A stretch of 64,000 bases of DNA. Source: Maricaulis maris. Its GTDB lineage: Bacteria; Pseudomonadota; Alphaproteobacteria; Caulobacterales; Maricaulaceae. The notes under the pieces are model-generated. The model was not told where the DNA came from, ran no database searches, and worked only from the letters and a program-made list of their open reading frames with translations. The translations under genes were made by a program, and so were the position numbers. Shown here piece after piece: positions 1 through 64,000 of the stretch. The DNA lies in NCBI RefSeq assembly GCF_003634045.1, contig NZ_RBIM01000007.1, positions 1 through 64,000 of the forward strand, in the 5' to 3' direction. The number at the start of each line of letters is the position of its first letter. The first letter of the stretch is position 1.

Positions 1-5
1 CACAC

Positions 6-110
6 CGTCATCCCGGCGCAAGCCGGGACCCAGTCTGCGAGACAAGCTATTGCCATGCTTGGCGAAAACGCGTGTGCGAGACTGGGTCCTGACTTCCGTC
101 AGGATGACGG
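6..110. repeat. Intergenic palindromic repeat, GTCATCCCGG family (copy A1)
   Basis: The left end reads CCGTCATCCCGG and the right end AGGATGACGG, so the unit is an imperfect palindrome. Inside, GGACCCAGTCT near base 27 pairs with AGACTGGGTCC near base 79. Related units lie at 202, 31951, 43862 and 53782. No gene is seen in it. Confidence 0.7.
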
Positions 111-201
111 TTTTGAAGCGCAGGGCGGGGATAAACGCCCACTTTTCTTCCCCACGAGTGGGGAAGAAGGGGCGATGGGGCCGAGCGAGTCTTATCCTGG
201 T

Positions 202-332
202 GTCATCCCGGACGGATGCCCGGCCCCGAGCCGGGCGGAGATCCGGGACCCATTATCGCGAAAGCTGGCAGAACCGGGCTGATGGGTCCCGGGTCTTCGC
301 CCTGATCAAGTCAGGGCTCCGCCCGGGATGAC
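202..332. repeat. Intergenic palindromic repeat, GTCATCCCGG family (copy A2)
   Basis: It opens with GTCATCCCGG and closes with CCGGGATGAC, with internal inverted segments (CCCGGCCCCGAGCCGGG and others). It is nearly identical, in reverse orientation, to the unit at 31951-32081, including the internal string CATTATCGCGAAAGCTGGCA. Confidence 0.8.
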
Positions 333-424
333 AAGCCAGGGGTGGCCGGTGAGCGTATCCGCGTCTTCAGCGCTGGATTCTCCCGCAGGCTGCCAAGTCC
401 CGATCCCCCGCAAAACAAAGCACA

Positions 425-580
425 TTTTTCCCGGCCGCAGCCCCGCAAAAGCGGGGCGGAGAGCCGGGACCAACCAATCTGTCCTGCAAGCGATGAGTTT
501 CCCGTCGGTCCCGGATGGCGCTGCGCGCCTCCGGGAAAAATGAGAGGGGATGGAACATGATTTTCTCCCCACGAGGTGGG
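425..580. repeat. Composite hairpin repeat block (copy C1 plus a D-type end)
   Basis: The first part (about 425-469) folds around GCCCCGCAAAAGCGGGGC. The later part (from about 534) has CCGGGAAAAATGAGAGGGGA followed by the self-complementary CTCCCCACGAGGTGGGG. The same modules occur in reverse orientation at 31788-31870, but there the segment of about 60 bases found here at 470-530 is absent, so this copy looks like a nested insertion. Nothing in 1-677 resembles a protein gene; the stretch is repeats only. Confidence 0.65.
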
Positions 581-677
581 GATGTGGACCGAGGCAAGGC
601 CTCGGCGCAGACGGCGCGAGGACCCGACTTTTCTGCCACCTCTCCGCGTGATATCATCACGCTATCAGGAGGCGGTC

Positions 678-905
678 ATGGGCCAGGTCATCATTCGCAA
701 TCTTGACGACGCGGTCGTCGCCAATCTCAAACGCATGGCGGCGCGGGATGGCAAGTCGCTGGAGCAATTCCTGCGTGAGGTGCTCGAGGAGCGAACCTAT
801 CGCGACAAGGAGACCTTTCTTGAATTCGCACGGGGCGTTCGCGAACGGTGCCGTCCCAGCGACCTCGATCCGACAGACCTGATCCGCGAGGACCGGGACC
901 GTTGA
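678..905 (+). CDS. vapB: Ribbon-helix-helix antitoxin, VapB/FitA type
   Basis: This 75-residue protein starts at the ATG preceded by a clear CAGGAGG site. The N-terminus (VIIRNLDDAVVANLKRMA, residues 4-21) matches the FitA/VapB ribbon-helix-helix DNA-binding fold: a short beta strand followed by two helices. The acidic and basic C-terminal tail would wrap the partner toxin. The stop codon overlaps the start of the PIN-domain gene that follows, the usual toxin-antitoxin arrangement. By family analogy the complex represses its own promoter and the antitoxin blocks the toxin RNase. A longer in-frame start at 576 is rejected because it lies in repeat sequence and lacks a ribosome site. Confidence 0.9.
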   Translation: MGQVIIRNLDDAVVANLKRMAARDGKSLEQFLREVLEERTYRDKETFLEFARGVRERCRPSDLDPTDLIREDRDR

Positions 906-1318
906 GACCGGCTGTGTTCGATGCCAGCGTCGCCGTTCGGGCGTTTCTGCCTGTGCCGGGCAACGACCGGGCTGAAGCGGCCATCAGGTCCTACGCCATG
1001 GTCGCGCCGGCCCTGATCGTGACCGAAGTGGCGAATACGATCTGGAAGTATCATCGCAGGGGCGACATGGACCGCGGGACCTGTCTGGAGGCGATCCGGC
1101 ATTTCGCGCCATACCCGGAATTGCGGCCGGACATCTCGCTGCATACCGAGGCCCTGGAGATTGCCTGCGAGCAGGACCATCCGGTCTATGACTGCCTTTA
1201 CCTCGCCCTCGCACGTCGCGAGGGCTACCCTCTTCTCACCGCCGACAAGCGCCTGCTGGCCCTGGCCCGGGAACGGCTGGACCTGGCGGCGATCGGGCTG
1301 GACGAGGTCGAGGTCTGA
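902..1318 (+). CDS. vapC: PIN-domain toxin ribonuclease, VapC family
   Basis: The product is about 138 residues with TTG as probable start, overlapping the antitoxin stop (TTGA). The four acidic residues expected for a PIN-domain Mg-dependent RNase are visible: D7 in VFDASV, E42 in VTEVAN, D97 in VYDCLYLALA and D115 in LLTADKRL. VapC toxins cleave tRNA or rRNA when the antitoxin is degraded; the target here cannot be told. A longer reading from ATG 848 would overlap the antitoxin by 58 bases and add residues outside the fold, so the TTG start is preferred. Partner: the upstream vapB-like gene. Confidence 0.88.
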   Translation: MRPAVFDASVAVRAFLPVPGNDRAEAAIRSYAMVAPALIVTEVANTIWKYHRRGDMDRGTCLEAIRHFAPYPELRPDISLHTEALEIACEQDHPVYDCLYLALARREGYPLLTADKRLLALARERLDLAAIGLDEVEV

Positions 1319-1433
1319 CACCCGCTTCATCGATTGCGGACCTTGATCCGCGGCGCTTTCACACAATTTCTCCCGCCGAGCCTTGGACCGGCCCCATTCC
1401 CGCGCCAACTTGCCGCCAGCAAGGGGACACAGC

Positions 1434-2150
1434 ATGAAAATCCTGATCCTGGCCGCGATGCTGTTCGCGGCCCAGCCCGAAGCGACACCGCCGCTCGAGA
1501 TCGAACCGGTCACCGAGGGTGTTTGGCGCCATGTCAGCTATCAGCGTCTGGAGGCGATCGGGCCCTATCCGTCGAACGGGCTGGTCATCGAGGCCGGTGT
1601 CGGCCTGGTCCTGGTGGACACGGCCTGGGGCGCGGCGGAGACTGAACGCCTGCTGGACGAGCTGCAGCGCCGTTTCGGCCGGCCGGTCATCGCCGCCATC
1701 GCCACCCACGCCCATGAGGACCGGGTCGGCGGGGCCGATGTGCTCGCCGCTGCCGACATCCCGGTCTACGCCACGCCGGACATCATCGCCGCGGCCGAGG
1801 CGCGCGGCCTGCCGGTGCCGTCCCATGCGCTGGGGGAGACCACGCCGCCGGCCCTGATGGTGGCCGGGATTAGCTGGTTCGCCGCCGGCGCCGGACATGC
1901 GACGGAAAACATCGTCGTCTATCACGCGCCCAGCCAGACCCTGTTCGGCGGATGCTTCCTGCGCGACGCTGCGGCCCGCGCACTTGGCTATACGGCCGAT
2001 GGCAATGTGCCGGGCTGGCCGGCGGCGGTCGAAGGCGTCCGCGCCGCCTATCCCGATGCCGTCCACGTCGTGCCGGGACATGGCCTGCCGGGTGGACCGG
2101 AGCTGCTCGATCACACAGTTTCGCTGCTGGAAGAAAGGACATCGCCATGA
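1434..2150 (+). CDS. Subclass B1 metallo-beta-lactamase homologue, secreted
   Basis: The 238-residue protein has a short hydrophobic leader (residues 1-14, ending AAQPEA) and a single metallo-beta-lactamase fold. All six B1 zinc ligands are seen: H92, H94 and D96 (THAHEDRVGG), H155 (AGAGHATENIVVYH), C174 (LFGGCFLRD) and H216 (VVPGHGLPGG). The cysteine in the GGCF context and the end GGPELLDHT are typical of B1 enzymes such as the VIM/IMP relatives, and argue against B3 or glyoxalase II. It therefore probably hydrolyses beta-lactams in the periplasm, although the true substrate is unproven. The stop overlaps the start of the next gene (ATGA), so the two are probably co-translated. No mobile element flanks it. 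Confidence 0.85.
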   Translation: MKILILAAMLFAAQPEATPPLEIEPVTEGVWRHVSYQRLEAIGPYPSNGLVIEAGVGLVLVDTAWGAAETERLLDELQRRFGRPVIAAIATHAHEDRVGGADVLAAADIPVYATPDIIAAAEARGLPVPSHALGETTPPALMVAGISWFAAGAGHATENIVVYHAPSQTLFGGCFLRDAAARALGYTADGNVPGWPAAVEGVRAAYPDAVHVVPGHGLPGGPELLDHTVSLLEERTSP

Positions 2151-3004
2151 CCCTGACCCCCGATATTAGGTTGGTATCCAGCTGGGCCTCCTTCGGCGGC
2201 ACGCTGTCTGTCCACGATCATGACAGCGAGGCCTGCCACGGCCCGATGCGCTTTGCTGTCTACACGCCGCCGCAAGCCAGGAAAGGACCGGTGCCGGTGG
2301 TCTGGTTCCTGTCCGGCCTGACCTGTAACTGGTCGAATGTGATGGAAAAATCCGGCCTGCAGCGCGTCGCCGCCGAGCTGGGCCTGATGGTCGTCGCGCC
2401 GGACACGTCACCGCGTGGCGAGGATGTCGCGGACGACGAGGGCTATGATCTTGGACAGGGCGCCGGCTTCTATCTCGATGCCACCGAGCCGCCCTGGACG
2501 CCGCATTTTTCCATGGAGACCTATATCGCCCATGAATTGCCGGCCCTGATCGGCTCGCAATTTCCGGCTGATCTGGAGCGCCAGGGCATCATGGGTCATT
2601 CCATGGGTGGCCATGGCGCCCTGACCCTCAATTTCCGCCATCCCGGCCGGTTTGCCTCGGTCTCGGCCTTCGCGCCGATCGTCGCGCCGACGAAAGTGCC
2701 CTGGGGGCAAAAGGCGCTGAAAGCCTATCTCGGTGATGAGTGTCCGGCCTGGGGCGAGCATGATGCCTGCGAGCTCGTCAAGCGCCAGCCGAGCGACCAG
2801 ATGATCCTGATTGACCAGGGCGAGGCCGACCAATTCCTCGACGAGCAATTGCGTCCGGACCTCTTCGAGGCGGCGTGCCGGGAGGCGGGGCAGTCCGTGA
2901 CCGTTCGCCGCCATCCCGGCTATGACCATTCCTACTGGTTCATCGCCAGCTTCATCGAGGACCATTTGCGCCATCATGCCAAGGCGCTGGGCGCCGGCGA
3001 CTGA
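2147..3004 (+). CDS. fghA: S-formylglutathione hydrolase
   Basis: This 285-residue alpha/beta-hydrolase (esterase D family) hydrolyses S-formylglutathione to formate and glutathione, the last step of glutathione-dependent formaldehyde removal. The nucleophile is S152 in GHSMGGHGAL, with D228 (GEADQFL) and H261 (GYDHSYWF) completing the triad; LSGLTCNWSNV near residue 56 is a family signature. The start is the ATG overlapping the upstream stop; it keeps the usual family length. The formaldehyde dehydrogenase partner is not in this window. Translational coupling to a lactamase-like gene is unusual. Confidence 0.93.
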   Translation: MTLTPDIRLVSSWASFGGTLSVHDHDSEACHGPMRFAVYTPPQARKGPVPVVWFLSGLTCNWSNVMEKSGLQRVAAELGLMVVAPDTSPRGEDVADDEGYDLGQGAGFYLDATEPPWTPHFSMETYIAHELPALIGSQFPADLERQGIMGHSMGGHGALTLNFRHPGRFASVSAFAPIVAPTKVPWGQKALKAYLGDECPAWGEHDACELVKRQPSDQMILIDQGEADQFLDEQLRPDLFEAACREAGQSVTVRRHPGYDHSYWFIASFIEDHLRHHAKALGAGD

Positions 3005-3008
3005 GCCT

Positions 3009-3455
3009 TTAGCGCTGGCCGATCTCGGACACTGACAGCGTGGCTTGAGCGTACTCGCCCTGGCGGTAGGAGCCGACCCAGACCGAATAGGCGCCGGAGC
3101 CCGGATTGCCGATGGTGATGGTCGGGTTGAGGCCCGGCCCGCTGTCGTCATCGCAATAGAATTGCCCGTTCGGCGCCTGCACGATCAGCGTCGTGTCGGC
3201 CTGGGAGGTCGCGGAAATCGTCAGATTGTAATTGCCGGCGGAGTAGTAGACGGCAAAATCCACCGCATCGGCGACCCAGCCGGTGCAATTGGTGAACAGG
3301 TTGCGGGCAGCAATATTGCCGCCCGATGTGATCGTGGTGCGATACGGGTCCGGCGTGAAACCGGCCCGCAGATTGACCGAGCCAAAGGTCTGGGCCGACG
3401 TGGACCCGTTGATGATAAGGCAGGCCAGGCCCGCAATGATGGCAAGTCTCTTCAT
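3009..3455 (-). CDS. Secreted protein of unknown function, PPC-like beta domain
   Basis: The protein has 148 residues with a Sec signal peptide (MKRLAIIAGLACLIINGSTS, cleavage near SAQ). The mature part is beta-rich and ends in a segment (TTLIVQAPNGQFYCDDDSG ... YSVWVGSYRQGEYAQATLSVSE) resembling the pre-peptidase C-terminal type sandwich found on exported proteins. Two cysteines could form a disulfide. No catalytic motif is visible. It converges with the gene ending at 3004, only 4 bases apart. Role unknown; periplasmic or extracellular location is likely. Confidence 0.75.
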   Translation of the reverse strand: MKRLAIIAGLACLIINGSTSAQTFGSVNLRAGFTPDPYRTTITSGGNIAARNLFTNCTGWVADAVDFAVYYSAGNYNLTISATSQADTTLIVQAPNGQFYCDDDSGPGLNPTITIGNPGSGAYSVWVGSYRQGEYAQATLSVSEIGQR

Positions 3456-3559
3456 GGAACGCTCTCCCTGTCCGTTTGAAGTGGGCAGAAGAAGGCCATG
3501 AGCGAGCCGGGCCCGGTATCCCCGGTTTCGGGGAGGGATGGCGCCAGGAAGGCCTCGCC

Positions 3560-3802
3560 CTAAAACGGATCGCGGCGATAATCGTCCGGGCGTTCGACGC
3601 GGTGGCGGGGGCGCATGTCCTCGTCGCCATCACCATCATCGCAAATCCATTCGCCCGGCGCGGCCGGGTCGTGCGGACCGGCGGGACGGCATTCGCCGGC
3701 GCCCAATTCTCCGGCGGACGGCAGATTCGGGTCGCGTCCCTTTTCCAGCCAGGCACAGCCGGACAGGGCGATCGCGGACAGACAGACAAGTATGAGGCGC
3801 AT
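3560..3802 (-). CDS. Small lipoprotein of unknown function
   Basis: The 80-residue product begins MRLILVCLSAIALSGCAWLE, a typical lipoprotein signal with lipobox LSGC. The mature part is hydrophilic, rich in D, P and R, with two further cysteines. The start at 3802 is chosen because it puts the hydrophobic segment at the N-terminus; an upstream in-frame ATG at 3838 would bury it. No family was recognised. Confidence 0.6.
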   Translation of the reverse strand: MRLILVCLSAIALSGCAWLEKGRDPNLPSAGELGAGECRPAGPHDPAAPGEWICDDGDGDEDMRPRHRVERPDDYRRDPF

Positions 3803-3908
3803 GACAACGCTCCGATGCGGGCTCCCCAGCCGGCGCATGGGGGGAGTTTAGCGGGTGGGAAGGTGGGGGCAAGTCTGTTGCAGGAGAGGCGCCGCCGCGC
3901 GGTCTCCT

Positions 3909-3964
3909 CCATAATTTCCTTGTCAGCCAGCGGATACGGCTGACTCCCGGCAAGGGATATATGG
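3909..3964. repeat. Long-hairpin repeat, minimal copy lacking the core (P5)
   Basis: The outer arms CCATAATTTCCTTGTCAGCC and GGCAAGGGATATATGG correspond to the ends of the 130-bp hairpin repeats at 43542 and 46552. The whole inner stem and loop are missing: the left arm joins directly to GATACGGCTGACTCCC. The conserved outer flank (TGTGCGCCGGGGCGC) follows. The rest of 3803-4100 shows no gene. Confidence 0.7.
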
Positions 3965-4100
3965 CGGGGTGTGCGCCGGGGCGCGGGCGTTGGCAGGAAG
4001 TGGCTCAAAGCAACCCTTTCCCTTCCTTTGCCCCGACAATCTTCCATCCATGTCGTTTCCGGCGCATCATTCGCTATCTTGCCAGGCTGGGGGACAGAAG

Positions 4101-4715
4101 ATGATGCGGATAATCCTGATCGCGGGGCTGATGGCCCTGACCACCGCGACCGCCGGGGCCCAGCAGCAACCCTATTTCTGTCCCGCCCCGGAAGATGTCT
4201 GGGTGATGGACAAGGAATTCCCCGACGCGCCGGCCTGGCGGTATGAGGCGCGGGTGCGGGGGAATGCGCTTGGCGCCGATTCAACAGATTTCCGTCGCCA
4301 GAGCCGACCCGTCCGGGTCCCGACGCGCCCGGCCTCGAGCGTGCGTGGCCGGGCGCCTTCCACGACGCAAAACCGGCCAATTGTTGCGCCCATGCTGACC
4401 CATGCCCGCGCTGTCGGCGTGGACGCCAATCCCTTCGTGTCAAATCCCGACATGCCGCCGGTGATGGCAGCGCTCGAATGGGTGGCGGCGGAGGCCGGGC
4501 AATTCGGATCGGTCTGTCGCTACAGCTTGCAGGATGGCCAGCCAAGCGGCCGCAACGCCACCGCGACTATCCCGATCAACCGCCGCGACTGTGAAGCGCA
4601 ACCCGGAACGATGGTCTGGCGCCATGACAGCCAGGTGAGCGGCTGGTCCTGCGAGGCGTCGCGGACGGACTGCCTCTTTTTCTGCGCAGCCGAGGCGGTG
4701 CTGGAAACTTGGTAG
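4101..4715 (+). CDS. Secreted protein of unknown function
   Basis: The 204-residue product starts with a signal peptide (MMRIILIAGLMALTTATAGA, then QQQPYFC) behind a GGGGGACAG ribosome site. The mature domain has seven cysteines clustered at the start and end, suggesting disulfides and a periplasmic or extracellular role. A longer in-frame reading from 3969 is rejected because it hides the signal peptide. No family was recognised. It converges on tag. Confidence 0.7.
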   Translation: MMRIILIAGLMALTTATAGAQQQPYFCPAPEDVWVMDKEFPDAPAWRYEARVRGNALGADSTDFRRQSRPVRVPTRPASSVRGRAPSTTQNRPIVAPMLTHARAVGVDANPFVSNPDMPPVMAALEWVAAEAGQFGSVCRYSLQDGQPSGRNATATIPINRRDCEAQPGTMVWRHDSQVSGWSCEASRTDCLFFCAAEAVLETW

Positions 4716-4739
4716 CGGTGGGTGTGGGCGGACACCCGC

Positions 4740-5318
4740 CTACCTTACCAGCTGCTTCACCGCCGCATGCCGCGGGCAGGTCACTTCGTGATCATTGACC
4801 ATCCCCACCGCCTCCATGAAGGCATAGACAATCGTCGGCCCGACAAATTTGAAGCCGCGCTTTTTCAGGTCTTTCGAGATCGTCTCTGACAGCGCCGTCT
4901 TGGTCGGGACTTCGGCGAGGCTGGCATAGGCGTTCTGGATCGGCGTGCCGCCGACGAAGGCCCAGAGATAGTCCGAGAAATCCTCGCCGTTTTCGCGCAT
5001 GGCGATATAGGCGCGTGCATTGCCGATGGCGGCGTCGATCTTGGATTTCGAGCGGATGATTCCGGGATCGGCGAGCAGGCGTTCGCGGTCGGCATCGGTA
5101 TAGGCAGCGATCCGGTCCGGGTCGAAACCGTCAAAGGCGAGGCGCATCGTGTCGCGCTTGCGCAATATGGTGATCCAGGCGAGGCCGGCCTGGAAACCGT
5201 CCAGCAACAACTTCTCCCACAGGGCGCGGCTGTCATACTCCGGCACACCCCATTCGGTGTCGTGATAGGCGGCATAGATCGGATCGGGCGTATTCACCCA
5301 GGCGCAGCGCTGGTTCAT
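4740..5318 (-). CDS. tag: DNA-3-methyladenine glycosylase I
   Basis: The 192-residue enzyme excises 3-methyladenine from alkylated DNA in base excision repair. The family zinc site is complete: C5 (QRCAW), H19 (AYHDTEWG), H177 and C181 (NDHEVTCPRH). The helix-hairpin-helix region carries WITILRKRDTMRLAFDGFD and the substrate pocket motif DYLWAFVGG. The length matches E. coli Tag. It is probably monocistronic. Confidence 0.95.
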   Translation of the reverse strand: MNQRCAWVNTPDPIYAAYHDTEWGVPEYDSRALWEKLLLDGFQAGLAWITILRKRDTMRLAFDGFDPDRIAAYTDADRERLLADPGIIRSKSKIDAAIGNARAYIAMRENGEDFSDYLWAFVGGTPIQNAYASLAEVPTKTALSETISKDLKKRGFKFVGPTIVYAFMEAVGMVNDHEVTCPRHAAVKQLVR

Positions 5319-5439
5319 GGATGGGTCCTTCGATGGTCCGAACCAGTGCAGCCTGTTCGGAGCGGCCTGCCAAGCCGCATTCTCAGGGACTGTTGCCAGG
5401 GTTGTGGCAGGAGGCGGCCGTCCTGCCGGGCCGATGGCG

Positions 5440-5670
5440 CTACCGCTTTATCCAGCCGTCGAAGACACGCATGAGAACGGGCATGATGGCGTACATCATC
5501 AAAGGGACGATGAGGGCGACGGCGAGGATCGTCACAAGCAGCTTTTCGCCCGGCAGAAGCCGGAAAAGCGCTTCTGGAATGAAGTACACCGGCGCCAGCA
5601 AACCGACGAAGGTGAGAAACGCGATTTTGTAGCGGGGCGGCGCTTGGCCAGTCGGGGAAGACGGCGTCAT
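5440..5670 (-). CDS. Small two-helix membrane protein
   Basis: About 76 residues with two transmembrane helices (around KIAFLTFVGLLAPVYFIP and LVTILAVALIVPLMMYAIMP) and a C-terminus VFDGWIKR. The pattern PLMMYAIMPVLMRVFDGWI is like the membrane tail found behind antibiotic-biosynthesis-monooxygenase domains, here standing alone. An in-frame ATG at 5682 is an alternative start. Function unknown. Confidence 0.7.
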   Translation of the reverse strand: MTPSSPTGQAPPRYKIAFLTFVGLLAPVYFIPEALFRLLPGEKLLVTILAVALIVPLMMYAIMPVLMRVFDGWIKR

Positions 5671-5760
5671 TGGACCCTCCATTGCGGGGAGAAACAGGCG
5701 TGGCGGGCAGACTCGTCGCAGACCCACCACGCTCTGCAGCTACGACAGCAGGCCGGAGCC

Positions 5761-6381
5761 TTACACGGCCGCGCTCGCGCGGACCTGACCGACGAGATTT
5801 GCCCAGTCCATGTCGAGACCTTGATAGACGTGACCGGCCTGCGACGCGGCGTTGTCGGCCAGGATTTCGACCATCAGGCTGGCACCGTCCGCCACCACGA
5901 CACCGCTTTGCACGAGGCGCATCAGCCCCGTTTCGCGCTTGGTCATGTTGAACGTCCCGCTGGCATCAACGGCGACATAGGCCTCGAAGCCTTCGCGCAC
6001 GGCGCGCATGGCGGGAAAGGCTGCGCAAACCTCGAGAGAAACGCCTGCAAAGATGAGTTTCTTGCGGCCGCTCGCCCGGATCGCGGCTTCGACACGTGGA
6101 TCGTCCCATGCATTGACCGTGGTGCGATCAATGAAGTCCTGGTCTGGCAGCGCCGCTGTCAGCTCGGGAAAGGCCGGGCCCCAGAGCGTGTCGGCCGAAG
6201 TCGTGGTCGTAATGATCGGTAATCCGAGAGCCTTGGCGGCTTTTGCGAGGCCGACCACATTGTGTTTGAGCTCGGCGACGGAGTAGTCGCGGACTCCGGT
6301 CATCAGACCGACCTGATGGTCGACCAGCACAAGCGCGGCATTCTCCGCGGTGAGGGGTTCAGGGTTCAGGATATGGGTCAT
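5761..6381 (-). CDS. Isochorismatase-family hydrolase, YcaC-like
   Basis: The protein has 206 residues with the cysteine-hydrolase fold. The nucleophile is C119 in FAGVSLEVCAAFPA and the acid is D21 in LVLVDHQVG; NAWDD and DASGTFN are characteristic of the YcaC subgroup, whose physiological substrates are not settled. The start at 6381 has a GGAGGAAG site. It lies downstream of the pirin gene on the same strand, 55 bases away, and both face the LysR gene, suggesting one regulated unit. Confidence 0.88.
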   Translation of the reverse strand: MTHILNPEPLTAENAALVLVDHQVGLMTGVRDYSVAELKHNVVGLAKAAKALGLPIITTTTSADTLWGPAFPELTAALPDQDFIDRTTVNAWDDPRVEAAIRASGRKKLIFAGVSLEVCAAFPAMRAVREGFEAYVAVDASGTFNMTKRETGLMRLVQSGVVVADGASLMVEILADNAASQAGHVYQGLDMDWANLVGQVRASAAV

Positions 6382-6436
6382 AGCTTCCTCCTTTGATTGA
6401 AGCCGTTGAAAGCGCCAGAATTGGCTGGGTGGGATT

Positions 6437-7312
6437 TCAGTCGATCGCGCCAAGCTGGCCGGCCGCGTAGGCCGCCTGCACGGCCTCGATTTCCTGGGCG
6501 GTGCTCATCACGAATGGACCTTGTTGCACGAAGGTCTCGCGCACGGGCTCGCCTTGCAGAAGGACGAGATGCGCACCGGTGTCACTTTGAACGCGTATTG
6601 AAGGTGCATTGGCATGGCTTCGAAGCGCGAGGGCGGTGCCCTTGTCCAGGATGGCCCAGGTGTCGCCCGCCTGGAGGCGCGCCTCGCCATCAACCACCAG
6701 CAGCCATGACGCCTGCCGTGTCTTGCCGCGGTGCGTGAACGCTCCGCCCGCTTGCAGGTGGATGTCGAGGATCGTCAGCGGCAGCGCCGGAGAAGATGCC
6801 CCGATGACACCATTGCTCTGCCCCAGCACAACACGCACACGGTGCTTGTCGCCTGTGATGATTGGCATTTCGGCGGCAGGAAGATGAAGAGAGGCCGGCG
6901 CGTCCGCCTTGTGCTTGGCAGGCAGGTTCACGAAAACCTGCAAGGCATGGATCCTGGCCCCCGGTCTTGGCGCCTCGTCATGGACCGCGCCTCGACCCGC
7001 CTTGAGCCAGTAAAGGTCCCCGGGCGCGATCTCGAAATCATTACCGAGCGAATCGCGATTGTGGAATTGCCCTTCACTGTCCTCGAAGAGAATTGACACC
7101 GCAGACATGCCGGCGTGGGGGTGAGCGCCGAAGGTCGGCTCGGTCATCACGAAATGATCTACCATGACCAGCGGATCCATCAGCCCGTCGAAGCGATCCT
7201 GCTTGAAGCTCAGGGCCTCAAATCCGTCACCGATGACAAGTGGGCGCCCACGTACGGGGCGGGAAATGTCGAGTCCGATCCGCTCTTCATCGTCCAGGGT
7301 TTGGGTCGGCAT
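6437..7312 (-). CDS. Pirin family protein (bicupin)
   Basis: This 291-residue bicupin carries the metal ligands H64 and H66 (GAHPHAGMS), H111 and E113 (GAVHDEAP) in its N-terminal cupin, as in pirins with quercetinase-like or regulatory activity. The pirin C-terminal domain follows from about residue 180. The start at 7312 is chosen because TGGAGA lies at good distance; the ATG at 7324 has no ribosome site. It is divergent from the LysR gene. Confidence 0.9.
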   Translation of the reverse strand: MPTQTLDDEERIGLDISRPVRGRPLVIGDGFEALSFKQDRFDGLMDPLVMVDHFVMTEPTFGAHPHAGMSAVSILFEDSEGQFHNRDSLGNDFEIAPGDLYWLKAGRGAVHDEAPRPGARIHALQVFVNLPAKHKADAPASLHLPAAEMPIITGDKHRVRVVLGQSNGVIGASSPALPLTILDIHLQAGGAFTHRGKTRQASWLLVVDGEARLQAGDTWAILDKGTALALRSHANAPSIRVQSDTGAHLVLLQGEPVRETFVQQGPFVMSTAQEIEAVQAAYAAGQLGAID

Positions 7313-7383
7313 ATTGGTCTCCATCTGTTGCGAATGGAGATATCAGCGGAACGATCACGATAAAAAGTGGCGATATTGGAAAC

Positions 7384-7407
7384 TATCGTTCTATAATCAG
7401 AACGATA
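7384..7407. promoter_or_regulatory. Perfect palindrome in the LysR/pirin intergenic region (probable operator)
   Basis: TATCGTTCT and AGAACGATA are exact inverted 9-bp arms around a 6-base spacer. A further half-site (GGAACGAT) lies near 7348. The position 14 bases upstream of the LysR gene and within the divergent promoter region is what LysR-type autoregulators use. The T-N-A rich centre fits their binding sites. Confidence 0.7.
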
Positions 7408-7420
7408 AAGGGGCCGGGTC

Positions 7421-8332
7421 ATGGATTTGAATGACTATTATTATTTCGTCCACGTCGTGGAGAAGCGCGGTTTTGCCCCGGCCGGACGGGCGCTCAATGT
7501 TCCAAAGTCGAGGCTGAGCCGGCATGTGCAACAGTTGGAGGATCGCCTGGGCACGCGATTGATCCAGCGGACCTCCCGCCAGTTTATTGTCACCGATGCC
7601 GGCGAAGCCTTCTATCGCCACGCGCGGACGGCCCTGGATGAAATCGAGGCCGCTGAATCCGCCGTTCGCCGCCGGGCGAATACGCTGTCCGGCACGGTGC
7701 GCCTGTCGTGCTCGGTCGGCGTTGCCCAATTTGCCCTGTGCCGAGCCGTCGCGGACTTCCTGTCGGACAATCCCAAGGTCCGCATCATCCAACAGGTCAC
7801 CAATCGAACGGTCGACCTTGTCGAGTCCGGATTTGACATGGCGATCCGCGGCCATATCGATCCGCTGCCGGATTCAAGCCTGATTCAAAGCCGCCTGGTC
7901 ACGGTGACATGGCGCTTGTTCGCGGGGCACGCCTATCTGGAACAGAATGGCACCCCCTCTCGGCCGGAGGCGCTTGAGGGTCATATCGGGTTGAAGCTGG
8001 GCTGGCGTCCGGAAGTCGGGCACTGGACGCTCAGCAGCCCGCAAGAACCCCAGATCACAATTCCGTTCGAGCCACGGCTTTGCAGCGATGACATGGTCAC
8101 CCTGAAACACGCGGCCGCTGACGGGCTGGGGATTGTCGCACTGCCGGACTATGTCTGCCGCGATCTCGTTGACGCAGGCCTGCTGGTGCCGATTCTGCCA
8201 GATTGGACAGCCGGGGATGCCCGGCTCAGCCTCCTCTTGCCCTCCCGGCGAGGCCTGCCGCCCGCAGTAGAAGCCCTTGCAGGCTTCCTGCGCGAGAATA
8301 TCCAAGAGATCGTGTCGCCGACGGCTGGCTAG
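7421..8332 (+). CDS. LysR-family transcriptional regulator
   Basis: The protein has 303 residues. The N-terminal winged helix-turn-helix spans about residues 1-60 (FAPAGRALNVPKSRLSRHVQ, LEDRLGTRLIQRTSR), followed by the effector-binding domain from about residue 90. It is transcribed divergently from the pirin and YcaC-like genes and is the likely regulator of both, binding the palindrome just upstream of its own start. The inducer is unknown. Confidence 0.93.
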   Translation: MDLNDYYYFVHVVEKRGFAPAGRALNVPKSRLSRHVQQLEDRLGTRLIQRTSRQFIVTDAGEAFYRHARTALDEIEAAESAVRRRANTLSGTVRLSCSVGVAQFALCRAVADFLSDNPKVRIIQQVTNRTVDLVESGFDMAIRGHIDPLPDSSLIQSRLVTVTWRLFAGHAYLEQNGTPSRPEALEGHIGLKLGWRPEVGHWTLSSPQEPQITIPFEPRLCSDDMVTLKHAAADGLGIVALPDYVCRDLVDAGLLVPILPDWTAGDARLSLLLPSRRGLPPAVEALAGFLRENIQEIVSPTAG

Positions 8333-8380
8333 CGCTGCCCGGGCGGCAGTAACTGGTGCCGCGTGCCCCGTTTCCCGGTA

Positions 8381-9868
8381 TCAGACCATGGCCGAGGCGG
8401 CTGTCTGGAGGTTGCGGGTCGCGCTGTCGATGGAGCGGCTGGTCTCTGCAAACTCGGCGATGCCGTCATTGATCGAGGCAACGCCGCTGGCGACCTGCTG
8501 CATGCTGGCGGACAATTCCGAAGTCACTGATGTCTGCTCTTCGGTGGCCCCGGCAACCGAGGTGGTGACTTCGTCGATCTCGCTGATCGTCGCGCTGATC
8601 TGATCGATGGCGCTGACCGCCTGGTCCGTCGAGCTGCGCATGGTCTCGATCTGGTCGGAAATCTTGTCCGTCGCGGAAGCGGCCTGGGTGGCCAATTCCT
8701 TGACCTCGGAGGCGACCACGGCAAAGCCCTTGCCGGCCTCGCCGGCACGGGCAGCCTCGATGGTGGCGTTCAGGGCGAGAAGATTGGTCTGTTCGGAAAT
8801 CCCGTTGATCAGGGCAACCACATCGCCGATCGATTTGGCGCTTTCCGACAGTCCGCCAATGATTTCATTGGTCGCGCGCGCGGTTTCCACGGCATTGGCC
8901 GTCACTTCGGTGACCCGACCCAATTGCTGGGTGATCTCGCCGGCCGCGGCGGCCAGTTCCTCGATTCCGGCGGCGATCTCCTGCACGCCCATACTGGCCT
9001 GCTGGCTGGTGGCCGACATCTCGGTCGAGCGATTGGTCGACTGGGTCACGCTGGCGGCGATGCCGGTTATGTCGCGCTCGACTTCCTGCAGGGCGCTCTC
9101 GCGGGCCTGGCGCTGTTCGACATCGGCGGTGATGTCGGTTGCGAACTTGACCACGCGCATGATCTTGCCGGTCGGATCGAAGATCGGATTATAGCTGCCC
9201 ACGATCCAGACCGTCTTGCCGCCCTTGCCGATGCGGCGAAACTGGTCGGACACGAACTCGCCGGCATTCAGCTTGGCCCACAAACCGCGATACCCATCGG
9301 AATCCCGCGCATCGGCCTCGACAAACATGGCGTGTTTCTGGCCGATGATTTCCGATTTCTCATAGCCCATGGTCGAGAGGAAAGCGGCATTGGCGCTGAT
9401 GATCGTGCCGTCGAGCTCGAATTCGATCACGGCCTGGGTCCGGTCGATGGCCGCAAGCTTGCCCTGTTGGATGAATTGGCAAGTCTTCTCTTCGGTCACA
9501 TCGGTGGCAAACTTGATCACCTTGCGAACGGACCCGTTATCCGCGAAGACCGGATTATAGGTGGCGCGGATCCAGACTTCCGAGCCGTCCTTGCCGAAGC
9601 GTTTGAACTCGTCGGAGACGTGCTCGCCGGCGGCCAACTTGTCCCAGAAGGCGGTATAGGCCTGGCTCGCTGTCTCTTCGGGGGCGACGAAAATCCGGTG
9701 GTGCTGCCCCTTGATCTCGTCCAGTCGATAGCCTGTCAGAGCGAGAAAATTCCGGTTCGCTGTCAGGATATGACCATCCGGCCGAAATTCGATGATCGCC
9801 ATCGATGTGTCCAGGGCAGACATGATGGCCTGGGATTCGGATGAATTCTTGCGAGTGGAGCCAAACAT
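8381..9868 (-). CDS. Soluble methyl-accepting chemotaxis protein with two PAS domains
   Basis: About 495 residues: PAS 1 (about 15-130), PAS 2 (about 135-255), then a coiled signalling domain with the conserved hairpin tip ([20 protein letters not shown]). No transmembrane helix is present, so this is a cytoplasmic receptor sensing an internal cue such as redox or energy state. The two PAS domains are clearly duplicated (both have KFATDVT/KFATDIT ends and a WI..YNP motif). ATG 9880 is an alternative start. No other chemotaxis genes are nearby. Confidence 0.92.
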
Positions 9869-10062
9869 CAATACTACCATGTGTTGAGTGGAATGTATTT
9901 ATTTATGCAGGGAATAGGACGTGAAAGGCTTAATCGCGAGTTAATTTTAGGGTTATTATTGTTTCTATACTTATAGATAGGCTTCGATTTTTTGCCATCG
10001 GTGGGTGCGAGTGCGGGGTCGTTCCGGGTTCTGTTATCAAACCGAAATCAGCTGTTCTTGAC

Positions 10063-10884
10063 CTAGACTTTCTGTGCCGCTTCCAGGTCGGCCCAGAATT
10101 CATCCGGCACCACGATCGTGGCTTCCTGTCCGTCGGCTTCGCAATAATGCTCGGCGGCGCGCAACCGGTCGAGGCGGGCGAGGATGACAGCGTGGTGGCC
10201 AAGACTGGCGCTGATGGCTCCGACCGTCGTCGGCCCGGCCATGACGGCGGTGCCGGGCGGTGGGGCCTCGGCGGCGAAGGTGGCGGGCAGGGACCGTTTG
10301 CGGATCGTGCCGCGGCGTTTCATGCGGCTGACGACTTCCTGGCCGATGAAACAGCCCTTCTTCCAGCCAACTCCGCCGAAAGCATCCAGATTGACGTCGG
10401 TGGGGAAGACGTCCGCCTCGCCATAATCGCGTCCGAAGGCGGGCACGCCGGCCTCGATCTCGAGTCGGTCAAGGGCGCGCACTTCGCTGCCGCTCTCTCC
10501 GATGCCGCGATGCACGCGGCCGGCGAGGCGCGGGTCTTCGGCGCTGCCGGGGAAGGGCGAGGTTGACCAGACGGCGATCAGATCACTGTTGAGTACGATC
10601 TCGGCCTTGGCCCGCAGTTTGAACAGGGTCAGCCGCTTCAGCAGCATGTCGGCGGCGGCTGCCGGCACGTCCAGCCAGATCGTTTCGCCGTCGGCGAAGA
10701 CCAGGAAATCGACCATGATCTTGCCCTGCGGCGTCAGCAGGGCACCGGGGCGGCACTGGCCGGCAGTGAGGCCGGTGACATCGGCGGTGATGATCCGCTG
10801 CAGCAGGTCGCGGGCATCGGGACCGGCGACCGACAGGATCTGACGGTCGGGCAGGATGAAGGGCAGGGGGGCGGGCTGGTTCAT
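10063..10884 (-). CDS. ygfZ: Folate-binding protein YgfZ/GcvT-like, iron-sulfur cluster maintenance
   Basis: The 273-residue protein belongs to the YgfZ branch of the GcvT superfamily, which uses folate and helps repair or assemble certain Fe-S enzymes. The diagnostic motif KGCFIGQE (residues 176-183) contains the essential cysteine. The N-terminus (ISVAGPDARDLLQRIITADV type) and the short C-terminal barrel are as expected. It is divergent from the glycosyltransferase gene; the A+T-rich gap at 9881-10062 holds no gene. Confidence 0.9.
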   Translation of the reverse strand: MNQPAPLPFILPDRQILSVAGPDARDLLQRIITADVTGLTAGQCRPGALLTPQGKIMVDFLVFADGETIWLDVPAAAADMLLKRLTLFKLRAKAEIVLNSDLIAVWSTSPFPGSAEDPRLAGRVHRGIGESGSEVRALDRLEIEAGVPAFGRDYGEADVFPTDVNLDAFGGVGWKKGCFIGQEVVSRMKRRGTIRKRSLPATFAAEAPPPGTAVMAGPTTVGAISASLGHHAVILARLDRLRAAEHYCEADGQEATIVVPDEFWADLEAAQKV

Positions 10885-10949
10885 GGTGTCGATATGGCAT
10901 TGCGCCCGTCTCTGGCCAAGCCCTTCGCGGCGCGCTATCTGCGGTGCCC

Positions 10950-11900
10950 ATGCAACGCGTTCTTTTCATCACATCGACCCGTATCGGTGATGCGATCATC
11001 AATTCCGGGGTCCTTGACCATCTCGTGCGGACGCGTCCGGAGGCGCGCTTCACGATTGCCTGTGGTCCGCTCGCCGCCTCGCTTTTCACCGAAACCCCCC
11101 GTCTGGAGCGCATCATCGTGATGCGCAAGAAGAAGGCGGGGCTGCATTGGTGGAATCTCTGGCGCGAAACCGTTGATGTGAAATGGGACCTCGTGGTCGA
11201 TCTGCGCTGTTCGGGAACGGCCTGGTTCCTGCGCGCCAAGGAACGTCGCATTCTCAAACAAAGCGCCGTGCCGGTGCCCAAGGTCGAGGAGGCGGCCAGC
11301 GTGCTGCGGCTCGCACCGGCACCGGACCCGAAACTGCACCTGTCTGACGGCGTACGCGCCGAAGCTGCCGAGCGCGTGCCAGGCGAGGGGCCATACCTCG
11401 CGATCTGCCCGTCGGCCTCGTGGATTTTCAAGGTTTGGCCGGCGGAGAAGTTTGCCGAATTCATCCTCCGCTTCACCGCACCGGACGGGGTCATGCCGCA
11501 CGCCCATGTCGTGATGCTCGGCGGGCCGGGTGACGAGCTGTACGCCCAGCCGATCTATGACGCCCTGCCGGAGATCGAATTCGTCGATCTGCTGGGCCTC
11601 GGTCTGCCGGAAACCGCCGCCTGTCTGGAGCGCTGCCGTCTCTATGTCGGTAATGATAGCGGGCTGATGCATATGGCCGCCGCCGTCGGCACGCCGACGC
11701 TGGGCCTGTTCGGACCGTCGGATGACCGTTGCTATGCGCCCTGGGGCACGCATACCGATGCGGTACGCGGACCGGTGACATTCGAGGAGATCGACAGCGC
11801 CCATGACGACCGCCGCAAGGCATCGACGAGCCTGCTGGCGGACCTCAGCGTGGATAGCGTGTATGATGCCGCCAAGGCGCTTTTTGAGAGGACGAGCTGA
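10950..11900 (+). CDS. Glycosyltransferase family 9 (heptosyltransferase-like)
   Basis: The protein has about 316 residues. The start MQRVLFITSTRIGDAI and the C-terminal donor-site segment (VGNDSGLMHMAAAVGTPTLGLFGPSD) are hallmarks of GT9 enzymes that add heptose or related sugars to lipopolysaccharide core. CPSASWIFKVWP corresponds to the usual G-x-x-x-x-KxWP element. The sugar specificity cannot be read from sequence. It precedes the dihydroorotase gene by 3 bases and is probably co-transcribed. A start 6 bases upstream is also possible. Confidence 0.88.
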   Translation: MQRVLFITSTRIGDAIINSGVLDHLVRTRPEARFTIACGPLAASLFTETPRLERIIVMRKKKAGLHWWNLWRETVDVKWDLVVDLRCSGTAWFLRAKERRILKQSAVPVPKVEEAASVLRLAPAPDPKLHLSDGVRAEAAERVPGEGPYLAICPSASWIFKVWPAEKFAEFILRFTAPDGVMPHAHVVMLGGPGDELYAQPIYDALPEIEFVDLLGLGLPETAACLERCRLYVGNDSGLMHMAAAVGTPTLGLFGPSDDRCYAPWGTHTDAVRGPVTFEEIDSAHDDRRKASTSLLADLSVDSVYDAAKALFERTS

Positions 11901-11903
11901 GCC

Positions 11904-13241
11904 ATGACCCAGACCTTCGACGTAATTCTCAAGGGCGGCGAGATCGTCAATCATGACGGGCGCGGCCATGCCGATATCGGCATCATTGCGGGCAAGACCG
12001 CAGCGATCGGTGACCTGTCGCAAGCGTCGGCCGGCGAAGTGGTCGATTGTTCCGGCCTGATGGTCCTGCCCGGCGTGATCGACAGCCAGGTCCATTTCCG
12101 CGAGCCCGGCATGGAGTGGAAGGAAGACCTGCAATCAGGCTCGCTCTGCGCCGTGATGGGCGGGGTCACCGCCGTGTTCGAAATGCCGAACACCAATCCC
12201 ACCACCACCGTGCCGGACATGCTGACCGACAAGCTGGCCCGGGCGAAAAACCGCATGCATTGCGATCATGCCTTCTATGCCGGCGCGACCAATGAGAATG
12301 CCGACATATTGCCCGAGATGGAGCGCATGCTGGGCTGTTGCGGTGTGAAGGTCTTCATGGGCGCTTCGACCGGTTCGCTTCTGGTGGCGGATGATGAGGG
12401 CGTGGAACGCGTCCTGCGCGCGATCAAGCGCCGTGCGGCCTTCCATTCCGAAGACGAATACCGCCTCGCGGATCGCCGTGGGCTGGCGGTCGAGGGCGAT
12501 TGGACCAGCCACCCGCATGTGCGTGACGCCGAAGCCGCCATCATGTCGACCAAGCGCCTGGTGCGCCTGGCCCGCAAGACCGGCAAGCGCATCCATGTGC
12601 TGCACATCTCCACGGCCGAAGAGATGGACTTCCTCGCCGATCACCGCGACATCGCCTCGGTCGAGGCGACGCCGCAGCATCTGACGCTGGAAGGCCCGGA
12701 GATTTATGAGCGCATCAAGGGCCGGGCGCAGATGAACCCGCCGATGCGCGATGCCCGTCACCGGGCCGGCCTGTGGCGCGGTATCCAGCGGGGCATTGTC
12801 GATGTGATCGGGTCCGACCACGCGCCGCACACGCTGGAAGAAAAGGCCAAGCCCTATCCGCAAAGCCCGTCCGGCATGCCCGGTGTGCAGACCCTGGTGC
12901 CGATCATGCTCGACCATGTGAACGCCGGCCGTTTGACCATTGAACGCTTTGTCGACCTGACCTCGGCCGGCGCCCAGCGCATTTTCGGCATTGCCGGCAA
13001 GGGCCGCATGGCGGTCGGCTGGGATGCCGATTTCACACTGGTCGACATGAAACGCAAAGAGACCATCACCGATGCCTGGTCGGCGTCGAAATCCGGCTGG
13101 ACGCCGTTTGACGGCATGTCGGTGACCGGCTGGCCGGTTGGCACGATCATTCGCGGCCGCTCGGTCATGCGCGACGGCGAGCTGGTCGTCTCCGGCGGCG
13201 GCGAACCAGTGCGCTTCATGGAAGCCCTGCCGCACGACTAG
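11904..13241 (+). CDS. pyrC: Dihydroorotase (class I type) with altered metal motif
   Basis: The 445-residue amidohydrolase should close or open the dihydroorotate ring in pyrimidine synthesis. Family motifs are seen: FREPGMEWKEDL, MPNTNPTTT, VKVFMGASTGSLL with the bridging lysine, VLHISTAEE and GSDHAPHT. The usual first metal pair H-x-H is Q62-V-H64 (DSQVHFREPG), so one metal-binding histidine is replaced. This variant is, from memory, common in alphaproteobacterial dihydroorotases, but it could indicate a one-metal enzyme or a different cyclic amide substrate. It follows the GT9 gene closely and precedes a SulP transporter. Confidence 0.85.
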   Translation: MTQTFDVILKGGEIVNHDGRGHADIGIIAGKTAAIGDLSQASAGEVVDCSGLMVLPGVIDSQVHFREPGMEWKEDLQSGSLCAVMGGVTAVFEMPNTNPTTTVPDMLTDKLARAKNRMHCDHAFYAGATNENADILPEMERMLGCCGVKVFMGASTGSLLVADDEGVERVLRAIKRRAAFHSEDEYRLADRRGLAVEGDWTSHPHVRDAEAAIMSTKRLVRLARKTGKRIHVLHISTAEEMDFLADHRDIASVEATPQHLTLEGPEIYERIKGRAQMNPPMRDARHRAGLWRGIQRGIVDVIGSDHAPHTLEEKAKPYPQSPSGMPGVQTLVPIMLDHVNAGRLTIERFVDLTSAGAQRIFGIAGKGRMAVGWDADFTLVDMKRKETITDAWSASKSGWTPFDGMSVTGWPVGTIIRGRSVMRDGELVVSGGGEPVRFMEALPHD

Positions 13242-13313
13242 AGCCGGACGCTTGCGGCGCTGTGGCGCTGTGGCGCAGTGGCGATGAGGCGGTGGCGGTG
13301 CTAACAGGGCTGC

Positions 13314-14579
13314 ATGCGCCTGCCCAAGCTCCTGACGACGATCCGGACCTATGATCTCGGTCAGTTCACGGCCGACCTGCTTGCCGGGTTGACCGTGGCG
13401 ATGGTCGCGCTGCCGCTCAGCCTTGCCATCGCGATCGCTTCGGGCGCTGACCCGTCCACCGGCCTGGTGACCGCTGTGGTCGCCGGTTTCCTGATCTCCG
13501 CCTTTGGTGGCAGCCGGGTGCAGATCGGCGGGCCGACCGGGGCCTTCATCGTAGTGGTGTTCGGAATCATTGCCGATCACGGCTATGACGGCCTCGTTCT
13601 GGCCACCCTGATGGCCGGCTTCATCCTGCTCGTGGCCGGCTATTTCCGGGCCGGTCGGCTGATAGCCCACATCCCGGAGGCCGTGGTCAATGGTTTCACT
13701 ATCGGCATCGCCATCATCATCGCGACCAGCCAGGTCAAGGACTTCTTCGGACTGAGTCTGGCCCATCTGCCAGCGGATTTCATCGAGACCGTGCCGATGC
13801 TGGCGGGCGCGGCCGACACGCTCAACCTGTCCGCGTTCGGCGTGGCCGCGGTGGCGCTGGTGTGCATCCTGTTGCTGCGCTGGCTGGCGCCGCGCTTTCC
13901 CGGCCTGATCGTCGGATTGGCCGTGGCATCGGGCCTAGTGGTGGTGCTGCACCTGCCGGTCGACACGATCCAGTCGCGTTTTGGCGCCTTGCCGTCCGGC
14001 CTGCCGATGCCGGCCCTGCCGGACATCTCCTGGTCGCGGCTTGTGGCGCTTCTGCCCTCGGCGATCATCATTGCCTTCCTGGCCGGGGTGGAATCCCTGC
14101 TTTCGGCGATGGTCGCGGACCGGATGATTGACGGCAAGCACCGGCCCAATGCCGAACTCACCGCCCAAGGCATTGCCAATATCGGCTCGGCGCTGTTCGG
14201 CGGATTGCCGGCCACCGGTGCAATCGCCCGCACCGCGACCAATGTCCGCGCCGGTGGCAAGACCCCGGTTGCCGGGCTGGTACACGCGCTGGCCCTCTTG
14301 GTGATCATGCTGTTCGCGGCGCCGGCTGCTGGCTACCTGGCCATGCCGGCCCTGGCCGCCCTGTTGATGGTCACGGCCTGGAATATGAGTGAACCGCATC
14401 GCTGGCCGGAATATTGGCGAGCTCCGGTCGGTGATCGCGCCCTGCTTTTCATCACCCTGGTGCTGACTGTCTTTGTCGACCTGACCGTCGCCATCGGGGT
14501 CGGCGTGGCGCTTGGCCTGGCGTTGCGTCTGGGACGGCGCAAGCCCGATGAAAGTGACTGGACGCCGCCCGAACGCTGA
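13314..14579 (+). CDS. SulP-family anion transporter without STAS domain
   Basis: This 421-residue membrane protein has about 11 hydrophobic segments. The N-terminal signature (DLLAGLTVAMVALPLSLAIAIASG) and GSRVQIGGPTGAFIVVV identify the SulP/SLC26 core. It ends right after the last helix (RRKPDESDWTPPER), so the cytoplasmic STAS domain of typical family members is absent. Substrate could be bicarbonate, sulfate or another anion. Being next to dihydroorotase it might supply bicarbonate, but this is only inference. Confidence 0.9.
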   Translation: MRLPKLLTTIRTYDLGQFTADLLAGLTVAMVALPLSLAIAIASGADPSTGLVTAVVAGFLISAFGGSRVQIGGPTGAFIVVVFGIIADHGYDGLVLATLMAGFILLVAGYFRAGRLIAHIPEAVVNGFTIGIAIIIATSQVKDFFGLSLAHLPADFIETVPMLAGAADTLNLSAFGVAAVALVCILLLRWLAPRFPGLIVGLAVASGLVVVLHLPVDTIQSRFGALPSGLPMPALPDISWSRLVALLPSAIIIAFLAGVESLLSAMVADRMIDGKHRPNAELTAQGIANIGSALFGGLPATGAIARTATNVRAGGKTPVAGLVHALALLVIMLFAAPAAGYLAMPALAALLMVTAWNMSEPHRWPEYWRAPVGDRALLFITLVLTVFVDLTVAIGVGVALGLALRLGRRKPDESDWTPPER

Positions 14580-14683
14580 GCATCAACTGGGTGCGGCGAT
14601 GATGAAGCGCTGGATTCTTTGCCGCCAACTCACGACAATCGCGCCAGAATCCAAATCACGCACCTCGCGAGAAGGCTTGTGCC

Positions 14684-15076
14684 ATGACTACCACCATCCT
14701 CACCGCCATCGCCCCGGGCGAGCTGATCGACAAGATCACCATCCTGCGCATCAAGTCCGAACGCATCGACGACGAAGCCAAGTTGAAAAATGTCCGCACC
14801 GAGCTGGCCATTCTCAACGAGACCCTGGCCAGGGACGTGCCGGCCAGCGATGAGCTGTCCCGTCTCGACGCGGCGCTGCAGGCGGTCAATGAAGAGCTCT
14901 GGGTGATCGAGGACGATATCCGTGATTGCGAGCGGGCTGGCGATTTCGGACCGGAATTCATCCGCCTCGCCCGCGCCGTCTATGTCACCAATGACAAGCG
15001 CGCGACGCTCAAGAAGGAGATCAACCTCCTTTTGGGGTCCAATATCGTCGAAGAGAAATCCTACGCCGCCTATTGA
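14684..15076 (+). CDS. DUF6165 family protein
   Basis: The protein has 130 residues and begins with the recognisable pattern APGELIDKITILRIKSERI (residues 10-28), followed by predominantly helical, charged sequence and ending LLGSNIVEEKSYAAY. I recognise this as the DUF6165 family, of unknown function; members often sit near surface polysaccharide genes. It is probably in one operon with the HAD-like gene 78 bases downstream. Confidence 0.78.
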   Translation: MTTTILTAIAPGELIDKITILRIKSERIDDEAKLKNVRTELAILNETLARDVPASDELSRLDAALQAVNEELWVIEDDIRDCERAGDFGPEFIRLARAVYVTNDKRATLKKEINLLLGSNIVEEKSYAAY

Positions 15077-15154
15077 GTTGATTGGCCAGGCTCTGTATGC
15101 GGGCGGGCATCCGGCGGCCCTTCGGGACCGCTGACGTCAAGCAAGGACTGCCTT

Positions 15155-15916
15155 TTGGAACGCCAGAGCTTCTATTTCTTCGATATCGACGAAAACATCC
15201 TCCACCTGCCGACGCGCATTCACCTGCTCAATACGATGACGGGCGAGGAACGGGCGATGCGGCAGCACGAGTATGAGGATATCAAGGCCTATCTCGGCGT
15301 GCCCGGCCTGTGGGAAGACTGGGCCGATCCGCCGGCCCGCGCCTATCGCGAGTTTGCCGACGGCAAGGATCGCAATGGCGAGGAATACCTGTTGCGCGAC
15401 GTCAAACGGGCCATGGACAGCGCCAATTGGCGAGGCCCGTCCTGGGAGATTTTCAAATACGCTGTGCTCAAGCGTCGCCCGGTGGCCATTGTCACCGCGC
15501 GCCAGCATTCGCGCGAGACCATCAAGGCGGCACTGAAACTGATCGTCGATGCCGGCCACTTGCCGGAAGAGCCGAACTATCTGGCCATCTATCCCTGTTC
15601 CAACCCGGAAATCCGCGACGAGCTGGGTCCGCACCTGACCACAGCCGGTCTCAAGCGCCGCGCCATTCGCCAGTGTGTCGAGCAGGGGCTGGAGCAATAT
15701 GGCCGCGATCTGCCGCACTCTTTCGGCATGTCCGATGATGATCTGAAAAATGTCGACCTGATCACCTCGGCCATGCTGGAGGCGAAGCTGGACTATCCCG
15801 ACAAGCGCTTCTTCGTCATCTCCACCAATCGCCGCCGCCATGTGAAAATGGAAATCCTGCCGCCGCACAAGGACGAGGAAAAGCTCCGCGCGGCCGAGGA
15901 TGACTGGTACGGGTGA
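15155..15916 (+). CDS. HAD-like hydrolase of unknown function
   Basis: The protein has 253 residues. The segment FYFFDIDENILHLPTR (residues 6-21) supplies a DxD motif and AIVTAR (residues 110-115) a motif II threonine, suggesting the HAD phosphatase fold. The start is a TTG at 15155 with a CAAGGA site; no in-frame ATG precedes the DxD motif. The first ATG after it would delete the catalytic strand. It follows the DUF6165 gene. The substrate is unknown. Confidence 0.72.
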   Translation: MERQSFYFFDIDENILHLPTRIHLLNTMTGEERAMRQHEYEDIKAYLGVPGLWEDWADPPARAYREFADGKDRNGEEYLLRDVKRAMDSANWRGPSWEIFKYAVLKRRPVAIVTARQHSRETIKAALKLIVDAGHLPEEPNYLAIYPCSNPEIRDELGPHLTTAGLKRRAIRQCVEQGLEQYGRDLPHSFGMSDDDLKNVDLITSAMLEAKLDYPDKRFFVISTNRRRHVKMEILPPHKDEEKLRAAEDDWYG

Positions 15917-16030
15917 GGTGTCGGCGGTCACGCGCCCTGAAATCAACAAACCCTTGTCAACTTGCTTGGCCGGATTCCGTGTATTATCTAGGTGCAGGTC
16001 GGTTTGCAGCAGAACAGGGAGAGCCATGAG

Positions 16031-16153
16031 ATGACTGAGCGCGTCGAACGAGGCTTCCGTTGGGTTGCGAACCATCCCGGTGGGGCCATGTCATGGGCCG
16101 CGAGCATTGGAGCGATCATTTCGCTTGTTCTTGCGCTTGTCGCGTCTGCTTGA
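16031..16153 (+). CDS. Possible 40-residue single-pass membrane peptide
   Basis: The frame runs from ATG at 16031 (behind GGGAGAGCC) to TGA at 16153 and encodes MTERVERGFRWVANHPGGAM followed by a hydrophobic helix ending LVLALVASA. A basic/amphipathic head plus one helix is typical of small inner-membrane proteins. It overlaps the 3' end of the channel gene on the other strand by 38 bases. Only the ribosome site and composition support it. Confidence 0.35.
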   Translation: MTERVERGFRWVANHPGGAMSWAASIGAIISLVLALVASA

Positions 16154-16598
16154 GCAGCTCGCCTGCGGTGCCGACGAGTAATCCAAGGAAAATATAGCCA
16201 AGCAGGGCTTGAGAGGCGGCCAATGCGCGCGCCTCTGCGGATGGAGCCAGATCTCCGTATCCCAGCGTGGTCCAGGTCACCACGGAAAAGTAGATGGCCT
16301 CGTGATAGCTTGGGAATTGACCGGCTTCGGTCTGGGCAAAGCCACTCATTTGGTAGAAGCGGGCGAACACGAAAATTATGACCGTCCCGTGGATCACGAG
16401 CGCGGACAGGGTTCGCAACGGTGACAAGCGGCGCATTTCAAGCATTCCGCCGATAATTGTAGTGAGCGCCAGCAATCCGACGGTGACGGGCAATTGGGCG
16501 CCCGTTTGGAAAACCGTCACCGGCCGCCAGATCGCTGCGGCGAAAATGGCTGTGGATACCAGCAGCGGCAAGAAATAATAGCCATAGACCGCCCGCAC
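16116..16598 (-). CDS. Two-pore-helix type potassium channel (Ion_trans_2)
   Basis: The 160-residue membrane protein has about four hydrophobic segments. The selectivity filter is exact: TTLGYGD at residues 110-116, preceded by the pore helix (SYHEAIYFSVVTW). No RCK/TrkA-N regulatory domain follows; the C-terminus is a short charged tail (KQTRQAQEQAK). It would form a tetrameric potassium channel. Monocistronic. Confidence 0.9.
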   Translation of the reverse strand: MRAVYGYYFLPLLVSTAIFAAAIWRPVTVFQTGAQLPVTVGLLALTTIIGGMLEMRRLSPLRTLSALVIHGTVIIFVFARFYQMSGFAQTEAGQFPSYHEAIYFSVVTWTTLGYGDLAPSAEARALAASQALLGYIFLGLLVGTAGELLKQTRQAQEQAK

Positions 16599-16729
16599 GA
16601 GACCCCCCTGAAAGCGCCACCCGTCGGCATGCTACTTTAGAGGGAGTCGGTTTTCCAGACTATCGAATGGTCCGGTGGCTGGACAAGACGGGAGCAGGCA
16701 TGGCCGGTGCCTGGCTGCCCCCGAAATGC

Positions 16730-17911
16730 CTATTCGCTCCTGTGAACCGTCAGCAGCGGCACATAGGCCGAGCGGATGGCCGGGACGAGGCCGCCGAGGA
16801 AGCCGATAATGATGGCCATCACCATGCCGGCGATCACCGAGCCGCCGGTCACGGCGAAGGAAAACACCACCTGGGTGAAGCCTGATCCCAGTGTCGATGC
16901 GGATATCCCGTTGAACAGGAGATAGACGGCGCCGGCGCCGACCAGGCCACCGATCGCGGCCAGAACGAGGGACTCGACCATGGTGCCGACGGCAGCGGCA
17001 AAGCCGGAAAAGCCGATGGCGCGCAGGGTGGCGATCTCGCGCATGCGGGTATCGACCGAGGAATACATGGTGTTCCACGCCCCGGCGAGGGCGCCGATCG
17101 CCATCACGATGGCCAGCGGCCAACCGATGAATTCGATCAGCACGGCCGTTCCGCCCGCTTGGCCGGAGAAGAAATCGGTTTCGCTCTGGATGTCGAGATT
17201 CAGGCGTGGCTCGTTTTCCTCATAAGCGCGCAGCTCTTCAATGGCCTCCGGTGAGGTCAGCCGTGCCCGGATGGATTGCACGCCGGTGCCGCGATTGTAG
17301 AGATTCTGGATGACCGCGATGTCGGCCCAGATTTCGCTGTCAAACACCGAACCGCCAGTGGAGAAGATGCCGACCACGACCCATTCATTGGGGCCGAGGC
17401 GGATCGTTTCGCCCAGTTCGAAGCCGGAAAACTCGCGCAGCACCGCCTCGCCGACCACCAATTCATTGGTGCCCGTCTCGAACATGCGTCCTTCAACGAG
17501 TTCAAAGCCTTCGCGCAGGCGCAGGGCTTGTTCACCAACGCCGCGCAGGGGCAGGTTGGCTTCGGTTTGGGAGGAGCGCTTGATGCCGTCGGCAATGACA
17601 AAGAGTTCGCCGGACACCAGTGCGGTCCCGTCGGCATCACGCGCGATGCCAGGGGCTTCCTCGATCAGGCGGACCTGATCCGAGGAGAGGCCGGAATTGA
17701 GTTCGGCCTGTGACCCGGCCCGCAACATGACAGCCACGCTCTCGGACCCGGTGCCCTGCAGGGTTGCCCGGAAACCGTTCGACATGGCGAGGAAGCCCAG
17801 CAGCACGCCGGTTACCAGCGCGATCGAGATGATGGTCGCCAGGGACAGTCCGGCACGCTGGGGGATGGAGCGCAGGTTCAGCAGGGTGACGGCGCCGATT
17901 TGGTTCAACAT
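16730..17911 (-). CDS. ABC exporter permease, MacB/FtsX type (second permease)
   Basis: The 393-residue protein has the MacB layout: one N-terminal helix (residues 15-45), a large periplasmic domain (about 50-260) and three C-terminal helices forming an FtsX domain (RMREIATLRAIGFS near residue 287). It is the last gene of a four-gene operon on this strand with adaptor, ATPase and another permease. The two permeases differ in sequence and probably form a heterodimer. The cargo is unknown. Confidence 0.9.
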   Translation of the reverse strand: MLNQIGAVTLLNLRSIPQRAGLSLATIISIALVTGVLLGFLAMSNGFRATLQGTGSESVAVMLRAGSQAELNSGLSSDQVRLIEEAPGIARDADGTALVSGELFVIADGIKRSSQTEANLPLRGVGEQALRLREGFELVEGRMFETGTNELVVGEAVLREFSGFELGETIRLGPNEWVVVGIFSTGGSVFDSEIWADIAVIQNLYNRGTGVQSIRARLTSPEAIEELRAYEENEPRLNLDIQSETDFFSGQAGGTAVLIEFIGWPLAIVMAIGALAGAWNTMYSSVDTRMREIATLRAIGFSGFAAAVGTMVESLVLAAIGGLVGAGAVYLLFNGISASTLGSGFTQVVFSFAVTGGSVIAGMVMAIIIGFLGGLVPAIRSAYVPLLTVHRSE

Positions 17912-17920
17912 GACGCGCTC

Positions 17921-19078
17921 CTATTGCTTGCCGAGCGCGGTGATGATTTTCACCCGCTGTGCATTGATGGCGGGGACAATCCCGGTGAGCAGGCCCAGCA
18001 GGATCGCCAGTCCGACGCCGACCCAGAACACTTGTGCTGACAGGGCGAGGCCGGGCAGGAAGGCCGCCGCGGCGTCGGCGACACCGGAAATCATCAGATT
18101 GGCCAAGCCGAGGCCGAGCAGGCCACCGACCAAGCTGAGCATGACGGATTCTGCCAGCACCATGCGGAAGATGCGCGGGGCCGGGAAGCCGAGTGTTTTC
18201 ATCACGGCGATTTCGCCGGTCCGCTCATTGATCGCGGTCACCATGGTGAAGCCGACAATGATCAGGATGGTGGTGAAGGCCGAGCCGACCACGAACAACA
18301 GGATCAAGGCGATATTGCCAAACTGGTTGGCGAAGGCCTCGTTGAAGGCGGCCTCGGTTGTTGTTTCGGTTTCGGAAGGCGAATTGGCGAACAACTCATC
18401 GACCGCGCGGGACACCTGGTCGTTAAAGGACGGGTCTGTCGTGTTGATGATCAACCAGCCGACCTGGTCGGAGTTGAAGGCCAGCGCCTCGTTGTAATAG
18501 TCGTAGTGGAACACGGCGTAATTGGCCGGCACCTTGTCGTCTTCCGCGTCGAAAATGGCGCAGATGTTGAAGGTCCAGCTCGAAGTGCCGTCGGTCTTCT
18601 GCCAGATGTTGGACAAAAGCGGGATGGTGTCACCGACCGACCAGCCATACTGACCCGCCAGATCGGTACCGACCAGCAGGCAATCCCGCGTGTCCAGGAA
18701 GGCCTGGCGCTGCTCGGCGGGCATGGTCAGCTCCGGATAGGCCGCAAGATAGGTCGCCGGGTCGACGGCGAAGGTCTGGACCTGTTGCGTTTGCTCCTGG
18801 AAATAGCCGCCGAACCAGCTGGCATGGGCCACATTCTCGACGCCTTCGATGGCCGCCACGCGGTTCCAGTAGGCGAAGGGCATCGAGACGGTGAAATTGA
18901 TCCGGTTGACCGTGATCAGCCGGTTGTCAGCCGCAAGCGCCCCGCCCGACGTCCACACTGTGTGGAAGGCCCCGAGAACCCCGAAGATCAGAAAAGCGAT
19001 CAGGATCGACAGGGTGAGCAGGATCGCCCTCAGCTTCTTGCGGAAGAGATTCTTCCGGATCAGCGTGAGATCATTCAT
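17921..19078 (-). CDS. ABC exporter permease, MacB/FtsX type (first permease)
   Basis: The 385-residue protein has the same topology: N-terminal helix (about 15-37), periplasmic MacB-like domain (about 40-260), then an FtsX domain with the coupling-helix region NERTGEIAVMKTLGF. Its start overlaps the ATPase stop by 4 bases (ATGA), and the next permease begins 9 bases after its end. The complex would use ATP to drive movement of the periplasmic part, passing substrate to the adaptor. Confidence 0.92.
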   Translation of the reverse strand: MNDLTLIRKNLFRKKLRAILLTLSILIAFLIFGVLGAFHTVWTSGGALAADNRLITVNRINFTVSMPFAYWNRVAAIEGVENVAHASWFGGYFQEQTQQVQTFAVDPATYLAAYPELTMPAEQRQAFLDTRDCLLVGTDLAGQYGWSVGDTIPLLSNIWQKTDGTSSWTFNICAIFDAEDDKVPANYAVFHYDYYNEALAFNSDQVGWLIINTTDPSFNDQVSRAVDELFANSPSETETTTEAAFNEAFANQFGNIALILLFVVGSAFTTILIIVGFTMVTAINERTGEIAVMKTLGFPAPRIFRMVLAESVMLSLVGGLLGLGLANLMISGVADAAAAFLPGLALSAQVFWVGVGLAILLGLLTGIVPAINAQRVKIITALGKQ

Positions 19079-19770
19079 TGGGCCGGCTCCTGCGCCTGTT
19101 CGACGAAGCGGCCCTTGTCGAGATGCAGTTCGCGGCGGGCGTATTTCGCGGCCGAGGGGTCGTGTGTGACCATGACGATGGTCTTGCCCAGATCCTTGTT
19201 GAGGAGCTGCAGCGTCTCCAGGATTTCATCGGCCGACTTGCGATCGAGATCACCGGTCGGTTCGTCGCACAGCAGGACTTTCGGGTCGGCGACGATGGCG
19301 CGGGCAATCGCCACGCGCTGTTGCTGGCCGCCGGAGAGCTGGCGCGGCCGGTGCCCCTTGCGGTCGGCCAGGCCGACAATGTCCAGCGCCGTGGCGACAC
19401 GCTCCTTGCGCTGCTTGCCGGACAGGCCGGTCAGCAGCAGGGGGAGTTCGACATTCTGGGCCGCGGTCAGCGTCGGCATGAGATTGTAGAACTGGAAGAT
19501 GAAGCCGACATTCTGGGAGCGCCATTTGGCCAGCTTGCCTTCCGACAGCTTGTCGACGCGCACGCCCTGGCATTCCACCGATCCCGAGGTCGGACGGTCG
19601 ATGCCGCCGAGCAGGTTGAGCAGGGTTGTCTTGCCGGAACCGGACGGACCCATGATCGCCATGAAATCCCCCTCCGGGATGGTCATGGTGAGTTCCTCGA
19701 AAATCGTGATCGACTCCTTGCCGCGGGTATAGCCCTTGGACAGGTCGGTGAGGCTGTAGAGCGACGTCAT
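19075..19770 (-). CDS. ABC exporter ATP-binding protein (LolD/MacB class)
   Basis: The 231-residue ATPase shows Walker A GPSGSGKT (41-48), Q-loop (FIFQFYNLMPTLTA), signature LSGGQQQR, Walker B VLLCDEPTGDLD and the switch histidine in MVTHD. The start at 19770 is chosen because GAGGAA sits at a good distance; the ATG at 19776 touches that site. It energises the two FtsX-type permeases encoded just downstream. Confidence 0.95.
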   Translation of the reverse strand: MTSLYSLTDLSKGYTRGKESITIFEELTMTIPEGDFMAIMGPSGSGKTTLLNLLGGIDRPTSGSVECQGVRVDKLSEGKLAKWRSQNVGFIFQFYNLMPTLTAAQNVELPLLLTGLSGKQRKERVATALDIVGLADRKGHRPRQLSGGQQQRVAIARAIVADPKVLLCDEPTGDLDRKSADEILETLQLLNKDLGKTIVMVTHDPSAAKYARRELHLDKGRFVEQAQEPAQ

Positions 19771-19869
19771 CGGCATTTCCTCGTTCGGCTGGCCGTCGCG
19801 CTCTTTTCGGGCGTCGGCGGTATCGGTCAAGCGTGCAGCAAACTTGCTGCTTTGTAAATAAAAGTACTT

Positions 19870-20895
19870 CTACTCGATGAAGATTACGCGCGACGCCATG
19901 TCCGGCAGGATGCGGCCATCGCGTTCATCAAAGGCAACGCGGACGGTGATGGTGGCGCGGGCGCGGTCGGCGGTCGGGATGATGGCTTCGACATGAGCCG
20001 GAATGCGCCAGTCCGGATAGGCGTCCAGCCGGGCCTCGACGCGTTGACCGGGCGTGACGCGGCCGATCTGGCCCTCATTCACATCGACCTCGATCTCCAG
20101 CGACTCCATGTCGACCAGGGTGGCGACACCGGTCCGGGTGAAACCGCCGCCGGCCGAGGCCGGGGACAGGATCTCGCCGACCTGGGCGTTCTTGGCGATG
20201 ACGATGCCGGTAAAGGGCGCGCGCACGATATGGCGGTCGATCAGGTCTTCCTGGGCCCGCACCTGGGCGGCGACGGCCTGGTAATCGGCGCGCGCGGCAT
20301 TGATTTGGGCGGTCAAGCTGTCGACCTGGGCACGGGCCGCGGTGACAGCGGCCTGGGAGCCGATATCGCGGGCGGCCAGCGTATTGGCCCGTTCCAGCAC
20401 GGTCTGGGCCTCGTTGAGTTGGGCGAGCAGCGAGCGCGGGCGCGTCGCCGCGGCGTCGCGCTGGGCCATCAGGAGGTCGAGCTGGATGCGGGCGCGGGTA
20501 TCGTCCAGACGGGCCAGGACCTGGCCAGCTTCAACGCTCGCGCCTTCCTCGACCAGCAATTCCTGGATCCGGCCGGTGATCTCGGCCGACACGGTCGCCT
20601 GGCGCCGGGCGACGACATAGCCGGTGGCAACGAGGCCGGATGTTCGCGGTGCGGGGCGGGCCGGCGTCGCGGCGGCTTCGGATGGCGTCTCGGAGGCGGG
20701 GCTGGGTGTGTCGACGGCGGCGACCGGCTGTGGTGCCGGCGTGGCGCTGCGGGTCAGATACCAGGTCGCGCCGGCCGAGATGGCGGCAAAGATGAGGGCG
20801 ATGATCAGCGTGGTGGCAATCGACACGCCGCCTGAGCTTGCGCCCTCGTCGCGATCAATACTCAGTGATTCCAGTTGTGACCGGCGATCCGACAT
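19870..20895 (-). CDS. HlyD/RND-type periplasmic adaptor protein
   Basis: The protein has 341 residues with an N-terminal anchor helix (about 26-46), a proline/alanine-rich linker, a biotinyl-lipoyl domain split around a coiled-coil hairpin (about 130-225; QARDIGSQAAVTAARAQV type) and a beta-barrel domain. It would link the inner-membrane ABC permeases to the periplasm or an outer-membrane channel. It is the first gene of the export operon; no outer-membrane TolC-like gene is present in the window. Confidence 0.92.
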   Translation of the reverse strand: MSDRRSQLESLSIDRDEGASSGGVSIATTLIIALIFAAISAGATWYLTRSATPAPQPVAAVDTPSPASETPSEAAATPARPAPRTSGLVATGYVVARRQATVSAEITGRIQELLVEEGASVEAGQVLARLDDTRARIQLDLLMAQRDAAATRPRSLLAQLNEAQTVLERANTLAARDIGSQAAVTAARAQVDSLTAQINAARADYQAVAAQVRAQEDLIDRHIVRAPFTGIVIAKNAQVGEILSPASAGGGFTRTGVATLVDMESLEIEVDVNEGQIGRVTPGQRVEARLDAYPDWRIPAHVEAIIPTADRARATITVRVAFDERDGRILPDMASRVIFIE

Positions 20896-20997
20896 TGTGT
20901 CCCCTCACGCATCCCGCAGTCATCCTTACCGCGAGTTCATGACAATGGGAACGGGACTGGTGCGCGGCAAGTCCCGCTGGTGCCGGTTCAATCGCGC

Positions 20998-21474
20998 TCA
21001 ATCAAAATAGGCCGAGCGCATCATTTCCGATAAATCCCGGCCGCGATGGGCAAGGGCGCGGCGTTCGGCGTCGGCTTCGAGACCGCAGCGGGTACGATAG
21101 CGTTGCTGGGCGCGGTAGCCGTCATTGAAGCCCTCGATCAACCGGTCACGCCAGCGCCGGTCATCGGCCGCTTCCATCGCCAGGAGTTCAACCATCTGCT
21201 CGCGCCATTGCTGGTCGTCGGGGCCGGAACAGGCGAAGGCCAGATAGTGGAGTTCGCCAAGCGTGTAGGCGAGATAGGGCAGGGTGCGTTCCAGGTCGAG
21301 CTCTTCGCGGATCTCCGGCGCGATGGCGTCATCGCGGGCCGGTTGGCCGGCTGCACGGGGCTCGGCAACCGGTTCCGGGCGGGTAAAACTGCGCGGTTTC
21401 TGGGCCAGGGCCGGGCTCGCCACAAGGGCCAGCAGGACAGGGAGGGCAAGGAGCGCGCGCATGGCGCGCATCAT
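20998..21474 (-). CDS. TIGR02301 family secreted protein
   Basis: The 158-residue product starts at the ATG overlapping the Nudix stop (ATGA) and carries a signal peptide (MRALLALPVLLALVASPALA, then Q). The mature helical domain (GELHYLAFACS ... WREQMVELL ... FNDGYRAQQRYRTRC) matches the alphaproteobacterial TIGR02301 family, which is uncharacterised. Two cysteines may pair in the periplasm. Last gene of a four-gene operon. Confidence 0.82.
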   Translation of the reverse strand: MMRAMRALLALPVLLALVASPALAQKPRSFTRPEPVAEPRAAGQPARDDAIAPEIREELDLERTLPYLAYTLGELHYLAFACSGPDDQQWREQMVELLAMEAADDRRWRDRLIEGFNDGYRAQQRYRTRCGLEADAERRALAHRGRDLSEMMRSAYFD

Positions 21475-21959
21475 GGCACGGATTGTGGCGCGCTCAAGGC
21501 GGCGACGATCTTGCGGGCCCGGCCGATCACATCGCGCGTGCGGTCCCATTGGGTGCGCGCGATCGCTTCGTCATAGGGCAGGAAGGCGGCCTCGGTGACA
21601 TCATCCGCCGGCACCGGCTCGCCGCCGGTCCAGACGCCGGCAAAGTCGACCAGCAGATAGTGCCAGTCGCCCGGCTGGCCGGTCTCGCGCAGGCCGATAC
21701 TGTCGATCACATCGATCAGGCCGACAATGCGCGCCGTGGTGCCGGTCTCCTCGGCTAGTTCGCGCAGAGCCGCTTCGGCAGCGGTCTCGCCATATTCGAT
21801 CTTGCCGCCGGGCAGCGACCATTGCCCCTCATAGGGCGGCTTGCCGCGCCTGATCAGCAGAACGTCATCGCCGCGAAACACCACCATGCCGGCCCCTGGC
21901 ACGGGCTGGCGCCGCGTGGCGGTGTCAGGCGTTGCAGTCCCGTCAGACGGCGAACTCAT
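21471..21959 (-). CDS. Nudix hydrolase
   Basis: The 162-residue protein contains a complete Nudix box at residues 52-74 (G52 ... G57E ... REL ... EETG), the Mg-binding motif for cleaving nucleoside diphosphates linked to another group. LLIRRGKPPYEGQWSLPGG precedes it, as in MutT/ADP-ribose pyrophosphatase-like enzymes. The exact substrate is not predictable. It overlaps the genes on both sides by 4 bases, so translation is coupled. Confidence 0.93.
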   Translation of the reverse strand: MSSPSDGTATPDTATRRQPVPGAGMVVFRGDDVLLIRRGKPPYEGQWSLPGGKIEYGETAAEAALRELAEETGTTARIVGLIDVIDSIGLRETGQPGDWHYLLVDFAGVWTGGEPVPADDVTEAAFLPYDEAIARTQWDRTRDVIGRARKIVAALSAPQSVP

Positions 21960-22357
21960 TCGTCCGGATCATTGGCGGCCTGCGGGTCATACTTGCCATT
22001 GGGCGACCAGATCGCGAGCTCATTGCCGCTCGGATCGGTGAAATGGAAACGCCGCCCGCCCGGAAAGTCCTCGCGATTGATGATCTTGCCGCCGGCCTCT
22101 TCGACCCGCACTTCGGCGGCGAGGATGTCCTTGGCCTTGAGGATGATCAGGCAGCCGGTGGCAAAGGCCTTGTCCTCGAGCCGCAAACCGCCATCCAGGC
22201 CGGTATTCTCGAACGCGGCATAGGCCGGGCCGAAATCAATGAAGCTCCAGCCGAAGGCGCCGGCATAGAAGGCCTTGGCGGCTTCCATGTCGGTGACCGG
22301 TATCTCGTTATAGTCGATCTTGAGAATGGCTTCGTTGTCGTTCACTTGGCTGTCCAT
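21956..22357 (-). CDS. VOC-family (glyoxalase/bleomycin-resistance fold) protein
   Basis: The 133-residue protein has the paired beta-alpha-beta-beta-beta pattern: IPVTDMEAAKAFYAGAFGW at residues 19-37 and FTDPSGNELAIW near residue 108. Such proteins bind a metal or act as small-molecule binders. The start overlaps the upstream dehydrogenase stop by 16 bases and the end overlaps the Nudix gene by 4. Function within the operon is unknown. Confidence 0.88.
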   Translation of the reverse strand: MDSQVNDNEAILKIDYNEIPVTDMEAAKAFYAGAFGWSFIDFGPAYAAFENTGLDGGLRLEDKAFATGCLIILKAKDILAAEVRVEEAGGKIINREDFPGGRRFHFTDPSGNELAIWSPNGKYDPQAANDPDE

Positions 22358-23142
22358 CCGCCGTCTACGCTGATCCAGGAACCATTCATATTGGCCCCGG
22401 CATCGGAGACAAGATAGAGCAAAGCACCGGCCAGCTGCTCATAGGTGACAAATTTCTTGGTCGGCTGGGCTGCCAGCATGACATCGCGCACCACCTCATC
22501 CTCGGTAATCCCGCGGGCCTTTGCCGTGTCGGCGATCTGGTTTTCCACCAGCGGTGTCTTCACATAGCCGGGGCAGATCGCATTGCAGGTGATGCCATCC
22601 TCGGCGAGTTCCAGGCCCAGCGTCTTGGTAAAGCCCATCACCCCGTGCTTGGCCGCGACATAGGCCGACTTGAACGGCGAGGCGACCAGCCCGTGGGCCG
22701 AAGCCAGATTGACGATGCGCCCCTTGCCCTGACGCTTCATGATCGGGATCGCGGCTTTCGCCGCATGGAAGACCGAGGTCAGATTGATGGCGATGATGGC
22801 GTCCCACTTCTCGGCCGGGAAGTCCTCGACCGGCGAGACATGCTGGATGCCGGCATTGGACAAGAGGATGTCCAGTCGCCCGAACTCACGCTCGGCCGAG
22901 GCGACCATGTCGGCAATTTCGTCCGGCTTGAGCATGTTGGCCGGATGGTAGCGCACCTCGACCCCGTGATCCGCCGCGATCTTCGCCCGCAGGGTCTCGA
23001 TCTCAGCCGTATCGCCCAGCCCGTTGAGAATGATGTGACAGCCATTCTGAGCCAGTGCCTCGGCCATCGCCGCGCCAATCCCGCTCGTCGAGCCGGTAAT
23101 GATGGCGACCTGGCCGCTCAGATCCGTACGAATGGAAGACAT
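22342..23142 (-). CDS. bdhA: 3-hydroxybutyrate dehydrogenase (SDR)
   Basis: The 266-residue short-chain dehydrogenase probably interconverts 3-hydroxybutyrate and acetoacetate using NAD, in polyhydroxybutyrate or ketone-body metabolism. Motifs: TGSTSGIG (16-23), NAG (97-99), S148, Y161 and K165 (YVAAK). The features TGSTSGIGAAMA, NAGIQHVSPVEDFP and CPGYVKTPLVENQI match BdhA well. First gene of a four-gene operon whose other members look unrelated. Confidence 0.92.
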   Translation of the reverse strand: MSSIRTDLSGQVAIITGSTSGIGAAMAEALAQNGCHIILNGLGDTAEIETLRAKIAADHGVEVRYHPANMLKPDEIADMVASAEREFGRLDILLSNAGIQHVSPVEDFPAEKWDAIIAINLTSVFHAAKAAIPIMKRQGKGRIVNLASAHGLVASPFKSAYVAAKHGVMGFTKTLGLELAEDGITCNAICPGYVKTPLVENQIADTAKARGITEDEVVRDVMLAAQPTKKFVTYEQLAGALLYLVSDAGANMNGSWISVDGGWTAK

Positions 23143-23245
23143 GAACCACCCTTCAAGTTTGCGCGGAGCGCAAGAGACGGGATGGCGGCAGGGAGGTCAA
23201 GGGGGCTGCACTTTTCTTCCCCACGATGTGAAAGCCCTCTCCATC

Positions 23246-23396
23246 CACCGTCATCCCACGGTCGCGGCGCGCCGCGATCCGGGGGGCCTCAGTGCTGGGG
23301 TCGCCGGGTGAAACGCGGAAGCTGGTGAGCGCGAGGCCCGCCGGCCAGTCGAGGTCCCCCGGATGATCGCTGTGCGCTCACCGTGGGATGACGGTG
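23246..23396. repeat. Long palindromic repeat, CACCGTCATCCCACGGT family (copy B1)
   Basis: The ends CACCGTCATCCCACGGT (23246-23262) and ACCGTGGGATGACGGTG (23380-23396) are exact 17-bp inverted repeats. Inner arms GATCCGGGGG and CCCCCGGATGATC also pair. It lies 7 bases after the stop of the GIY-YIG gene. The second copy at 23772 is in the same orientation on the other side of that gene. Confidence 0.85.
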
Positions 23397-23403
23397 GGGA
23401 GAG

Positions 23404-23733
23404 TTAGAGTTTGAGGCCAGGGTTGGGCGGCACGGCCCAGAGCTCGTCCCAGAGGTCACGCCAGTGCGGATTGCGGTCCTCGATGAGATTGATCTTCCAT
23501 TGCCGCGGCCATTTCTTGATCCGCTTCTCGCGGCGGATGGCTTCGACGATAACGCCGTGCGGTTCCCACCAGACCAGGCTCGTGCACTTGTATTTGCGGG
23601 TGAAACCGGAAGCGCTCCCATCCTTGTGCTGCCGGATCCGCCAGAGGAGGTTGGCCGTCACACCAGTATAGATCGGCCCATCATACCGGCTGGCCATCAT
23701 GTAGACGGCAATCGTGCCTTCCCGGTCTTCCAT
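23404..23733 (-). CDS. GIY-YIG domain nuclease, stand-alone
   Basis: The protein has about 109 residues. The GIY-YIG core is read as V-Y-M (TIAVYMMAS) and IYTGVTANLLWRIRQHKDG, with the arginine and the H of the active site; EAIRREKRIKKWPRQWKINLIE gives the catalytic glutamate and basic helix. Single-domain members of this family are usually called UPF0213/YhbQ-like endonucleases, of unknown role. The start at 23733 leaves the right spacing before the first motif. The gene sits exactly between two copies of a 150-bp palindromic repeat, which suggests a mobile unit. Confidence 0.88.
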   Translation of the reverse strand: MEDREGTIAVYMMASRYDGPIYTGVTANLLWRIRQHKDGSASGFTRKYKCTSLVWWEPHGVIVEAIRREKRIKKWPRQWKINLIEDRNPHWRDLWDELWAVPPNPGLKL

Positions 23734-23771
23734 GCAATTTATAATCGCATGATATTCGCATGCACTCAATT

Positions 23772-23923
23772 CACCGTCATCCCACGGTCGCGGCTCTGCC
23801 GCGATCCGGGGGACCTCAGCGCTGAAGGCGCCGGATGAAACGGGGAAGCGGGTGAGCGCAAGCCCCGTCGGCCAGCCGAGGTCCCCCGGATGATCGCTGC
23901 GCGATCACCGTGGGATGACGGTG
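23772..23923. repeat. Long palindromic repeat, CACCGTCATCCCACGGT family (copy B2)
   Basis: Same architecture as the copy at 23246: CACCGTCATCCCACGGT at the left end, ACCGTGGGATGACGGTG at the right, inner arms GATCCGGGGGACCT and AGGTCCCCCGGATGATC. It is a direct copy (same orientation) 375 bases from the first, with the GIY-YIG gene between. It ends 6 bases after the yaaA stop. Confidence 0.85.
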
Positions 23924-23929
23924 AGGAGA

Positions 23930-24721
23930 TTAAGCCGCCTTCTTCCCCGCCGCCGCCGGCTGCGGCCGGGTGAACAGCAGATCGCCCTCGCTCGAGCCCT
24001 CCGCTTCAAGCCGGTAGCCGCCGAGGTCGAACTTCACCAGGTCGGCCGGGTCGGTGATGCGGTTTTCGATGGCCCAGCGGGCCATCATGCCGCGGGCCTT
24101 TTTGGCGAAGACCATGAGGGCGCGCAGCTGGCCGTCTTTTTCTTCCTTGAAGGTTGCGGTGATGACGCGGCCCTTCAGCGCCTTCCTGTCGACGGCCTTG
24201 AAATACTCGTTCGAGGCCAGGTTGAGGATGATCGGTTCGGCGGCCTCGGCCTGCAGGCTGTTGAGCTCTTTTGCGATCTTGTCGCCCCAGAAATCATACA
24301 GGCTCTCGCCGCGTCTCGTGTGCAGCTTGCGGCCCATCTCCAGGCGATAGGGGTGAATGGCGTCGAGCGGTTTCAGGGCGCCATACATGCCCGACAGGAT
24401 GCGCAGATGGTCCTGGGCCCAGTCGAGATCTTCGGCGGAGAGCGTGTGCGCCTCGAGGCCGCGATAGACCTCGCCTTTGAAGGCAAAGGCGGCCTGTTTC
24501 ACGCCCGGCTCATCGGCATCAAAGGCCTGGAAGCGCTCGCGATTGAGGCGGGCGAGATCATCATTGATCTTCATCATCGCCTTGATCTTGGGAGCCGTCA
24601 GCTGGCGCGTCGTCTTCGACAGGATCCGGGTCTCACCGATCAGATCCGGCGTGGTCGCCGGCAGATCGCGATCGACGGCGTCGAAATTCATGTTCTTGGC
24701 GGGCGAGAGCAGAATCAGCAT
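23930..24721 (-). CDS. yaaA: Peroxide stress protein YaaA (DUF328)
   Basis: The 263-residue protein begins MLILLSPAKNMNFD, the YaaA signature; GMYGALKPLDAIHPYRLEMG and KLYDFWG-like (SLYDFWGDKI) and NLASNEYFKAVD segments are also conserved. YaaA binds DNA and limits free iron damage during hydrogen peroxide stress in E. coli. The start at 24721 aligns with the family; a start 21 bases upstream is less likely. The repeat at 23772 lies just beyond its stop. Confidence 0.93.
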   Translation of the reverse strand: MLILLSPAKNMNFDAVDRDLPATTPDLIGETRILSKTTRQLTAPKIKAMMKINDDLARLNRERFQAFDADEPGVKQAAFAFKGEVYRGLEAHTLSAEDLDWAQDHLRILSGMYGALKPLDAIHPYRLEMGRKLHTRRGESLYDFWGDKIAKELNSLQAEAAEPIILNLASNEYFKAVDRKALKGRVITATFKEEKDGQLRALMVFAKKARGMMARWAIENRITDPADLVKFDLGGYRLEAEGSSEGDLLFTRPQPAAAGKKAA

Positions 24722-24826
24722 GGGCAATCTCCTTGCCGGCAAAGATAGGGCCCGTGCGGGCGCGTTGCCAGTGGCCGGCCGCCCGTTTTGGTTGTATCCT
24801 GCACCTGCTGAACAGGGGAGCGCGGC

Positions 24827-25897
24827 ATGTCCTTCTTTTATGATCTCGACAAGTCTGACCCGCTCCAGCGCCGAATTGCCGCAAATCTGCTGACGTTGGG
24901 CGACGCCCTGACCGAGCAGATCCCGGCAAAGTCGATTGACGACACGCTCCTGCTCGCGACCTGGAATATCCGCGAATTCGACAGCCCGGCCTATGGTCTA
25001 CGCGGGATCGAACCCTATCATTATATTGCAGAAATCATCTCCCGCTTCGACCTGGTCGCCATCCAGGAAGTCCGACGCGACACGGCGCCGCTGGAGAAGT
25101 TGCGTGGCCTGCTCGGCCGCTGGTGGAAATATCTCGTCACCGATGTCACCGGCGGCTCGGAGGGCAACAAGGAGCGCATGGCCTTCCTCTATGACAGCCG
25201 CAAGGTGCGTTTTGGCGGGCTGGCCAGCGAGGTCGTGATACCGCCGATCGAGACGCGTGATGCCAATCGCAAGCTGGTCTATACGCCGTCCAAGCAATTG
25301 GCGCGGACGCCCTATCTGGTCGGTTTCGAGACCGGCTGGTTCAAATTCATGCTGTCGACGGTCCATATCGTCTACGGCCAGAGCAAGGCCGAGGACCCCA
25401 AGCGCGAGGCCGAAATCCGGGCCATTGCCGATTTCATGGCGGCCCGCGCCAGGGAAGATCATGCTTGGGCGCGGAACATGATCCTGCTCGGTGATTTCAA
25501 CATTTTTGATCCGGGCGATGTGACCTTCACGGCGCTCACCGATGCCGGCTTCGTCATTCCGGAAGGCCTGCAGCAGGTCACCAATGTCGGCAAGGAGAAG
25601 CGCTTTTTCGACCAGATGGCCTTCATGACGCCGAACCTGCGCAAGGATCAGATCCTCGCTTCGGGCGCCTTCAACTTCTACGACCATGTTTATCGCGAGG
25701 CCGATGAGGCGACCTATATCCCCGATATGGGCGCCGCCTATGACACCACATCGTCAGGCAAGCCGAGAGGCAATAAGTCGCTCTATTACAAGACCTATTG
25801 GCGCACCCACCAGATGTCCGACCACCTGCCGCTCTGGGCGGCGCTGAAAGTGGATTTCGGACGGGATTATCTGACGCGGCTGGCGGGCGCCGACTGA
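24827..25897 (+). CDS. Endonuclease/exonuclease/phosphatase-fold protein
   Basis: The protein has 356 residues. Catalytic motifs of the DNase I-like superfamily are present: TWNIREF (about 45), AIQEVRRD with the metal-binding glutamate (about 78), LSTVH, LLGDFNIF (about 221) and the final MSDHLPLW (about 325). There is no signal peptide, so it probably acts in the cytoplasm on nucleic acid or a phosphoester. It stands alone, divergent from yaaA. Confidence 0.88.
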   Translation: MSFFYDLDKSDPLQRRIAANLLTLGDALTEQIPAKSIDDTLLLATWNIREFDSPAYGLRGIEPYHYIAEIISRFDLVAIQEVRRDTAPLEKLRGLLGRWWKYLVTDVTGGSEGNKERMAFLYDSRKVRFGGLASEVVIPPIETRDANRKLVYTPSKQLARTPYLVGFETGWFKFMLSTVHIVYGQSKAEDPKREAEIRAIADFMAARAREDHAWARNMILLGDFNIFDPGDVTFTALTDAGFVIPEGLQQVTNVGKEKRFFDQMAFMTPNLRKDQILASGAFNFYDHVYREADEATYIPDMGAAYDTTSSGKPRGNKSLYYKTYWRTHQMSDHLPLWAALKVDFGRDYLTRLAGAD

Positions 25898-25990
25898 CGA
25901 TTAATCGGGACAGCCAGAATCCGTGCGCAGAAAACGCGGGACGGGCACCATTCGTCGCCCTCACGCCCCGCGCCTCCGGCGCGAACCCCG

Positions 25991-26120
25991 CCATAGACCG
26001 CTTGCCGAGAGACCGCCGCATCCGCTTCTTCAGGTCAAGGGCCGCAGAGCGGCCGCTGCGTGGTTTCACCCTTGAGCTGAAGAACCGGATACGGCCTGCT
26101 GGCTGATAAGCGTGCTATGG
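25991..26120. repeat. Long-hairpin repeat (P1), outer arms reversed
   Basis: The unit is 130 bases: outer arm CCATAGACCGCTTGCCGAG, inner arm CGCATCCGCTTCTTCAGGTC, loop hairpin GGCCGC-AGA-GCGGCC, then CCCTTGAGCTGAAG and TGGCTGATAAGCGTGCTATGG. Compared with the copies at 43542 and 46552 the outer arms are swapped while the core keeps its orientation. The intergenic stretch 25898-26202 holds only this element and its flank. Confidence 0.85.
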
Positions 26121-26202
26121 ATGGCCCTGCGCGATGGCGCCGCGGTCGTCGCCGAACAAATGGCCGCTTGACCGATAGCGGTGGGGCCAGCCCGAACATG
26201 CG

Positions 26203-27639
26203 CTACAGCAAGACCCGCGGATTCATGATCCCCTTCGGGTCGAGCGCGGTCTTGATGGCGCGCATTACCGCCACATCAACCGGTTTTCGGCTGGCCAGTT
26301 CGGTGCGCTTCAATATGCCGATACCGTGTTCGGCCGAGATCGAGCCGCCGAAGCTGTCGACGAGGTCGTAGACCAGGCGCGAGAGCGGGGCGGCCTGGGC
26401 GATGAAGGCGTCATCGGCGCCGGTTTCGCGGGCGGCGACGTTGAAATGGACATTGCCGTCGCCGACATGGCCGAAGGCGATGACGAGGGCGCCGGGAAAT
26501 TCGGCTTCCACGGCGGCCGTGGCCTTGGCCATGAAGGCCGGCATTTTCGAGACCGGGATCGAGACATCATGCTTGACCGCCTTGCCGTGGGCCCGTTCGG
26601 CCTCGGCGATGGTCTCGCGCAGGCGCCAGAAATCATGGATCTGGCTGTCATTCTCGGCGATGGCGGCATCGGCGATCAGACCGGCTTCAAAGCCCTGGCC
26701 CAGCGCGTCCTCGAGCGTCTCGCGTGCCCCGTCGGCGCGACCGAAGCTCATCTCACACACGACATACCAAGCGTGCTCGTCTGCCAGCGGGTCGCGAGTG
26801 CCGGGGACATGTTCCAGCACCATGTCCAGCGCCATGCGCGGCATCAGTTCGAACGCGGTGACGGCGCCGCCAGAGACCTGTTTGGCGAGGCCGAGGAATT
26901 TGACGGCATCCTCGGCGCTGTCGAGGCCGCAAAAGGCGACTTCCATGCGGGAGGGTCGCGGGAAGAGCTTCAACGTGGCGGCGGTGATAATGCCCAGCGT
27001 GCCTTCGGCGCCGATCAGCAATTGCTTGAGATCATAGCCGGTATTGTCTTTTCGAAGGCCAGTCAGCCCGGACCAGATCGTACCGTCGGGCAAGACCGCT
27101 TCCAGGCCCAGAACCAGCTCCCGCGTCATGCCGTAGCGCAGCACATGCACGCCGCCGGCATTGGTCGAGATCAACCCGCCAATCATCGCCGAGCCTTGTG
27201 AGCCCAGTGACAACGGGAACAGACGGTTATTGTCGGCAGCCAGGGTCTGCAGATTTTCCAGCACACAACCGGCCTCGACGGTCATTGAGTCATTGTCGAC
27301 ATCGACTTCACGCACGCCGGTCATGCGCTTCATCGTGATCAGGACCTCGCCCTGGGGCGTTGCGGCGCCGCACAGCGAGGTATTGCCGCCTTGCGGGGTG
27401 ATGCTGACACCGGCCTCGTGACACAGGCGCACACAGGCAGCCACTTCTTCGGTATTGGCCGGCTTGAGCAGGATCGGGGTTGAACCCTGATAGCGACCGC
27501 GCCAGTCCGCAACATGGGGCGCCAACTCGTGCGCATCCTGCGACCAGCCTTTGGGTCCGAGCACTTGTTTGAGCTGGGCGAGCAGGGCGGCCGGCATTGG
27601 GGTGGTGGCGGGGCTGGCGGTTGAGAGCGTGTCGGTCAT
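26203..27639 (-). CDS. FAD-linked oxidase (D-lactate/glycolate/2-hydroxyglutarate dehydrogenase type)
   Basis: The 478-residue flavoprotein has an N-terminal PCMH-type FAD-binding domain (VSITPQGGNTSLCGAATP near 80; SLGSQGSAMIGGLISTNAGG near 145) and a C-terminal FAD-oxidase domain ending AEHGIGILKRTELA ... DPKGIMNP, typical of GlcD/Dld2-like enzymes that oxidise 2-hydroxy acids. The substrate is not decided. The metal-binding histidines in FGHVGDGNVHFNV are present. It lies upstream of nothing obvious but shares the strand with tsaC. Confidence 0.9.
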   Translation of the reverse strand: MTDTLSTASPATTPMPAALLAQLKQVLGPKGWSQDAHELAPHVADWRGRYQGSTPILLKPANTEEVAACVRLCHEAGVSITPQGGNTSLCGAATPQGEVLITMKRMTGVREVDVDNDSMTVEAGCVLENLQTLAADNNRLFPLSLGSQGSAMIGGLISTNAGGVHVLRYGMTRELVLGLEAVLPDGTIWSGLTGLRKDNTGYDLKQLLIGAEGTLGIITAATLKLFPRPSRMEVAFCGLDSAEDAVKFLGLAKQVSGGAVTAFELMPRMALDMVLEHVPGTRDPLADEHAWYVVCEMSFGRADGARETLEDALGQGFEAGLIADAAIAENDSQIHDFWRLRETIAEAERAHGKAVKHDVSIPVSKMPAFMAKATAAVEAEFPGALVIAFGHVGDGNVHFNVAARETGADDAFIAQAAPLSRLVYDLVDSFGGSISAEHGIGILKRTELASRKPVDVAVMRAIKTALDPKGIMNPRVLL

Positions 27640-27664
27640 AACGGGTCCGGTACGGGGCTTGTGG

Positions 27665-28633
27665 TCAGATCAGGTCGTCCTTGGGCGCGGCGGCGCGTTG
27701 CAGCCGGTCATTGATGGCTTCACCCAAACCCTCATCGGGGATGGGTGCAACCGCTATTCTGGCCGCACCGCGTGCGTCGAGTGCGCGCAGGGCCGCAAAC
27801 AGCCCGGTCGCGGCTTCGGCAAGATCGCCGCCGGGTGACAGGTTGAGATCGCCGTTGATCGGACCGAAGCCCAGGAAAACCTCCCCCGCTTCGGCCGCGC
27901 TGGCATTGAGACGCATGGTGGCATTGGGAGCGTAGTGGCTTTTCATCATGCCCGGTGCCAGCAGGGTGTCCTCCGAGCCGGGCTCGGCAAGCCGCCCGGT
28001 GATGGCTTCGATCTGCCGCCGCGCCAGCCCGCCGGGGCGCAACAGGGTCGGTGTGCCGCCCAGCAGGGCGATGACGGTCGATTCCAGGCCGACCGGACAG
28101 GCGCCGCCATCGAGAATGAGATCAATCCGCTCACCCAGACCGTCGGCGACGTGCTGAGCCGTGGTCGGGCTGATACCGCCGGACGGGTTGGCGCTCGGCG
28201 CAACCAGTGGCCCGTCAAAAGCGCGGATCAGGGCTTGGGCGGCAGCATGGCGCGGCGCCCGCAGGGCGATGGAGTCGAGGCCGGCATTGGCGATGTCGGC
28301 AATCGGTGCGTCCGGGCGTTTCGGCAGGACCAGGGTCAGCGGCCCGGGCCAGAAGGTTTCCGCGAGTTGATCCGCCAGGTCGGGCCAGCCAGCCAGGCGC
28401 CAGGCCATGTTGGGGCCGGCGACATGGGCGATCAGCGGGTTGAAGCGCGGCCGCCCCTTGGCCGCATAGAGCCGAGCCACCGCGTCCGGATTGCCGGCAT
28501 CGGCGGCGAGGCCGTAAACCGTCTCGGTCGGCATGGCGACGAGACCGCCGGCCTTGAGAATGGCGGCGGCCTCTTCGATCACGGCGGGATCGCTTGCCGG
28601 TTTGATCGGGGCGGGTTTCACAGGGGCGCTCAT
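27665..28633 (-). CDS. tsaC: L-threonylcarbamoyladenylate synthase, Sua5 type
   Basis: The 322-residue protein has an N-terminal YrdC domain (VAMPTETVYGLAADA, KGRPRFNPLIAHV, APSANPSGGISPT) and a C-terminal Sua5 domain, which E. coli TsaC lacks. It makes threonylcarbamoyl-AMP from threonine, bicarbonate and ATP for the t6A37 modification of ANN-decoding tRNAs. The linker contains the expected SHYAPN-like element (KSHYAPNATM). Confidence 0.93.
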   Translation of the reverse strand: MSAPVKPAPIKPASDPAVIEEAAAILKAGGLVAMPTETVYGLAADAGNPDAVARLYAAKGRPRFNPLIAHVAGPNMAWRLAGWPDLADQLAETFWPGPLTLVLPKRPDAPIADIANAGLDSIALRAPRHAAAQALIRAFDGPLVAPSANPSGGISPTTAQHVADGLGERIDLILDGGACPVGLESTVIALLGGTPTLLRPGGLARRQIEAITGRLAEPGSEDTLLAPGMMKSHYAPNATMRLNASAAEAGEVFLGFGPINGDLNLSPGGDLAEAATGLFAALRALDARGAARIAVAPIPDEGLGEAINDRLQRAAAPKDDLI

Positions 28634-28683
28634 GGCGATGAGCTAGCCCCCAAGCCCCCTGTCATGCAAGCACAAGCCGCAAG

Positions 28684-29235
28684 TCAGTCCGCCGCATCGG
28701 CTTCGATGTGCAGGACCATGGCGATTTCCGCCGCTGCCGATCCCCAGCTCGACCCGCCAACGCCGAAATCGGTCCGGGCGATGACGAAATGGCTGTCCGC
28801 CACGGCGCGGCCATCGGTGATATCCAGGGTGAAGGGCATGACCAGCGGCTGGTCGCTGCCACGAATGGTCAGGATGCCATGCGCCTCATAACCGGTGTCG
28901 GTGGCCCGGATGTCGTCAGAGACAAAACGCGCCGTCTCGAAATCGGTCGGGTTGAGGCCGGCATTCGAGAGCATGCTGTCATCCATCTGGCGATTGCCGG
29001 TCGAACCGCTGGCCGTGGACACGCTGGCCTCGATCCGTGCGTTTTCCAGATCGGCCGGATCGAGCGTGATCGCGGCGGCCCATGTGTCAAACGCGCCGGT
29101 GACGGCGCCGCCCGAGACCGTGGTCTCGAAGGCGACCGAGGAGGCGGCATGGTCGACGGTCCAGTCCTGGGCGAGGGCCGTCGGGGCCATCAGCGCCAGG
29201 CCGGAGAGGGCGAGCAGGGTGGTACGCAACATCAA
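28684..29235 (-). CDS. YceI-family periplasmic protein
   Basis: The 183-residue product has a signal peptide (MLRTTLLALSGLALMAPTALA, then QDW) and the YceI beta-barrel beginning WTVDHAASSVAFETTVSGG. YceI proteins bind polyisoprenoid lipids in a lipocalin-like cavity. The start codon of this gene is 2 bases after the stop of cytochrome b561, with which YceI is often paired, so they form one operon. Confidence 0.92.
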   Translation of the reverse strand: MMLRTTLLALSGLALMAPTALAQDWTVDHAASSVAFETTVSGGAVTGAFDTWAAAITLDPADLENARIEASVSTASGSTGNRQMDDSMLSNAGLNPTDFETARFVSDDIRATDTGYEAHGILTIRGSDQPLVMPFTLDITDGRAVADSHFVIARTDFGVGGSSWGSAAAEIAMVLHIEADAAD

Positions 29236-29237
29236 GA

Positions 29238-29816
29238 CTATCCTTTCAGGAAGGGGATCATGCGGCCGATCAATCCATCCTTGTTGATGAACTGGTGCTT
29301 AAGGGCCGCCGCCACATGCAGGCCCAGCAGGCCGAGAATGGCCCAGCCGCCGGCACCGTGCACGCTGCCGGACAGGTCCTGGAAGCCTTCGGTCTGCGGC
29401 ACGGGCAGTTTCGGCAGGACGAGATCGGGATTGTTGAAGAGGAGGGTGGGCGGCTCGGCAGCCGAGGCAGCGATCAGCCCGCCCAGCGGCATGCCGATCA
29501 TGATGACGTAGAAGGCCCAATGGGTTGCCGTGGCGGCAAATCGCTCCCAGCCCGCCATGCCGGCGGGCAGGGCCGGAACCGGATGGGTCAGCCGCCAAGC
29601 GAGGCGGCCGAGCGACAGGATGAGGATCAGGAGGCCGGTCGTCTTGTGGGCATTATAGGCGAACTGGACCTCGGCGATCGAAACCTCACCGCCTGCAAAC
29701 AAGGCTTCGCGCAGGTCTTCCATGTACCAGCCATAGAACACCATGCCGACCAGAAGGACGGCGAGGATCCAGTGCAGGGCAATGGCAACCCCGGTATAGG
29801 TTTTTGGCGCTGTCAT
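29238..29816 (-). CDS. Cytochrome b561 family protein
   Basis: The 192-residue integral membrane protein has four helices and haem-ligating histidines in ALHWILAVL (helix 1), YNAHKTTGLLIL (helix 2), THWAFYVIMI and LLGLHVAAALKHQF (helix 4). It would carry electrons between quinol and a periplasmic acceptor. The start at 29816 removes an upstream extension lacking homology. It is followed closely by the YceI gene. Confidence 0.93.
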   Translation of the reverse strand: MTAPKTYTGVAIALHWILAVLLVGMVFYGWYMEDLREALFAGGEVSIAEVQFAYNAHKTTGLLILILSLGRLAWRLTHPVPALPAGMAGWERFAATATHWAFYVIMIGMPLGGLIAASAAEPPTLLFNNPDLVLPKLPVPQTEGFQDLSGSVHGAGGWAILGLLGLHVAAALKHQFINKDGLIGRMIPFLKG

Positions 29817-30001
29817 ATCGGTCTCCCAGATTGCCGGCCTTTGCCGGTCACATGACCCATATGATGCCATTGGCCGTCGCGATAAAGCCACACCTTTGGA
29901 TGCGATGGACAAAACACTGTTTCCGGATTCGCATCGGTGCGGCTTGCCGCTATGTTGCGCGACAAGAAATGCCAAACAGGCAATCCATGAGGAGGTTGGT
30001 C

Positions 30002-31759
30002 ATGTCCTATCGCGCGCCCGTCGACGAAATGCGTTTCACGCTGGAAGAAGTGGCGGCCGTGGAAGGGCTGAAGGCGACCGGCGCCTTCCCCGACTTTTCC
30101 GCCGATCTGACCGCGGCGATCCTCGACGAGGCCGCCAAGCTGGCCGAGGGCGTGCTGGCGCCGCTCAACCGGGTCGGCGATGCCGAACACTGCAAGCTGG
30201 AAAACGACAAGGTCACCACCCCGACCGGCTTCCCGAAGGCTTATGCCCAATTCGTCGAGGGCGGCTGGCAGGGGCTGCAGTTCGGGACCGAACATGGCGG
30301 CATGGGCCTGCCGCGGGCGCTGGGCGTGACGGTGCTGGAGATGATCCAGGGCGCCAATCTCTCCTTTGGTCTCGGTCCGATGCTGACCTATGGCGCCATC
30401 GAGGCGCTGATCGAGCACGGCACGGACGAGCAGAAGGCGATGTATCTGCCCAAGCTGATCACCGGCGAATGGTCGGGCACGATGAATCTGACCGAGCCGT
30501 CGGCCGGGTCCGATGTCGGCGCGCTGCGCACCAAGGCCGAGCCCAATGCGGATGGCAGCTGGGCGATCTCGGGCCAGAAGATCTTCATCACCTGGGGCGA
30601 TCACGACTGCGCCGAGAACATCATCCATCTCGTGCTGGCCCGCACGCCGGGCTCGCCGGACGGCACAAAGGGCATCTCGCTCTTCATCGTGCCCAAAATC
30701 CTGCCCGACGGTTCGGCCAATTCGCTCAAGGCGATCGGTCTCGAACACAAGCTGGGCATTCACGGCTCGCCGACCTGCACGATGGAGTATGCCGGGGCCA
30801 CCGGCTGGCTGATCGGCGGCGAGAATGCCGGCATGCGCTGCATGTTCACGATGATGAATTCGGCCCGTCTCAATGTCGGCGTCCAGGGTGTCGGCATTGC
30901 CGAACGCGCCTATCAGCAGGCCCTGGCCTATGCGGCCGACCGCAAGCAGGGCCGCGCCATTGAGGCCGAGGGCCCGGCGCCGCACGCCATCATCCACCAT
31001 CCCGACATCAAGCGGACCCTGGCGCTGATGAAAGCCAAGATCGCCGCAGCGCGTGCGATCTGCGTGTCCTGTGCGGTCGCCGCCGACATGGCGCATTATG
31101 GTGACGAGGACGAGGAGAAGGCGGCCGCCAAGCGTCGCGAGGAACTCCTCACCCCGATCGCCAAGGCCTGGTCGACCGATATCGGGGTCGAGGTCGCTTC
31201 GGCCAATATCCAGGTGCATGGCGGGATGGGCTATATCGAGGAAACCGGCGCCGCCCAGCATTTGCGCGACGCCCGTATCACGCCGATCTATGAGGGCACG
31301 AATGCAATCCAGGCCATCGATCTGGTCGGCCGCAAGCTCTCCATGGCCGATGGCGCGGCCTTTGACGAGCTCTATGCCGATATCGACCAGACCATCGAGA
31401 GTTGCCTGACGTCCGGCCATCCCGACCTGCCGCCGCTCGGCGAGCGGCTGCGTGACAGTCTGGAAGCCCTGCAGGAGGCCGCCGACTGGCTCGCCGAAGC
31501 CGACATGAAGGACCGCCTGGCCGGCGCCACGCCTTTCCTGACCCTGGCGGGAGAGACCGTTGGCGGCTGGCTGTTGTGCGTCGGCGCCGTTGCCGCCCGT
31601 CGCCGCCAGAAGGAAAATGTCGGTGATCCGGCTTTCGCCGCCCAACGCATCGCCCTGGCCAATTTCTACGCCGAAGCCGTCATGACCCTGGCGCCGTCGC
31701 GCGTCGACGACATCACCATGGGTGCCGACATGATTGATGAGGTCGGTTTCGGGCTTTAG
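30002..31759 (+). CDS. Acyl-CoA dehydrogenase, long (DmdC-like) type
   Basis: The 585-residue flavoenzyme starts at the ATG behind ATGAGGAGG. Domains: N-terminal helices, middle beta domain (NLTEPSAGSDVGALRTKA), C-terminal helices (MLNS-like MMNSARLNVGVQGVG; IQVHGGMGYIEETGAAQHLRD), and an extra C-terminal domain. Catalytic glutamate is expected in ITPIYEGTNAIQAIDLVGRK. The length and extra domain resemble 3-methylmercaptopropionyl-CoA dehydrogenase (DmdC) and the FadE-like enzymes; substrate is therefore either a branched/sulfur acyl-CoA or a fatty acyl-CoA. Confidence 0.93.
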   Translation: MSYRAPVDEMRFTLEEVAAVEGLKATGAFPDFSADLTAAILDEAAKLAEGVLAPLNRVGDAEHCKLENDKVTTPTGFPKAYAQFVEGGWQGLQFGTEHGGMGLPRALGVTVLEMIQGANLSFGLGPMLTYGAIEALIEHGTDEQKAMYLPKLITGEWSGTMNLTEPSAGSDVGALRTKAEPNADGSWAISGQKIFITWGDHDCAENIIHLVLARTPGSPDGTKGISLFIVPKILPDGSANSLKAIGLEHKLGIHGSPTCTMEYAGATGWLIGGENAGMRCMFTMMNSARLNVGVQGVGIAERAYQQALAYAADRKQGRAIEAEGPAPHAIIHHPDIKRTLALMKAKIAAARAICVSCAVAADMAHYGDEDEEKAAAKRREELLTPIAKAWSTDIGVEVASANIQVHGGMGYIEETGAAQHLRDARITPIYEGTNAIQAIDLVGRKLSMADGAAFDELYADIDQTIESCLTSGHPDLPPLGERLRDSLEALQEAADWLAEADMKDRLAGATPFLTLAGETVGGWLLCVGAVAARRRQKENVGDPAFAAQRIALANFYAEAVMTLAPSRVDDITMGADMIDEVGFGL

Positions 31760-31787
31760 GGGCGGCTTGCGCCTTTTCCGCCCCATA

Positions 31788-31870
31788 GCGCGGGGAGAAA
31801 ATACCCCTCCATCCCCTCTCATTTTTCCCGGCTCTCCGCCCCGCTTTTGCGGGGCTGCGGCCGGGAAAAA
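31788..31870. repeat. Composite hairpin repeat block (copy C2)
   Basis: It contains GCCCCGCTTTTGCGGGGC and CATCCCCTCTCATTTTTCCC, the reverse complement of modules at 425-580. With the neighbouring unit at 31951 the order and spacing mirror those of 202-580, so two composite repeat blocks lie in inverse orientation about 31 kb apart. The stretch 31760-32171 contains only repeats and no gene; a fragment of the same family (TTTTTCCCGGAGGCGCGAG) recurs near 32127. Confidence 0.7.
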
Positions 31871-31950
31871 AGTGTTTGGCTTGGCGGCGGCGGCGCGTGG
31901 CAGAATTCGGCGCTGATGACGCGGATAGGCCCGCTGACCACCACACGTTT

Positions 31951-32081
31951 GTCATCCCGGGCGAATGGCCTGCGTACGCAGGCCGCAGACCCGGGACCCA
32001 GACGCCCGGTCCTGCCAGCTTTCGCGATAATGGGTCCCGGATCTCCGCCCGGCTCGGGGCCGGGCCTGCGTCCGGGATGAC
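31951..32081. repeat. Intergenic palindromic repeat, GTCATCCCGG family (copy A3)
   Basis: It begins GTCATCCCGGGCGAATGGCC and ends GTCCGGGATGAC. Its reverse complement aligns over nearly the whole length with 202-332, including the internal TGCCAGCTTTCGCGATAATG. A short inner hairpin GGCCTGCGTACGCAGGCC is perfect. Confidence 0.8.
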
Positions 32082-32171
32082 AAGCGAGAGCGTCGTGGAA
32101 CGCACCGCCAGCGCTCGCCCTTTTTCATTTTTCCCGGAGGCGCGAGCGCCGTGGCGATACCGATGCTTGGC

Positions 32172-32552
32172 TTACACCCACACCGCGTCGGCGTCGGGAT
32201 GGCCGCGACCGTCGAGCAGACGGATCAGGCCGACGACACTGCGGATCAGCATCCACAACCAGGTCAGGGCCAGGCCGGTGGCGCCGAAGAGGGACAGGAC
32301 GCCGGTCAGGATCATGAAGGTGCATACGACGATGCTCAGCACCGCCGTCCAGAATGACTTGATCTGGTAGGTATAGTGCGATTGCAGCCAGCGCGGCGCC
32401 CGTTCGCGCCGGGAATAGGCGATGATCACGGCGAGGATGCTGGAAATGCCGATGATATTGCCGATCAGGAACAGCACATAATTGAGGCCTGCGAATAATT
32501 TGTCGTCGCGGTCGGTAGCTTGGCTGTTCGGTTCGATGATCGTGTCGGACAT
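32172..32552 (-). CDS. DUF4870-like membrane protein
   Basis: The 126-residue protein has an acidic N-terminus (KLFAGLNYVLFLIGNI) and three hydrophobic segments with a charged loop (YSRRERAPRWLQSHYTYQIKSFW), the pattern of the DUF4870 family; its C-terminus ends with the short acidic tail DADAVWV. The start at 32552 has a GGAGAA site. The function of the family is unknown. Confidence 0.85.
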   Translation of the reverse strand: MSDTIIEPNSQATDRDDKLFAGLNYVLFLIGNIIGISSILAVIIAYSRRERAPRWLQSHYTYQIKSFWTAVLSIVVCTFMILTGVLSLFGATGLALTWLWMLIRSVVGLIRLLDGRGHPDADAVWV

Positions 32553-32764
32553 GGGGCATTTCTCCTTGTCGATCAGGGTGCCAGCAGGCGGCGCCGCGTC
32601 CAAGCGGGACCGTGCGGAACATCGTCCCCTGCGGCTTCGCGGTCACGATTGCAGCTTAAAATACCGTCATTGGCAGGCGGACTTCTTGGTTGCGGGCGAA
32701 TTTCGACGTATCGAAGAAGCTGTATTCGTCCGCACAGGACCATTCAGCCAGCGTTAGGCAGCCC

Positions 32765-32986
32765 GTGTTAGGCAGACTTCTGGATATTGCGATACCGGTT
32801 CTCCTTCTGGGTGGACTGGCCGGCTATCTCGGACTGCTCGCCGCCGGCTTGCTGGCCGGCTGGCAACTGCCCTATCCCGTCAGCTATCTCTGGCTGGCGG
32901 CGACCGGGTGTCCGGCGCTGGGCGTGGCTTTGATGTATTGGCGGGCCTGTTCGGACCGGCTTGTGCTGCAAGGGGATGAGGAATGA
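32765..32986 (+). CDS. Small two-helix membrane protein
   Basis: The 73-residue protein is read from GTG at 32765 with an AGGCAG site. It has two transmembrane segments (IAIPVLLLGGLAGYLGLLAAGLL and SYLWLAATGCPALGVALMYW) and a short cytoplasmic tail. A longer TTG start at 32690 is possible but adds only polar residues. The stop overlaps the next gene (ATGA). It probably belongs to the operon of the YbjQ-type and signal peptidase genes. No function assigned. Confidence 0.65.
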   Translation: MLGRLLDIAIPVLLLGGLAGYLGLLAAGLLAGWQLPYPVSYLWLAATGCPALGVALMYWRACSDRLVLQGDEE

Positions 32987-33303
32987 GCCTGATAATCACG
33001 ATGGGCGACACGGTGCCCGGGCGCGAGATCGACCGTACGGTGGGTATCGCTCGCGGCAATGTTGTCCGGGCCCGCTTTTTCGGTCGCGATTTCATTGCCG
33101 GCCTGCGCAATCTGGTCGGTGGCGAAGTGCCCGAATATACCAGCCTCCTCTCGGAATCGCGCGAACAGGCGCTGGACCGCATGGTCCGGCACGCCGAGGA
33201 ACTGGGCGCCGATGCCATCATCACGGTCCGGCTCTCGACGTCCTCCGTGATGGAAGGTGCCGCCGAAATTCTCGCCTATGGAACCGCAGTCAAATTGAAA
33301 TGA
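32983..33303 (+). CDS. YbjQ-family protein (UPF0145)
   Basis: The 106-residue protein matches the heavy-metal-binding-like UPF0145 family: the N-terminal strand pattern (MIITTG-like IITMGDTVPGREI), GIARGNVVRARFFGRD and ELGADAIITVRLSTSSVM. Members assemble as pentamers; their role is not established. It overlaps the preceding and following genes by 4 bases each, so the three are translationally coupled. Confidence 0.88.
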   Translation: MSLIITMGDTVPGREIDRTVGIARGNVVRARFFGRDFIAGLRNLVGGEVPEYTSLLSESREQALDRMVRHAEELGADAIITVRLSTSSVMEGAAEILAYGTAVKLK

Positions 33304-34064
33304 GCCCTTTGATGAAGCGTCTTGCGGGCCGTGCGGCCGATGAAATCCTGGAAACCGTGCGTTTTGTCGCCGGTGTGGCGGCGGTGTGGCTGGGTCTGGT
33401 GACCTTCGGCTTTGCCGCCTTCCATATCCCCTCCGAGAGCATGCAGCCCTCGCTCGAGGTCGGTGACCGGGTGCTGGTGTCGAAATGGGCCTATGGCTAT
33501 TCGGTCCACTCCCTGCCGCTGGGGCTGGGCTATGCCTTGCCGGACAGCTGGAATGGCCGCTTGGCCTGGTCGCAGCCGCGCCGCGGCGATGTTGTTGTCT
33601 TCCGCGACGAGAACCAGACACCGGCGCGCAATCTCATCAAGCGTGTCGTGGGCGTTGCCGGCGATGTCATCGAGGTCCGCGAGGGTCGGCTCTACATCAA
33701 TGAGGAGGTCGTCCCGCGCATGCTGGAGGATGTCCGCATTTATCGCGAGGACCGGTCTGGCGTTGCTGTGACGGTGAGCCATTACACCGAAGTCCTGCCG
33801 GGCGACCGGGATCACGAGATCTACGAGCAGAATGACAATGACATGCTGGACAATTTTGGTCCGGTCACCGTCCGTCCCGGCACGGTTTTCGTGATGGGTG
33901 ACAATCGCGATGCCTCGCGCGACAGTCGCGCCTCGGGCGGGCCGGGCTTTGTGCCGCTGGAAAATGTCGTCGGCCGCGCCGAGACCGTCCTGTTCACGCT
34001 GGAACGCTGCCGCCGCGAGCAGGGCCTGCATTGCCCCTCTGGCCGGGTCTGGCGCGGGCTGTAG
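33300..34064 (+). CDS. lepB: Signal peptidase I
   Basis: The 254-residue enzyme has one N-terminal membrane anchor (about 24-41), the nucleophile S47 in IPSESMQPSL and the general-base lysine K114 in NLIKRVVGVAGD; GTVFVMGDNRDASRDSR near residue 195 is the family box. It removes signal peptides of exported proteins at the periplasmic face. The start overlaps the YbjQ-type gene by 4 bases; an in-frame ATG 12 bases further is an alternative. It is not beside rnc, so it may be a second copy. Confidence 0.93.
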   Translation: MSPLMKRLAGRAADEILETVRFVAGVAAVWLGLVTFGFAAFHIPSESMQPSLEVGDRVLVSKWAYGYSVHSLPLGLGYALPDSWNGRLAWSQPRRGDVVVFRDENQTPARNLIKRVVGVAGDVIEVREGRLYINEEVVPRMLEDVRIYREDRSGVAVTVSHYTEVLPGDRDHEIYEQNDNDMLDNFGPVTVRPGTVFVMGDNRDASRDSRASGGPGFVPLENVVGRAETVLFTLERCRREQGLHCPSGRVWRGL

Positions 34065-34171
34065 GCCTTCCCGGAAACTGCGGCGACGGGTTTTTGCCGC
34101 TTCCCGGGCTGGTGACGCGGTGAGTGGCGCTCTAGTCTCTGTCCAAATCACGCATTCGGGGAGAGAGCGTC

Positions 34172-35044
34172 ATGAGCCTCAAGGGTAAAACGATTTTCAT
34201 CACCGGCGCGTCGCGCGGCATTGGCCTCGCGATCGGCGAGCGCTGCGCCCGTGACGGCGCCAATATCGTGATCGCGGCCAAGTCGGACACGGTGGACCCG
34301 CGTCTCGAGGGTACGATCCACACCGCTGCGGCGGCGATCGAGGCCGCCGGCGGACAGGCGCTGGCGGTCAAATGCGATATCCGTGACGAAGCCCAGGTCG
34401 AGGCGGCGGTGGCGGCCGCGGTTGACCGGTTCGGCGGTATTGATGCGGTGGTCAACAACGCCTCCGCCATCTATCCGCGTGGCACGGTAGATGTGCCGAT
34501 GAAGCGCTATGACCTGATGCACCAGGTCAATGGGCGCGGCACTTTCCTGACCACGCAGAAATGCCTGCCCTATCTGATGAAGGCCGAGAACCCGCACATC
34601 ATCGCCCTGGCGCCGCCGCTCGACATGCGCGGGATGTGGTTTGGTCCGCATGTCGCCTACACCTCGGCGAAATACCAGATGAGCCTGTGCATCCTGGGCT
34701 GGGGTGAGGAGTTCAAGGGCAAGATCGGCGCCAATGCGATCTGGCCGCGTACCGCCGTCGCCACCGCCGCCATCTCCAACGTGCTGGCCGGTGAAGAGGC
34801 GATGAAGAGTTGCCGCAAGCCGGAGATTCTCGCCGACACCGCCTATGCCGTCCTCAACAAGCCGGCGGCCGAGTTCACCGGTAATTTCATCATCGATGAC
34901 AGCTTCCTGTGGGATGAGGGCGAGCGCGATCTCGACAAGTATTCCTACGACCCGTCGATCGAACTCCTACCCGACTTCTTCGTCCCGGAAGAGCCGGCAG
35001 CGCCTCCCGGTGTGAAGATCATGGCGATCCCGGCGGCGCACTGA
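34172..35044 (+). CDS. Short-chain dehydrogenase, HSDL2-like
   Basis: The 290-residue SDR has the nucleotide-binding motif TGASRGIG (11-18), NNAS (95-98), Y163 and K167 (YTSAKYQMS). The position of the catalytic serine is A147 in ALAPPLDM, where hydroxysteroid-dehydrogenase-like 2 proteins have serine before the prolines (LSPPL). The WFGPHVAYTSAKY and GEEFKGKIGANAIWPRT segments are otherwise typical of that group. NADPH-linked oxidoreductase of unknown substrate; activity could be altered. Confidence 0.88.
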   Translation: MSLKGKTIFITGASRGIGLAIGERCARDGANIVIAAKSDTVDPRLEGTIHTAAAAIEAAGGQALAVKCDIRDEAQVEAAVAAAVDRFGGIDAVVNNASAIYPRGTVDVPMKRYDLMHQVNGRGTFLTTQKCLPYLMKAENPHIIALAPPLDMRGMWFGPHVAYTSAKYQMSLCILGWGEEFKGKIGANAIWPRTAVATAAISNVLAGEEAMKSCRKPEILADTAYAVLNKPAAEFTGNFIIDDSFLWDEGERDLDKYSYDPSIELLPDFFVPEEPAAPPGVKIMAIPAAH

Positions 35045-35135
35045 CCGGATTGGCGGCGAGGTCCCGGTCAACGCGGCATGGCCCTGACTGGCCGGGTGAT
35101 TGCCCTGGATCGCGACACGGCGGAGAAGCAGGGTG

Positions 35136-36299
35136 ATGACCGACACGTTTCTGACAATGGCCTACGCCATCGCAGCCGGATCCATCGGTTTCGCGCTGGT
35201 CATGGCGTTGACCAAATCCGGTCAGCGCGGCGACAGGTCATTATTCTTTTGCCTGGCGCTCATCGCGTTGCTGGCGCATGTGCTCGGTCAACTCGTCATT
35301 GTCTCGGGTGCCTATCGGCTTGCACCGCATCTGGTCGGGGCTGATCTTGCGATCAAAATGGTTCTGGGGCCGGCGGTCTTCTTCTTTGCCCGCGCCCTGG
35401 TCTCGACGACAAGCCGTCGTTTTGGCGGCTTCGACTGGCTGGTGCTGCTCGGCCCGGTACTGGTTCTTGTCGCGATGCTGCCCTTTGCCAGTCTGAGCGC
35501 CGACCAGAAACTCGCCCTGGCGGATCCGGCGACCCGTAATCCTGACCATTACCGGATCGCGCTCTACACCTGCACCGCGTCGCTGGTCATTTTCCTGACC
35601 TTCACCGGTTGCTACCTGATCTTGGCCCTGCGGCTGCAGATGCGGCACAGGCGGCGCATGATGGACGCGTTTGCCAATATTGAGCGCAAATCGCTGGACT
35701 GGCTGCGTACCATTCTTTTCGTCTTCGCTGGCGCCTGGACGTTCTTTGCCATCAAGCAAATCCTGTGGATGACCGGCACCTCGATCCCTGTTTTGAACAT
35801 CGCCCTGGCCTTCACCGAAACCTTGGCAATCGCGGCCTTCGCCTATCTCGGCGTACACCAGCCCGCCCTGCCTTCGGACCGGGCGGCCAAAGCCGAGGCG
35901 CCGATCAGACGGCCGATCCTGACCGAGCAACGGATGACCCGGACGGCCGCCAAGCTCCTGGGCGCGTTGGAGGCCGACAAGCTCTACGCCGACAGCGACC
36001 TGTCGCTGCAAAAACTGTCCGACGTCACGGGCGTCACGAAGAACCATATATCCGAAACTCTCTCGCAGCATGTCGGCGTCAATTTCTTTGACTTCGTGAA
36101 CAGTCACAGGGCCGACGAGGCCAAACGCTTGTTGAGCGAGACCGATCTCAATACGCTCGAAGTGGCCCTGGAGGTCGGGTTCAACTCCCGCTCAACCTTC
36201 AATGCGGCGTTCAAGAAACATGTCGGCACGCCGCCGAGCCAATATCGCGCAAAGGCACGAAGTGGCCGGTCGCGAGACGTGGAGAACGCCGTCACCTAG
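35136..36299 (+). CDS. AraC-family regulator with membrane-embedded N-terminal half
   Basis: This 387-residue protein starts with about seven hydrophobic segments (residues 1-235), then a linker and an AraC/XylS DNA-binding domain (about 275-375: LSLQKLSDVTGVTKNHISETL, NTLEVALEVGFNSRSTFNAAFKKHVGTPPSQYR). This layout belongs to membrane-tethered helix-turn-helix regulators sensing an envelope or small-molecule cue. It probably controls the adjacent DUF4386 gene 120 bases downstream. ATG 35136 has a GCAGGGTG site. Confidence 0.9.
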   Translation: MTDTFLTMAYAIAAGSIGFALVMALTKSGQRGDRSLFFCLALIALLAHVLGQLVIVSGAYRLAPHLVGADLAIKMVLGPAVFFFARALVSTTSRRFGGFDWLVLLGPVLVLVAMLPFASLSADQKLALADPATRNPDHYRIALYTCTASLVIFLTFTGCYLILALRLQMRHRRRMMDAFANIERKSLDWLRTILFVFAGAWTFFAIKQILWMTGTSIPVLNIALAFTETLAIAAFAYLGVHQPALPSDRAAKAEAPIRRPILTEQRMTRTAAKLLGALEADKLYADSDLSLQKLSDVTGVTKNHISETLSQHVGVNFFDFVNSHRADEAKRLLSETDLNTLEVALEVGFNSRSTFNAAFKKHVGTPPSQYRAKARSGRSRDVENAVT

Positions 36300-36419
36300 T
36301 GCACGACAATGTCCGAATGGCCCCATTCGGACGACAGGCAAGCCGGTCTCCTGCATGTCCGGGGGGCCGGTGATCGCACCGGCTTGGATCACTGCTTAGT
36401 CGACGGGGGCGCTCACGCC

Positions 36420-37154
36420 ATGTCTGCATTACAACACACCGATCAATCCGCTCGCCGCATGGCCCGGCTGGCGGGTTTATCCTACGTCATCTATTCCGCT
36501 GCCGGGATTTACATCACCTTTGGCCCGATCCCCGGACTCAGCACGCTGTCGGGTGGGGACGCCGCGTCGCAGCCGCTTGAATTCCTGTTTCGGACGGGGC
36601 TCCTGGCCGAGGCGGTGATGTACACGTTCGTCGTCATCTCGGCCGCCGCCATGTACGCCGTACTGAAGCCGGTGAGCCAGGGAGGCGCCCTCGTCGGAGC
36701 CTTCTGCCGGTTGATCGAAAGTGCAATGGGGGCGACTTTCATCATCTTCAAATATGCCGCCTTTGCAGCGGTCGTGAACCCGGATCTGAGCCCCGGCTTC
36801 TCGGGTGAGGAACGATCCGCCCTCGTGATGCTCCTGCGCGATGTATACGGTTCGGCGATCTACTTCCTGCTGATCCCGATGGCCGTGGGCGGCATCCTCT
36901 TCTTCGCCCTGTTCTTCCGCGCGCGCTTCATTCCGCGATGGCTCGCAGCCTGGGGCATGCTCACCTATCTGGTTGTCGGATCCGTGGCCGCGACCATCGT
37001 CTTGTTCCCGTCCCTGAAGGAGCACGTCATGCTCTTCTTCCTGCCGGGGGCCCTGTTTGAGTGGGTGGTTGCTTTCTGGTTGCTTTTCGCCGGGATCAAT
37101 ACAGCGCGCTGGACGGGCAAGCCGTCAGCCACAGTCCAGGGCGCAGCCCCCTGA
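36420..37154 (+). CDS. DUF4386 membrane protein
   Basis: The 244-residue protein has six hydrophobic segments and begins QSARRMARLAGLSYVIYSAAGIY, the DUF4386 opening; FKYAAFAAVVN and the mid-region (RDVYGSAIYFLLIPMAVGG) fit the family. The start at 36420 avoids a hydrophilic lead-in encoded from 36309. It lies directly after the membrane AraC regulator, suggesting a sensor/target pair. Function unknown. Confidence 0.85.
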   Translation: MSALQHTDQSARRMARLAGLSYVIYSAAGIYITFGPIPGLSTLSGGDAASQPLEFLFRTGLLAEAVMYTFVVISAAAMYAVLKPVSQGGALVGAFCRLIESAMGATFIIFKYAAFAAVVNPDLSPGFSGEERSALVMLLRDVYGSAIYFLLIPMAVGGILFFALFFRARFIPRWLAAWGMLTYLVVGSVAATIVLFPSLKEHVMLFFLPGALFEWVVAFWLLFAGINTARWTGKPSATVQGAAP

Positions 37155-37185
37155 CGCCGGTCATCCGGCTGTCCCGGTCGCGGGC

Positions 37186-37253
37186 GAGCTCACTGGTGCA
37201 CTTATTCAGGGTGTGATGACCGTCACACCCTGAATAAGTGCCTGTCAGAGCTC
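37186..37253. repeat. 68-bp dyad with 19-bp perfect arms
   Basis: GCACTTATTCAGGGTGTGA (37198-37216) and TCACACCCTGAATAAGTGC (37223-37241) are exact inverted repeats around a 6-base loop. GAGCTC recurs symmetrically outside, at 37186-37191 and 37248-37253, separated from the main stem by 6 unpaired bases each side. There is no T-run, so a simple factor-independent terminator is unlikely. The stretch 37155-37604 also contains the small gene at 37327; nothing else was seen. Confidence 0.85.
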
Positions 37254-37326
37254 ACAACTTTACCGTTGGCTGAATCCGATTCACCGCTAGCTTCAGACCT
37301 GTCACGACAAGATAGTGAGGGGCGGG

Positions 37327-37437
37327 ATGATGCGGACGAGATCGGGAAGTGGCTGGATCAGTGTGGTGATCATCGCCGGCGTCGCCGTCGGTTTCGCCCT
37401 GGCCTGGATCCGCGCCGGCTCTCCCTATAATTTCTGA
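37327..37437 (+). CDS. Small single-helix membrane protein, 36 residues
   Basis: ATG at 37327 follows GAGGGGCGGG, a good ribosome site, and the frame ends with TGA at 37437. The peptide has a basic start (MMRTRSGSGW), one hydrophobic helix (ISVVIIAGVAVGFALAWI) and a short tail (RAGSPYNF). Composition and ribosome site support a real small protein, but no homologue is recalled. Confidence 0.5.
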   Translation: MMRTRSGSGWISVVIIAGVAVGFALAWIRAGSPYNF

Positions 37438-37604
37438 CCTGCGAGGCAGGGTCGGCGCGCCGCGCATAAAATCCCGCTTGCGCTTTTTCAAATTTCGCCA
37501 ATATGGGATTTGGAGCGTCGCACTCTGCGGCCGGCCGGCCTTGATCCGGACCCGCCGCTGCCCCACTGCCTGCCGTCGACGCGGCTGGTCGGAGTGACAA
37601 ATCC

Positions 37605-38012
37605 ATGCTTCTCGTGGACACCTATCTTGCCCCCAGCCCGCTGGAAGGGCTGGGCGTTTTTGCGTCCGATTTCATCCCGGCCGGCACCCTGGTCTGGGTG
37701 CTCGACCAAGCGGTTGACCTGGTCCTGACCGAGGCCCAGCTGGCCGAACGGCCGCAGGTTTATCGCCAATACATGCAGCGCTATGCCTATTTCGACCGAG
37801 GCCTGAACGGCTATCTGCTGGACGGTGATCATGCCCGCTTTCTCAATCACAGCGGTGAGCCGAATATTGATTTCCGTGCCGACGGCAATGGCGAGGCCCG
37901 GCGCGACATTCACCCCGGCGAGGAAATCCTGTGTGACTACAGCCAGTTCATGGAAGACGTCGTGCTGCTGCCGACAGCGGCCCGGCACAATGGCGCCGCG
38001 ATGAGCGCCTGA
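37605..38012 (+). CDS. SET-domain protein
   Basis: The 135-residue protein is a minimal SET domain: LEGLGVFASDFIPAGTLVW (13-31) at the start, the NHS motif (N81-S83) in RFLNHSGEPNIDF, and the closing GEEILCDYSQF with the catalytic-type tyrosine Y112. SET proteins transfer methyl groups from S-adenosylmethionine to protein lysines; short bacterial members are poorly known. No post-SET cysteines are present. A histone-deacetylase-family gene follows 84 bases downstream on the same strand. Confidence 0.85.
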   Translation: MLLVDTYLAPSPLEGLGVFASDFIPAGTLVWVLDQAVDLVLTEAQLAERPQVYRQYMQRYAYFDRGLNGYLLDGDHARFLNHSGEPNIDFRADGNGEARRDIHPGEEILCDYSQFMEDVVLLPTAARHNGAAMSA

Positions 38013-38096
38013 CCCCGTCCGGAGCTGCAAACCCCGTCGGAATAAGGGCGTGGTCGGGGCTGGATTGCGGGGCGGGAAATGCCCACACTGGCGGTC

Positions 38097-39029
38097 ATGA
38101 AAACCACGATTTTCGACAGCCCCGCCAGCCGCCTTCACGCCGTCCCGCCCGGACATCCCGAACATGTCGGTCGCTATGAGGCCGTGCGCTCGGCACTGCT
38201 TGCCCTGCCGGGATGTGATTGGGTCGAGGCTGGTGCGGCCGGCATGCCGGACCTCGCCCGCTTCCACAGCGCGGCACATGTCGACCGGGTGCTCAGTGCC
38301 TGTGCCCAGGCGCCGGACGGCGAGTGGGTGGCGCTTGATCCCGACACGCTTGTCTGCGACCGCTCCGCCGCCGCAGCGCTCGGTGCGGTCGGCGCGGCAG
38401 TGGCGGCCGTCGACACGGTGGTGGCCGATGATGGCGGCGCCGGCTTTGTGCTGGCGAGACCACCGGGCCATCATGCCGAGCCGGACCGGCCGATGGGGTT
38501 TTGCCTTTTCAACACCATCGCCATTGCGGCGATGCACGCGCTGGAGGTCCACGATCTGGCCTCGGTCGCCATCATCGATATCGACGTGCATCACGGCAAT
38601 GGCACGCAATGCTTGGCCGAGCGCGACGGCCGCGTGTTTTTTGCGTCCCTGCATCAGGCGCCGCTTTATCCCGGCACGGGCGGGGAGGGCGAGACCGGCC
38701 TTGGCGGCAATGTTCTCAATTGTCCCATGCCCGAGGGCGTCACCGGTTCCCAGTGGCGGGCACGCTTCGAGACACAGGTGATTCCGGCGCTGAAACGGGC
38801 GAGGCCCGACATGATCCTCGTCTCGGCCGGATTTGATGCGCATGCGGACGATCCGGTCGGCGGTTGGGGGCTGCGCAGCAATGACTATGCCTGGGTTGCA
38901 CGGCAACTGGCTGGCATTGCCCGCGATTTTAGCCGATCGCGGCTTGTTTCCGTGCTGGAGGGTGGCTACGACTGTCCGGCCTTGGGGCGGTCGGCGGCGG
39001 CGTTTGCCGGCGCGTTGTCCGAAGCGTGA
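38097..39029 (+). CDS. Histone deacetylase family (acetylpolyamine/acetoin-type) amidohydrolase
   Basis: The 310-residue enzyme has the zinc amidohydrolase motifs [10 protein letters not shown] (121-130), [13 protein letters not shown] (zinc ligands D163, H165) and [11 protein letters not shown] further on. Bacterial members deacetylate polyamines, acetoin-related or other small amides and sometimes proteins. Start 38097 follows homology; ATG 38079 has a better ribosome site and is possible. It lies between a SET gene and a histidine-phosphatase gene, upstream of xseB, a placement seen in other alphaproteobacteria. Confidence 0.9.
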
Positions 39030-39119
39030 CCAAAAATCCTGCCAGGCTGCGTCGGGGCGCGCCGGTTGTTGCGCCTGCCCCCGCCCGTGACCGTGATCAA
39101 GTGTGACTGAAATCAGAGC

Positions 39120-39719
39120 ATGACCGACATCAGACCTGCCACGCCTTCGCGGCCCGGCTTCATCACCATTGCCCGCCATGGCCAGCCGCTCGCGAACCGC
39201 GAAGCGATGCTGGACTGGCGCGGTTATGAGGACTGGTGGGACAATGAATACCAGCCCGCACCGCTGGTTGCCGGTCAGGTCGCTCCGGAGGCCTTGCAGC
39301 AACAGGCCGTCGAGGCGAGCACCATCTTTGCCTCGACCTTGCGACGGGCCGTGGAAACGGCGCAGGCGGTGGCGCCGAACCGTGAACTGGTGATCGACAA
39401 GGATTTCATCGAGGCGGAATTGCCGCCGCCGCCCTGGCCGGGCCGTTTCATGGCCAAGACCTGGGGCGTGTTTGCGCGCTGCACCTGGTGGCTGGGTCAG
39501 TCGCGCGGACGCGAGAGCCGGGTTGATGCCGACATTCGCGCGGCGCGCGCCGTTGAACGTCTGATCCGGGCCGCAGATGACGGACCGGTCGTGTGTTGTG
39601 CCCATGGCTGGTTCAACCGGATGATGCGACCGCACCTGAAAGCCGCTGGCTGGGTCTGTGTCCGCGATGGCGGTGACAGCTACTGGTCCTGGCGGCGGTA
39701 TGAATATCGCGGCGACTGA
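39120..39719 (+). CDS. Histidine phosphatase superfamily protein
   Basis: The 199-residue protein has the phosphohistidine motif [10 protein letters not shown] (16-25), the second arginine in [10 protein letters not shown] and the second histidine in [11 protein letters not shown]. The RHG signature is of the phosphoglycerate-mutase-like superfamily; members act on diverse phosphate esters. Substrate unknown. It is 91 bases after the deacetylase-like gene and likely in the same transcript. Confidence 0.85.
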
Positions 39720-39811
39720 CGCACCGATTGCCGCGCACCGTCGGGCTTCCTATGGTGTCCGGCAATTCCGCCCGAACCGACACCCGGACCTTTCGAATAC
39801 GGAGAGAGTTG

Positions 39812-40060
39812 ATGGCAGCCGAGCCGCATGCCGATATTGCCACCCTGAGCTTTGAAAAAGCCCTTGCCGAGCTGGAAGGCATTGTCCGCCAGCTCGAGTC
39901 GGGCGAGGTCGAGCTGGAGCGCTCAATCGAGATCTATGAGCGCGGCGCGGCGCTGCAGGCGCATTGCGACAGCAAGCTGAAGGCGGCCGAGTTGAAGGTC
40001 GAAAAGATCGTCCGCGGCGAAGATGGCCAGCCGACGACCGAACCGGCCGGGCTGGACTAG
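39812..40060 (+). CDS. xseB: Exodeoxyribonuclease VII small subunit
   Basis: The 82-residue helical protein has the XseB signature: [36 protein letters not shown] and [12 protein letters not shown]. With XseA it forms exonuclease VII, which degrades single-stranded DNA in repair. Start at 39812 follows a CGGAGAGAG site. It begins the xseB-ispA-dxs block common in proteobacteria. Confidence 0.95.
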
Positions 40061-40083
40061 TCGTGGCTGACGAAGATCCCGGC

Positions 40084-40416
40084 ATGGCGTCGATCGAGGA
40101 TTTCCTCAAGCTCGACATCCGCATCGGCACGGTGGTGCAGGCCGAACCCTTTCCGGAAGCGCGCAAGCCGGCGATCCGTCTGTGGATCGATTTTGGCGGC
40201 GAGTTGGGGACGAAGAAGTCCTCGGCCCAGATCACGGCCCACTACACGCCGGACGCGCTGATCGGCCGGCAGGTGCTGGCGGTGGTGAATTTTCCGCCGC
40301 GCCAGATCGGTCCGATGCGCTCGGAAGTGCTGACACTCGGCGTTTCTGATGGCACAGGAGAGATCGTGTTGATGGCGCCGGACCAGCCCGTGCCCGACGG
40401 GTCGCGACTGCATTAG
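40084..40416 (+). CDS. csaA: CsaA-like tRNA-binding domain protein
   Basis: The 110-residue protein has the EMAP/tRNA-binding OB fold: SIEDFLKLDIRIGTVVQAE, KKSSAQITAHY, LAVVNFPPRQIGPMRSEVL and GEIVLMAPDQPVPDG. CsaA proteins form dimers and are described as protein-secretion chaperones or tRNA binders. ATG 40084 gives the standard length; GTG 40063, 2 bases after the xseB stop, is an alternative. It stands between xseB and ispA, a position usually empty. Confidence 0.9.
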   Translation: MASIEDFLKLDIRIGTVVQAEPFPEARKPAIRLWIDFGGELGTKKSSAQITAHYTPDALIGRQVLAVVNFPPRQIGPMRSEVLTLGVSDGTGEIVLMAPDQPVPDGSRLH

Positions 40417-40488
40417 CGACACACGAACAGCAAGATCGAGGCAGGTGCCTTGGGGGAGCCCTGACGGGCAGGCAGGACAGGCAGGTCG

Positions 40489-41376
40489 ATGGAGACTTTC
40501 GAACAGCGACTCAACGAGCATGCCGACCGGGTGACGGTCGCGCTCGATGCCCTGTTGCCGCGGGCCGAGGGGCCGGAAGCCCATCTCAATTCGGCCATGC
40601 GTTATGCGGCCCTCGGACCGGGCAAGCGGCTGCGCCCCTTCCTCACCATCGAGGCCGGCCATCTTGTTCATGCCGATGAGCGCGGCATATTGCGCGCCGC
40701 CTGTGCGCTGGAATGCATCCACGCCTATTCGTTGATCCATGACGATCTGCCGTGCATGGATGATGATGATGTGCGCCGCGGCCGTCCGACCGTGCACAAG
40801 GCCTATGACGAGGCGACGGCCGTGCTCGCCGGCGACGGGCTGCAATCGGTCGCCTATGAAATCCTCGCCCATCCCGACACCCATCAGCGCGGCAGTGTCC
40901 GGGCCCGTCTGGTCGAGCGCCTGTCACGGGCGTCGGGTCCCTATGGCATGGTGGGTGGCCAGATGATCGACATCCGGGCCGAAACCGAACAGTTCGACAT
41001 TTCTGTTGTCACCCGCATGCATCGCATGAAAACCGGAGCGCTGATCTCCTACGCGGTCGAGAGTGCGACCATCCTCAAGGATGTCGACGAGTCTGTACGT
41101 CGGGCGCTGGAGGGGTTTGCCCATGATCTTGGCTTGGCTTATCAGATAACGGACGATCTCCTGGATGCCACGGGCAATGCGGGCGAAGCGGGCAAGGCCG
41201 TCGGCAAGGATGCCGGTCAAGGAAAAGCCACCTTCGTCACCATTCTGGGAGTGGAAGGCGCGCGTGACCGTTCGCGGCACTTGGCCGCACAGGCCAAGGA
41301 CCACCTTGAACCTTTCGGCGCACGAGCAGATGTTTTGAGAGAGGCCGTCGATTTCATCCTCGCGCGGCGCTCGTGA
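40489..41376 (+). CDS. ispA: Farnesyl diphosphate synthase
   Basis: The 295-residue prenyl transferase makes farnesyl diphosphate from dimethylallyl and isopentenyl diphosphates. First aspartate-rich motif [10 protein letters not shown] (85-94), second DDLLD (222-226), and GPGKRLRP near residue 43 are present; [10 protein letters not shown] is the usual C-terminal part. Its stop overlaps a GTG alternative start of dxs, and dxs begins within 10 bases, so the pair is coupled. Confidence 0.95.
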
Positions 41377-41384
41377 AAGGCCGC

Positions 41385-43316
41385 ATGTCCATGGCACTGA
41401 AAACCCCGATCCTCGACACCGTCAATTCACCGGCAGATCTCAAGAATCTGCCGATCGACCGACTCAAGACGCTGGCCGATGAGCTGCGCGCCGAGACGAT
41501 TGATGCAGTGTCGGTCACCGGTGGCCATCTGGGCGCCGGCCTCGGCGTGGTCGAACTGACCACCGCCCTGCACCATGTCTTCGATACCCCGACCGACACG
41601 CTGATCTGGGATGTCGGTCATCAATGCTATCCGCACAAGATCCTGACCGGTCGCCGCGACCGCATCCGCACCCTGCGCCAGGCCGGCGGCCTGTCCGGCT
41701 TCACCAAGCGTTCGGAAAGCGAATACGACCCGTTTGGCGCGGCCCACGCCTCGACCTCGATCTCGGCGGCGCTCGGCTTTGCCGTGGCGCGCGATCTCAA
41801 GGAAGAAGACCGCAATGTCATCGCGGTCATCGGCGACGGCTCGATGTCGGCCGGCATGGCCTATGAGGCGATGAACAATGCCGGCCATATCGGTGGCCGG
41901 TTGATCGTCATCCTCAACGATAATGACATGTCCATCGCCCCGCCGGTCGGCGCGATGAGCCATTATTTTGCCCGCCTCGTTTCCTCGCAGGGCTATCGCT
42001 CCATCCGCAAGCTCGGCAAGGGCGTCGCCAAGGCGCTGCGCGTCGAGGAGGCGGCACGCCGGGCCGAGGAATACATGCGCGGCATGGCCATGGGCGGCAC
42101 ATTGTTCGAGGAGATGGGCTTTCGCTATGTCGGCCCGATCGACGGCCATGATCTCGACCAGCTGGTCCCGGTCCTGCGCAATGTGCGCGATGGCGATAAC
42201 GGCCCGGTCCTGATCCATGTCGTGACCCAAAAGGGCAAGGGCTATGCCCCGGCCGAGGCGTCTGACGACAAGTATCACGGCGTCGCCAAGTTCAACGTCA
42301 TCACCGGCGAACAGCAAAAGTCCAAGGCCGATGCGCCGTCCTACACCAAGGTCTTCGCCCGGCAATTGATCCGCGAGGCCGAGACCGACAGCCGCGTCGT
42401 CGGCGTCACCGCCGCCATGCCGGGCGGGACCGGGCTAGACCTGTTCGGGGAACGCTTCCCGGACCGCATGTTCGATGTCGGCATTGCCGAACAGCACGCC
42501 GTCACCTTCGCCGCCGGCCTCGCCGCCGATGGCATGAAGCCCTTCGCGGCGATCTATTCGACCTTCCTGCAGCGCGGCTATGACCAGGTGGTCCACGATG
42601 TGGCGATCCAGAAACTGCCCGTCCGCTTTGCCATCGATCGGGCCGGCCTGGTCGGCGCTGACGGCGCCACCCATGCCGGCAGTTTTGACATCGGCTATCT
42701 TGGCGCCCTGCCGGGCATGGTGCTGATGGCCGCGTCCGACGAGCTGGAATTGTCGCGCATGGTGAAAACTGCGGCGCTGATCGATGACGCCCCGTCCGCC
42801 TTCCGCTATCCGCGCGGCAATGGCACCGGCATTGAAATTCCCGACCAGATCGAACCACTGGAGATCGGTAAGGGCCGTGTCGTCCGCGAAGGCTCACGCA
42901 TCGCCATCCTGTCGCTCGGCACCCGCCTCGAGGAAAGCCTCAAGGCCGCCGACGCGCTGGCCGTACAGGGCTTCTCGACCACCGTCGCCGACGCCCGCTT
43001 CGCCAAACCGCTGGACGAGGACCTCATCCTGCGTCTGGCGCGCGAGCACGAAGTCCTGATCACGGTGGAAGAGGGCGCGGTCGGCGGTTTCGGCGCTTTC
43101 GTGCTGCACCTGCTGGCCGACAAGGGCGCCCTCGATCGCGGCCTGCGCATCCGCACCCTGACCCTGCCCGACACTTTCCAGGACCAGGAAGCCCCGTTCG
43201 ACATGTACGAAACCGCCGGCCTCAACGCCCGCCACATCGCCGCCAAGGCGCTGGAAGCCATGGGCAAGGATGATGCGGCAGCGGAACGTGTGGCGGCGGC
43301 GTTGATCGCGGGGTAG
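41385..43316 (+). CDS. dxs: 1-deoxy-D-xylulose-5-phosphate synthase
   Basis: The 643-residue thiamine-diphosphate enzyme condenses pyruvate and glyceraldehyde-3-phosphate, the first step of the methylerythritol-phosphate isoprenoid pathway. Motifs: [31 protein letters not shown] for ThDP/Mg binding, [15 protein letters not shown], and [18 protein letters not shown] 41385 has GAAAGG upstream; GTG 41373 and ATG 41391 are alternatives. In related genomes tlyA follows directly; here the next gene on this strand is 3.5 kb away. Confidence 0.96.
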
Positions 43317-43329
43317 GGGGCTGGTTCGC

Positions 43330-43490
43330 TTTCTTCCCCATTCCATGGGGAAGTGGGCCGAGGCGCAGCCTCGGGTCGATGGGGTCGAGCGCAGCGAGAG
43401 ACGCCCATGCCGCCTTCGGCGTCACCCCTCCGTCTCGCCGTCATGCGGCGATCCACCTCCCCACAATGTGGGGAGGAAAGCGACGAAAAA
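43330..43490. repeat. Repeat with CTTCCCCA...TGGGGAAG ends (D family)
   Basis: It opens TTCCCCATTCCATGGGGAAG and closes CTCCCCACAATGTGGGGAG, enclosing CCGAGGCGCAGCCTCGG and GCCGCCTTCGGCGTC hairpins. Related ends are seen at 143-172, 563-612 and 23209-23230. Together with the three following repeats it fills 43317-43933, which holds no gene. Confidence 0.7.
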
Positions 43491-43541
43491 TGCGAGACAC
43501 CGGGACATACACCAATTGTCGCGCACCTCGCGCGCATCAAC

Positions 43542-43672
43542 CCATACATCACTTGTCAGCCAGCGGGCCGTATCGGGGTCTTCAGGTCAAGGGCGCCGCA
43601 GGCGCCGCTTCGCGGGTATGCCCCTTGAGCTGAAGACCCCGATACGGCTGTCTCCCGGCAAGTGAAGTATGG
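43542..43672. repeat. Long-hairpin repeat (P3)
   Basis: Outer arms CCATACATCACTTGTCAGCC and GGCAAGTGAAGTATGG; inner arms 43567-43593 and 43622-43648 (27 bp, one mismatch) containing TATCGGGGTCTTCAG and CTGAAGACCCCGATA; loop hairpin GGCGCC-GCA-GGCGCC. Compared with the copies at 46552 and 51961 several pairs change on both strands together. The outer flank GTGTGCGCCGGGGCG follows, as at 3965. Confidence 0.9.
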
Positions 43673-43722
43673 CCGGGTGTGCGCCGGGGCGCCTTGCTTC
43701 CCAGAGATTGATCCATCCCTCT

Positions 43723-43822
43723 ACCGTCATCCCACGGTGACCGCGAAGCGGGCATCCGGGGGACCTTGGCTTGCCGGCTGACAGGATGGTCGAGGTCCCC
43801 CGGACAAGCCGTCGGATGACGG
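43723..43822. repeat. Palindromic repeat, ACCGTCATCCCACGGT family (copy B3)
   Basis: Shorter member (100 bases) of the family that brackets the GIY-YIG gene: ACCGTCATCCCACGGTGA at one end, GTCGGATGACGG at the other, inner arms ATCCGGGGGACCT and AGGTCCCCCGG. No gene is associated with it here. Confidence 0.75.
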
Positions 43823-43861
43823 AGTTTGGGGAGGTTTTCTCGTCTCAATGACCCACATTTT

Positions 43862-43911
43862 GTCATCCCGGGTGGACGCCCCGCCTTCGCCGGACACCCA
43901 ACGGGGATGAC
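43862..43911. repeat. Short GTCATCCCGG-family repeat (copy A4)
   Basis: GTCATCCCGGGTGGACGCC and ACGGGGATGAC form the ends of a 50-base unit. It ends 22 bases before the stop of the universal stress protein gene. Confidence 0.65.
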
Positions 43912-43933
43912 AAACATCCCTATCGGAACTGCA

Positions 43934-44788
43934 TCACCGGAACAGCATCAGCGGGATGTGGCAATTGCGGATCATGTCTGTCGTGGTCGAGCCGATCACC
44001 AGATTGCGCAGGCGGGAATGGCCGTAGGCGCCCATCACCAGAAGCGAGATGGCTTCGTCCTCGACATAGTCGACGATGACGTTTTCAGGCTCGCCGGTCC
44101 GGATGGCCGTGGTGACATTGTGGCCGGCGGTCCGCAGCTCATCGGCGGCGGCTTCAAGGGCGTCGGTACGACCGGGGTCGTCCTTGCCGACTGTCAGAAG
44201 GTGTAGCGGGATGCCCTTGAAGAGCTGGCCGCCGGCAATGTGGCTGACGGCTTTCCTGGCGCTGGCGCCGCCGTCAAAGGCGATCAGTGCCCGTTCGACC
44301 GGGACGAATTTGCGTGAGGCGACCATGACCGGCTTGTGGGCGGCGCGGACAATGCGTTCCAGGTTGGAACCGAGATGCTCCTTGGCGAAATCGGCGGCCT
44401 CGCCGCGCTTCCCGACCAGGATGAGATCGGCGTCGCCCTCGACCTGTTGCAGCGCTTCGACCAGATCGCCGTGGCGCAGGCGGCGGGACACTTCCGGTAC
44501 GCCGTGGTCAGCGAGATAGGCGGCTGCCGCGTCGAGGATGGCGTGGCCGCGTTCCTTGGCCAGCTTGGCGCGTTCTTCGTCATGGGCGGCGAGCTTGTCC
44601 AGCAGGTCATGCTTGGCGCCCAGGCCCAGCGAGCCGGACAGGTTGGTCGGCAGGCTCTGGGTGTCGCGGCGGCCGAGCACGTGCAACAGCTCGATCTGGG
44701 CGCCCATCGTGGTGGCGACCCAGGCGGCGTGATCGCACACGCTTTCGCCATAGACCGAACCGTCGACGAGAAGGATGAGTTTGGTCAT
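43934..44788 (-). CDS. Universal stress protein, two Usp domains
   Basis: The 284-residue protein is a tandem UspA fusion: domain 1 (about 1-145, start KLILLVDGSVYGESVCDHAAW) and domain 2 (about 150-284, ending GAYGHSRLRNLVIGSTT, the ATP-type G-2X-G-9X-G(S/T) motif). Domain 1 shows the looser GKRGEAADFAKEHLGSN. Such proteins help survival under stress or energy limitation. It is 10 bases downstream of the SulP gene on the same strand, and the pair is bracketed by long-hairpin repeats. Confidence 0.92.
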   Translation of the reverse strand: MTKLILLVDGSVYGESVCDHAAWVATTMGAQIELLHVLGRRDTQSLPTNLSGSLGLGAKHDLLDKLAAHDEERAKLAKERGHAILDAAAAYLADHGVPEVSRRLRHGDLVEALQQVEGDADLILVGKRGEAADFAKEHLGSNLERIVRAAHKPVMVASRKFVPVERALIAFDGGASARKAVSHIAGGQLFKGIPLHLLTVGKDDPGRTDALEAAADELRTAGHNVTTAIRTGEPENVIVDYVEDEAISLLVMGAYGHSRLRNLVIGSTTTDMIRNCHIPLMLFR

Positions 44789-44798
44789 GGAATTTCCC

Positions 44799-46307
44799 CT
44801 AATGGCCCATCAGCTTGTCCAGCGCGCCGGGCGTGTCGTGAATGCCCAAACGGTCGACCAGGGTCTTGCTGGCCTCGTTCATGCCGAGCAGTTCGACCTC
44901 GGCCCCCTCGCGGCGGAATTTGAGCACCGCCATGTCCACGGCCGCGACGCTGGAGAGATCCCAGACATGCGCCTGGCCGAGATCGATGATGACGGTATCG
45001 ACCGCATCCTTGAAATCGAAGGCCCGCAGAAAATCTTCCGACGAGGCGTAGAAGAGCTGGCCGTCGACGCGATAGGTCCGGGTTCGCCCGTCGGCTGACA
45101 CTTCGCTGGTGACCGTGAAGGCGCGCGAAATCCGCCAGGCGAAGAAGAGCCCGCTCAGGAGCACACCGACGCCGACGCCAATCGCCAGGTTATGGGTCGC
45201 GACGACGCCGATCACGGTGGCGATCATGACGAAGCTGGAACTCTTGGGGTGGTCGCGCAGATTGCGGATCGAGCTCCAGGAGAAGGTCCCGACCGAGACC
45301 ATGATCATGATCGCGACCAGGGCCGGCATCGGGATCTGGGCGACCAGATCGCCCAGCACCAGGATCATGAACAAGAGGACCGAACCGGCAGTGAGGGCCG
45401 ACAGGCGACCGCGTCCACCCGATTTCACATTGATCACCGATTGCCCGATCATGGCGCAACCGGCCATGCCGCCGAAGAAACCGGTGATCGAATTGGCGAT
45501 ACCCTGACCGATACATTCGCGATTGCGGTCGCTGGGTGTGTCGGTGAGATCATCGACAATCTGCGCCGTCATCAGCGATTCCAGCAGGCCGACGGCAGCC
45601 ACCGCGGCTGAATAGGGCAGGATGATCATCAAGGTGTCGAGATTGAAGGGAATGTCCGGGATCAGGAAGACCGGCAGCGTCGTGGGCAGATCGCCCATAT
45701 CCCCAACCGTGCGCACATTGTCCCAGCCGAAGAAGAGCGCCAGGCTGGTCAGGACGATGATGCAGACCAGCGGCGAGGGGATGGCCTTGGTGATGTAGGG
45801 GAAGCCATAGATGATGGCGAGGCCGGCGCCGACCAGGACATAGGTCAGCATGCTGACATTGGTCAGTTCCGGCAATTGCGCCATGAAGATCAGGATGGCC
45901 AACGCATTGACGAAGCCGGTGATCACCGAGCGCGAGACAAAGCGCATCAGATCGCCCAGCTTGAGAAATCCGGCACCGATCTGCAGCAGGCCGGCGACCA
46001 CGGTCGCGGCGAGCAGGTATTGCAGCCCGTGCTCGCGGACCAGGGTGACCATCAGCACCGCCGTCGCTGCGGTGGCCGCGCTGATCATGCCCGGACGCCC
46101 GCCGGTAAAGGCGATGATCACCGCGATCGAGAAGCTGGCATACAGCCCGACCCGCGGGTCGACCCCGGCGATGATGGAGAAGGCGATCGCTTCCGGGATC
46201 AGCGCCAGCGCCACCACGATGCCGGCCAGCACGTCACCGCGCAGGTTGAAAAACCAGGTGCGGCGGATGTGGTCGAAAAGGGCCGGGTCGAGCGTGGGAA
46301 GTCGCAT
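44799..46307 (-). CDS. SulP-family anion transporter with STAS domain
   Basis: The 502-residue protein has the SulP membrane core ([21 protein letters not shown] at about 24-44, [13 protein letters not shown]) and a C-terminal STAS domain (about 400-495; [20 protein letters not shown]). Members with this layout take up bicarbonate or sulfate. Start at 46307 fits the family; an upstream in-frame extension to 46484 is unlike it. A cotranscribed Usp-domain protein suggests regulated transport, as proposed for BicA/SulP-Usp pairs in general. Unlike the SulP at 13314 it keeps the regulatory domain. Confidence 0.93.
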
Positions 46308-46551
46308 GATGGTGTCCGTTCGTTCGCGCCGGCATCCGGGCAATGGGTGCTCGTTGCGCAGTGTTCTGGCGGCCAAGCCGCAAATGGTCGGAACGCGTTG
46401 TGAGATCAGCGTTGCCCCGCAAAGGGCAACGCCGCAGCGGTGCGCGAGGCGATAGCACAGACAGCGGAATTGGCAAACCGGCAAGGGGGAGGAGACAGGT
46501 TCTCGCCCATTGAGAGGAAGGACGATCTCTGGCGCTCATGTGCAGCCTGAT

Positions 46552-46681
46552 CCATACATCCCTTGTCAGCCAGCGGGCCGTATCCGGTTCTTGAGGTCAA
46601 GGGCGGCGTAGCCGCCGCTTCGCGGGCTTCCCCTTGAGCTCAAGAAGCGGATGCGGCTTTCTCTCGGCAAGGGATGTATGG
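46552..46681. repeat. Long-hairpin repeat (P4)
   Basis: Outer arms CCATACATCCCTTG and CAAGGGATGTATGG are exact 14-bp complements. Inner arms 46577-46603 and 46631-46657; the loop hairpin is GGCGGC-GTA-GCCGCC. It has the same orientation as the copy at 43542, so the two bracket the usp-sulP pair as direct repeats. The interval 46308-46875 holds the SulP upstream region, this element and the hairpin at 46742. Confidence 0.9.
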
Positions 46682-46741
46682 CGGGGCGTGCGCCCGTGCG
46701 CCGGTTGACAGGGCTGGATTGGATCATGCCGCTGCACCCGT

Positions 46742-46764
46742 CCTTCTCCCCTCGCGGGAGAAGG
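46742..46764. repeat. REP-like hairpin CCTTCTCCC/GGGAGAAGG
   Basis: A 9-bp perfect stem around CTCGC, followed by TGGCCTGAAGGGCCGGATGAGGGG. This is a very widespread proteobacterial intergenic hairpin type. Confidence 0.7.
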
Positions 46765-46875
46765 TGGCCTGAAGGGCCGGATGAGGGGGGAGGCAGCTCC
46801 GGTGCAAACCGGCATGGCTCCCAGACCTCGTCTGACGCTATCCTCGCCCCCTACCAGCCTCACCCGGACCCAACC

Positions 46876-47610
46876 ATGCGCGCAGACCTCTACCTCGTCG
46901 AACACGGCCATTTCGACACCCGCGCCCGCGCCCAGGCGGCGATTGCGGCGGGGAAGGTTTCGGCGAACGGGGTCACGGTGACCAAGCCGTCGCAGAAGAT
47001 TGCGGACGGGGCCGAGATCGTCGCCGAGGCGGCGCATCCCTGGGTGTCTCGGGCGGCGCTGAAGCTGGTGGCGGGGCTGGACGGGTTTGGTGTCGATCCG
47101 ACCGACCGGGTCTGCCTCGATGTCGGATCATCGACCGGCGGTTTCACCGAGGTCTTGTTGTCGCGCGGGGCGCGGCATGTCTATGCGGTGGATGTCGGGC
47201 GCGACCAGCTCCACCCCTCGCTTCAGGCTGATCGGCGGGTCACATCGCTGGAGGCGACCGATGCCAGGTCATTGGCCGCCGAGATGTTTTCCGAGCCGCC
47301 CTCGCTGCTGGTCTGCGATGCCAGCTTCATTTCACTGCTGAAGGTCATCGCCCGCCCCCTGGCGCTGAGCGCGGCGCGCAGCGACCTGATCGCGCTGATC
47401 AAACCCCAGTTCGAAGTCGGCAAGGCCTTGATCGGCAAGGGCGGTCTGGTGAAGAGCGAGACGGCACGCGATGACGCAGTGGCGACCGTGCGTGCGGAAT
47501 TGGACGGACTGGAGAATTTCTCGGTACGCGCGGTCATGGACAGTCCGATAGAGGGGGGCGACGGCAATCGGGAATACCTTATTGCCGCCGCCCGCAATCA
47601 CCAAGCCTGA
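46876..47610 (+). CDS. tlyA: TlyA-family rRNA 2'-O-methyltransferase (hemolysin A family)
   Basis: The 244-residue protein has an S4 RNA-binding domain (about 1-60, RADLYLVEHGHFDTRARAQAA) and an FtsJ-like methyltransferase domain with the SAM motif LDVGSSTGGFTEVLL (81-95); the tail KPQFEVGK is typical. TlyA methylates 2'-hydroxyls in 16S and 23S rRNA. In relatives it follows dxs; here usp, sulP and repeats intervene. ATG 46876 is the first consistent with the S4 start. Confidence 0.92.
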   Translation: MRADLYLVEHGHFDTRARAQAAIAAGKVSANGVTVTKPSQKIADGAEIVAEAAHPWVSRAALKLVAGLDGFGVDPTDRVCLDVGSSTGGFTEVLLSRGARHVYAVDVGRDQLHPSLQADRRVTSLEATDARSLAAEMFSEPPSLLVCDASFISLLKVIARPLALSAARSDLIALIKPQFEVGKALIGKGGLVKSETARDDAVATVRAELDGLENFSVRAVMDSPIEGGDGNREYLIAAARNHQA

Positions 47611-47641
47611 AAGGCGTTTTTGCCTGAGATTGGTGTCTGGA

Positions 47642-48391
47642 TTATTGGCCGTAAGTGTCGGCCGGGCGCCAGATTCCATCCGTGCCCTGACACATATAGA
47701 CTTGGTCGGTGACGGTCTGGCCGTATTCATTCATGCGACGGGTCTGCGACCAGTGGCAGCTGCCGGTGGCCGAGTTTGTCGGATAGTTCGAGGCCGCGTT
47801 GTAGACGCGCGCCGGCTCGGCCCGGTCGGCACCGCCGAGCAGTTCGCCGGACGAGCCGTAGTCATACGTGTCGCCATAGCCGTCATCATAATAGGCGCTG
47901 TCGTCATAGTCGGCCTGGTATTGGTCATTATAGTACGGGTCATTGCCATAGCCGCTGTCGCTATATTGGGCGCCGGGCTTGTCGCCGTAATAGGGCTGGT
48001 TGACCCGTCCGCGATTGGCGCAATCCTCACCACCGGCGACACCGGCACCGATCAGGGCGCCAACGCCGGCACCGGCGATGGTGCCGACTTCCTCGGCATT
48101 GCCGCGATCACGGTGCTGGTAGCGGGCGCCGCGATGACCACGACCCCAGCTGCCATGACCGCCACGTCCGCCGCGTCCATAATGACGGTCGCGACCATGA
48201 CGGTTGTTATTGCTGTCATCGGCCAGCTCATTGCCAATCACGGCACCGAGAATGCCGCCGATGATGGCGCCGGCGACCTGACGGCCCTGGCGTTCGGACT
48301 CGCAGTCCTGATAAGTCTGGGCCTGGGCCATGGACGGCAGGGTGACACTGAGTGCAGTCGCGGCCAGAAGCGTGGGGGTCAACAGTTTCAT
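47642..48391 (-). CDS. Secreted glycine-zipper envelope protein
   Basis: The 249-residue protein has a signal peptide (MKLLTPTLLAATALSVTLPS, AQA cleavage) and two glycine-zipper segments (QVAGAIIGGILGAVIGNELA and GTIAGAGVGALIGAGVAGGE), then a long tyrosine-, aspartate- and glycine-rich region (about 130-180) and a C-terminal domain with NEYGQTVTDQVYMCQGTDG. Glycine zippers usually insert in the outer membrane. Two such proteins lie side by side here. Confidence 0.8.
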   Translation of the reverse strand: MKLLTPTLLAATALSVTLPSMAQAQTYQDCESERQGRQVAGAIIGGILGAVIGNELADDSNNNRHGRDRHYGRGGRGGHGSWGRGHRGARYQHRDRGNAEEVGTIAGAGVGALIGAGVAGGEDCANRGRVNQPYYGDKPGAQYSDSGYGNDPYYNDQYQADYDDSAYYDDGYGDTYDYGSSGELLGGADRAEPARVYNAASNYPTNSATGSCHWSQTRRMNEYGQTVTDQVYMCQGTDGIWRPADTYGQ

Positions 48392-48500
48392 CTCTACCTC
48401 CGTTTCGGATCGGTCCGACGGTATCCGCCGGTGTTGAGTTCTGTTCTAGCGCGACCGCGATGAGCCGTAGATGAACGCCTGCATGACAGTTACGCAAGAA

Positions 48501-48529
48501 AAAGGCCGACCCTGGCGGGGCCGGCCTTT
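48501..48529 (-). terminator. Factor-independent terminator after the 48581-49936 gene
   Basis: On the minus strand AAAGGCCGGCCCC and GGGTCGGCCTTT form a GC-rich stem followed by TTTTTCTTG. It lies 52 bases beyond the stop of the repeat-rich gene. Confidence 0.75.
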
Positions 48530-48580
48530 CCGTCACGGCACCCCACGCACACAGGGAACCGCTATTTCTGCGGAATGCCG

Positions 48581-49936
48581 CTATTGGTGGCGCGCGACCT
48601 GCCAGTCGCCATAACCATCCCGGCACATGCGCACACGGTCATAGGCAAAGGTGCCGTCCGGCATGTAGACTTCGGCATCACCCCAACGGCATTCGACGCC
48701 GGCGGAGTAATAGGTCTCGCGGATGATAATCGTGCCGCGGACACCGGAATACGGATTGCCCCAATAATAGGGTTGTCCGTATTCGAAGGCGTAGTTCATC
48801 GCGTACTGGTATTGCGCACGGTCGCAATTATCCATCCGGTTCAGGCTGTCGCCGAGGACCGCCCCGAAACCGGCACCGAGCAGGATGCCGGCTCCGACAT
48901 TGTCGTCGCCGGCGGCAGCGCCGCCAATGATCGCGCCGAGCAGGGCGCCAACCACCGCGCCGTCGCCATTGTTATTGTAGCGGCAGATACCGTCATAATA
49001 GGCGAACTGGCGGTTGGAATAGCCATAGTCGTAATAGCGCGTGTTGTAGCGCCAGCGGCTCGACGGCCCCCAACGCCCGTAATAGCGCGAATTCGACCAG
49101 CCATGATTCATATGGCGCAACCAGCGCCGCTGCGCCTGGTGGCGTTGGCGGTCATGATAGAAATTGTGGCGGCGCTGCGCGTATTCCCAGCGGCGCGGAT
49201 TATGGCCGGCGAACGGACGCGATGGCCGTCCCGGGCGGTGGGCGCCGGGGCGGTTCGGCCGGTTGGGACGCGCATCCGGGCGACGATCCCTCGGTCCGCG
49301 CGCATCCGGGCGACGACCGGGATTACCCACGCCGGGGCGGCGTCGGTCCGGGCGCGTATCGGGGCGACGTCCGGGATTGCCAACATCGGGGCGGCGTCCG
49401 CCGGGCCGGGCGTCAGGCCGTCGTCCGGGATTGCCCGCATCGGGGCGACGCCGGTCGGGGCGTGTATCAGGGCGACGCCCAGGATTGCCGGCATCCGGGC
49501 GGCGACCGCCGGGCCGGGCATCGGGCCGACGACCCGGGTTGCCCGCATCGGGGCGACGTCGATCAGGTCGGGTATCGGGGCGGCGTCCGGGATTGCCGGC
49601 ATCGGGTCTACCGCCGCCGGGGCGGGTGTCAGGCCGGCGCCCCGGATTGCCGCCAGAGGTTGGACGCGACGGCGCCGGGCGGGCGTCATCGCTGCCACGC
49701 CCACCGCGTCCGGAACGATCACCGCGACTGCCGCGATTGCGGTCGCCGCGCGTGCCTTGATCGCCGCGATTGCCGCCACGTCGGGCGCCACGGCCGGTTT
49801 CATTGCCGCGATCGCTACGGACTTCGTCACCGCCGCCGCGGCGCTGGGCTTCGGCCGGTTCGATGGCGAGCAGGGCCGGCAGCAGGATGAGTGACGCGAG
49901 AGAGGCGCCAAGCCATTTGCGCTTGAGCTGCTTCAT
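48581..49936 (-). CDS. Envelope protein with Arg/Pro/Asp-rich tandem repeat and glycine zipper
   Basis: The 451-residue product has a signal peptide (MKQLKRKWLGASLASLILLP, then LLAIEPAEAQ), an arginine- and glycine-rich stretch, six and a half 18-residue repeats (about residues 97-210; NPGRRPDTRP-type), an RY-rich segment, and a C-terminal domain with a glycine zipper (GAVVGALLGAIIGGAAAG). The repeat region is very basic and likely unstructured, perhaps binding acidic cell-wall or nucleic-acid polymers. Start at 49936 begins the signal peptide directly; 49978 would add 14 residues. No family was recognised beyond the C-terminal zipper. Confidence 0.75.
   Translation of the reverse strand: MKQLKRKWLGASLASLILLPALLAIEPAEAQRRGGGDEVRSDRGNETGRGARRGGNRGDQGTRGDRNRGSRGDRSGRGGRGSDDARPAPSRPTSGGNPGRRPDTRPGGGRPDAGNPGRRPDTRPDRRRPDAGNPGRRPDARPGGRRPDAGNPGRRPDTRPDRRRPDAGNPGRRPDARPGGRRPDVGNPGRRPDTRPDRRRPGVGNPGRRPDARGPRDRRPDARPNRPNRPGAHRPGRPSRPFAGHNPRRWEYAQRRHNFYHDRQRHQAQRRWLRHMNHGWSNSRYYGRWGPSSRWRYNTRYYDYGYSNRQFAYYDGICRYNNNGDGAVVGALLGAIIGGAAAGDDNVGAGILLGAGFGAVLGDSLNRMDNCDRAQYQYAMNYAFEYGQPYYWGNPYSGVRGTIIIRETYYSAGVECRWGDAEVYMPDGTFAYDRVRMCRDGYGDWQVARHQ
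49325..49648 (-). repeat. Six tandem 54-bp coding repeats
   Basis: Each unit encodes 18 residues (NPGRRPD-T/A-RP-xxx-RPDAG). Two sub-types alternate: one with TRPDRRRP, the other with ARPGGRRP, so the true period is 36 residues (108 bp). A seventh partial unit follows toward 49294. Location is inside the gene at 48581-49936. Confidence 0.9.
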
Positions 49937-50076
49937 GCGGTGTTCCTCCACGGGGTCGCGCCGGGCAGACCCGGCCAATCTGCCTGAACCCTAGGATTTC
50001 GCGTATGAGCCGAACATGAACGCCGGGTTCACCTTCATGACCAGTCGGCGGATGAACGCGGATGGCCGTGGCTGAT

Positions 50077-51168
50077 TTACCAGGCCGACTGGCCGGCATG
50101 GCGGAGTTTCTGGTCGGCCAGAACAAGCGCCGCCATGGCTTCGCCGACGGGCACGGCGCGAATCCCGACACACGGATCATGGCGCCCGCGTGTCTCGATT
50201 ACGGTCTCCTCGAAATCCCGGTCCAGCGTACGCCGTTCCACCGTGATCGAGGAGGTTGGCTTGACGGCAAAGCGAACGACCAGGTCCTGCCCGGTGGAAA
50301 TCCCGCCCAACACGCCGCCATTATGGTTGGACATAAAGACCGGCCCGTCCTCGCCCATCCGCATTTCGTCGGCGGCGTCCTCGCCGCGCATGGCGGCAGA
50401 GCCGAAACCGGCCCCGATCTCGACACCCTTGACCGCATTGATGGTCATCATCGCGGCGGCCAGTTCGCTGTCCAGCTTGGCATAGACCGGCGCCCCCCAG
50501 CCCGCCGGCAGGCCGGCGACCACGACTTCGACAATTGCCCCGGTCGAGGAGCCGGCCCGGCGCAGCGCGTCCATATCGGCTTCCCATAGCGCAGCAGTTG
50601 TCGCGTCAGGGCAGAAGAAAGGGTTGTTGGCGACTTCATCCCAGTCCCAGCGGGCGCGGTCGATGGCCCGACCTCCCACTTGCACCAGCGCGGCGCGGAT
50701 CGAGATGCCGTCGCCCAGCACTTTGCGGGCAATGCCGCCGGCGGCGACGCGCATGGCGGTTTCGCGGGCCGAGGACCGACCACCGCCGCGATAATCACGG
50801 ATGCCGTATTTCATGTCATAGGTGTAGTCGGCATGGCCGGGCCGCCATTTATCGCGGATGGCGCTGTAATCCTTCGAGCGCTGGTCGACATTCTCGATCA
50901 CCAGGCTGATCGGCGTGCCGGTGGTCACCGGACCATCGGTGCGGTCATCCTCGAAGGTGCCGGACAGGATGCGGACCTGGTCGGGTTCCTGGCGCGGCGT
51001 CACATGGCGCGAGGTGCCGGGACGGCGCAGGTCGAGGAAAGGCTGCAGGTCGGCTTCGCTCAGCGGAATGCCGGCGGGGCAACCATCGACGACGGCGCCG
51101 ATCGAAGGGCCATGGCTTTCGCCCCAGGTGGTGACCCGGAAAAGATGTCCGAACGTGTTGTGTGACAT
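50077..51168 (-). CDS. aroC: Chorismate synthase
   Basis: The 363-residue FMN-dependent enzyme forms chorismate from EPSP, the end of the shikimate pathway. Motifs: [18 protein letters not shown] (15-32), [17 protein letters not shown], and the C-terminal [22 protein letters not shown] with the active-site histidine. The J-protein gene lies 49 bases upstream on the same strand and may be co-transcribed. Confidence 0.97.
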
Positions 51169-51217
51169 GGTGTATCCGCCTTGAGTGCGGGCAGATTAGA
51201 CACAGCTTGGCGTCAGG

Positions 51218-51727
51218 TCACGCGGCCGACTGCGCTTTGCGGATCCAGCGGGCAAGGCGGGTGGTCACCGAGGGACGCGAGAATTCGTGCATGAAGGCGT
51301 CGAGATCGGCGGCATCGGGGAAATCGGGCGTCGGTTCGACCGGCGTCTCCCCCTCGGCCTGAACGCGGATCGTCACACTGATACGGTCTTCGCCAACCGC
51401 CGCAAGGTCGGTGCCATCGCGTGTTCCGGCCGGGATGCGCACCAGCAGCGGTTTGTCGCCATGACGCAAGGTCCGGGTCAGTCCGCGCGCCGCTTGGGCC
51501 GCACTGATCTCGATCTCGAGGCAGACCGGCGCGTTGGCCCGGATATAGTCCATCGCCGCAACGATCCGCGCGAGTTCGGTGAGCGTGGCCGTCGTCGGTG
51601 GTGTGACGTCAGGATGCAAGCGTTTGACGCGGCTGCGAAACGCCGCACGCGCCGCCGCTACACCGTCCATCGGGGCCACCCCGAGGACAGCGAAAGCCGC
51701 ATCCAAACTCACAACACGCGATGTCAT
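51218..51727 (-). CDS. Mini J-protein with partial DnaJ C-terminal domain
   Basis: The 169-residue protein has a J-domain with HPD at 38-40 (VKRLHPDVTP) in a helix II/III-like context (residues 8-65). Residues 72-125 resemble one DnaJ/CbpA substrate-binding sandwich: LEIEISAAQAARGLTRTLRHG and LLVRIPAGTRDGTDLAAVGEDRIS. The Gly/Phe linker and zinc finger are missing. It would stimulate DnaK ATPase for some client. It lies between aroC and pdxH, as in other alphaproteobacteria. Confidence 0.8.
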   Translation of the reverse strand: MTSRVVSLDAAFAVLGVAPMDGVAAARAAFRSRVKRLHPDVTPPTTATLTELARIVAAMDYIRANAPVCLEIEISAAQAARGLTRTLRHGDKPLLVRIPAGTRDGTDLAAVGEDRISVTIRVQAEGETPVEPTPDFPDAADLDAFMHEFSRPSVTTRLARWIRKAQSAA

Positions 51728-51852
51728 GAGGTTGATCTAGCACGAGAAGATTCCTGAAAGGTTGACGGGCGGGGGGAGGGCTTCGCCAAGCGGGCAGGCT
51801 GGATTGGCGCGTTGTCGACGTGGCCCGCGACTTCTGAAAGCTCGGAAACTGG

Positions 51853-51916
51853 GTCTGTCCCGGTTATTCCAACGCGCAAAAAATGGTATGTGTCCCCATT
51901 TATTCACGGGACAGAC
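51853..51916. repeat. Inverted GTCTGTCCC/GGGACAGAC element
   Basis: Exact 9-bp arms (51853-51861 and 51908-51916) enclose ATGGTATGTGTCCCCATTT. The motif resembles the conserved ends near REP-associated transposase elements, but no transposase gene is here. The interval 51728-52258 contains this and the repeat at 51961, and no gene. Confidence 0.5.
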
Positions 51917-51960
51917 ACAATTAGTGCCCGTCTACGTCTGCGCCCCCGGCGCAAATTCCC

Positions 51961-52092
51961 CCATAAACCGCTTGCCGAGAGTCCGCCGTATCCGCTTCTT
52001 CAGGTCAAGGGCGCCGCAGAGCGGCCGCTGCGCGGTTTCACCCTTGAGCTGAAGAAGCGGATACGGCCTGCTGGCTGACAAGCGCTGTATGG
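51961..52092. repeat. Long-hairpin repeat (P2), outer arms reversed
   Basis: Inner arms 51985-52011 and 52041-52067 are 27-bp complements with one mismatch (GCCGTATCCGCTTCTTCAG against CTGAAGAAGCGGATACGGC). Outer arms CCATAAACCGCTTGCC and GACAAGCGCTGTATGG. The core hairpin is GCCGC-AGA-GCGGC. The orientation of outer relative to core matches the copy at 25991, and differs from those at 43542 and 46552. Confidence 0.9.
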
Positions 52093-52258
52093 ATGGCTCC
52101 GCACCGGGCGCCCTTTTTCAGTGGCGAACAGGGAAGCTGCGTGCGCGTGCTTGATGTCGCTGGAAACCGCGCCGTCCGCTGGCGATGGACGCACCGGGAA
52201 AGCTTGACGTGCCGGGTCAGGCGCTTACCTAGGCGGACGTGTTCCAGGAGCGCCCCCG

Positions 52259-52933
52259 ATGTCCGACGACAAACTCATCCCGCCCAGTCCCGACGCCGAG
52301 ACCTATGCCAGGACGGCGGTCGCGACTGCCAATGCCGTGGAAATTTTCGACCGTGAGGACCCCTTTGCCCTGTTCGCCGACTGGCTGACCGAGGCGAAGA
52401 AGAAAGAGCCCAATGATGCCAATGCGGTGGCGTTGGCGACGGCGGATGCGTCCGGCCTGCCGGATGTGCGCATGGTGCTCTTGAAGGATGTCGATGTCGA
52501 CGGTTTCGTCTTCTACACCAATCTGGAGAGCGGCAAGGGCGGGCAATTGGCGGAAAACCCGCAGGCGGCGCTTTGTTTTCACTGGAAGTCCCTGCGTCGG
52601 CAGGTGCGGGTAAGGGGGGCGGTCGAGCCGGTCAGCGCCGAGGAGGCCGACGCCTATTTCGCCTCGCGTGCCCGTGACAGCCGGATCGGGGCCTGGGCCT
52701 CGAAACAGTCGCGGCCGCTGGAAAGCCGTTTTGCGCTGGAAAAATCGGTCGCCCGCGAAGCGGCCCGCTTCGGTCTGGGCGAGGTGCCGCGCCCGCCGCA
52801 CTGGTCAGGCTTTCGCATCCGCCCGCTGAGCCTGGAGTTCTGGCGCGACCGCCCCTTCCGTCTGCATGATAGAATGTTTTTTGACAGGCCGGATTTGGGG
52901 TCGACTTGGACTGTGAGCCGGTTATATCCCTGA
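52259..52933 (+). CDS. pdxH: Pyridoxamine/pyridoxine 5'-phosphate oxidase
   Basis: The 224-residue FMN enzyme oxidises pyridoxine or pyridoxamine phosphate to pyridoxal phosphate. Features: [44 protein letters not shown] in parts, [12 protein letters not shown], and the C-terminal [16 protein letters not shown] ribosome site (CAGGAGCG) precedes the ATG. It is divergent from the J-protein gene across the repeats. Confidence 0.95.
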
Positions 52934-52958
52934 GCTGAACGCCTGAGGGGGCTGAATA

Positions 52959-53750
52959 GTGGAACGTCTGACCGACATGCTGCGCTTGATCATCCAACCG
53001 CTGGGCTGGATCACGGCGCCGCTCGCCCTGCTCACGCCGCTCTGGTTCCTGATCGCGGCGCTTGGCACCAAGTTGAGTTTTTGGGGCTGGGAGTTCGGGC
53101 TTTCCTGGATGACGCTCGATATCGGTCCGAAACTGATCCTGGCCTGCGCCATCACGGGTGTCTTGATGACAGTCCTGGTCGTGGCGCATCGTCTGATGAC
53201 GCAGCGCTGGTTTGGTGTGATCAGCGTGCCGATCCTGGCCCTGCTCATCGCTATCGGCGGTTATGGCGGGCGTTATGTGTTCGATGGCTTGGCCGACAGT
53301 CGACCCACGCTGCTCGACGTGACAACCGATTTTCAGGACCCGCCGCATTTCACGCCGGCCTATGCGGCGCGTCGTGGCAGTGCCCAGCGCTCACTGGATT
53401 TTGACCCGTCCGGAATGCAATTGCAGGCAGAATATTATCCCGGCATCACCAGTCTGACGGTTGAGCGGGAGGCCGGGGCGGTGTTTCGCGAGGCGCTGAT
53501 GTATGGCCGCGAGGCCGGTTGGCGGATCGGCACAGCCTCCGACGCGGCCGGCATGTTCGAAGCCGGTGCCGAGAGCCTGATGTTCGGCTTTCGCGATGAT
53601 ATCGCGGTCCGGGTGACCGAGCTGGAGGACGGCCGCAGCCAGGTCGATATCCGCTCGCTGGCCCGCCAGCCGGTCCATGATCTGGGCCGCAATGCCAAGC
53701 GCGTCGAGCGCTTCCTGGCGGCGATGGGCGGTGAGGGCGAGGCGGGGTAG
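52959..53750 (+). CDS. DUF1499 membrane protein
   Basis: The 263-residue protein starts at GTG and has three N-terminal hydrophobic segments (about 12-36, 55-76, 85-107) followed by the DUF1499 domain (about 110-255), seen in YSLTVEREAGAVF-like pattern and DDIAVRVTELEDGRSQVDIRSLARQPVHDLGRNAKRVERFL in parts. DUF1499 proteins are of unknown function. It follows pdxH by 25 bases. Confidence 0.85.
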   Translation: MERLTDMLRLIIQPLGWITAPLALLTPLWFLIAALGTKLSFWGWEFGLSWMTLDIGPKLILACAITGVLMTVLVVAHRLMTQRWFGVISVPILALLIAIGGYGGRYVFDGLADSRPTLLDVTTDFQDPPHFTPAYAARRGSAQRSLDFDPSGMQLQAEYYPGITSLTVEREAGAVFREALMYGREAGWRIGTASDAAGMFEAGAESLMFGFRDDIAVRVTELEDGRSQVDIRSLARQPVHDLGRNAKRVERFLAAMGGEGEAG

Positions 53751-53781
53751 GGCCGTCGTTTGCCCAAGCTTGCTATCCCTT

Positions 53782-53898
53782 GTCATCCCCGCCGGATGTC
53801 CGGCGCAAGCCGGACGCAGGGCGGGGACCCAACTGATTGCAACAACCATAATTCCCTGACTTTCGCCCCGCCTTCGCCGGGCGTCCATCAGGGGTGAC
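53782..53898. repeat. Intergenic repeat, GTCATCCCC family (copy A5)
   Basis: It starts GTCATCCCCGCCGGATGTCCGG and ends with AGGGGTGAC; inner arms GGATGTCCGGCGCAAGCCGG also pair. It fills the gap between the DUF1499 gene and the convergent hydrolase gene. Confidence 0.65.
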
Positions 53899-53909
53899 AA
53901 TTCGTGCTT

Positions 53910-54824
53910 TTAAGCCGGTTCCGCGAGCCTGAACGCCGCGCTCAGATCGACCTGGTCGACGGCATCGCTGGCGACCTTGCCCAGTTCCACCAAGTGGATG
54001 ACATGGGCCAGCACCGAGTGGGCGGCGGCGGGGTGGAGGCGTTTGTCGACATCGGCATACATGATGGCGACCATGTCGCGGATATTGTCATGGCCGTCAG
54101 CGAGGCAGGCGAGGATCTGGTCCTCGCGGGCGCGGCGGTGGTCGATATAGGCCTGGATGAAGGGGCGCGGGTCATCGATCGACGGGCCGTGGGTGGGCCA
54201 AAGCCTGGCGAAGTTGCGGTCGCGCACCCGCTCAAGCTGATAGAGATAATCGCCCATATGGCCGTCCGGCGGACTGATCACACTGGTCGACCAGCCCATC
54301 ACATGATCGCCGGAAAACAGCGTGTTCTCCTCATGCAGCGCGTAGCAGACATGATTGGATGTGTGGCCGGGCGTGTGTAGCGCCTCGATCGTCCAGCCCT
54401 TGCCGCGGAAGATCTCTTCATCGCCGACTTCGATATCGGGCTGGAAGCCGACATCATCCCCCGCTTCCAGGCGAACCTCGCCGCCCGCGGGCGCGGCCTG
54501 TTGCGGACCGAAGCCATAGACCTTCGCGCCATGCCGTGCCGCGAGCGGGTGGGCGAGGGGGGAATGGTCGAGATGGTGGTGGGTGACGAAGACGTGGCTG
54601 ACGGTCTCGCCCTCGAGCGCCCTGTCCAGCGCCTCGATATGGGCCGGATCAACCGGGCCGGGGTCGATGACCGCGACCGAGCCGTGGCCGATGATGTAAA
54701 CGCCCGTACCGGTGAAGGTGAAGGGGCCGGGATTGGGCGCAATGACGCGCCGGATCAGGGGGGAGAGCGTGTCGCAACGCCCGTACTCGAAATCGAAATC
54801 GCGTACGAAAGGAATTGAACTCAT
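53910..54824 (-). CDS. Metallo-beta-lactamase-fold hydrolase (LACTB2-like)
   Basis: The 304-residue protein has VTHHHLDHSPLAHPLA (dinuclear zinc HxHxDH), further ligands in HTPGHTSNHVC and SGDHVMGW, and WPTHGPSIDD near residue 205, then a C-terminal winged-helix-like domain (about 225-295) typical of LACTB2-like nucleases. Likely an RNase or a thioester hydrolase. Its start overlaps the upstream ATP-grasp gene by 4 bases. Confidence 0.88.
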   Translation of the reverse strand: MSSIPFVRDFDFEYGRCDTLSPLIRRVIAPNPGPFTFTGTGVYIIGHGSVAVIDPGPVDPAHIEALDRALEGETVSHVFVTHHHLDHSPLAHPLAARHGAKVYGFGPQQAAPAGGEVRLEAGDDVGFQPDIEVGDEEIFRGKGWTIEALHTPGHTSNHVCYALHEENTLFSGDHVMGWSTSVISPPDGHMGDYLYQLERVRDRNFARLWPTHGPSIDDPRPFIQAYIDHRRAREDQILACLADGHDNIRDMVAIMYADVDKRLHPAAAHSVLAHVIHLVELGKVASDAVDQVDLSAAFRLAEPA

Positions 54825-55771
54825 GATGCTTGCTTGGCCGGTTCCGGTTTTGGGTGACCAAGGAATTCCAGGAATGCCGCGGCCAGCCGTCGTGTGACTT
54901 TGATCTTGTCATCTAACTGCATCGCGACCGGTGGACCCATATCAGTTTTGTTCACATCCACGACATAGAGGCGCCCGTCATCGCGATTGCGCAAGACGTC
55001 GAGGCCGCCCCAATCCAGCCCCATCGCCCGGGTGAAGGCGGCGAGCTGGGCCTTTTCCTGGGCCGAGAAGACATCATCGGTCTCGGCGCATTCAATTTCG
55101 TCATTGGAGTTGGAGAAGCGGTTGCCGATCTTGCGGCGCTTGCGGATCACCAGCGGGATATGGCCGTCCATGGTCGGACAACGCAGGTCCTCAACCATGC
55201 CACCCGGCACGGTGTTGTCGATCACACGCTGATAGACCCGACCCGCCTTCGGCGCGGTGATCGGTCCCTCGATCACCCGCCCGTCATGGGCGCCGTTGAG
55301 CTCGGATTTCTCGACCATCGGGCCGGCCCAGGTCATCGGGTCGACAGACAGGGAATAGCCGAAGGACTGTTCGAAGACGGCCGCGACATGGCTCTTTTCG
55401 ATGCTTTGGCAGTCGCGATTGATGACCCGGGCATCGGGCGGCACATTGCAGGGTCGGCAGGTCGTGGAATCGTCGAACACAAAGACGGCATCGGCTTCGC
55501 CGGGATGGGCCGCGATGCGCGCGCCGGCGGCGTGCAGCACCGACCAGATCAGATACCAGGGACGCGGCCGGTCGGGCGCGAACCAGATTTTCGGCCCGTC
55601 AGTGCGCAGGGCCGACTTGATCCGCCAGCCCTCGACGATGAAGTAGAAGGGAAACCAGGACAGGACTTCGCCAATCAGTCCCAGTTTGAGCGGAAGACGG
55701 GCACCGGTCTTCTTGACGGTGACGATACCGTCCTGGAACTCGAAATCTCGCCACCACAGCGCACTGTGCAT
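54821..55771 (-). CDS. ATP-grasp-like protein of unknown function
   Basis: The 316-residue protein ends with an ATP-grasp-like metal site (DWGGLDVLRNRDDGRLYVVDVNKTDMGPP: D and N ligands, in parts) and has a lysine in MVEKSELNGAHDG that could contact ATP. ATP-grasp enzymes form amide or ester bonds on carboxylates. A start at 55771 begins MHSALWWRDFEFQDG; longer readings upstream lie in the divergent promoter. The stop overlaps the hydrolase gene, suggesting a two-gene operon. Confidence 0.7.
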   Translation of the reverse strand: MHSALWWRDFEFQDGIVTVKKTGARLPLKLGLIGEVLSWFPFYFIVEGWRIKSALRTDGPKIWFAPDRPRPWYLIWSVLHAAGARIAAHPGEADAVFVFDDSTTCRPCNVPPDARVINRDCQSIEKSHVAAVFEQSFGYSLSVDPMTWAGPMVEKSELNGAHDGRVIEGPITAPKAGRVYQRVIDNTVPGGMVEDLRCPTMDGHIPLVIRKRRKIGNRFSNSNDEIECAETDDVFSAQEKAQLAAFTRAMGLDWGGLDVLRNRDDGRLYVVDVNKTDMGPPVAMQLDDKIKVTRRLAAAFLEFLGHPKPEPAKQAS

Positions 55772-55901
55772 GGATTGGCCTTTCTCGGTCGCCGCCACGC
55801 CGCATCCTAGGCATTCGCCGGATACTTGCAATTCACTCCGGATCACGGGCGGCGCGGAAATTGCGTGATCGGGGTGTGTCGTCTGATCACGGGAGGGGAA
55901 T

Positions 55902-56081
55902 GTGAACGCGGGTCGTTTCCTAGGCAAGCGCATCTTGCGGCTGGGTTGGCTTATCCTGGCACTGATGTTGGTGCAGTTTTTTGTCAGTGAGGCGACACCC
56001 AAGCACACGCTGTCGCGGACGGCCCCCTTGCCCCCACTCGTCGTGCAGGATGCTGCATTACAGCAACAGAGCCTTCATTGA
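55902..56081 (+). CDS. Small single-helix membrane protein, 59 residues
   Basis: GTG at 55902 follows GGGAGGGGAAT, an excellent ribosome site. The peptide has a basic start (MNAGRFLGKRILRLG), a helix WLILALMLVQFFVS and a proline-rich, mostly polar tail (SEATPKHTLSRTAPLPP). It lies divergent from the ATP-grasp gene and 54 bases before the oligopeptide permease gene, so it could be a leader peptide gene or a transporter accessory. No homologue is recognised. Confidence 0.5.
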   Translation: MNAGRFLGKRILRLGWLILALMLVQFFVSEATPKHTLSRTAPLPPLVVQDAALQQQSLH

Positions 56082-56135
56082 CATCACACGTTCCGCATTG
56101 AAACTGCGCGAACCTTGGACTGAGCCGAAGATTTC

Positions 56136-57071
56136 ATGCTTGGATTTGTACTCAGGCGCTTCAGTGTCGCCTTCCCGACCATATTGGTGATCATCACGGT
56201 CGCCTTTTTCATGATGCGTGTCGCCCCGGGCGGGCCGTTCGATCTTGAACGTCCGATGCCGGAAGAAACGCGTCAGGTGATCCTGGCCAGCTATGGCCTC
56301 GATAAGCCGCTGATATTCCAGTATTTCGACTATATGGGGAACCTGTTCCAGGGTGATCTCGGACCGTCGCTGAAATTGCGCGACAAGGATGTTGCGGAGA
56401 TCATCGCGGAGGGTTTTCCGGTCTCGGCTACCATTGGCCTGTTCTCGATGTTGCTGGCCATCGGACTTGGTACGCTGCTCGGTTCGATCGCCGCGCTGAG
56501 ACAGAATTCCGGCACCGATTTCTCGGTCATGACCTTTGCCATGGTCGGGATATCGATCCCGCCCTTTGTGATGGGGCCGATTCTGGCGCTGGTCTTTGGT
56601 CTCTATCTGGGACTCGTGCCGACCGGCGGGCTGGATCCACGTTATGGCATGACGCCCGACCGGCTGATCCTGCCGGTGATCACGCTGGCCCTGCCGCAGA
56701 TCGCCATTATCGCGCGGCTGATGCGGGCCTCGATGATCGAGGTGGTGCGCTCCAACTATATCCGTACAGCGCGGGCCAAGGGTCTGTCGGCACCGGCAGT
56801 GATCATCCGCCATGCGCTGCGCTCGGCCATCCTGCCGCTGGTCTCCTATCTCGGACCGGCCTCGGCTGCGGTGATTTCCGGTTCGCTGGTGATCGAACGT
56901 GTTTTCCAGCTGCCCGGTATCGGCAAGCATTTCGTCGATGCCGCCCTGCAGCGCGACTACACCGTCGTGATGGGCGTGGTCATCGTCTATGCGACGCTGA
57001 TCATCCTGCTCAACCTGCTGGCTGACCTCTTGTATGGCGTTCTCAATCCGAAGGTGAAGTACGAGTCATGA
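56136..57071 (+). CDS. oppB: Oligopeptide ABC transporter permease, OppB/DppB type
   Basis: The 311-residue permease has six helices and the EAA-type coupling loop (NYIRTARAKGLSAPAVIIRHALRSA). The N-terminus (MLGFVLRRFSVAFPTILVIITVAFFMM, in part) is typical of DppB/OppB. With the next gene it forms the channel for oligopeptides or similar solutes. The stop overlaps the next start by 4 bases (ATGA). The ATPase genes are not in the window. Confidence 0.93.
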   Translation: MLGFVLRRFSVAFPTILVIITVAFFMMRVAPGGPFDLERPMPEETRQVILASYGLDKPLIFQYFDYMGNLFQGDLGPSLKLRDKDVAEIIAEGFPVSATIGLFSMLLAIGLGTLLGSIAALRQNSGTDFSVMTFAMVGISIPPFVMGPILALVFGLYLGLVPTGGLDPRYGMTPDRLILPVITLALPQIAIIARLMRASMIEVVRSNYIRTARAKGLSAPAVIIRHALRSAILPLVSYLGPASAAVISGSLVIERVFQLPGIGKHFVDAALQRDYTVVMGVVIVYATLIILLNLLADLLYGVLNPKVKYES

Positions 57072-57973
57072 CGACGCTTTACACTCCCAAGGAAAAGGCC
57101 GAGCTGATCGAGAAGGCGGCGGTCCAGGGCCGTTCGCTCTGGGATGATGCCCGGGTTCGCCTGATGCGCAACAAGGCCGCGGTCACCTCGATGATCGTGC
57201 TCGCCATTCTGGTCTTCCTGGCCACGATCGGCCAGCTGCTCTGGGTGCACGATTACGACACCATTTATCGCGACCGTGTCTGGATCGCGCCGACGATGGA
57301 TAACTGGCACATCCTGGGCACCGACGCCCAGGGGCGCGACATGGTGGCCCGCATCCTGGTGGGGCTGGGTGTCTCGTTGATGGTGGGCATCGTGGCGACC
57401 TTCGTGTCGCTGCTGATCGGTGTGACCTGGGGTGCGACGGCCGGCTTCATCGGCGGCAAGGTCGACCAGGTGATGATGCGTTTTGTGGATATTCTCTATT
57501 CGCTGCCCTTCATCTTCTTCGTCATCATCCTGATGGTGACTTTCGGGCGAAATATCGTGCTGATTTTCGTTGCGATCGGCGCGGTCGAGTGGCTGACCAT
57601 GGCGCGTATCGTGCGTGGTCAGACCATCGCCTTGAAGGGCATGGAATTCGTCGAAGCGGCCCACGCAGCCGGCGTGTCCCGTCCCAAGATCATCCAGCGA
57701 CACATCATTCCCAACGTGCTCGGCCCGGTCGTGGTCTATGTCACCTTGATGATCCCGGTCGTCATCCTGGCGGAGAGCTTCTTGAGCTTCCTCGGCCTGG
57801 GTGTCCAGGAACCCCTAACCTCGCTCGGCCGCCTGATTTCGGCCGGCGCCCAGGACATGGAGCCGGCGCCGTGGACCCTGATCGGTCCGGCGGTGACGAT
57901 GATGGTGACGCTGTTCTGTCTCAACTTCATCGGTGACGGGCTGCGCGACGCGATCGATCCGAAGGACCGCTAG
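57068..57973 (+). CDS. oppC: Oligopeptide ABC transporter permease, OppC/DppC type
   Basis: The 301-residue permease has an N-terminal helix (about 39-58), a periplasmic loop and the LGTDAQGRDM motif (here HILGTDAQGRDMVARI), with coupling loop (EFVEAAHAAGVSRPKIIQRHIIPN). It ends GDGLRDAIDPKDR as in OppC. It starts within the oppB stop and is followed by a strong terminator, so the operon ends here. Confidence 0.93.
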   Translation: MTTLYTPKEKAELIEKAAVQGRSLWDDARVRLMRNKAAVTSMIVLAILVFLATIGQLLWVHDYDTIYRDRVWIAPTMDNWHILGTDAQGRDMVARILVGLGVSLMVGIVATFVSLLIGVTWGATAGFIGGKVDQVMMRFVDILYSLPFIFFVIILMVTFGRNIVLIFVAIGAVEWLTMARIVRGQTIALKGMEFVEAAHAAGVSRPKIIQRHIIPNVLGPVVVYVTLMIPVVILAESFLSFLGLGVQEPLTSLGRLISAGAQDMEPAPWTLIGPAVTMMVTLFCLNFIGDGLRDAIDPKDR

Positions 57974-58002
57974 CGGCGTCTCGCGCTCCTTATGACAACC
58001 AA

Positions 58003-58032
58003 AAAGGCCGCCAGATCACCCTGGCGGCCTTT
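58003..58032. terminator. Bidirectional factor-independent terminator
   Basis: AAAGGCCGCCAG and CTGGCGGCCTTT are exact 12-bp arms around ATCACC, with A-run before and T-rich end after. It serves oppC (plus strand) and the 58060-58788 gene (minus strand). Confidence 0.88.
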
Positions 58033-58059
58033 CTCGTTTCTTATTGCAATGGCGTCGAT

Positions 58060-58788
58060 CTAGCGTTCGCGCTCGACGCGGATGGCCCGGCCTTCACCAT
58101 TGATCCGCAGCAGATAGCTGGACATCGCGCCGCGGCGGATTTCCGCCGTGTGGCCGTCGCCGCGCGGAATGCGAACGCGGCCCGTGTCGGTTTGGCGCCA
58201 GACCTGACCATTGGTCATGTGGAAAACAGTGGTGTTGTAGCCGACCGTCCGGGTGCGTTCGATCATCATCTCGACCCGGAAAACATCGCCGTCATCGGTG
58301 CGTTCCACGATCGCGACCGAGGTTTCGGCTGCCGCGGTGGTCGTCGCTGCGGCAGCGGGGGCCGCCGGCGCGGGCGCCGCCGCAGCCGGGCTGGCCGGGG
58401 CGTTGGCGGTGGAGGTTGCAGCGGGGGCCGCGTCGGTCATGTCCACCGTGGCGGCGCCCTCCAGCGCATCGTGTTGCTGATCGGCCGCGGCAATGGCCAG
58501 GCGCGGCATGCGCAGGCGCGGCAGGGACGGCATGGAGAAGCCGAAACTGTCTCCTTCCACGGCGGCGACGTCGCTGCGGGTGACCGTCATCAACTCACCG
58601 CTTTCGCGGTCACCGGCGAGGCGGGCGGCCGCACTGTCGAAACAGGCGAGGCGGGCTTCCGTCTCGTCGATGCCGCGGCAGGCCAGAATGCCGTCGACGG
58701 CATCGGCGTCCGACTGCGCCAGAGCGCTGGCCGGCAAGGCGGTTGTCAGGAAAAGCGCGGCAATCGCCGCGTGGCGTGAGACTGTCAT
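58060..58788 (-). CDS. Secreted protein with C-R-I/D-x-C pattern, paralogue 1
   Basis: The 242-residue product has a signal peptide (MTVSRHAAIAALFLTTALPASALA) and then ILACRGIDETEARLACFDSAAARLAG (in parts), a middle stretch of alanine/proline-rich linker (about 120-155), and a C-terminal domain including FHMTNGQVWRQTDTGRVRIP. The same N- and C-terminal modules occur in the next gene, so the two are duplicates. Two conserved cysteines suggest a disulfide. Function unknown; the context is a peptide transporter. Confidence 0.75.
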   Translation of the reverse strand: MTVSRHAAIAALFLTTALPASALAQSDADAVDGILACRGIDETEARLACFDSAAARLAGDRESGELMTVTRSDVAAVEGDSFGFSMPSLPRLRMPRLAIAAADQQHDALEGAATVDMTDAAPAATSTANAPASPAAAAPAPAAPAAAATTTAAAETSVAIVERTDDGDVFRVEMMIERTRTVGYNTTVFHMTNGQVWRQTDTGRVRIPRGDGHTAEIRRGAMSSYLLRINGEGRAIRVERER

Positions 58789-58803
58789 GAGACCCTCGAT
58801 TGA

Positions 58804-59406
58804 TTACTCGACACGTTCGACCCGGAAACGGCGACCGCCATTATCCAAGCGCATGAAATGGGAACCCAGTGCGCCATTGGATATGGTCGCGGTGTAGTCC
58901 GTGTCGGCGCGGCTGCGCGTCAACTGGACATAGGTATCGTCGGTCTGACGCCAAACCTGGCCGTTCGCGAGGCGGACAATGGTGTCGCCAGACCGGTTCT
59001 CTGAAATCTCGGCCACGGCCAAGCCCTCAATACTCTCGATCTGACCGTTCGTGTCACGCACGATAACACGTTGCGGTGAGGCGCTTGCTGATTCGAGTTC
59101 GGCGAGCTCGGCATCCTCGCCGCCACCGGGCAGTGACAGGCCCGGCAGGCGGAATTGCGGGATGGTGAGCCCGTAAGTCGCTTCCTCGGCAGCCTCGATC
59201 TGCTCGCGGTCAACGGCGACGACCTCACCGCTCTCGGTCTCCGAGCGGAGGGCGTCCACAGCCGCATCAAGACAGGCCAATCGGGCACCGTCGTCAGCGA
59301 TGTCCCGGCAGGTGAAGAGCGGGTCCAGTGGCGAGTCGCCACCCTGGGCCAGGGCCGGTGCGGTGATCAGGCTGGCCGGCAACAGAATCAGTAATCGCGC
59401 GTTCAT
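58804..59406 (-). CDS. Secreted protein with C-R-I/D-x-C pattern, paralogue 2
   Basis: The 200-residue product has a signal peptide (MNARLLILLPASLITAPALA), the module FTCRDIADDGARLACLDAAV and a C-terminal module VRLANGQVWRQTDDTYVQL, as in the downstream neighbour 16 bases away, but without the Ala/Pro linker. The start at 59406 or 59412 cannot be separated. The pair lies on the minus strand between the permease and binding-protein genes. Function unknown. Confidence 0.75.
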   Translation of the reverse strand: MNARLLILLPASLITAPALAQGGDSPLDPLFTCRDIADDGARLACLDAAVDALRSETESGEVVAVDREQIEAAEEATYGLTIPQFRLPGLSLPGGGEDAELAELESASASPQRVIVRDTNGQIESIEGLAVAEISENRSGDTIVRLANGQVWRQTDDTYVQLTRSRADTDYTATISNGALGSHFMRLDNGGRRFRVERVE

Positions 59407-59537
59407 GGTCACTCGTGTAAATCTGATAACTTGTTCGACTATGCGCGACCGGTCGGCCAGTGTCGACCGGCCGATGATGTTCGGTTAGAACATCGGCAAC
59501 CGACTTGTCGTGCCGCTTCGGAGGGGAGACCGAAATC

Positions 59538-61172
59538 GTGATCCGCACAAAATTTTTCAACACCATCCTCATAACCGCCTCGGCGCTGGCGCTGGCCAGT
59601 TGTGGCGGTAGCAACGGGCCCGACTCGTCAAACGTCGTGCTGCACCGGGGGAACAATGCGGAGCCGCTTTCGCTCGACCCGCACAAGGCGTCTGGCACTT
59701 GGGAAAACAACATCATCGGTGACATGTTCCTCGGTCTGTTCACCGACGATCCGGACGGTGCGCCGATCCCGGGCATGGCCGAGAGCTGGGAAGTTTCCGA
59801 GGACGGGCTGACCTGGACCTTCACCCTGCGCGAGGCCTACTGGTCTGACGGCGAACCGGTGACGGCGGGTGATTTCGTCTTCGCCTGGCAGCGAATCGCG
59901 ACGCCGGCGACCGGTGCCCAATATGTCTCGCTGCTGTACCCGATTGTCGGGGTCGAGGAGGCGTCGACAGGTGCCGCTGACCCGTCGAGTATCGGTGTGC
60001 GCGCCATCGATGACCGCACGCTGGAAGTCCATCTGGTCAATCCGGCGCCCTATCTGCAGGGGCTTTTGACGCACTACACCACCTTCCCGCTGCCGCAGCA
60101 CGTGGTCGAGGTCTATGGTGATGAATGGGTGCGTCCGGCCAACATGGTCTCGAACGGTGCCTATACGCTCGAGGACTGGCGGACCAATAATTACGTCCAC
60201 CTGACCCGCAACGCGAATTTCTACGACAATGCCAATGTCTGCATTGACGACGTGTATTATTACCCGACTGTGGACAATTCGGCCGCTGGCCGGCGGGTGC
60301 GCAATGGCGAACTCGACCTGAACATGGAATTCCCGGGCCAGCAGATGGAATTCCTGCGCCGCGAAATCCCTGACTTTGTCCGGGTCAATCCCTTCATGGG
60401 CACGATCTATTTCTCGATCAACACCACGATCGAGCAGTTCGATGACGTCAATGTCCGCAACGCGCTGGGCATGGCGATCGACCGGGACTTCATCGCCAAT
60501 GAGATCCTGCGGGCCGGCCAGCAACCGGCTTATTCGATGATCCCGCCGGGCGTTGCCAATTATCCCGGCGGTGTCGAGGCTGAATGGGCCGATATCCCGG
60601 TCGAACAGCGCCGCGCCAATGCGCGCGCCTTGCTGGAAGCCGCGGGCTACGGTCCCGACAATCCGTTCGAGTTCGAATACACCTACCGTGCGACCGGCGA
60701 TAATCCGCGGATCGCGCCAGTGGTGCAGAATGACTGGTCGGCGATTGCTGACTGGGTCCAGCCGGAGCTGATCGTCAACGACACGCAGATCCACTACGAC
60801 AATCTGCGTGCCTCCGATTTCCAGGTTGCCGATGGCGGCTGGATCGCCGACTACAACGATCCCTACAACTTCCTCTTCCTCGGCGAATACCGTTCAGTGC
60901 CGATGAATTATGCCCGCTACAACAATCCGGAATTCGACGCGCTGGTCACCGAGGCCAATCGCGAGCTTGATCTGGAACTGCGCGGCGAGATGATGGCCGA
61001 GGCCGAGCAGATTCTGATCGACGACATGCCGATCATCCCGCTCGTCTTTTACGTCAACAAGAGCCTGGTGAACCCCCGGGTTACCGGCTGGGAAGACAAT
61101 CTCACCAATATCCACCGCACACGCTATCTCTGCTTTGCGGATCTGGAAGAAAGCGACAGCGCAGCCGAATAG
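59538..61172 (+). CDS. oppA: Oligopeptide-binding lipoprotein, OppA type
   Basis: The 544-residue extracytoplasmic solute-binding protein starts at GTG behind GAGGGGAGA. It has a lipoprotein signal with lipobox LASC (MIRTKFFNTILITASALALA, SCGG) and SBP family 5 motifs: NAEPLSLDPHKASGTWE, GLTWTFTLREAYWSDGEPVTAGDFVFAW (in parts), and PMIPLVFYV-like (DDMPIIPLVFYVNK). It would deliver peptides to the OppBC-type permeases 1.6 kb upstream. Its gene has its own promoter region. Confidence 0.93.
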   Translation: MIRTKFFNTILITASALALASCGGSNGPDSSNVVLHRGNNAEPLSLDPHKASGTWENNIIGDMFLGLFTDDPDGAPIPGMAESWEVSEDGLTWTFTLREAYWSDGEPVTAGDFVFAWQRIATPATGAQYVSLLYPIVGVEEASTGAADPSSIGVRAIDDRTLEVHLVNPAPYLQGLLTHYTTFPLPQHVVEVYGDEWVRPANMVSNGAYTLEDWRTNNYVHLTRNANFYDNANVCIDDVYYYPTVDNSAAGRRVRNGELDLNMEFPGQQMEFLRREIPDFVRVNPFMGTIYFSINTTIEQFDDVNVRNALGMAIDRDFIANEILRAGQQPAYSMIPPGVANYPGGVEAEWADIPVEQRRANARALLEAAGYGPDNPFEFEYTYRATGDNPRIAPVVQNDWSAIADWVQPELIVNDTQIHYDNLRASDFQVADGGWIADYNDPYNFLFLGEYRSVPMNYARYNNPEFDALVTEANRELDLELRGEMMAEAEQILIDDMPIIPLVFYVNKSLVNPRVTGWEDNLTNIHRTRYLCFADLEESDSAAE

Positions 61173-61247
61173 GCCCGTTGCGCTTGTCAGAAGCAGCCCT
61201 GCCGACCTAGCTTGTGTTCGCGCAACGCCAGGGGGCAGGGCTTTTTC

Positions 61248-62474
61248 ATGACCGGAAGTGACCCAATCAGTGAAGCGGTGGTGGCAGGAAGTGCCGCCGG
61301 TGAGCTTGGCGACGCGATCCAGGCTTCCAGGCGCAAGAAGCGTGAGCGCTATTCCGCCTTCGAGGCACCGACGCCAGCGGGTGTCTGCTCCAATTGCGCG
61401 ACCCAGCTGTCCGGTCCGGTCTGCCACAGCTGTGGCCAGACCGCCGACACCTACCACCGGCCGATCTGGGAATTGCTGACCGATATCCTCGATGGCCTCT
61501 TCGGTCTTGAGGGGCGTTTGTGGCGCACGCTTCCGGCGCTCATGTTCAAGCCCGGCAAGATCACCCAGAATTATCTCAGCGGCGTGCGCGCCCGCTATGT
61601 CATGCCCTTCCGTCTTTATCTGACGGCCAGCGTGCTCTTCTTCCTGCTTGTCTTTGCCTTTGACGGGATCGGCGGCGGAAGCGATGCACCGGAAACCCTT
61701 GACCCCGATGAGGTCGCTGACCTGGAAACCGGCCTGTCCGAACTGGATGCGCAGCTGGCCGCAACGGGACTGTCTGAGGAACAGCGTGCGGCGGTCACAC
61801 GGAATGTCGAAGCCGGCCTTGAGCAGGCCCAGACCCCGCCGGACGTTCCGCCGGAGGTTCTTGCCATGCAGGAGCAGGCCAGCCGGGATGATATCAAGCT
61901 GACCTTCCGCCGCGCGCTCCTGCCGGAGGAATATCCGCTGGAACCGGGCGAAGTCGTCGCGACGGAGGACGGTCCCATTGCGATCGGCGATGGCATGATG
62001 GTCGACACGAACGGGTTGGAAGACTTGCCATTGTCGGTTCGCCGGGAACTGGCAGAGCGGACCGACCGCATCATAGATAGCGAGGGCGCCACCCTGGCGG
62101 CGGAGATGCAGCGCTGGGCGCCGACCATGATGTTCTTCATGCTGCCGCTCTACGCGCTGATGCTGGCCGGCATGCACTTCTACAAGAAGGGCTATTTCTT
62201 CTACGACCACCTTGTCGTGTCGCTGCACTTTCACGCCTTCATGTTCTTCCTGATCACCGGCCTGTCGCTCGCCGCGAACATCATTCCGGGCTGGATCGCG
62301 GTCTTCGTCGGCCTGGGTTGGTCGAACTGGTATCTCTACCGGCTGCACCGGACGGTCTATTCACACGGGCGTTTCACCTCGCTCCTGCGTGTGGGCATCC
62401 TGGATTTTGCCTATCTGGTCCTGCTCAGTTTCGGCCTGCTCGGCCTGCTGATCGTGGCCGTCATGATGTCCTGA
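61248..62474 (+). CDS. DUF3667 membrane protein
   Basis: The 408-residue protein has a small zinc ribbon at about 47-65 (CSNCATQLSGPVCHSCGQ), then WELLTDILDGLFGLEGRLWRT, the DUF3667 signature, and several hydrophobic helices (about 120-145, 300-390) with a long acidic periplasmic or cytoplasmic loop between. Function unknown. Start at 61248 removes a hydrophilic lead-in. It is followed by a bidirectional terminator shared with sppA. Confidence 0.85.
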   Translation: MTGSDPISEAVVAGSAAGELGDAIQASRRKKRERYSAFEAPTPAGVCSNCATQLSGPVCHSCGQTADTYHRPIWELLTDILDGLFGLEGRLWRTLPALMFKPGKITQNYLSGVRARYVMPFRLYLTASVLFFLLVFAFDGIGGGSDAPETLDPDEVADLETGLSELDAQLAATGLSEEQRAAVTRNVEAGLEQAQTPPDVPPEVLAMQEQASRDDIKLTFRRALLPEEYPLEPGEVVATEDGPIAIGDGMMVDTNGLEDLPLSVRRELAERTDRIIDSEGATLAAEMQRWAPTMMFFMLPLYALMLAGMHFYKKGYFFYDHLVVSLHFHAFMFFLITGLSLAANIIPGWIAVFVGLGWSNWYLYRLHRTVYSHGRFTSLLRVGILDFAYLVLLSFGLLGLLIVAVMMS

Positions 62475-62495
62475 GCAAACGGGGACGCAAAAAAA

Positions 62496-62515
62496 GGGCC
62501 CGCCGAAGCGGGCCC
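62496..62515. terminator. Bidirectional factor-independent terminator
   Basis: GGGCCCGC and GCGGGCCC form an 8-bp stem around CGAA, preceded by an A-run and followed by TTTT. It lies between the convergent DUF3667 and sppA genes. Confidence 0.9.
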
Positions 62516-62540
62516 TTTTCATTTGTATCCGCTGTGCGGG

Positions 62541-64000
62541 TCAGCGCGGCAGGGCCGCATCCGAGCGCATCTGCACACCGGTCCGGGTCGCGGCCTCGCG
62601 GGCTTCCAGCGCGGCGCGGACTTCCGGCAGTTCCATCAGCGCGTTGAGGCGGGCTGCGGACTGCGCCGTGTCGGCAGAGACACCGAACAATTCCTGGAAC
62701 ACCTCGACCGGCGTTCTCTGCGCCGGGAAACGGCGCAGTCGAATCGCCTGGTCCGGATCAATGCCGGCAAACTCGCGTGCCGCATCAACGGCATCACGCA
62801 GGCCGCCGATCTCGTCGACCAGACCGAGGTCCAGCGCCTGGGCGCCGGTCCAGACGCGGCCACGGGCAATCTCCAGCACGCGTTCCAGCGGCAGGTCGCG
62901 GCCATCGGCGACGCGCTGGGTGAAGTCGTCATAGATGTCCGACATCTGGGCACGATAGGCGGCGCGCTGTGTTTCGCTCCATTCCTCCGACGCGGCGAAG
63001 GCGGTGGCGTATTCGCCGCCGACCGAGACCGTTTCGGCGTTGAGGCCAACCAGGCCGAACGTGCCGTCGAGCACGATCTTGCCGCCGAGCACGCCGATCG
63101 AACCGGTCAGTGTCGTTTCATGGGCCAGCACATAGTCGGCCGGAGCGGCGATATAATAGCCGCCGGATGCCGCGTAGGACGCCATGGACACAATGACCGG
63201 CTTGCCGGCTTCCCGGGCGCGGGTGACTGCATGCCAGACCTGGTCCGAGGCAATGGCAGACCCGCCGGGCGAATCGACGCGGATCACGATCGCACGCACC
63301 GACGGATCATCGGCGGCATCAAGGATGGCTTCCGACATGACGTCGCCACCGATCATGTCCTCGCCGCCAAACGGGCTGGCGGTCGGCGTGCCGGTGACAA
63401 TGGCGCCCTGGCCCTCGATCAGCGCAATGACCGGGCCATTGTTCCAGGCCGGCACGGCCTGGGCGTGATACTGGCCGATTTCGACAAAGCTGCCGCCTGC
63501 GCCGACACGGGCGAGCGTCGCCTCACGGGCCTCGATGACATGACCGAGCTGATCGACCAGGCCAAGGGCCTCGGCCTCTTCAGCGGTGTGCGGCGCGGTT
63601 TCGAACACGTCGCGCAGGGCGGCCTCATCAAGGCTGCGATCGGTCGCGATACGGCGCACCGCCGTGTCGTAGATCGATCCCATATAGGACAGGGTTGCTT
63701 CGCGATGGGCTTCGGTGAAATCCGATTGCGTGTAGGTGTTGGCGGCGTTCTTGTATTCGTGGAACTGCTCGAATTGCGGCACCGCATCGAAATGTTCGAA
63801 CAGGCCACCCAGGAAAGTCACTTCCGAAGCCAGGCCGGCCGGGGTGAAATTGGCGGTGTCCTGCAGCCAGATCTGGTCCGAACCGGAGACGGCGAAATAG
63901 CCGGTGACGCTGGTCCCCTCAAAACCCTGCGCATGGGTGACGACAAACTTGCCGGCGGCGCGGAAATCCGCAATGGCGTCGCGGATTTCTTCCGCCGCGC
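62541..64000 (-). CDS. sppA: Signal peptide peptidase SppA, 67K type (5' end beyond the window)
   Basis: The reading frame is open to the window edge, so at least 486 residues are seen and the N-terminus is missing. It contains the tandem peptidase-S49 layout of the 67-kDa form: the catalytic lysine in the N-terminal half (FHEYKNAANTYT, about 110 residues before the C-terminal domain) and the serine nucleophile in YAASGGYYIAAP. The enzyme, inner-membrane bound, cleaves leftover signal peptides. The first residues visible are AAEEIRDAIADFRAAGKF. Confidence 0.93.
   Translation of the reverse strand, partial: AAEEIRDAIADFRAAGKFVVTHAQGFEGTSVTGYFAVSGSDQIWLQDTANFTPAGLASEVTFLGGLFEHFDAVPQFEQFHEYKNAANTYTQSDFTEAHREATLSYMGSIYDTAVRRIATDRSLDEAALRDVFETAPHTAEEAEALGLVDQLGHVIEAREATLARVGAGGSFVEIGQYHAQAVPAWNNGPVIALIEGQGAIVTGTPTASPFGGEDMIGGDVMSEAILDAADDPSVRAIVIRVDSPGGSAIASDQVWHAVTRAREAGKPVIVSMASYAASGGYYIAAPADYVLAHETTLTGSIGVLGGKIVLDGTFGLVGLNAETVSVGGEYATAFAASEEWSETQRAAYRAQMSDIYDDFTQRVADGRDLPLERVLEIARGRVWTGAQALDLGLVDEIGGLRDAVDAAREFAGIDPDQAIRLRRFPAQRTPVEVFQELFGVSADTAQSAARLNALMELPEVRAALEAREAATRTGVQMRSDAALPR

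Follow-up and report, generated by a model that had tools for sequence, protein, structure and literature searches.

A Dispersed Family of Hairpin Elements with Covarying Arms and Replication-Aligned Loops in Maricaulis

Hairpin copies in the window and their anatomy

The stretch of DNA analyzed here (the window, 64,000 nucleotides from a Maricaulis genome) contains four copies of a long hairpin, at 25991–26120, 43542–43672, 46552–46681 and 51961–52092, all on the + strand. An earlier note had listed these four copies; all are found where it placed them, and each folds into one long hairpin (z = −5.49, −8.78, −8.42 and −7.94, respectively, against 200 dinucleotide shuffles, none of which folds as well as any of the four). 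The paired arm changes that it quoted can all be read in the sequences, while the copies at 25991 and 46552 also carry some non-Watson-Crick positions within the arms. The list itself was incomplete: it overlooked a fifth, core-deleted copy at 3909–3964 (+ strand), a remnant with both outer ends present and the inner hairpin deleted (identified by blastn, the covariance model and a search for ends), and the family in the genome is larger, with 55 full copies.

The copy at 51961–52092 (+ strand), delimited by alignment, folding and the covariance model, sits between a leftward ORF (51218–51727) without a Pfam match and a rightward pyridoxamine-phosphate-oxidase-like gene (52259–52933). It is a full copy with one type of outer end, alpha, on the left and the other, beta, on the right. 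Folding, alignment and site comparison define the other three full copies: the one at 25991–26120 also has its alpha end on the left, and the matching site in the closed genome G016 is occupied (at 921496); those at 43542–43672 and 46552–46681 have the beta end on the left, and the matching G016 sites are without a copy. Immediately to the left of the 51961 copy lies a different repeat, GTATGTGTCCCC..GGGACAGACAC, at 51886–51918. In the ORF list, an FtsJ/S4 rRNA-methyltransferase-like gene (46651–47610) is given a start that lies within the right end of the copy at 46552; probably the true start lies downstream of the copy, or the element extends into the leader of the gene.

From the outside inward, the plan of the hairpin is a palindromic end, an asymmetric internal loop, an arm, a G.G or G-C position, a clamp and, beyond the clamp, two small hairpins that complete a three-way junction, and a short 3′ linker. 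End alpha reads ..CTTGCCGAGA and the opposite end, beta, reads ..CTTGTCAGCCAG. In the 51961 copy (+ strand throughout), the alpha outer palindrome and the left side of the internal loop occupy 51961–51984, and this outer helix covaries in the alignment of diverse elements. The left variable arm (51985–52003, 19 nt) pairs with the right variable arm (52049–52067, 19 nt) according to both folding and covariation. Between the arms, alignment and covariation place the G of a G.G mismatch followed by the TCAAGG half of the clamp (52004–52010) and, on the other side, the CCTTGA half followed by the second G of the mismatch (52042–52048). The loop (52011–52041), defined by folding and orientation analysis, consists of two small hairpins, a 3′ linker (TTTCA) and a flanking G and C. 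The right side of the internal loop and the beta outer palindrome (alignment, covariation) complete the element at 52068–52092. Throughout the family, an arm consists of a GCC/GGC base and approximately 16 bp of variable sequence, approximately 19 bp in total, nearly free in sequence and near-perfect in pairing.

We define the canonical strand of an element by the order of its loop parts (hairpin-hairpin-linker). This rule orients 122 of 131 elements, the other nine being dropped, and an independent structural rule agrees with it in 40 of 40 cases. As DNA, the canonical strand is the better-folding one in 33 of 40 copies. At the position beside the clamp, the orientable elements have G.G in 78 cases, G-C in 43, T.C in one and C.C in none. 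Of the 2,317 cells at positions 2 to 20 outward, 2,244 are Watson-Crick, a value inflated by selection, since the element scan accepted only candidates with 13 or more of 17 positions paired and with the clamp motif. The copies from the genome of the window, in contrast, were found by blastn without any motif rule, and all 40 of them have TCAAGG and 38 have CCTTGA. Positions 21–23, 26 and 27, in the internal loop, remain unpaired (2–9% paired). Because the elements in all these sets are related to one another and some are orthologous, the counts are not independent. GANTC, the CcrM methylation site, is present in one of the 40 copies (the 51961 copy) against 14.9 expected from mononucleotide shuffles; this apparent avoidance may owe something to the palindromic design alone.

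Number and distribution of the elements

The earlier note had proposed building a covariance model and searching related genomes. We built the model from the copies in the genome of the window, where blastn gives 70 matches over both strands; of 41 copies retrieved, 40 entered the alignment, one half-copy (L035) being left out. With this model we find 55 full copies in the 3.57-Mb genome (110 matches, nearly every place being listed once per strand and one place being the remnant at 3909; 150 of 4,678 first-look candidates were scored). One of the 55 copies (C7:215475) consists partly of N. Among 18 other Maricaulis genomes, 15 have matches, from 1 to at least 56 each; since matches are mostly listed once per strand, the copy number is approximately half of these values. 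Counted by position, and excluding short or weak matches below 50 bits, the closed genomes G016 and G010 have 42 and 25 copies. The model matches none of 18 genomes from 18 other genera of the family; of 24 further genomes in the order it matches four, weakly.

We also scanned GTDB genomes with a pattern for the core of the element. Among the 80 matches listed (of 90 stretches in total), 46 are from Maricaulis. Outside the genus, the core pattern leads to elements in Bradyrhizobium, Hyphomonas, a Hyphomicrobiales metagenome-assembled genome (MAG), other alphaproteobacterial MAGs and MAGs of Acidobacteria and Thermoanaerobaculia (91 loci were searched in one such step). A second, more general model matches 11 of 13 such outside genomes, with 1 to 13 matches each when the strands are counted apart. 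Most of the non-Maricaulis genomes with elements are MAGs, in which foreign contigs are possible. In an even draw of 385 Alphaproteobacteria, at least six match, the genome of the window included; this is a lower bound, obtained with strict filters and eight candidates scored per genome. Many core-pattern matches in other taxa are due to chance and lack the hairpin, as folding of 22 loci showed for matches in Limimaricola, Paracidovorax, Brevirhabdus and Clostridiales. With one copy as query, plasmids and phages give no match; among viral contigs there is one, an IMG/VR contig (L274) that ends inside its core-pattern match (6957–6986).

Five loci from another family of the same order (L060, L061, L068, L069 and L074) hold shorter relatives, with the same clamp and arms and no outer palindrome; on their right side, a stretch around AGGCTGGCTGTGGCCGAATGGCAG is conserved. 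Five Acidobacteria elements (L238, L240, L241, L249 and L251) follow the same inner plan and have outer ends reading TGACATTCCCCGGAT; on one contig (L270), two copies have approximately 20 nt of left flank in common beyond the palindrome. Short forms with both ends and no inner hairpin occur at window position 3909, at two other sites in the same genome and in one Acidobacteria genome. A search for ends apart from full copies, covering 278 kb of the genome of the window and 280 kb of G016, gave three short forms, two doubtful G016 matches and one lone beta end, at G000:C7:220968 on the minus strand, with no alpha partner in the 60 nt shown. No longer element sharing the same ends was seen in three Acidobacteria genomes.

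The earlier note knew of no named family with this layout, and we likewise find none: Rfam has no match in the window (and none at E ≤ 1 for 51900–52150), and no description of the hairpin family was found in the literature, most subscription papers being out of reach.

Covariation, gene context and replication polarity

The arms of these hairpins covary overwhelmingly. We compared the observed pairs with shuffled controls and with controls in which the partners were slid, in place of the R-scape test that had been suggested. In the 40 copies from the genome of the window, 16 of 38 pairs are changed on both sides, and there are 106 two-sided cells (35.3 shuffled, at most 11 slid). In 26 diverse elements, two-sided changes occur in 36 of 49 pairs (23.8 shuffled, at most 27 slid) and in 243 cells (75.5 shuffled, at most 65 slid), and the covariation score is 0.498 (0.128 shuffled, at most 0.112 slid). 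Mean identity is 42% over the 18-nt arms in the 28 sequences from which the 26 were taken. The claim that base pairing itself is preserved therefore stands, and it extends well beyond the copies on which it was first based: more copies keep their arms correlated, and the pattern is present in many genomes, so that neither outcome named in the earlier note as a refutation was observed. These elements are a natural record of compensatory change that resembles DNA and not RNA pairing: the arms differ greatly in sequence, yet their length is constant and they remain paired.

The same tendency is seen at matching sites in different genomes. We listed 17 candidate orthologous pairs, of which 14 are comparable (in one of them a single flank matches), and loop direction is kept in 13 of the 14. 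Over these 13 pairs the arms show 12 one-sided and 9 two-sided changes, 6 of the 9 from one Watson-Crick pair to another, compared with approximately 55 one-sided and 4 two-sided expected under an assumed unconstrained divergence of 12%. One pair (L041/L114) has three two-sided arm changes, all toward the common arm. In the 14th pair (L108/L197), the ends and arms are almost identical, and the loop is reversed and of different sequence; the loci are 92–94% identical over kilobases, the right flank being nearly identical for approximately 190 nt and the left for approximately 25 nt before it diverges. This single reversal may reflect conversion from another copy. At another site, an element is present in one genome (G014) and absent from a second (G018, which has no match anywhere), with flanks 88–90% identical and no clean duplication. 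A DDE-type MITE would have terminal inverted repeats with a target-site duplication; here an outer palindrome is present, and at the sites compared we saw neither a clean duplication nor a clean border of insertion.

Does the pairing operate in RNA or in DNA? The earlier note had left this open, as a structured RNA or a DNA hairpin recognized by a protein, and the two can be partly separated. If the pairing were in RNA, G.U should be tolerated above A.C. On the canonical strand we count 19 G.T and 15 A.C among 2,317 cells (p = 0.61), G.T amounting to 0.8% of cells, so that no such excess is present. If the element were part of a transcript, its strand should follow the genes. Using a home-made gene caller on 44 copies, we find 39 clear of called genes, 2 inside a doubtful ORF and 3 partly overlapping a called ORF. 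Thirteen of the 44 lie in convergent, 14 in tandem (the two ORF-internal copies included) and 8 in divergent contexts, and 9 are without a called neighbor on one side. In tandem contexts, seven copies run along the genes and seven against them; relative to the nearest gene, 18 copies are on the same strand and 24 on the opposite one (42 copies, the two ORF-internal ones left out). There is thus no gene-strand preference. Convergent regions are somewhat enriched (13 of 35 versus 20 of 98; Fisher p = 0.067), and ORF lists reveal no common neighbor gene.

The loop, by comparison, is aligned with replication. On the contig of the window, 15 of 15 copies point in the same direction, and GC skew is positive throughout. 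Measured with 20-kb skew samples near each copy, 47 of the 55 copies have their loop (canonical) strand on the G-rich, leading-sense strand (p = 8e-8); a cruder small-sample estimate of skew gives 37 of 55 (p = 0.014). With origin and terminus placed by skew samples, the corresponding counts are 31 of 40 in G016 and 18 of 24 in G010, two copies and one copy near replication borders having been dropped; several copies are orthologous between the three genomes, and the polarity counts are accordingly not independent. The minority orientation accounts for 8 of 55, 9 of 40 and 6 of 24 copies, respectively. The origin-proximal third of the chromosome is poor in copies (3 of 42 in G016 and 1 of 25 in G010). 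In the genome of the window, the loop strand agrees with the G-rich strand in 17 of 18 alpha-left and 19 of 22 beta-left copies (36 of 40). Since the loop agrees in both forms, the outer ends themselves point either way at random (20:20). In the standard geometry of replication, the G-rich strand is the lagging-strand template; the hairpin that forms there would thus be the one with G.G, not C.C. The lack of a G.T excess, an orientation blind to the nearest gene and a loop aligned with replication favor DNA over RNA as the working form. Any structured repeat can be examined in the same two ways, by comparing G.T with A.C and by checking alignment with replication, to separate DNA from RNA pairing.

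Possible explanations and comparison with known systems

What kind of element is this? We consider the hairpins, with moderate confidence, to be a new family of dispersed, mostly intergenic, REPIN-like non-autonomous elements that act as folded single-stranded DNA, without a known partner enzyme. The fixed plan, dispersal, patchy copy number, covariation, the absence of a wobble excess, loop polarity, the better folding of the canonical strand as DNA, the scarcity of copies near the origin, differences in site occupancy and the remnants all count for a single-strand DNA element. It is tempting to hypothesize that an enzyme, still to be named, recognizes the folded strand by its shape together with the TCAAGG/CCTTGA clamp, the G.G mismatch and the three-way junction, and that it copies or moves the element on the lagging-strand template, by analogy with the action of IS200/IS605 transposases and RAYTs on hairpins. 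The variable arms would then be spacers, constrained in length and pairing only. If an enzyme does read the folded lagging-strand template without a RAYT or an IS200 transposase, then there is a class of enzymes processing single-strand DNA that is yet to be discovered. Several observations weigh against this REPIN-like reading. There is no partner and no defined insertion product; the three Acidobacteria genomes show no longer element sharing the ends; pairing is maintained at fixed sites, which a dead insertion would not need; the orientation bias lies in the loop and not in the ends that a transposase would normally use; and copies of the minority orientation are not rare. Loop-borne polarity fits a polar replication signal at least as well.

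Such a signal would be a replication-polar chromosome site that does not move, a hairpin on the lagging-strand template that aids priming, restart or directional traffic and is held at fixed sites by selection. Phage single-strand initiation hairpins and KOPS-like signals have roles of this kind. Loop polarity, the scarcity of copies near the origin, the pairing maintained at orthologous sites and the one site at which near-identical ends and arms enclose a reversed, different loop are all as expected of it; we nevertheless think it unlikely, because a range from 0 to 55 copies within one genus rules out a general essential role, and the spread into other phyla is patchy. One reversed site of 14, moreover, tells little about flipping. 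A structured RNA, either a UTR element or a small RNA, in which selection for RNA pairing preserves the stem, would account for covariation like that of RNA families and for the strongly negative folding energies. Against it count the near equality of G.T and A.C, the lack of a strand preference relative to genes and an inner core that is found in both orientations within the outer ends (52 versus 44 of 122 elements, the remaining 26 not being so classed). These points, together with the empty Rfam search, make an RNA role improbable to us.

Could the matched arms have arisen without any selected hairpin function? The elements might be selfish or inert palindromes in which replication template switching and conversion between copies match the arms, with loop reversal as a by-product. 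Near-perfect Watson-Crick arms, the loop reversed or replaced at one orthologous site and the many similar donor copies per genome agree with such a process, and the two-sided changes of L041/L114 all go toward the common arm, as conversion would give. We are doubtful all the same: template switching through the G.G mismatch should erase it, yet it persists in 78 of 122 oriented elements; the internal-loop positions stay unpaired; and the clamp is conserved in copies found without that motif. The persisting mismatch in particular makes it less likely that mutation alone matched the arms. A further proposal is that the chromosomal hairpins are a shape-recognized, replication-polar single-strand DNA signal of a new kind on the lagging-strand template, shared across phyla and served by a putative protein; its three-way-junction module would set polarity independently of the ends and could be re-set in place, by loop reversal, to face the fork. 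This is speculative, and we put it no higher than the polar site, the structured RNA or the inert palindrome.

We compared the elements with known families of repeats. Caulobacter CIR elements are intergenic inverted repeats of approximately 110 bp in which a linker joins two arms and a GANTC site is present (PMC2229807). Our elements resemble them as intergenic inverted repeats of Alphaproteobacteria; however, they form a single stem closed by 5′-3′ pairing and not two stem-loops with a linker, and GANTC occurs in 1 of 40 copies, so we rejected this assignment. ERIC, NEMIS, YPAL, RUP and other MITE-like repeats appear in the same source as small, dispersed, long stem-loops (PMC2229807). No clean target-site duplication was seen at the sites of our elements that were compared, and neither free-sequence arms nor replication polarity are described for those repeats in the part of the source consulted here.

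The end boxes of integron attC sites are RYYYAAC and GTTRRRY. This R-box pair is present in 0 of 40 copies, and an IntI integrase above the TIGR02249 cut-off in 0 of 19 Maricaulis genomes; weaker matches occur in 19 of 19 and in 14 of 14 controls. An assignment to attC was accordingly rejected. The attC sites are single-strand hairpins recognized by shape with little sequence conservation (PMC2727003). Recognition of a single-strand hairpin by shape is what we propose for our elements as well; their copies are dispersed, whereas attC sites are arrayed.

IS200/IS605 elements use the lagging-strand template, follow replication in their orientation and prefer termination sites (PMC5371812). The likeness to this family (IS608, ISDra2) lies in folded DNA on the lagging-strand template and an orientation that follows replication, which here holds for the loop only. 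Our elements differ in that they contain no transposase gene and have their bias in the loop, not in the ends. Y1_Tnp, the domain of a RAYT partner, has no match in the genome of the window, in a transposase search that covered the Y1 family of HUH enzymes. Four of 12 Maricaulis genomes examined (of 19) have one or two Y1 transposases, and eight Y1_Tnp loci of other genomes contain no copy of the hairpin.

Other repeats accompany the Y1 genes and the hairpins. Inverted repeats like GGGACACGTACC lie beside Y1 genes in three of four Maricaulis loci examined (L228, L229 and L234; not L230), and these, with the GTATGTGTCCCC..GGGACAGACAC repeat, may be the true RAYT-associated REP of Maricaulis. 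The GGGACACGTACC-like motif is within 250 bp of 6 of 40 hairpin copies and of 4.7% of random window positions. Palindromes of the form GTCATCCC..GGGATGAC, approximately 125–170 bp long, are very common across Maricaulis and often adjoin hairpins (L051:1295–1466; left flank of L049). CGTC-tagged REPs are commonest in Alphaproteobacteria and have no known transposase (PMC3733652); possibly the palindromes are the REP pairs of this type described for Alphaproteobacteria. Several copies and short forms on the contig of the window (G000:C7, near 91330, 120450 and 184450) have a further repeated hairpin, approximately GTCCCGGATCGCGC..GCGCGTCCGGGAAAAATG, on their 5′ side.

REPINs are REP doublets that form hairpins and are thought to be moved by RAYTs. 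The tags of REP sequences are not above chance beside our elements: CGTC occurs in the left 50 nt of 17 of 40 copies (15.9 expected) and GTAG in 6 of 40 (11.3 expected), and the right 50 nt have CGTC in 12 of 40 and GTAG in 4 of 40. With these tag counts and no cognate Y1 transposase found, we rejected membership in REP/RAYT, although it is IS200/IS605 elements, REPINs and CGTC-tagged REPs that our elements resemble most in their working. One study describes REPINs as conserved modules around a fixed-length spacer that is able to pair and has compensatory changes (PMC3116915). Our elements, like the REPINs of that account, are small, dispersed, intergenic hairpins with a fixed-length paired spacer in which compensatory changes occur (PMC3116915); unlike REPINs, they have an apical three-way junction, a conserved clamp and a polarity that resides in the loop.
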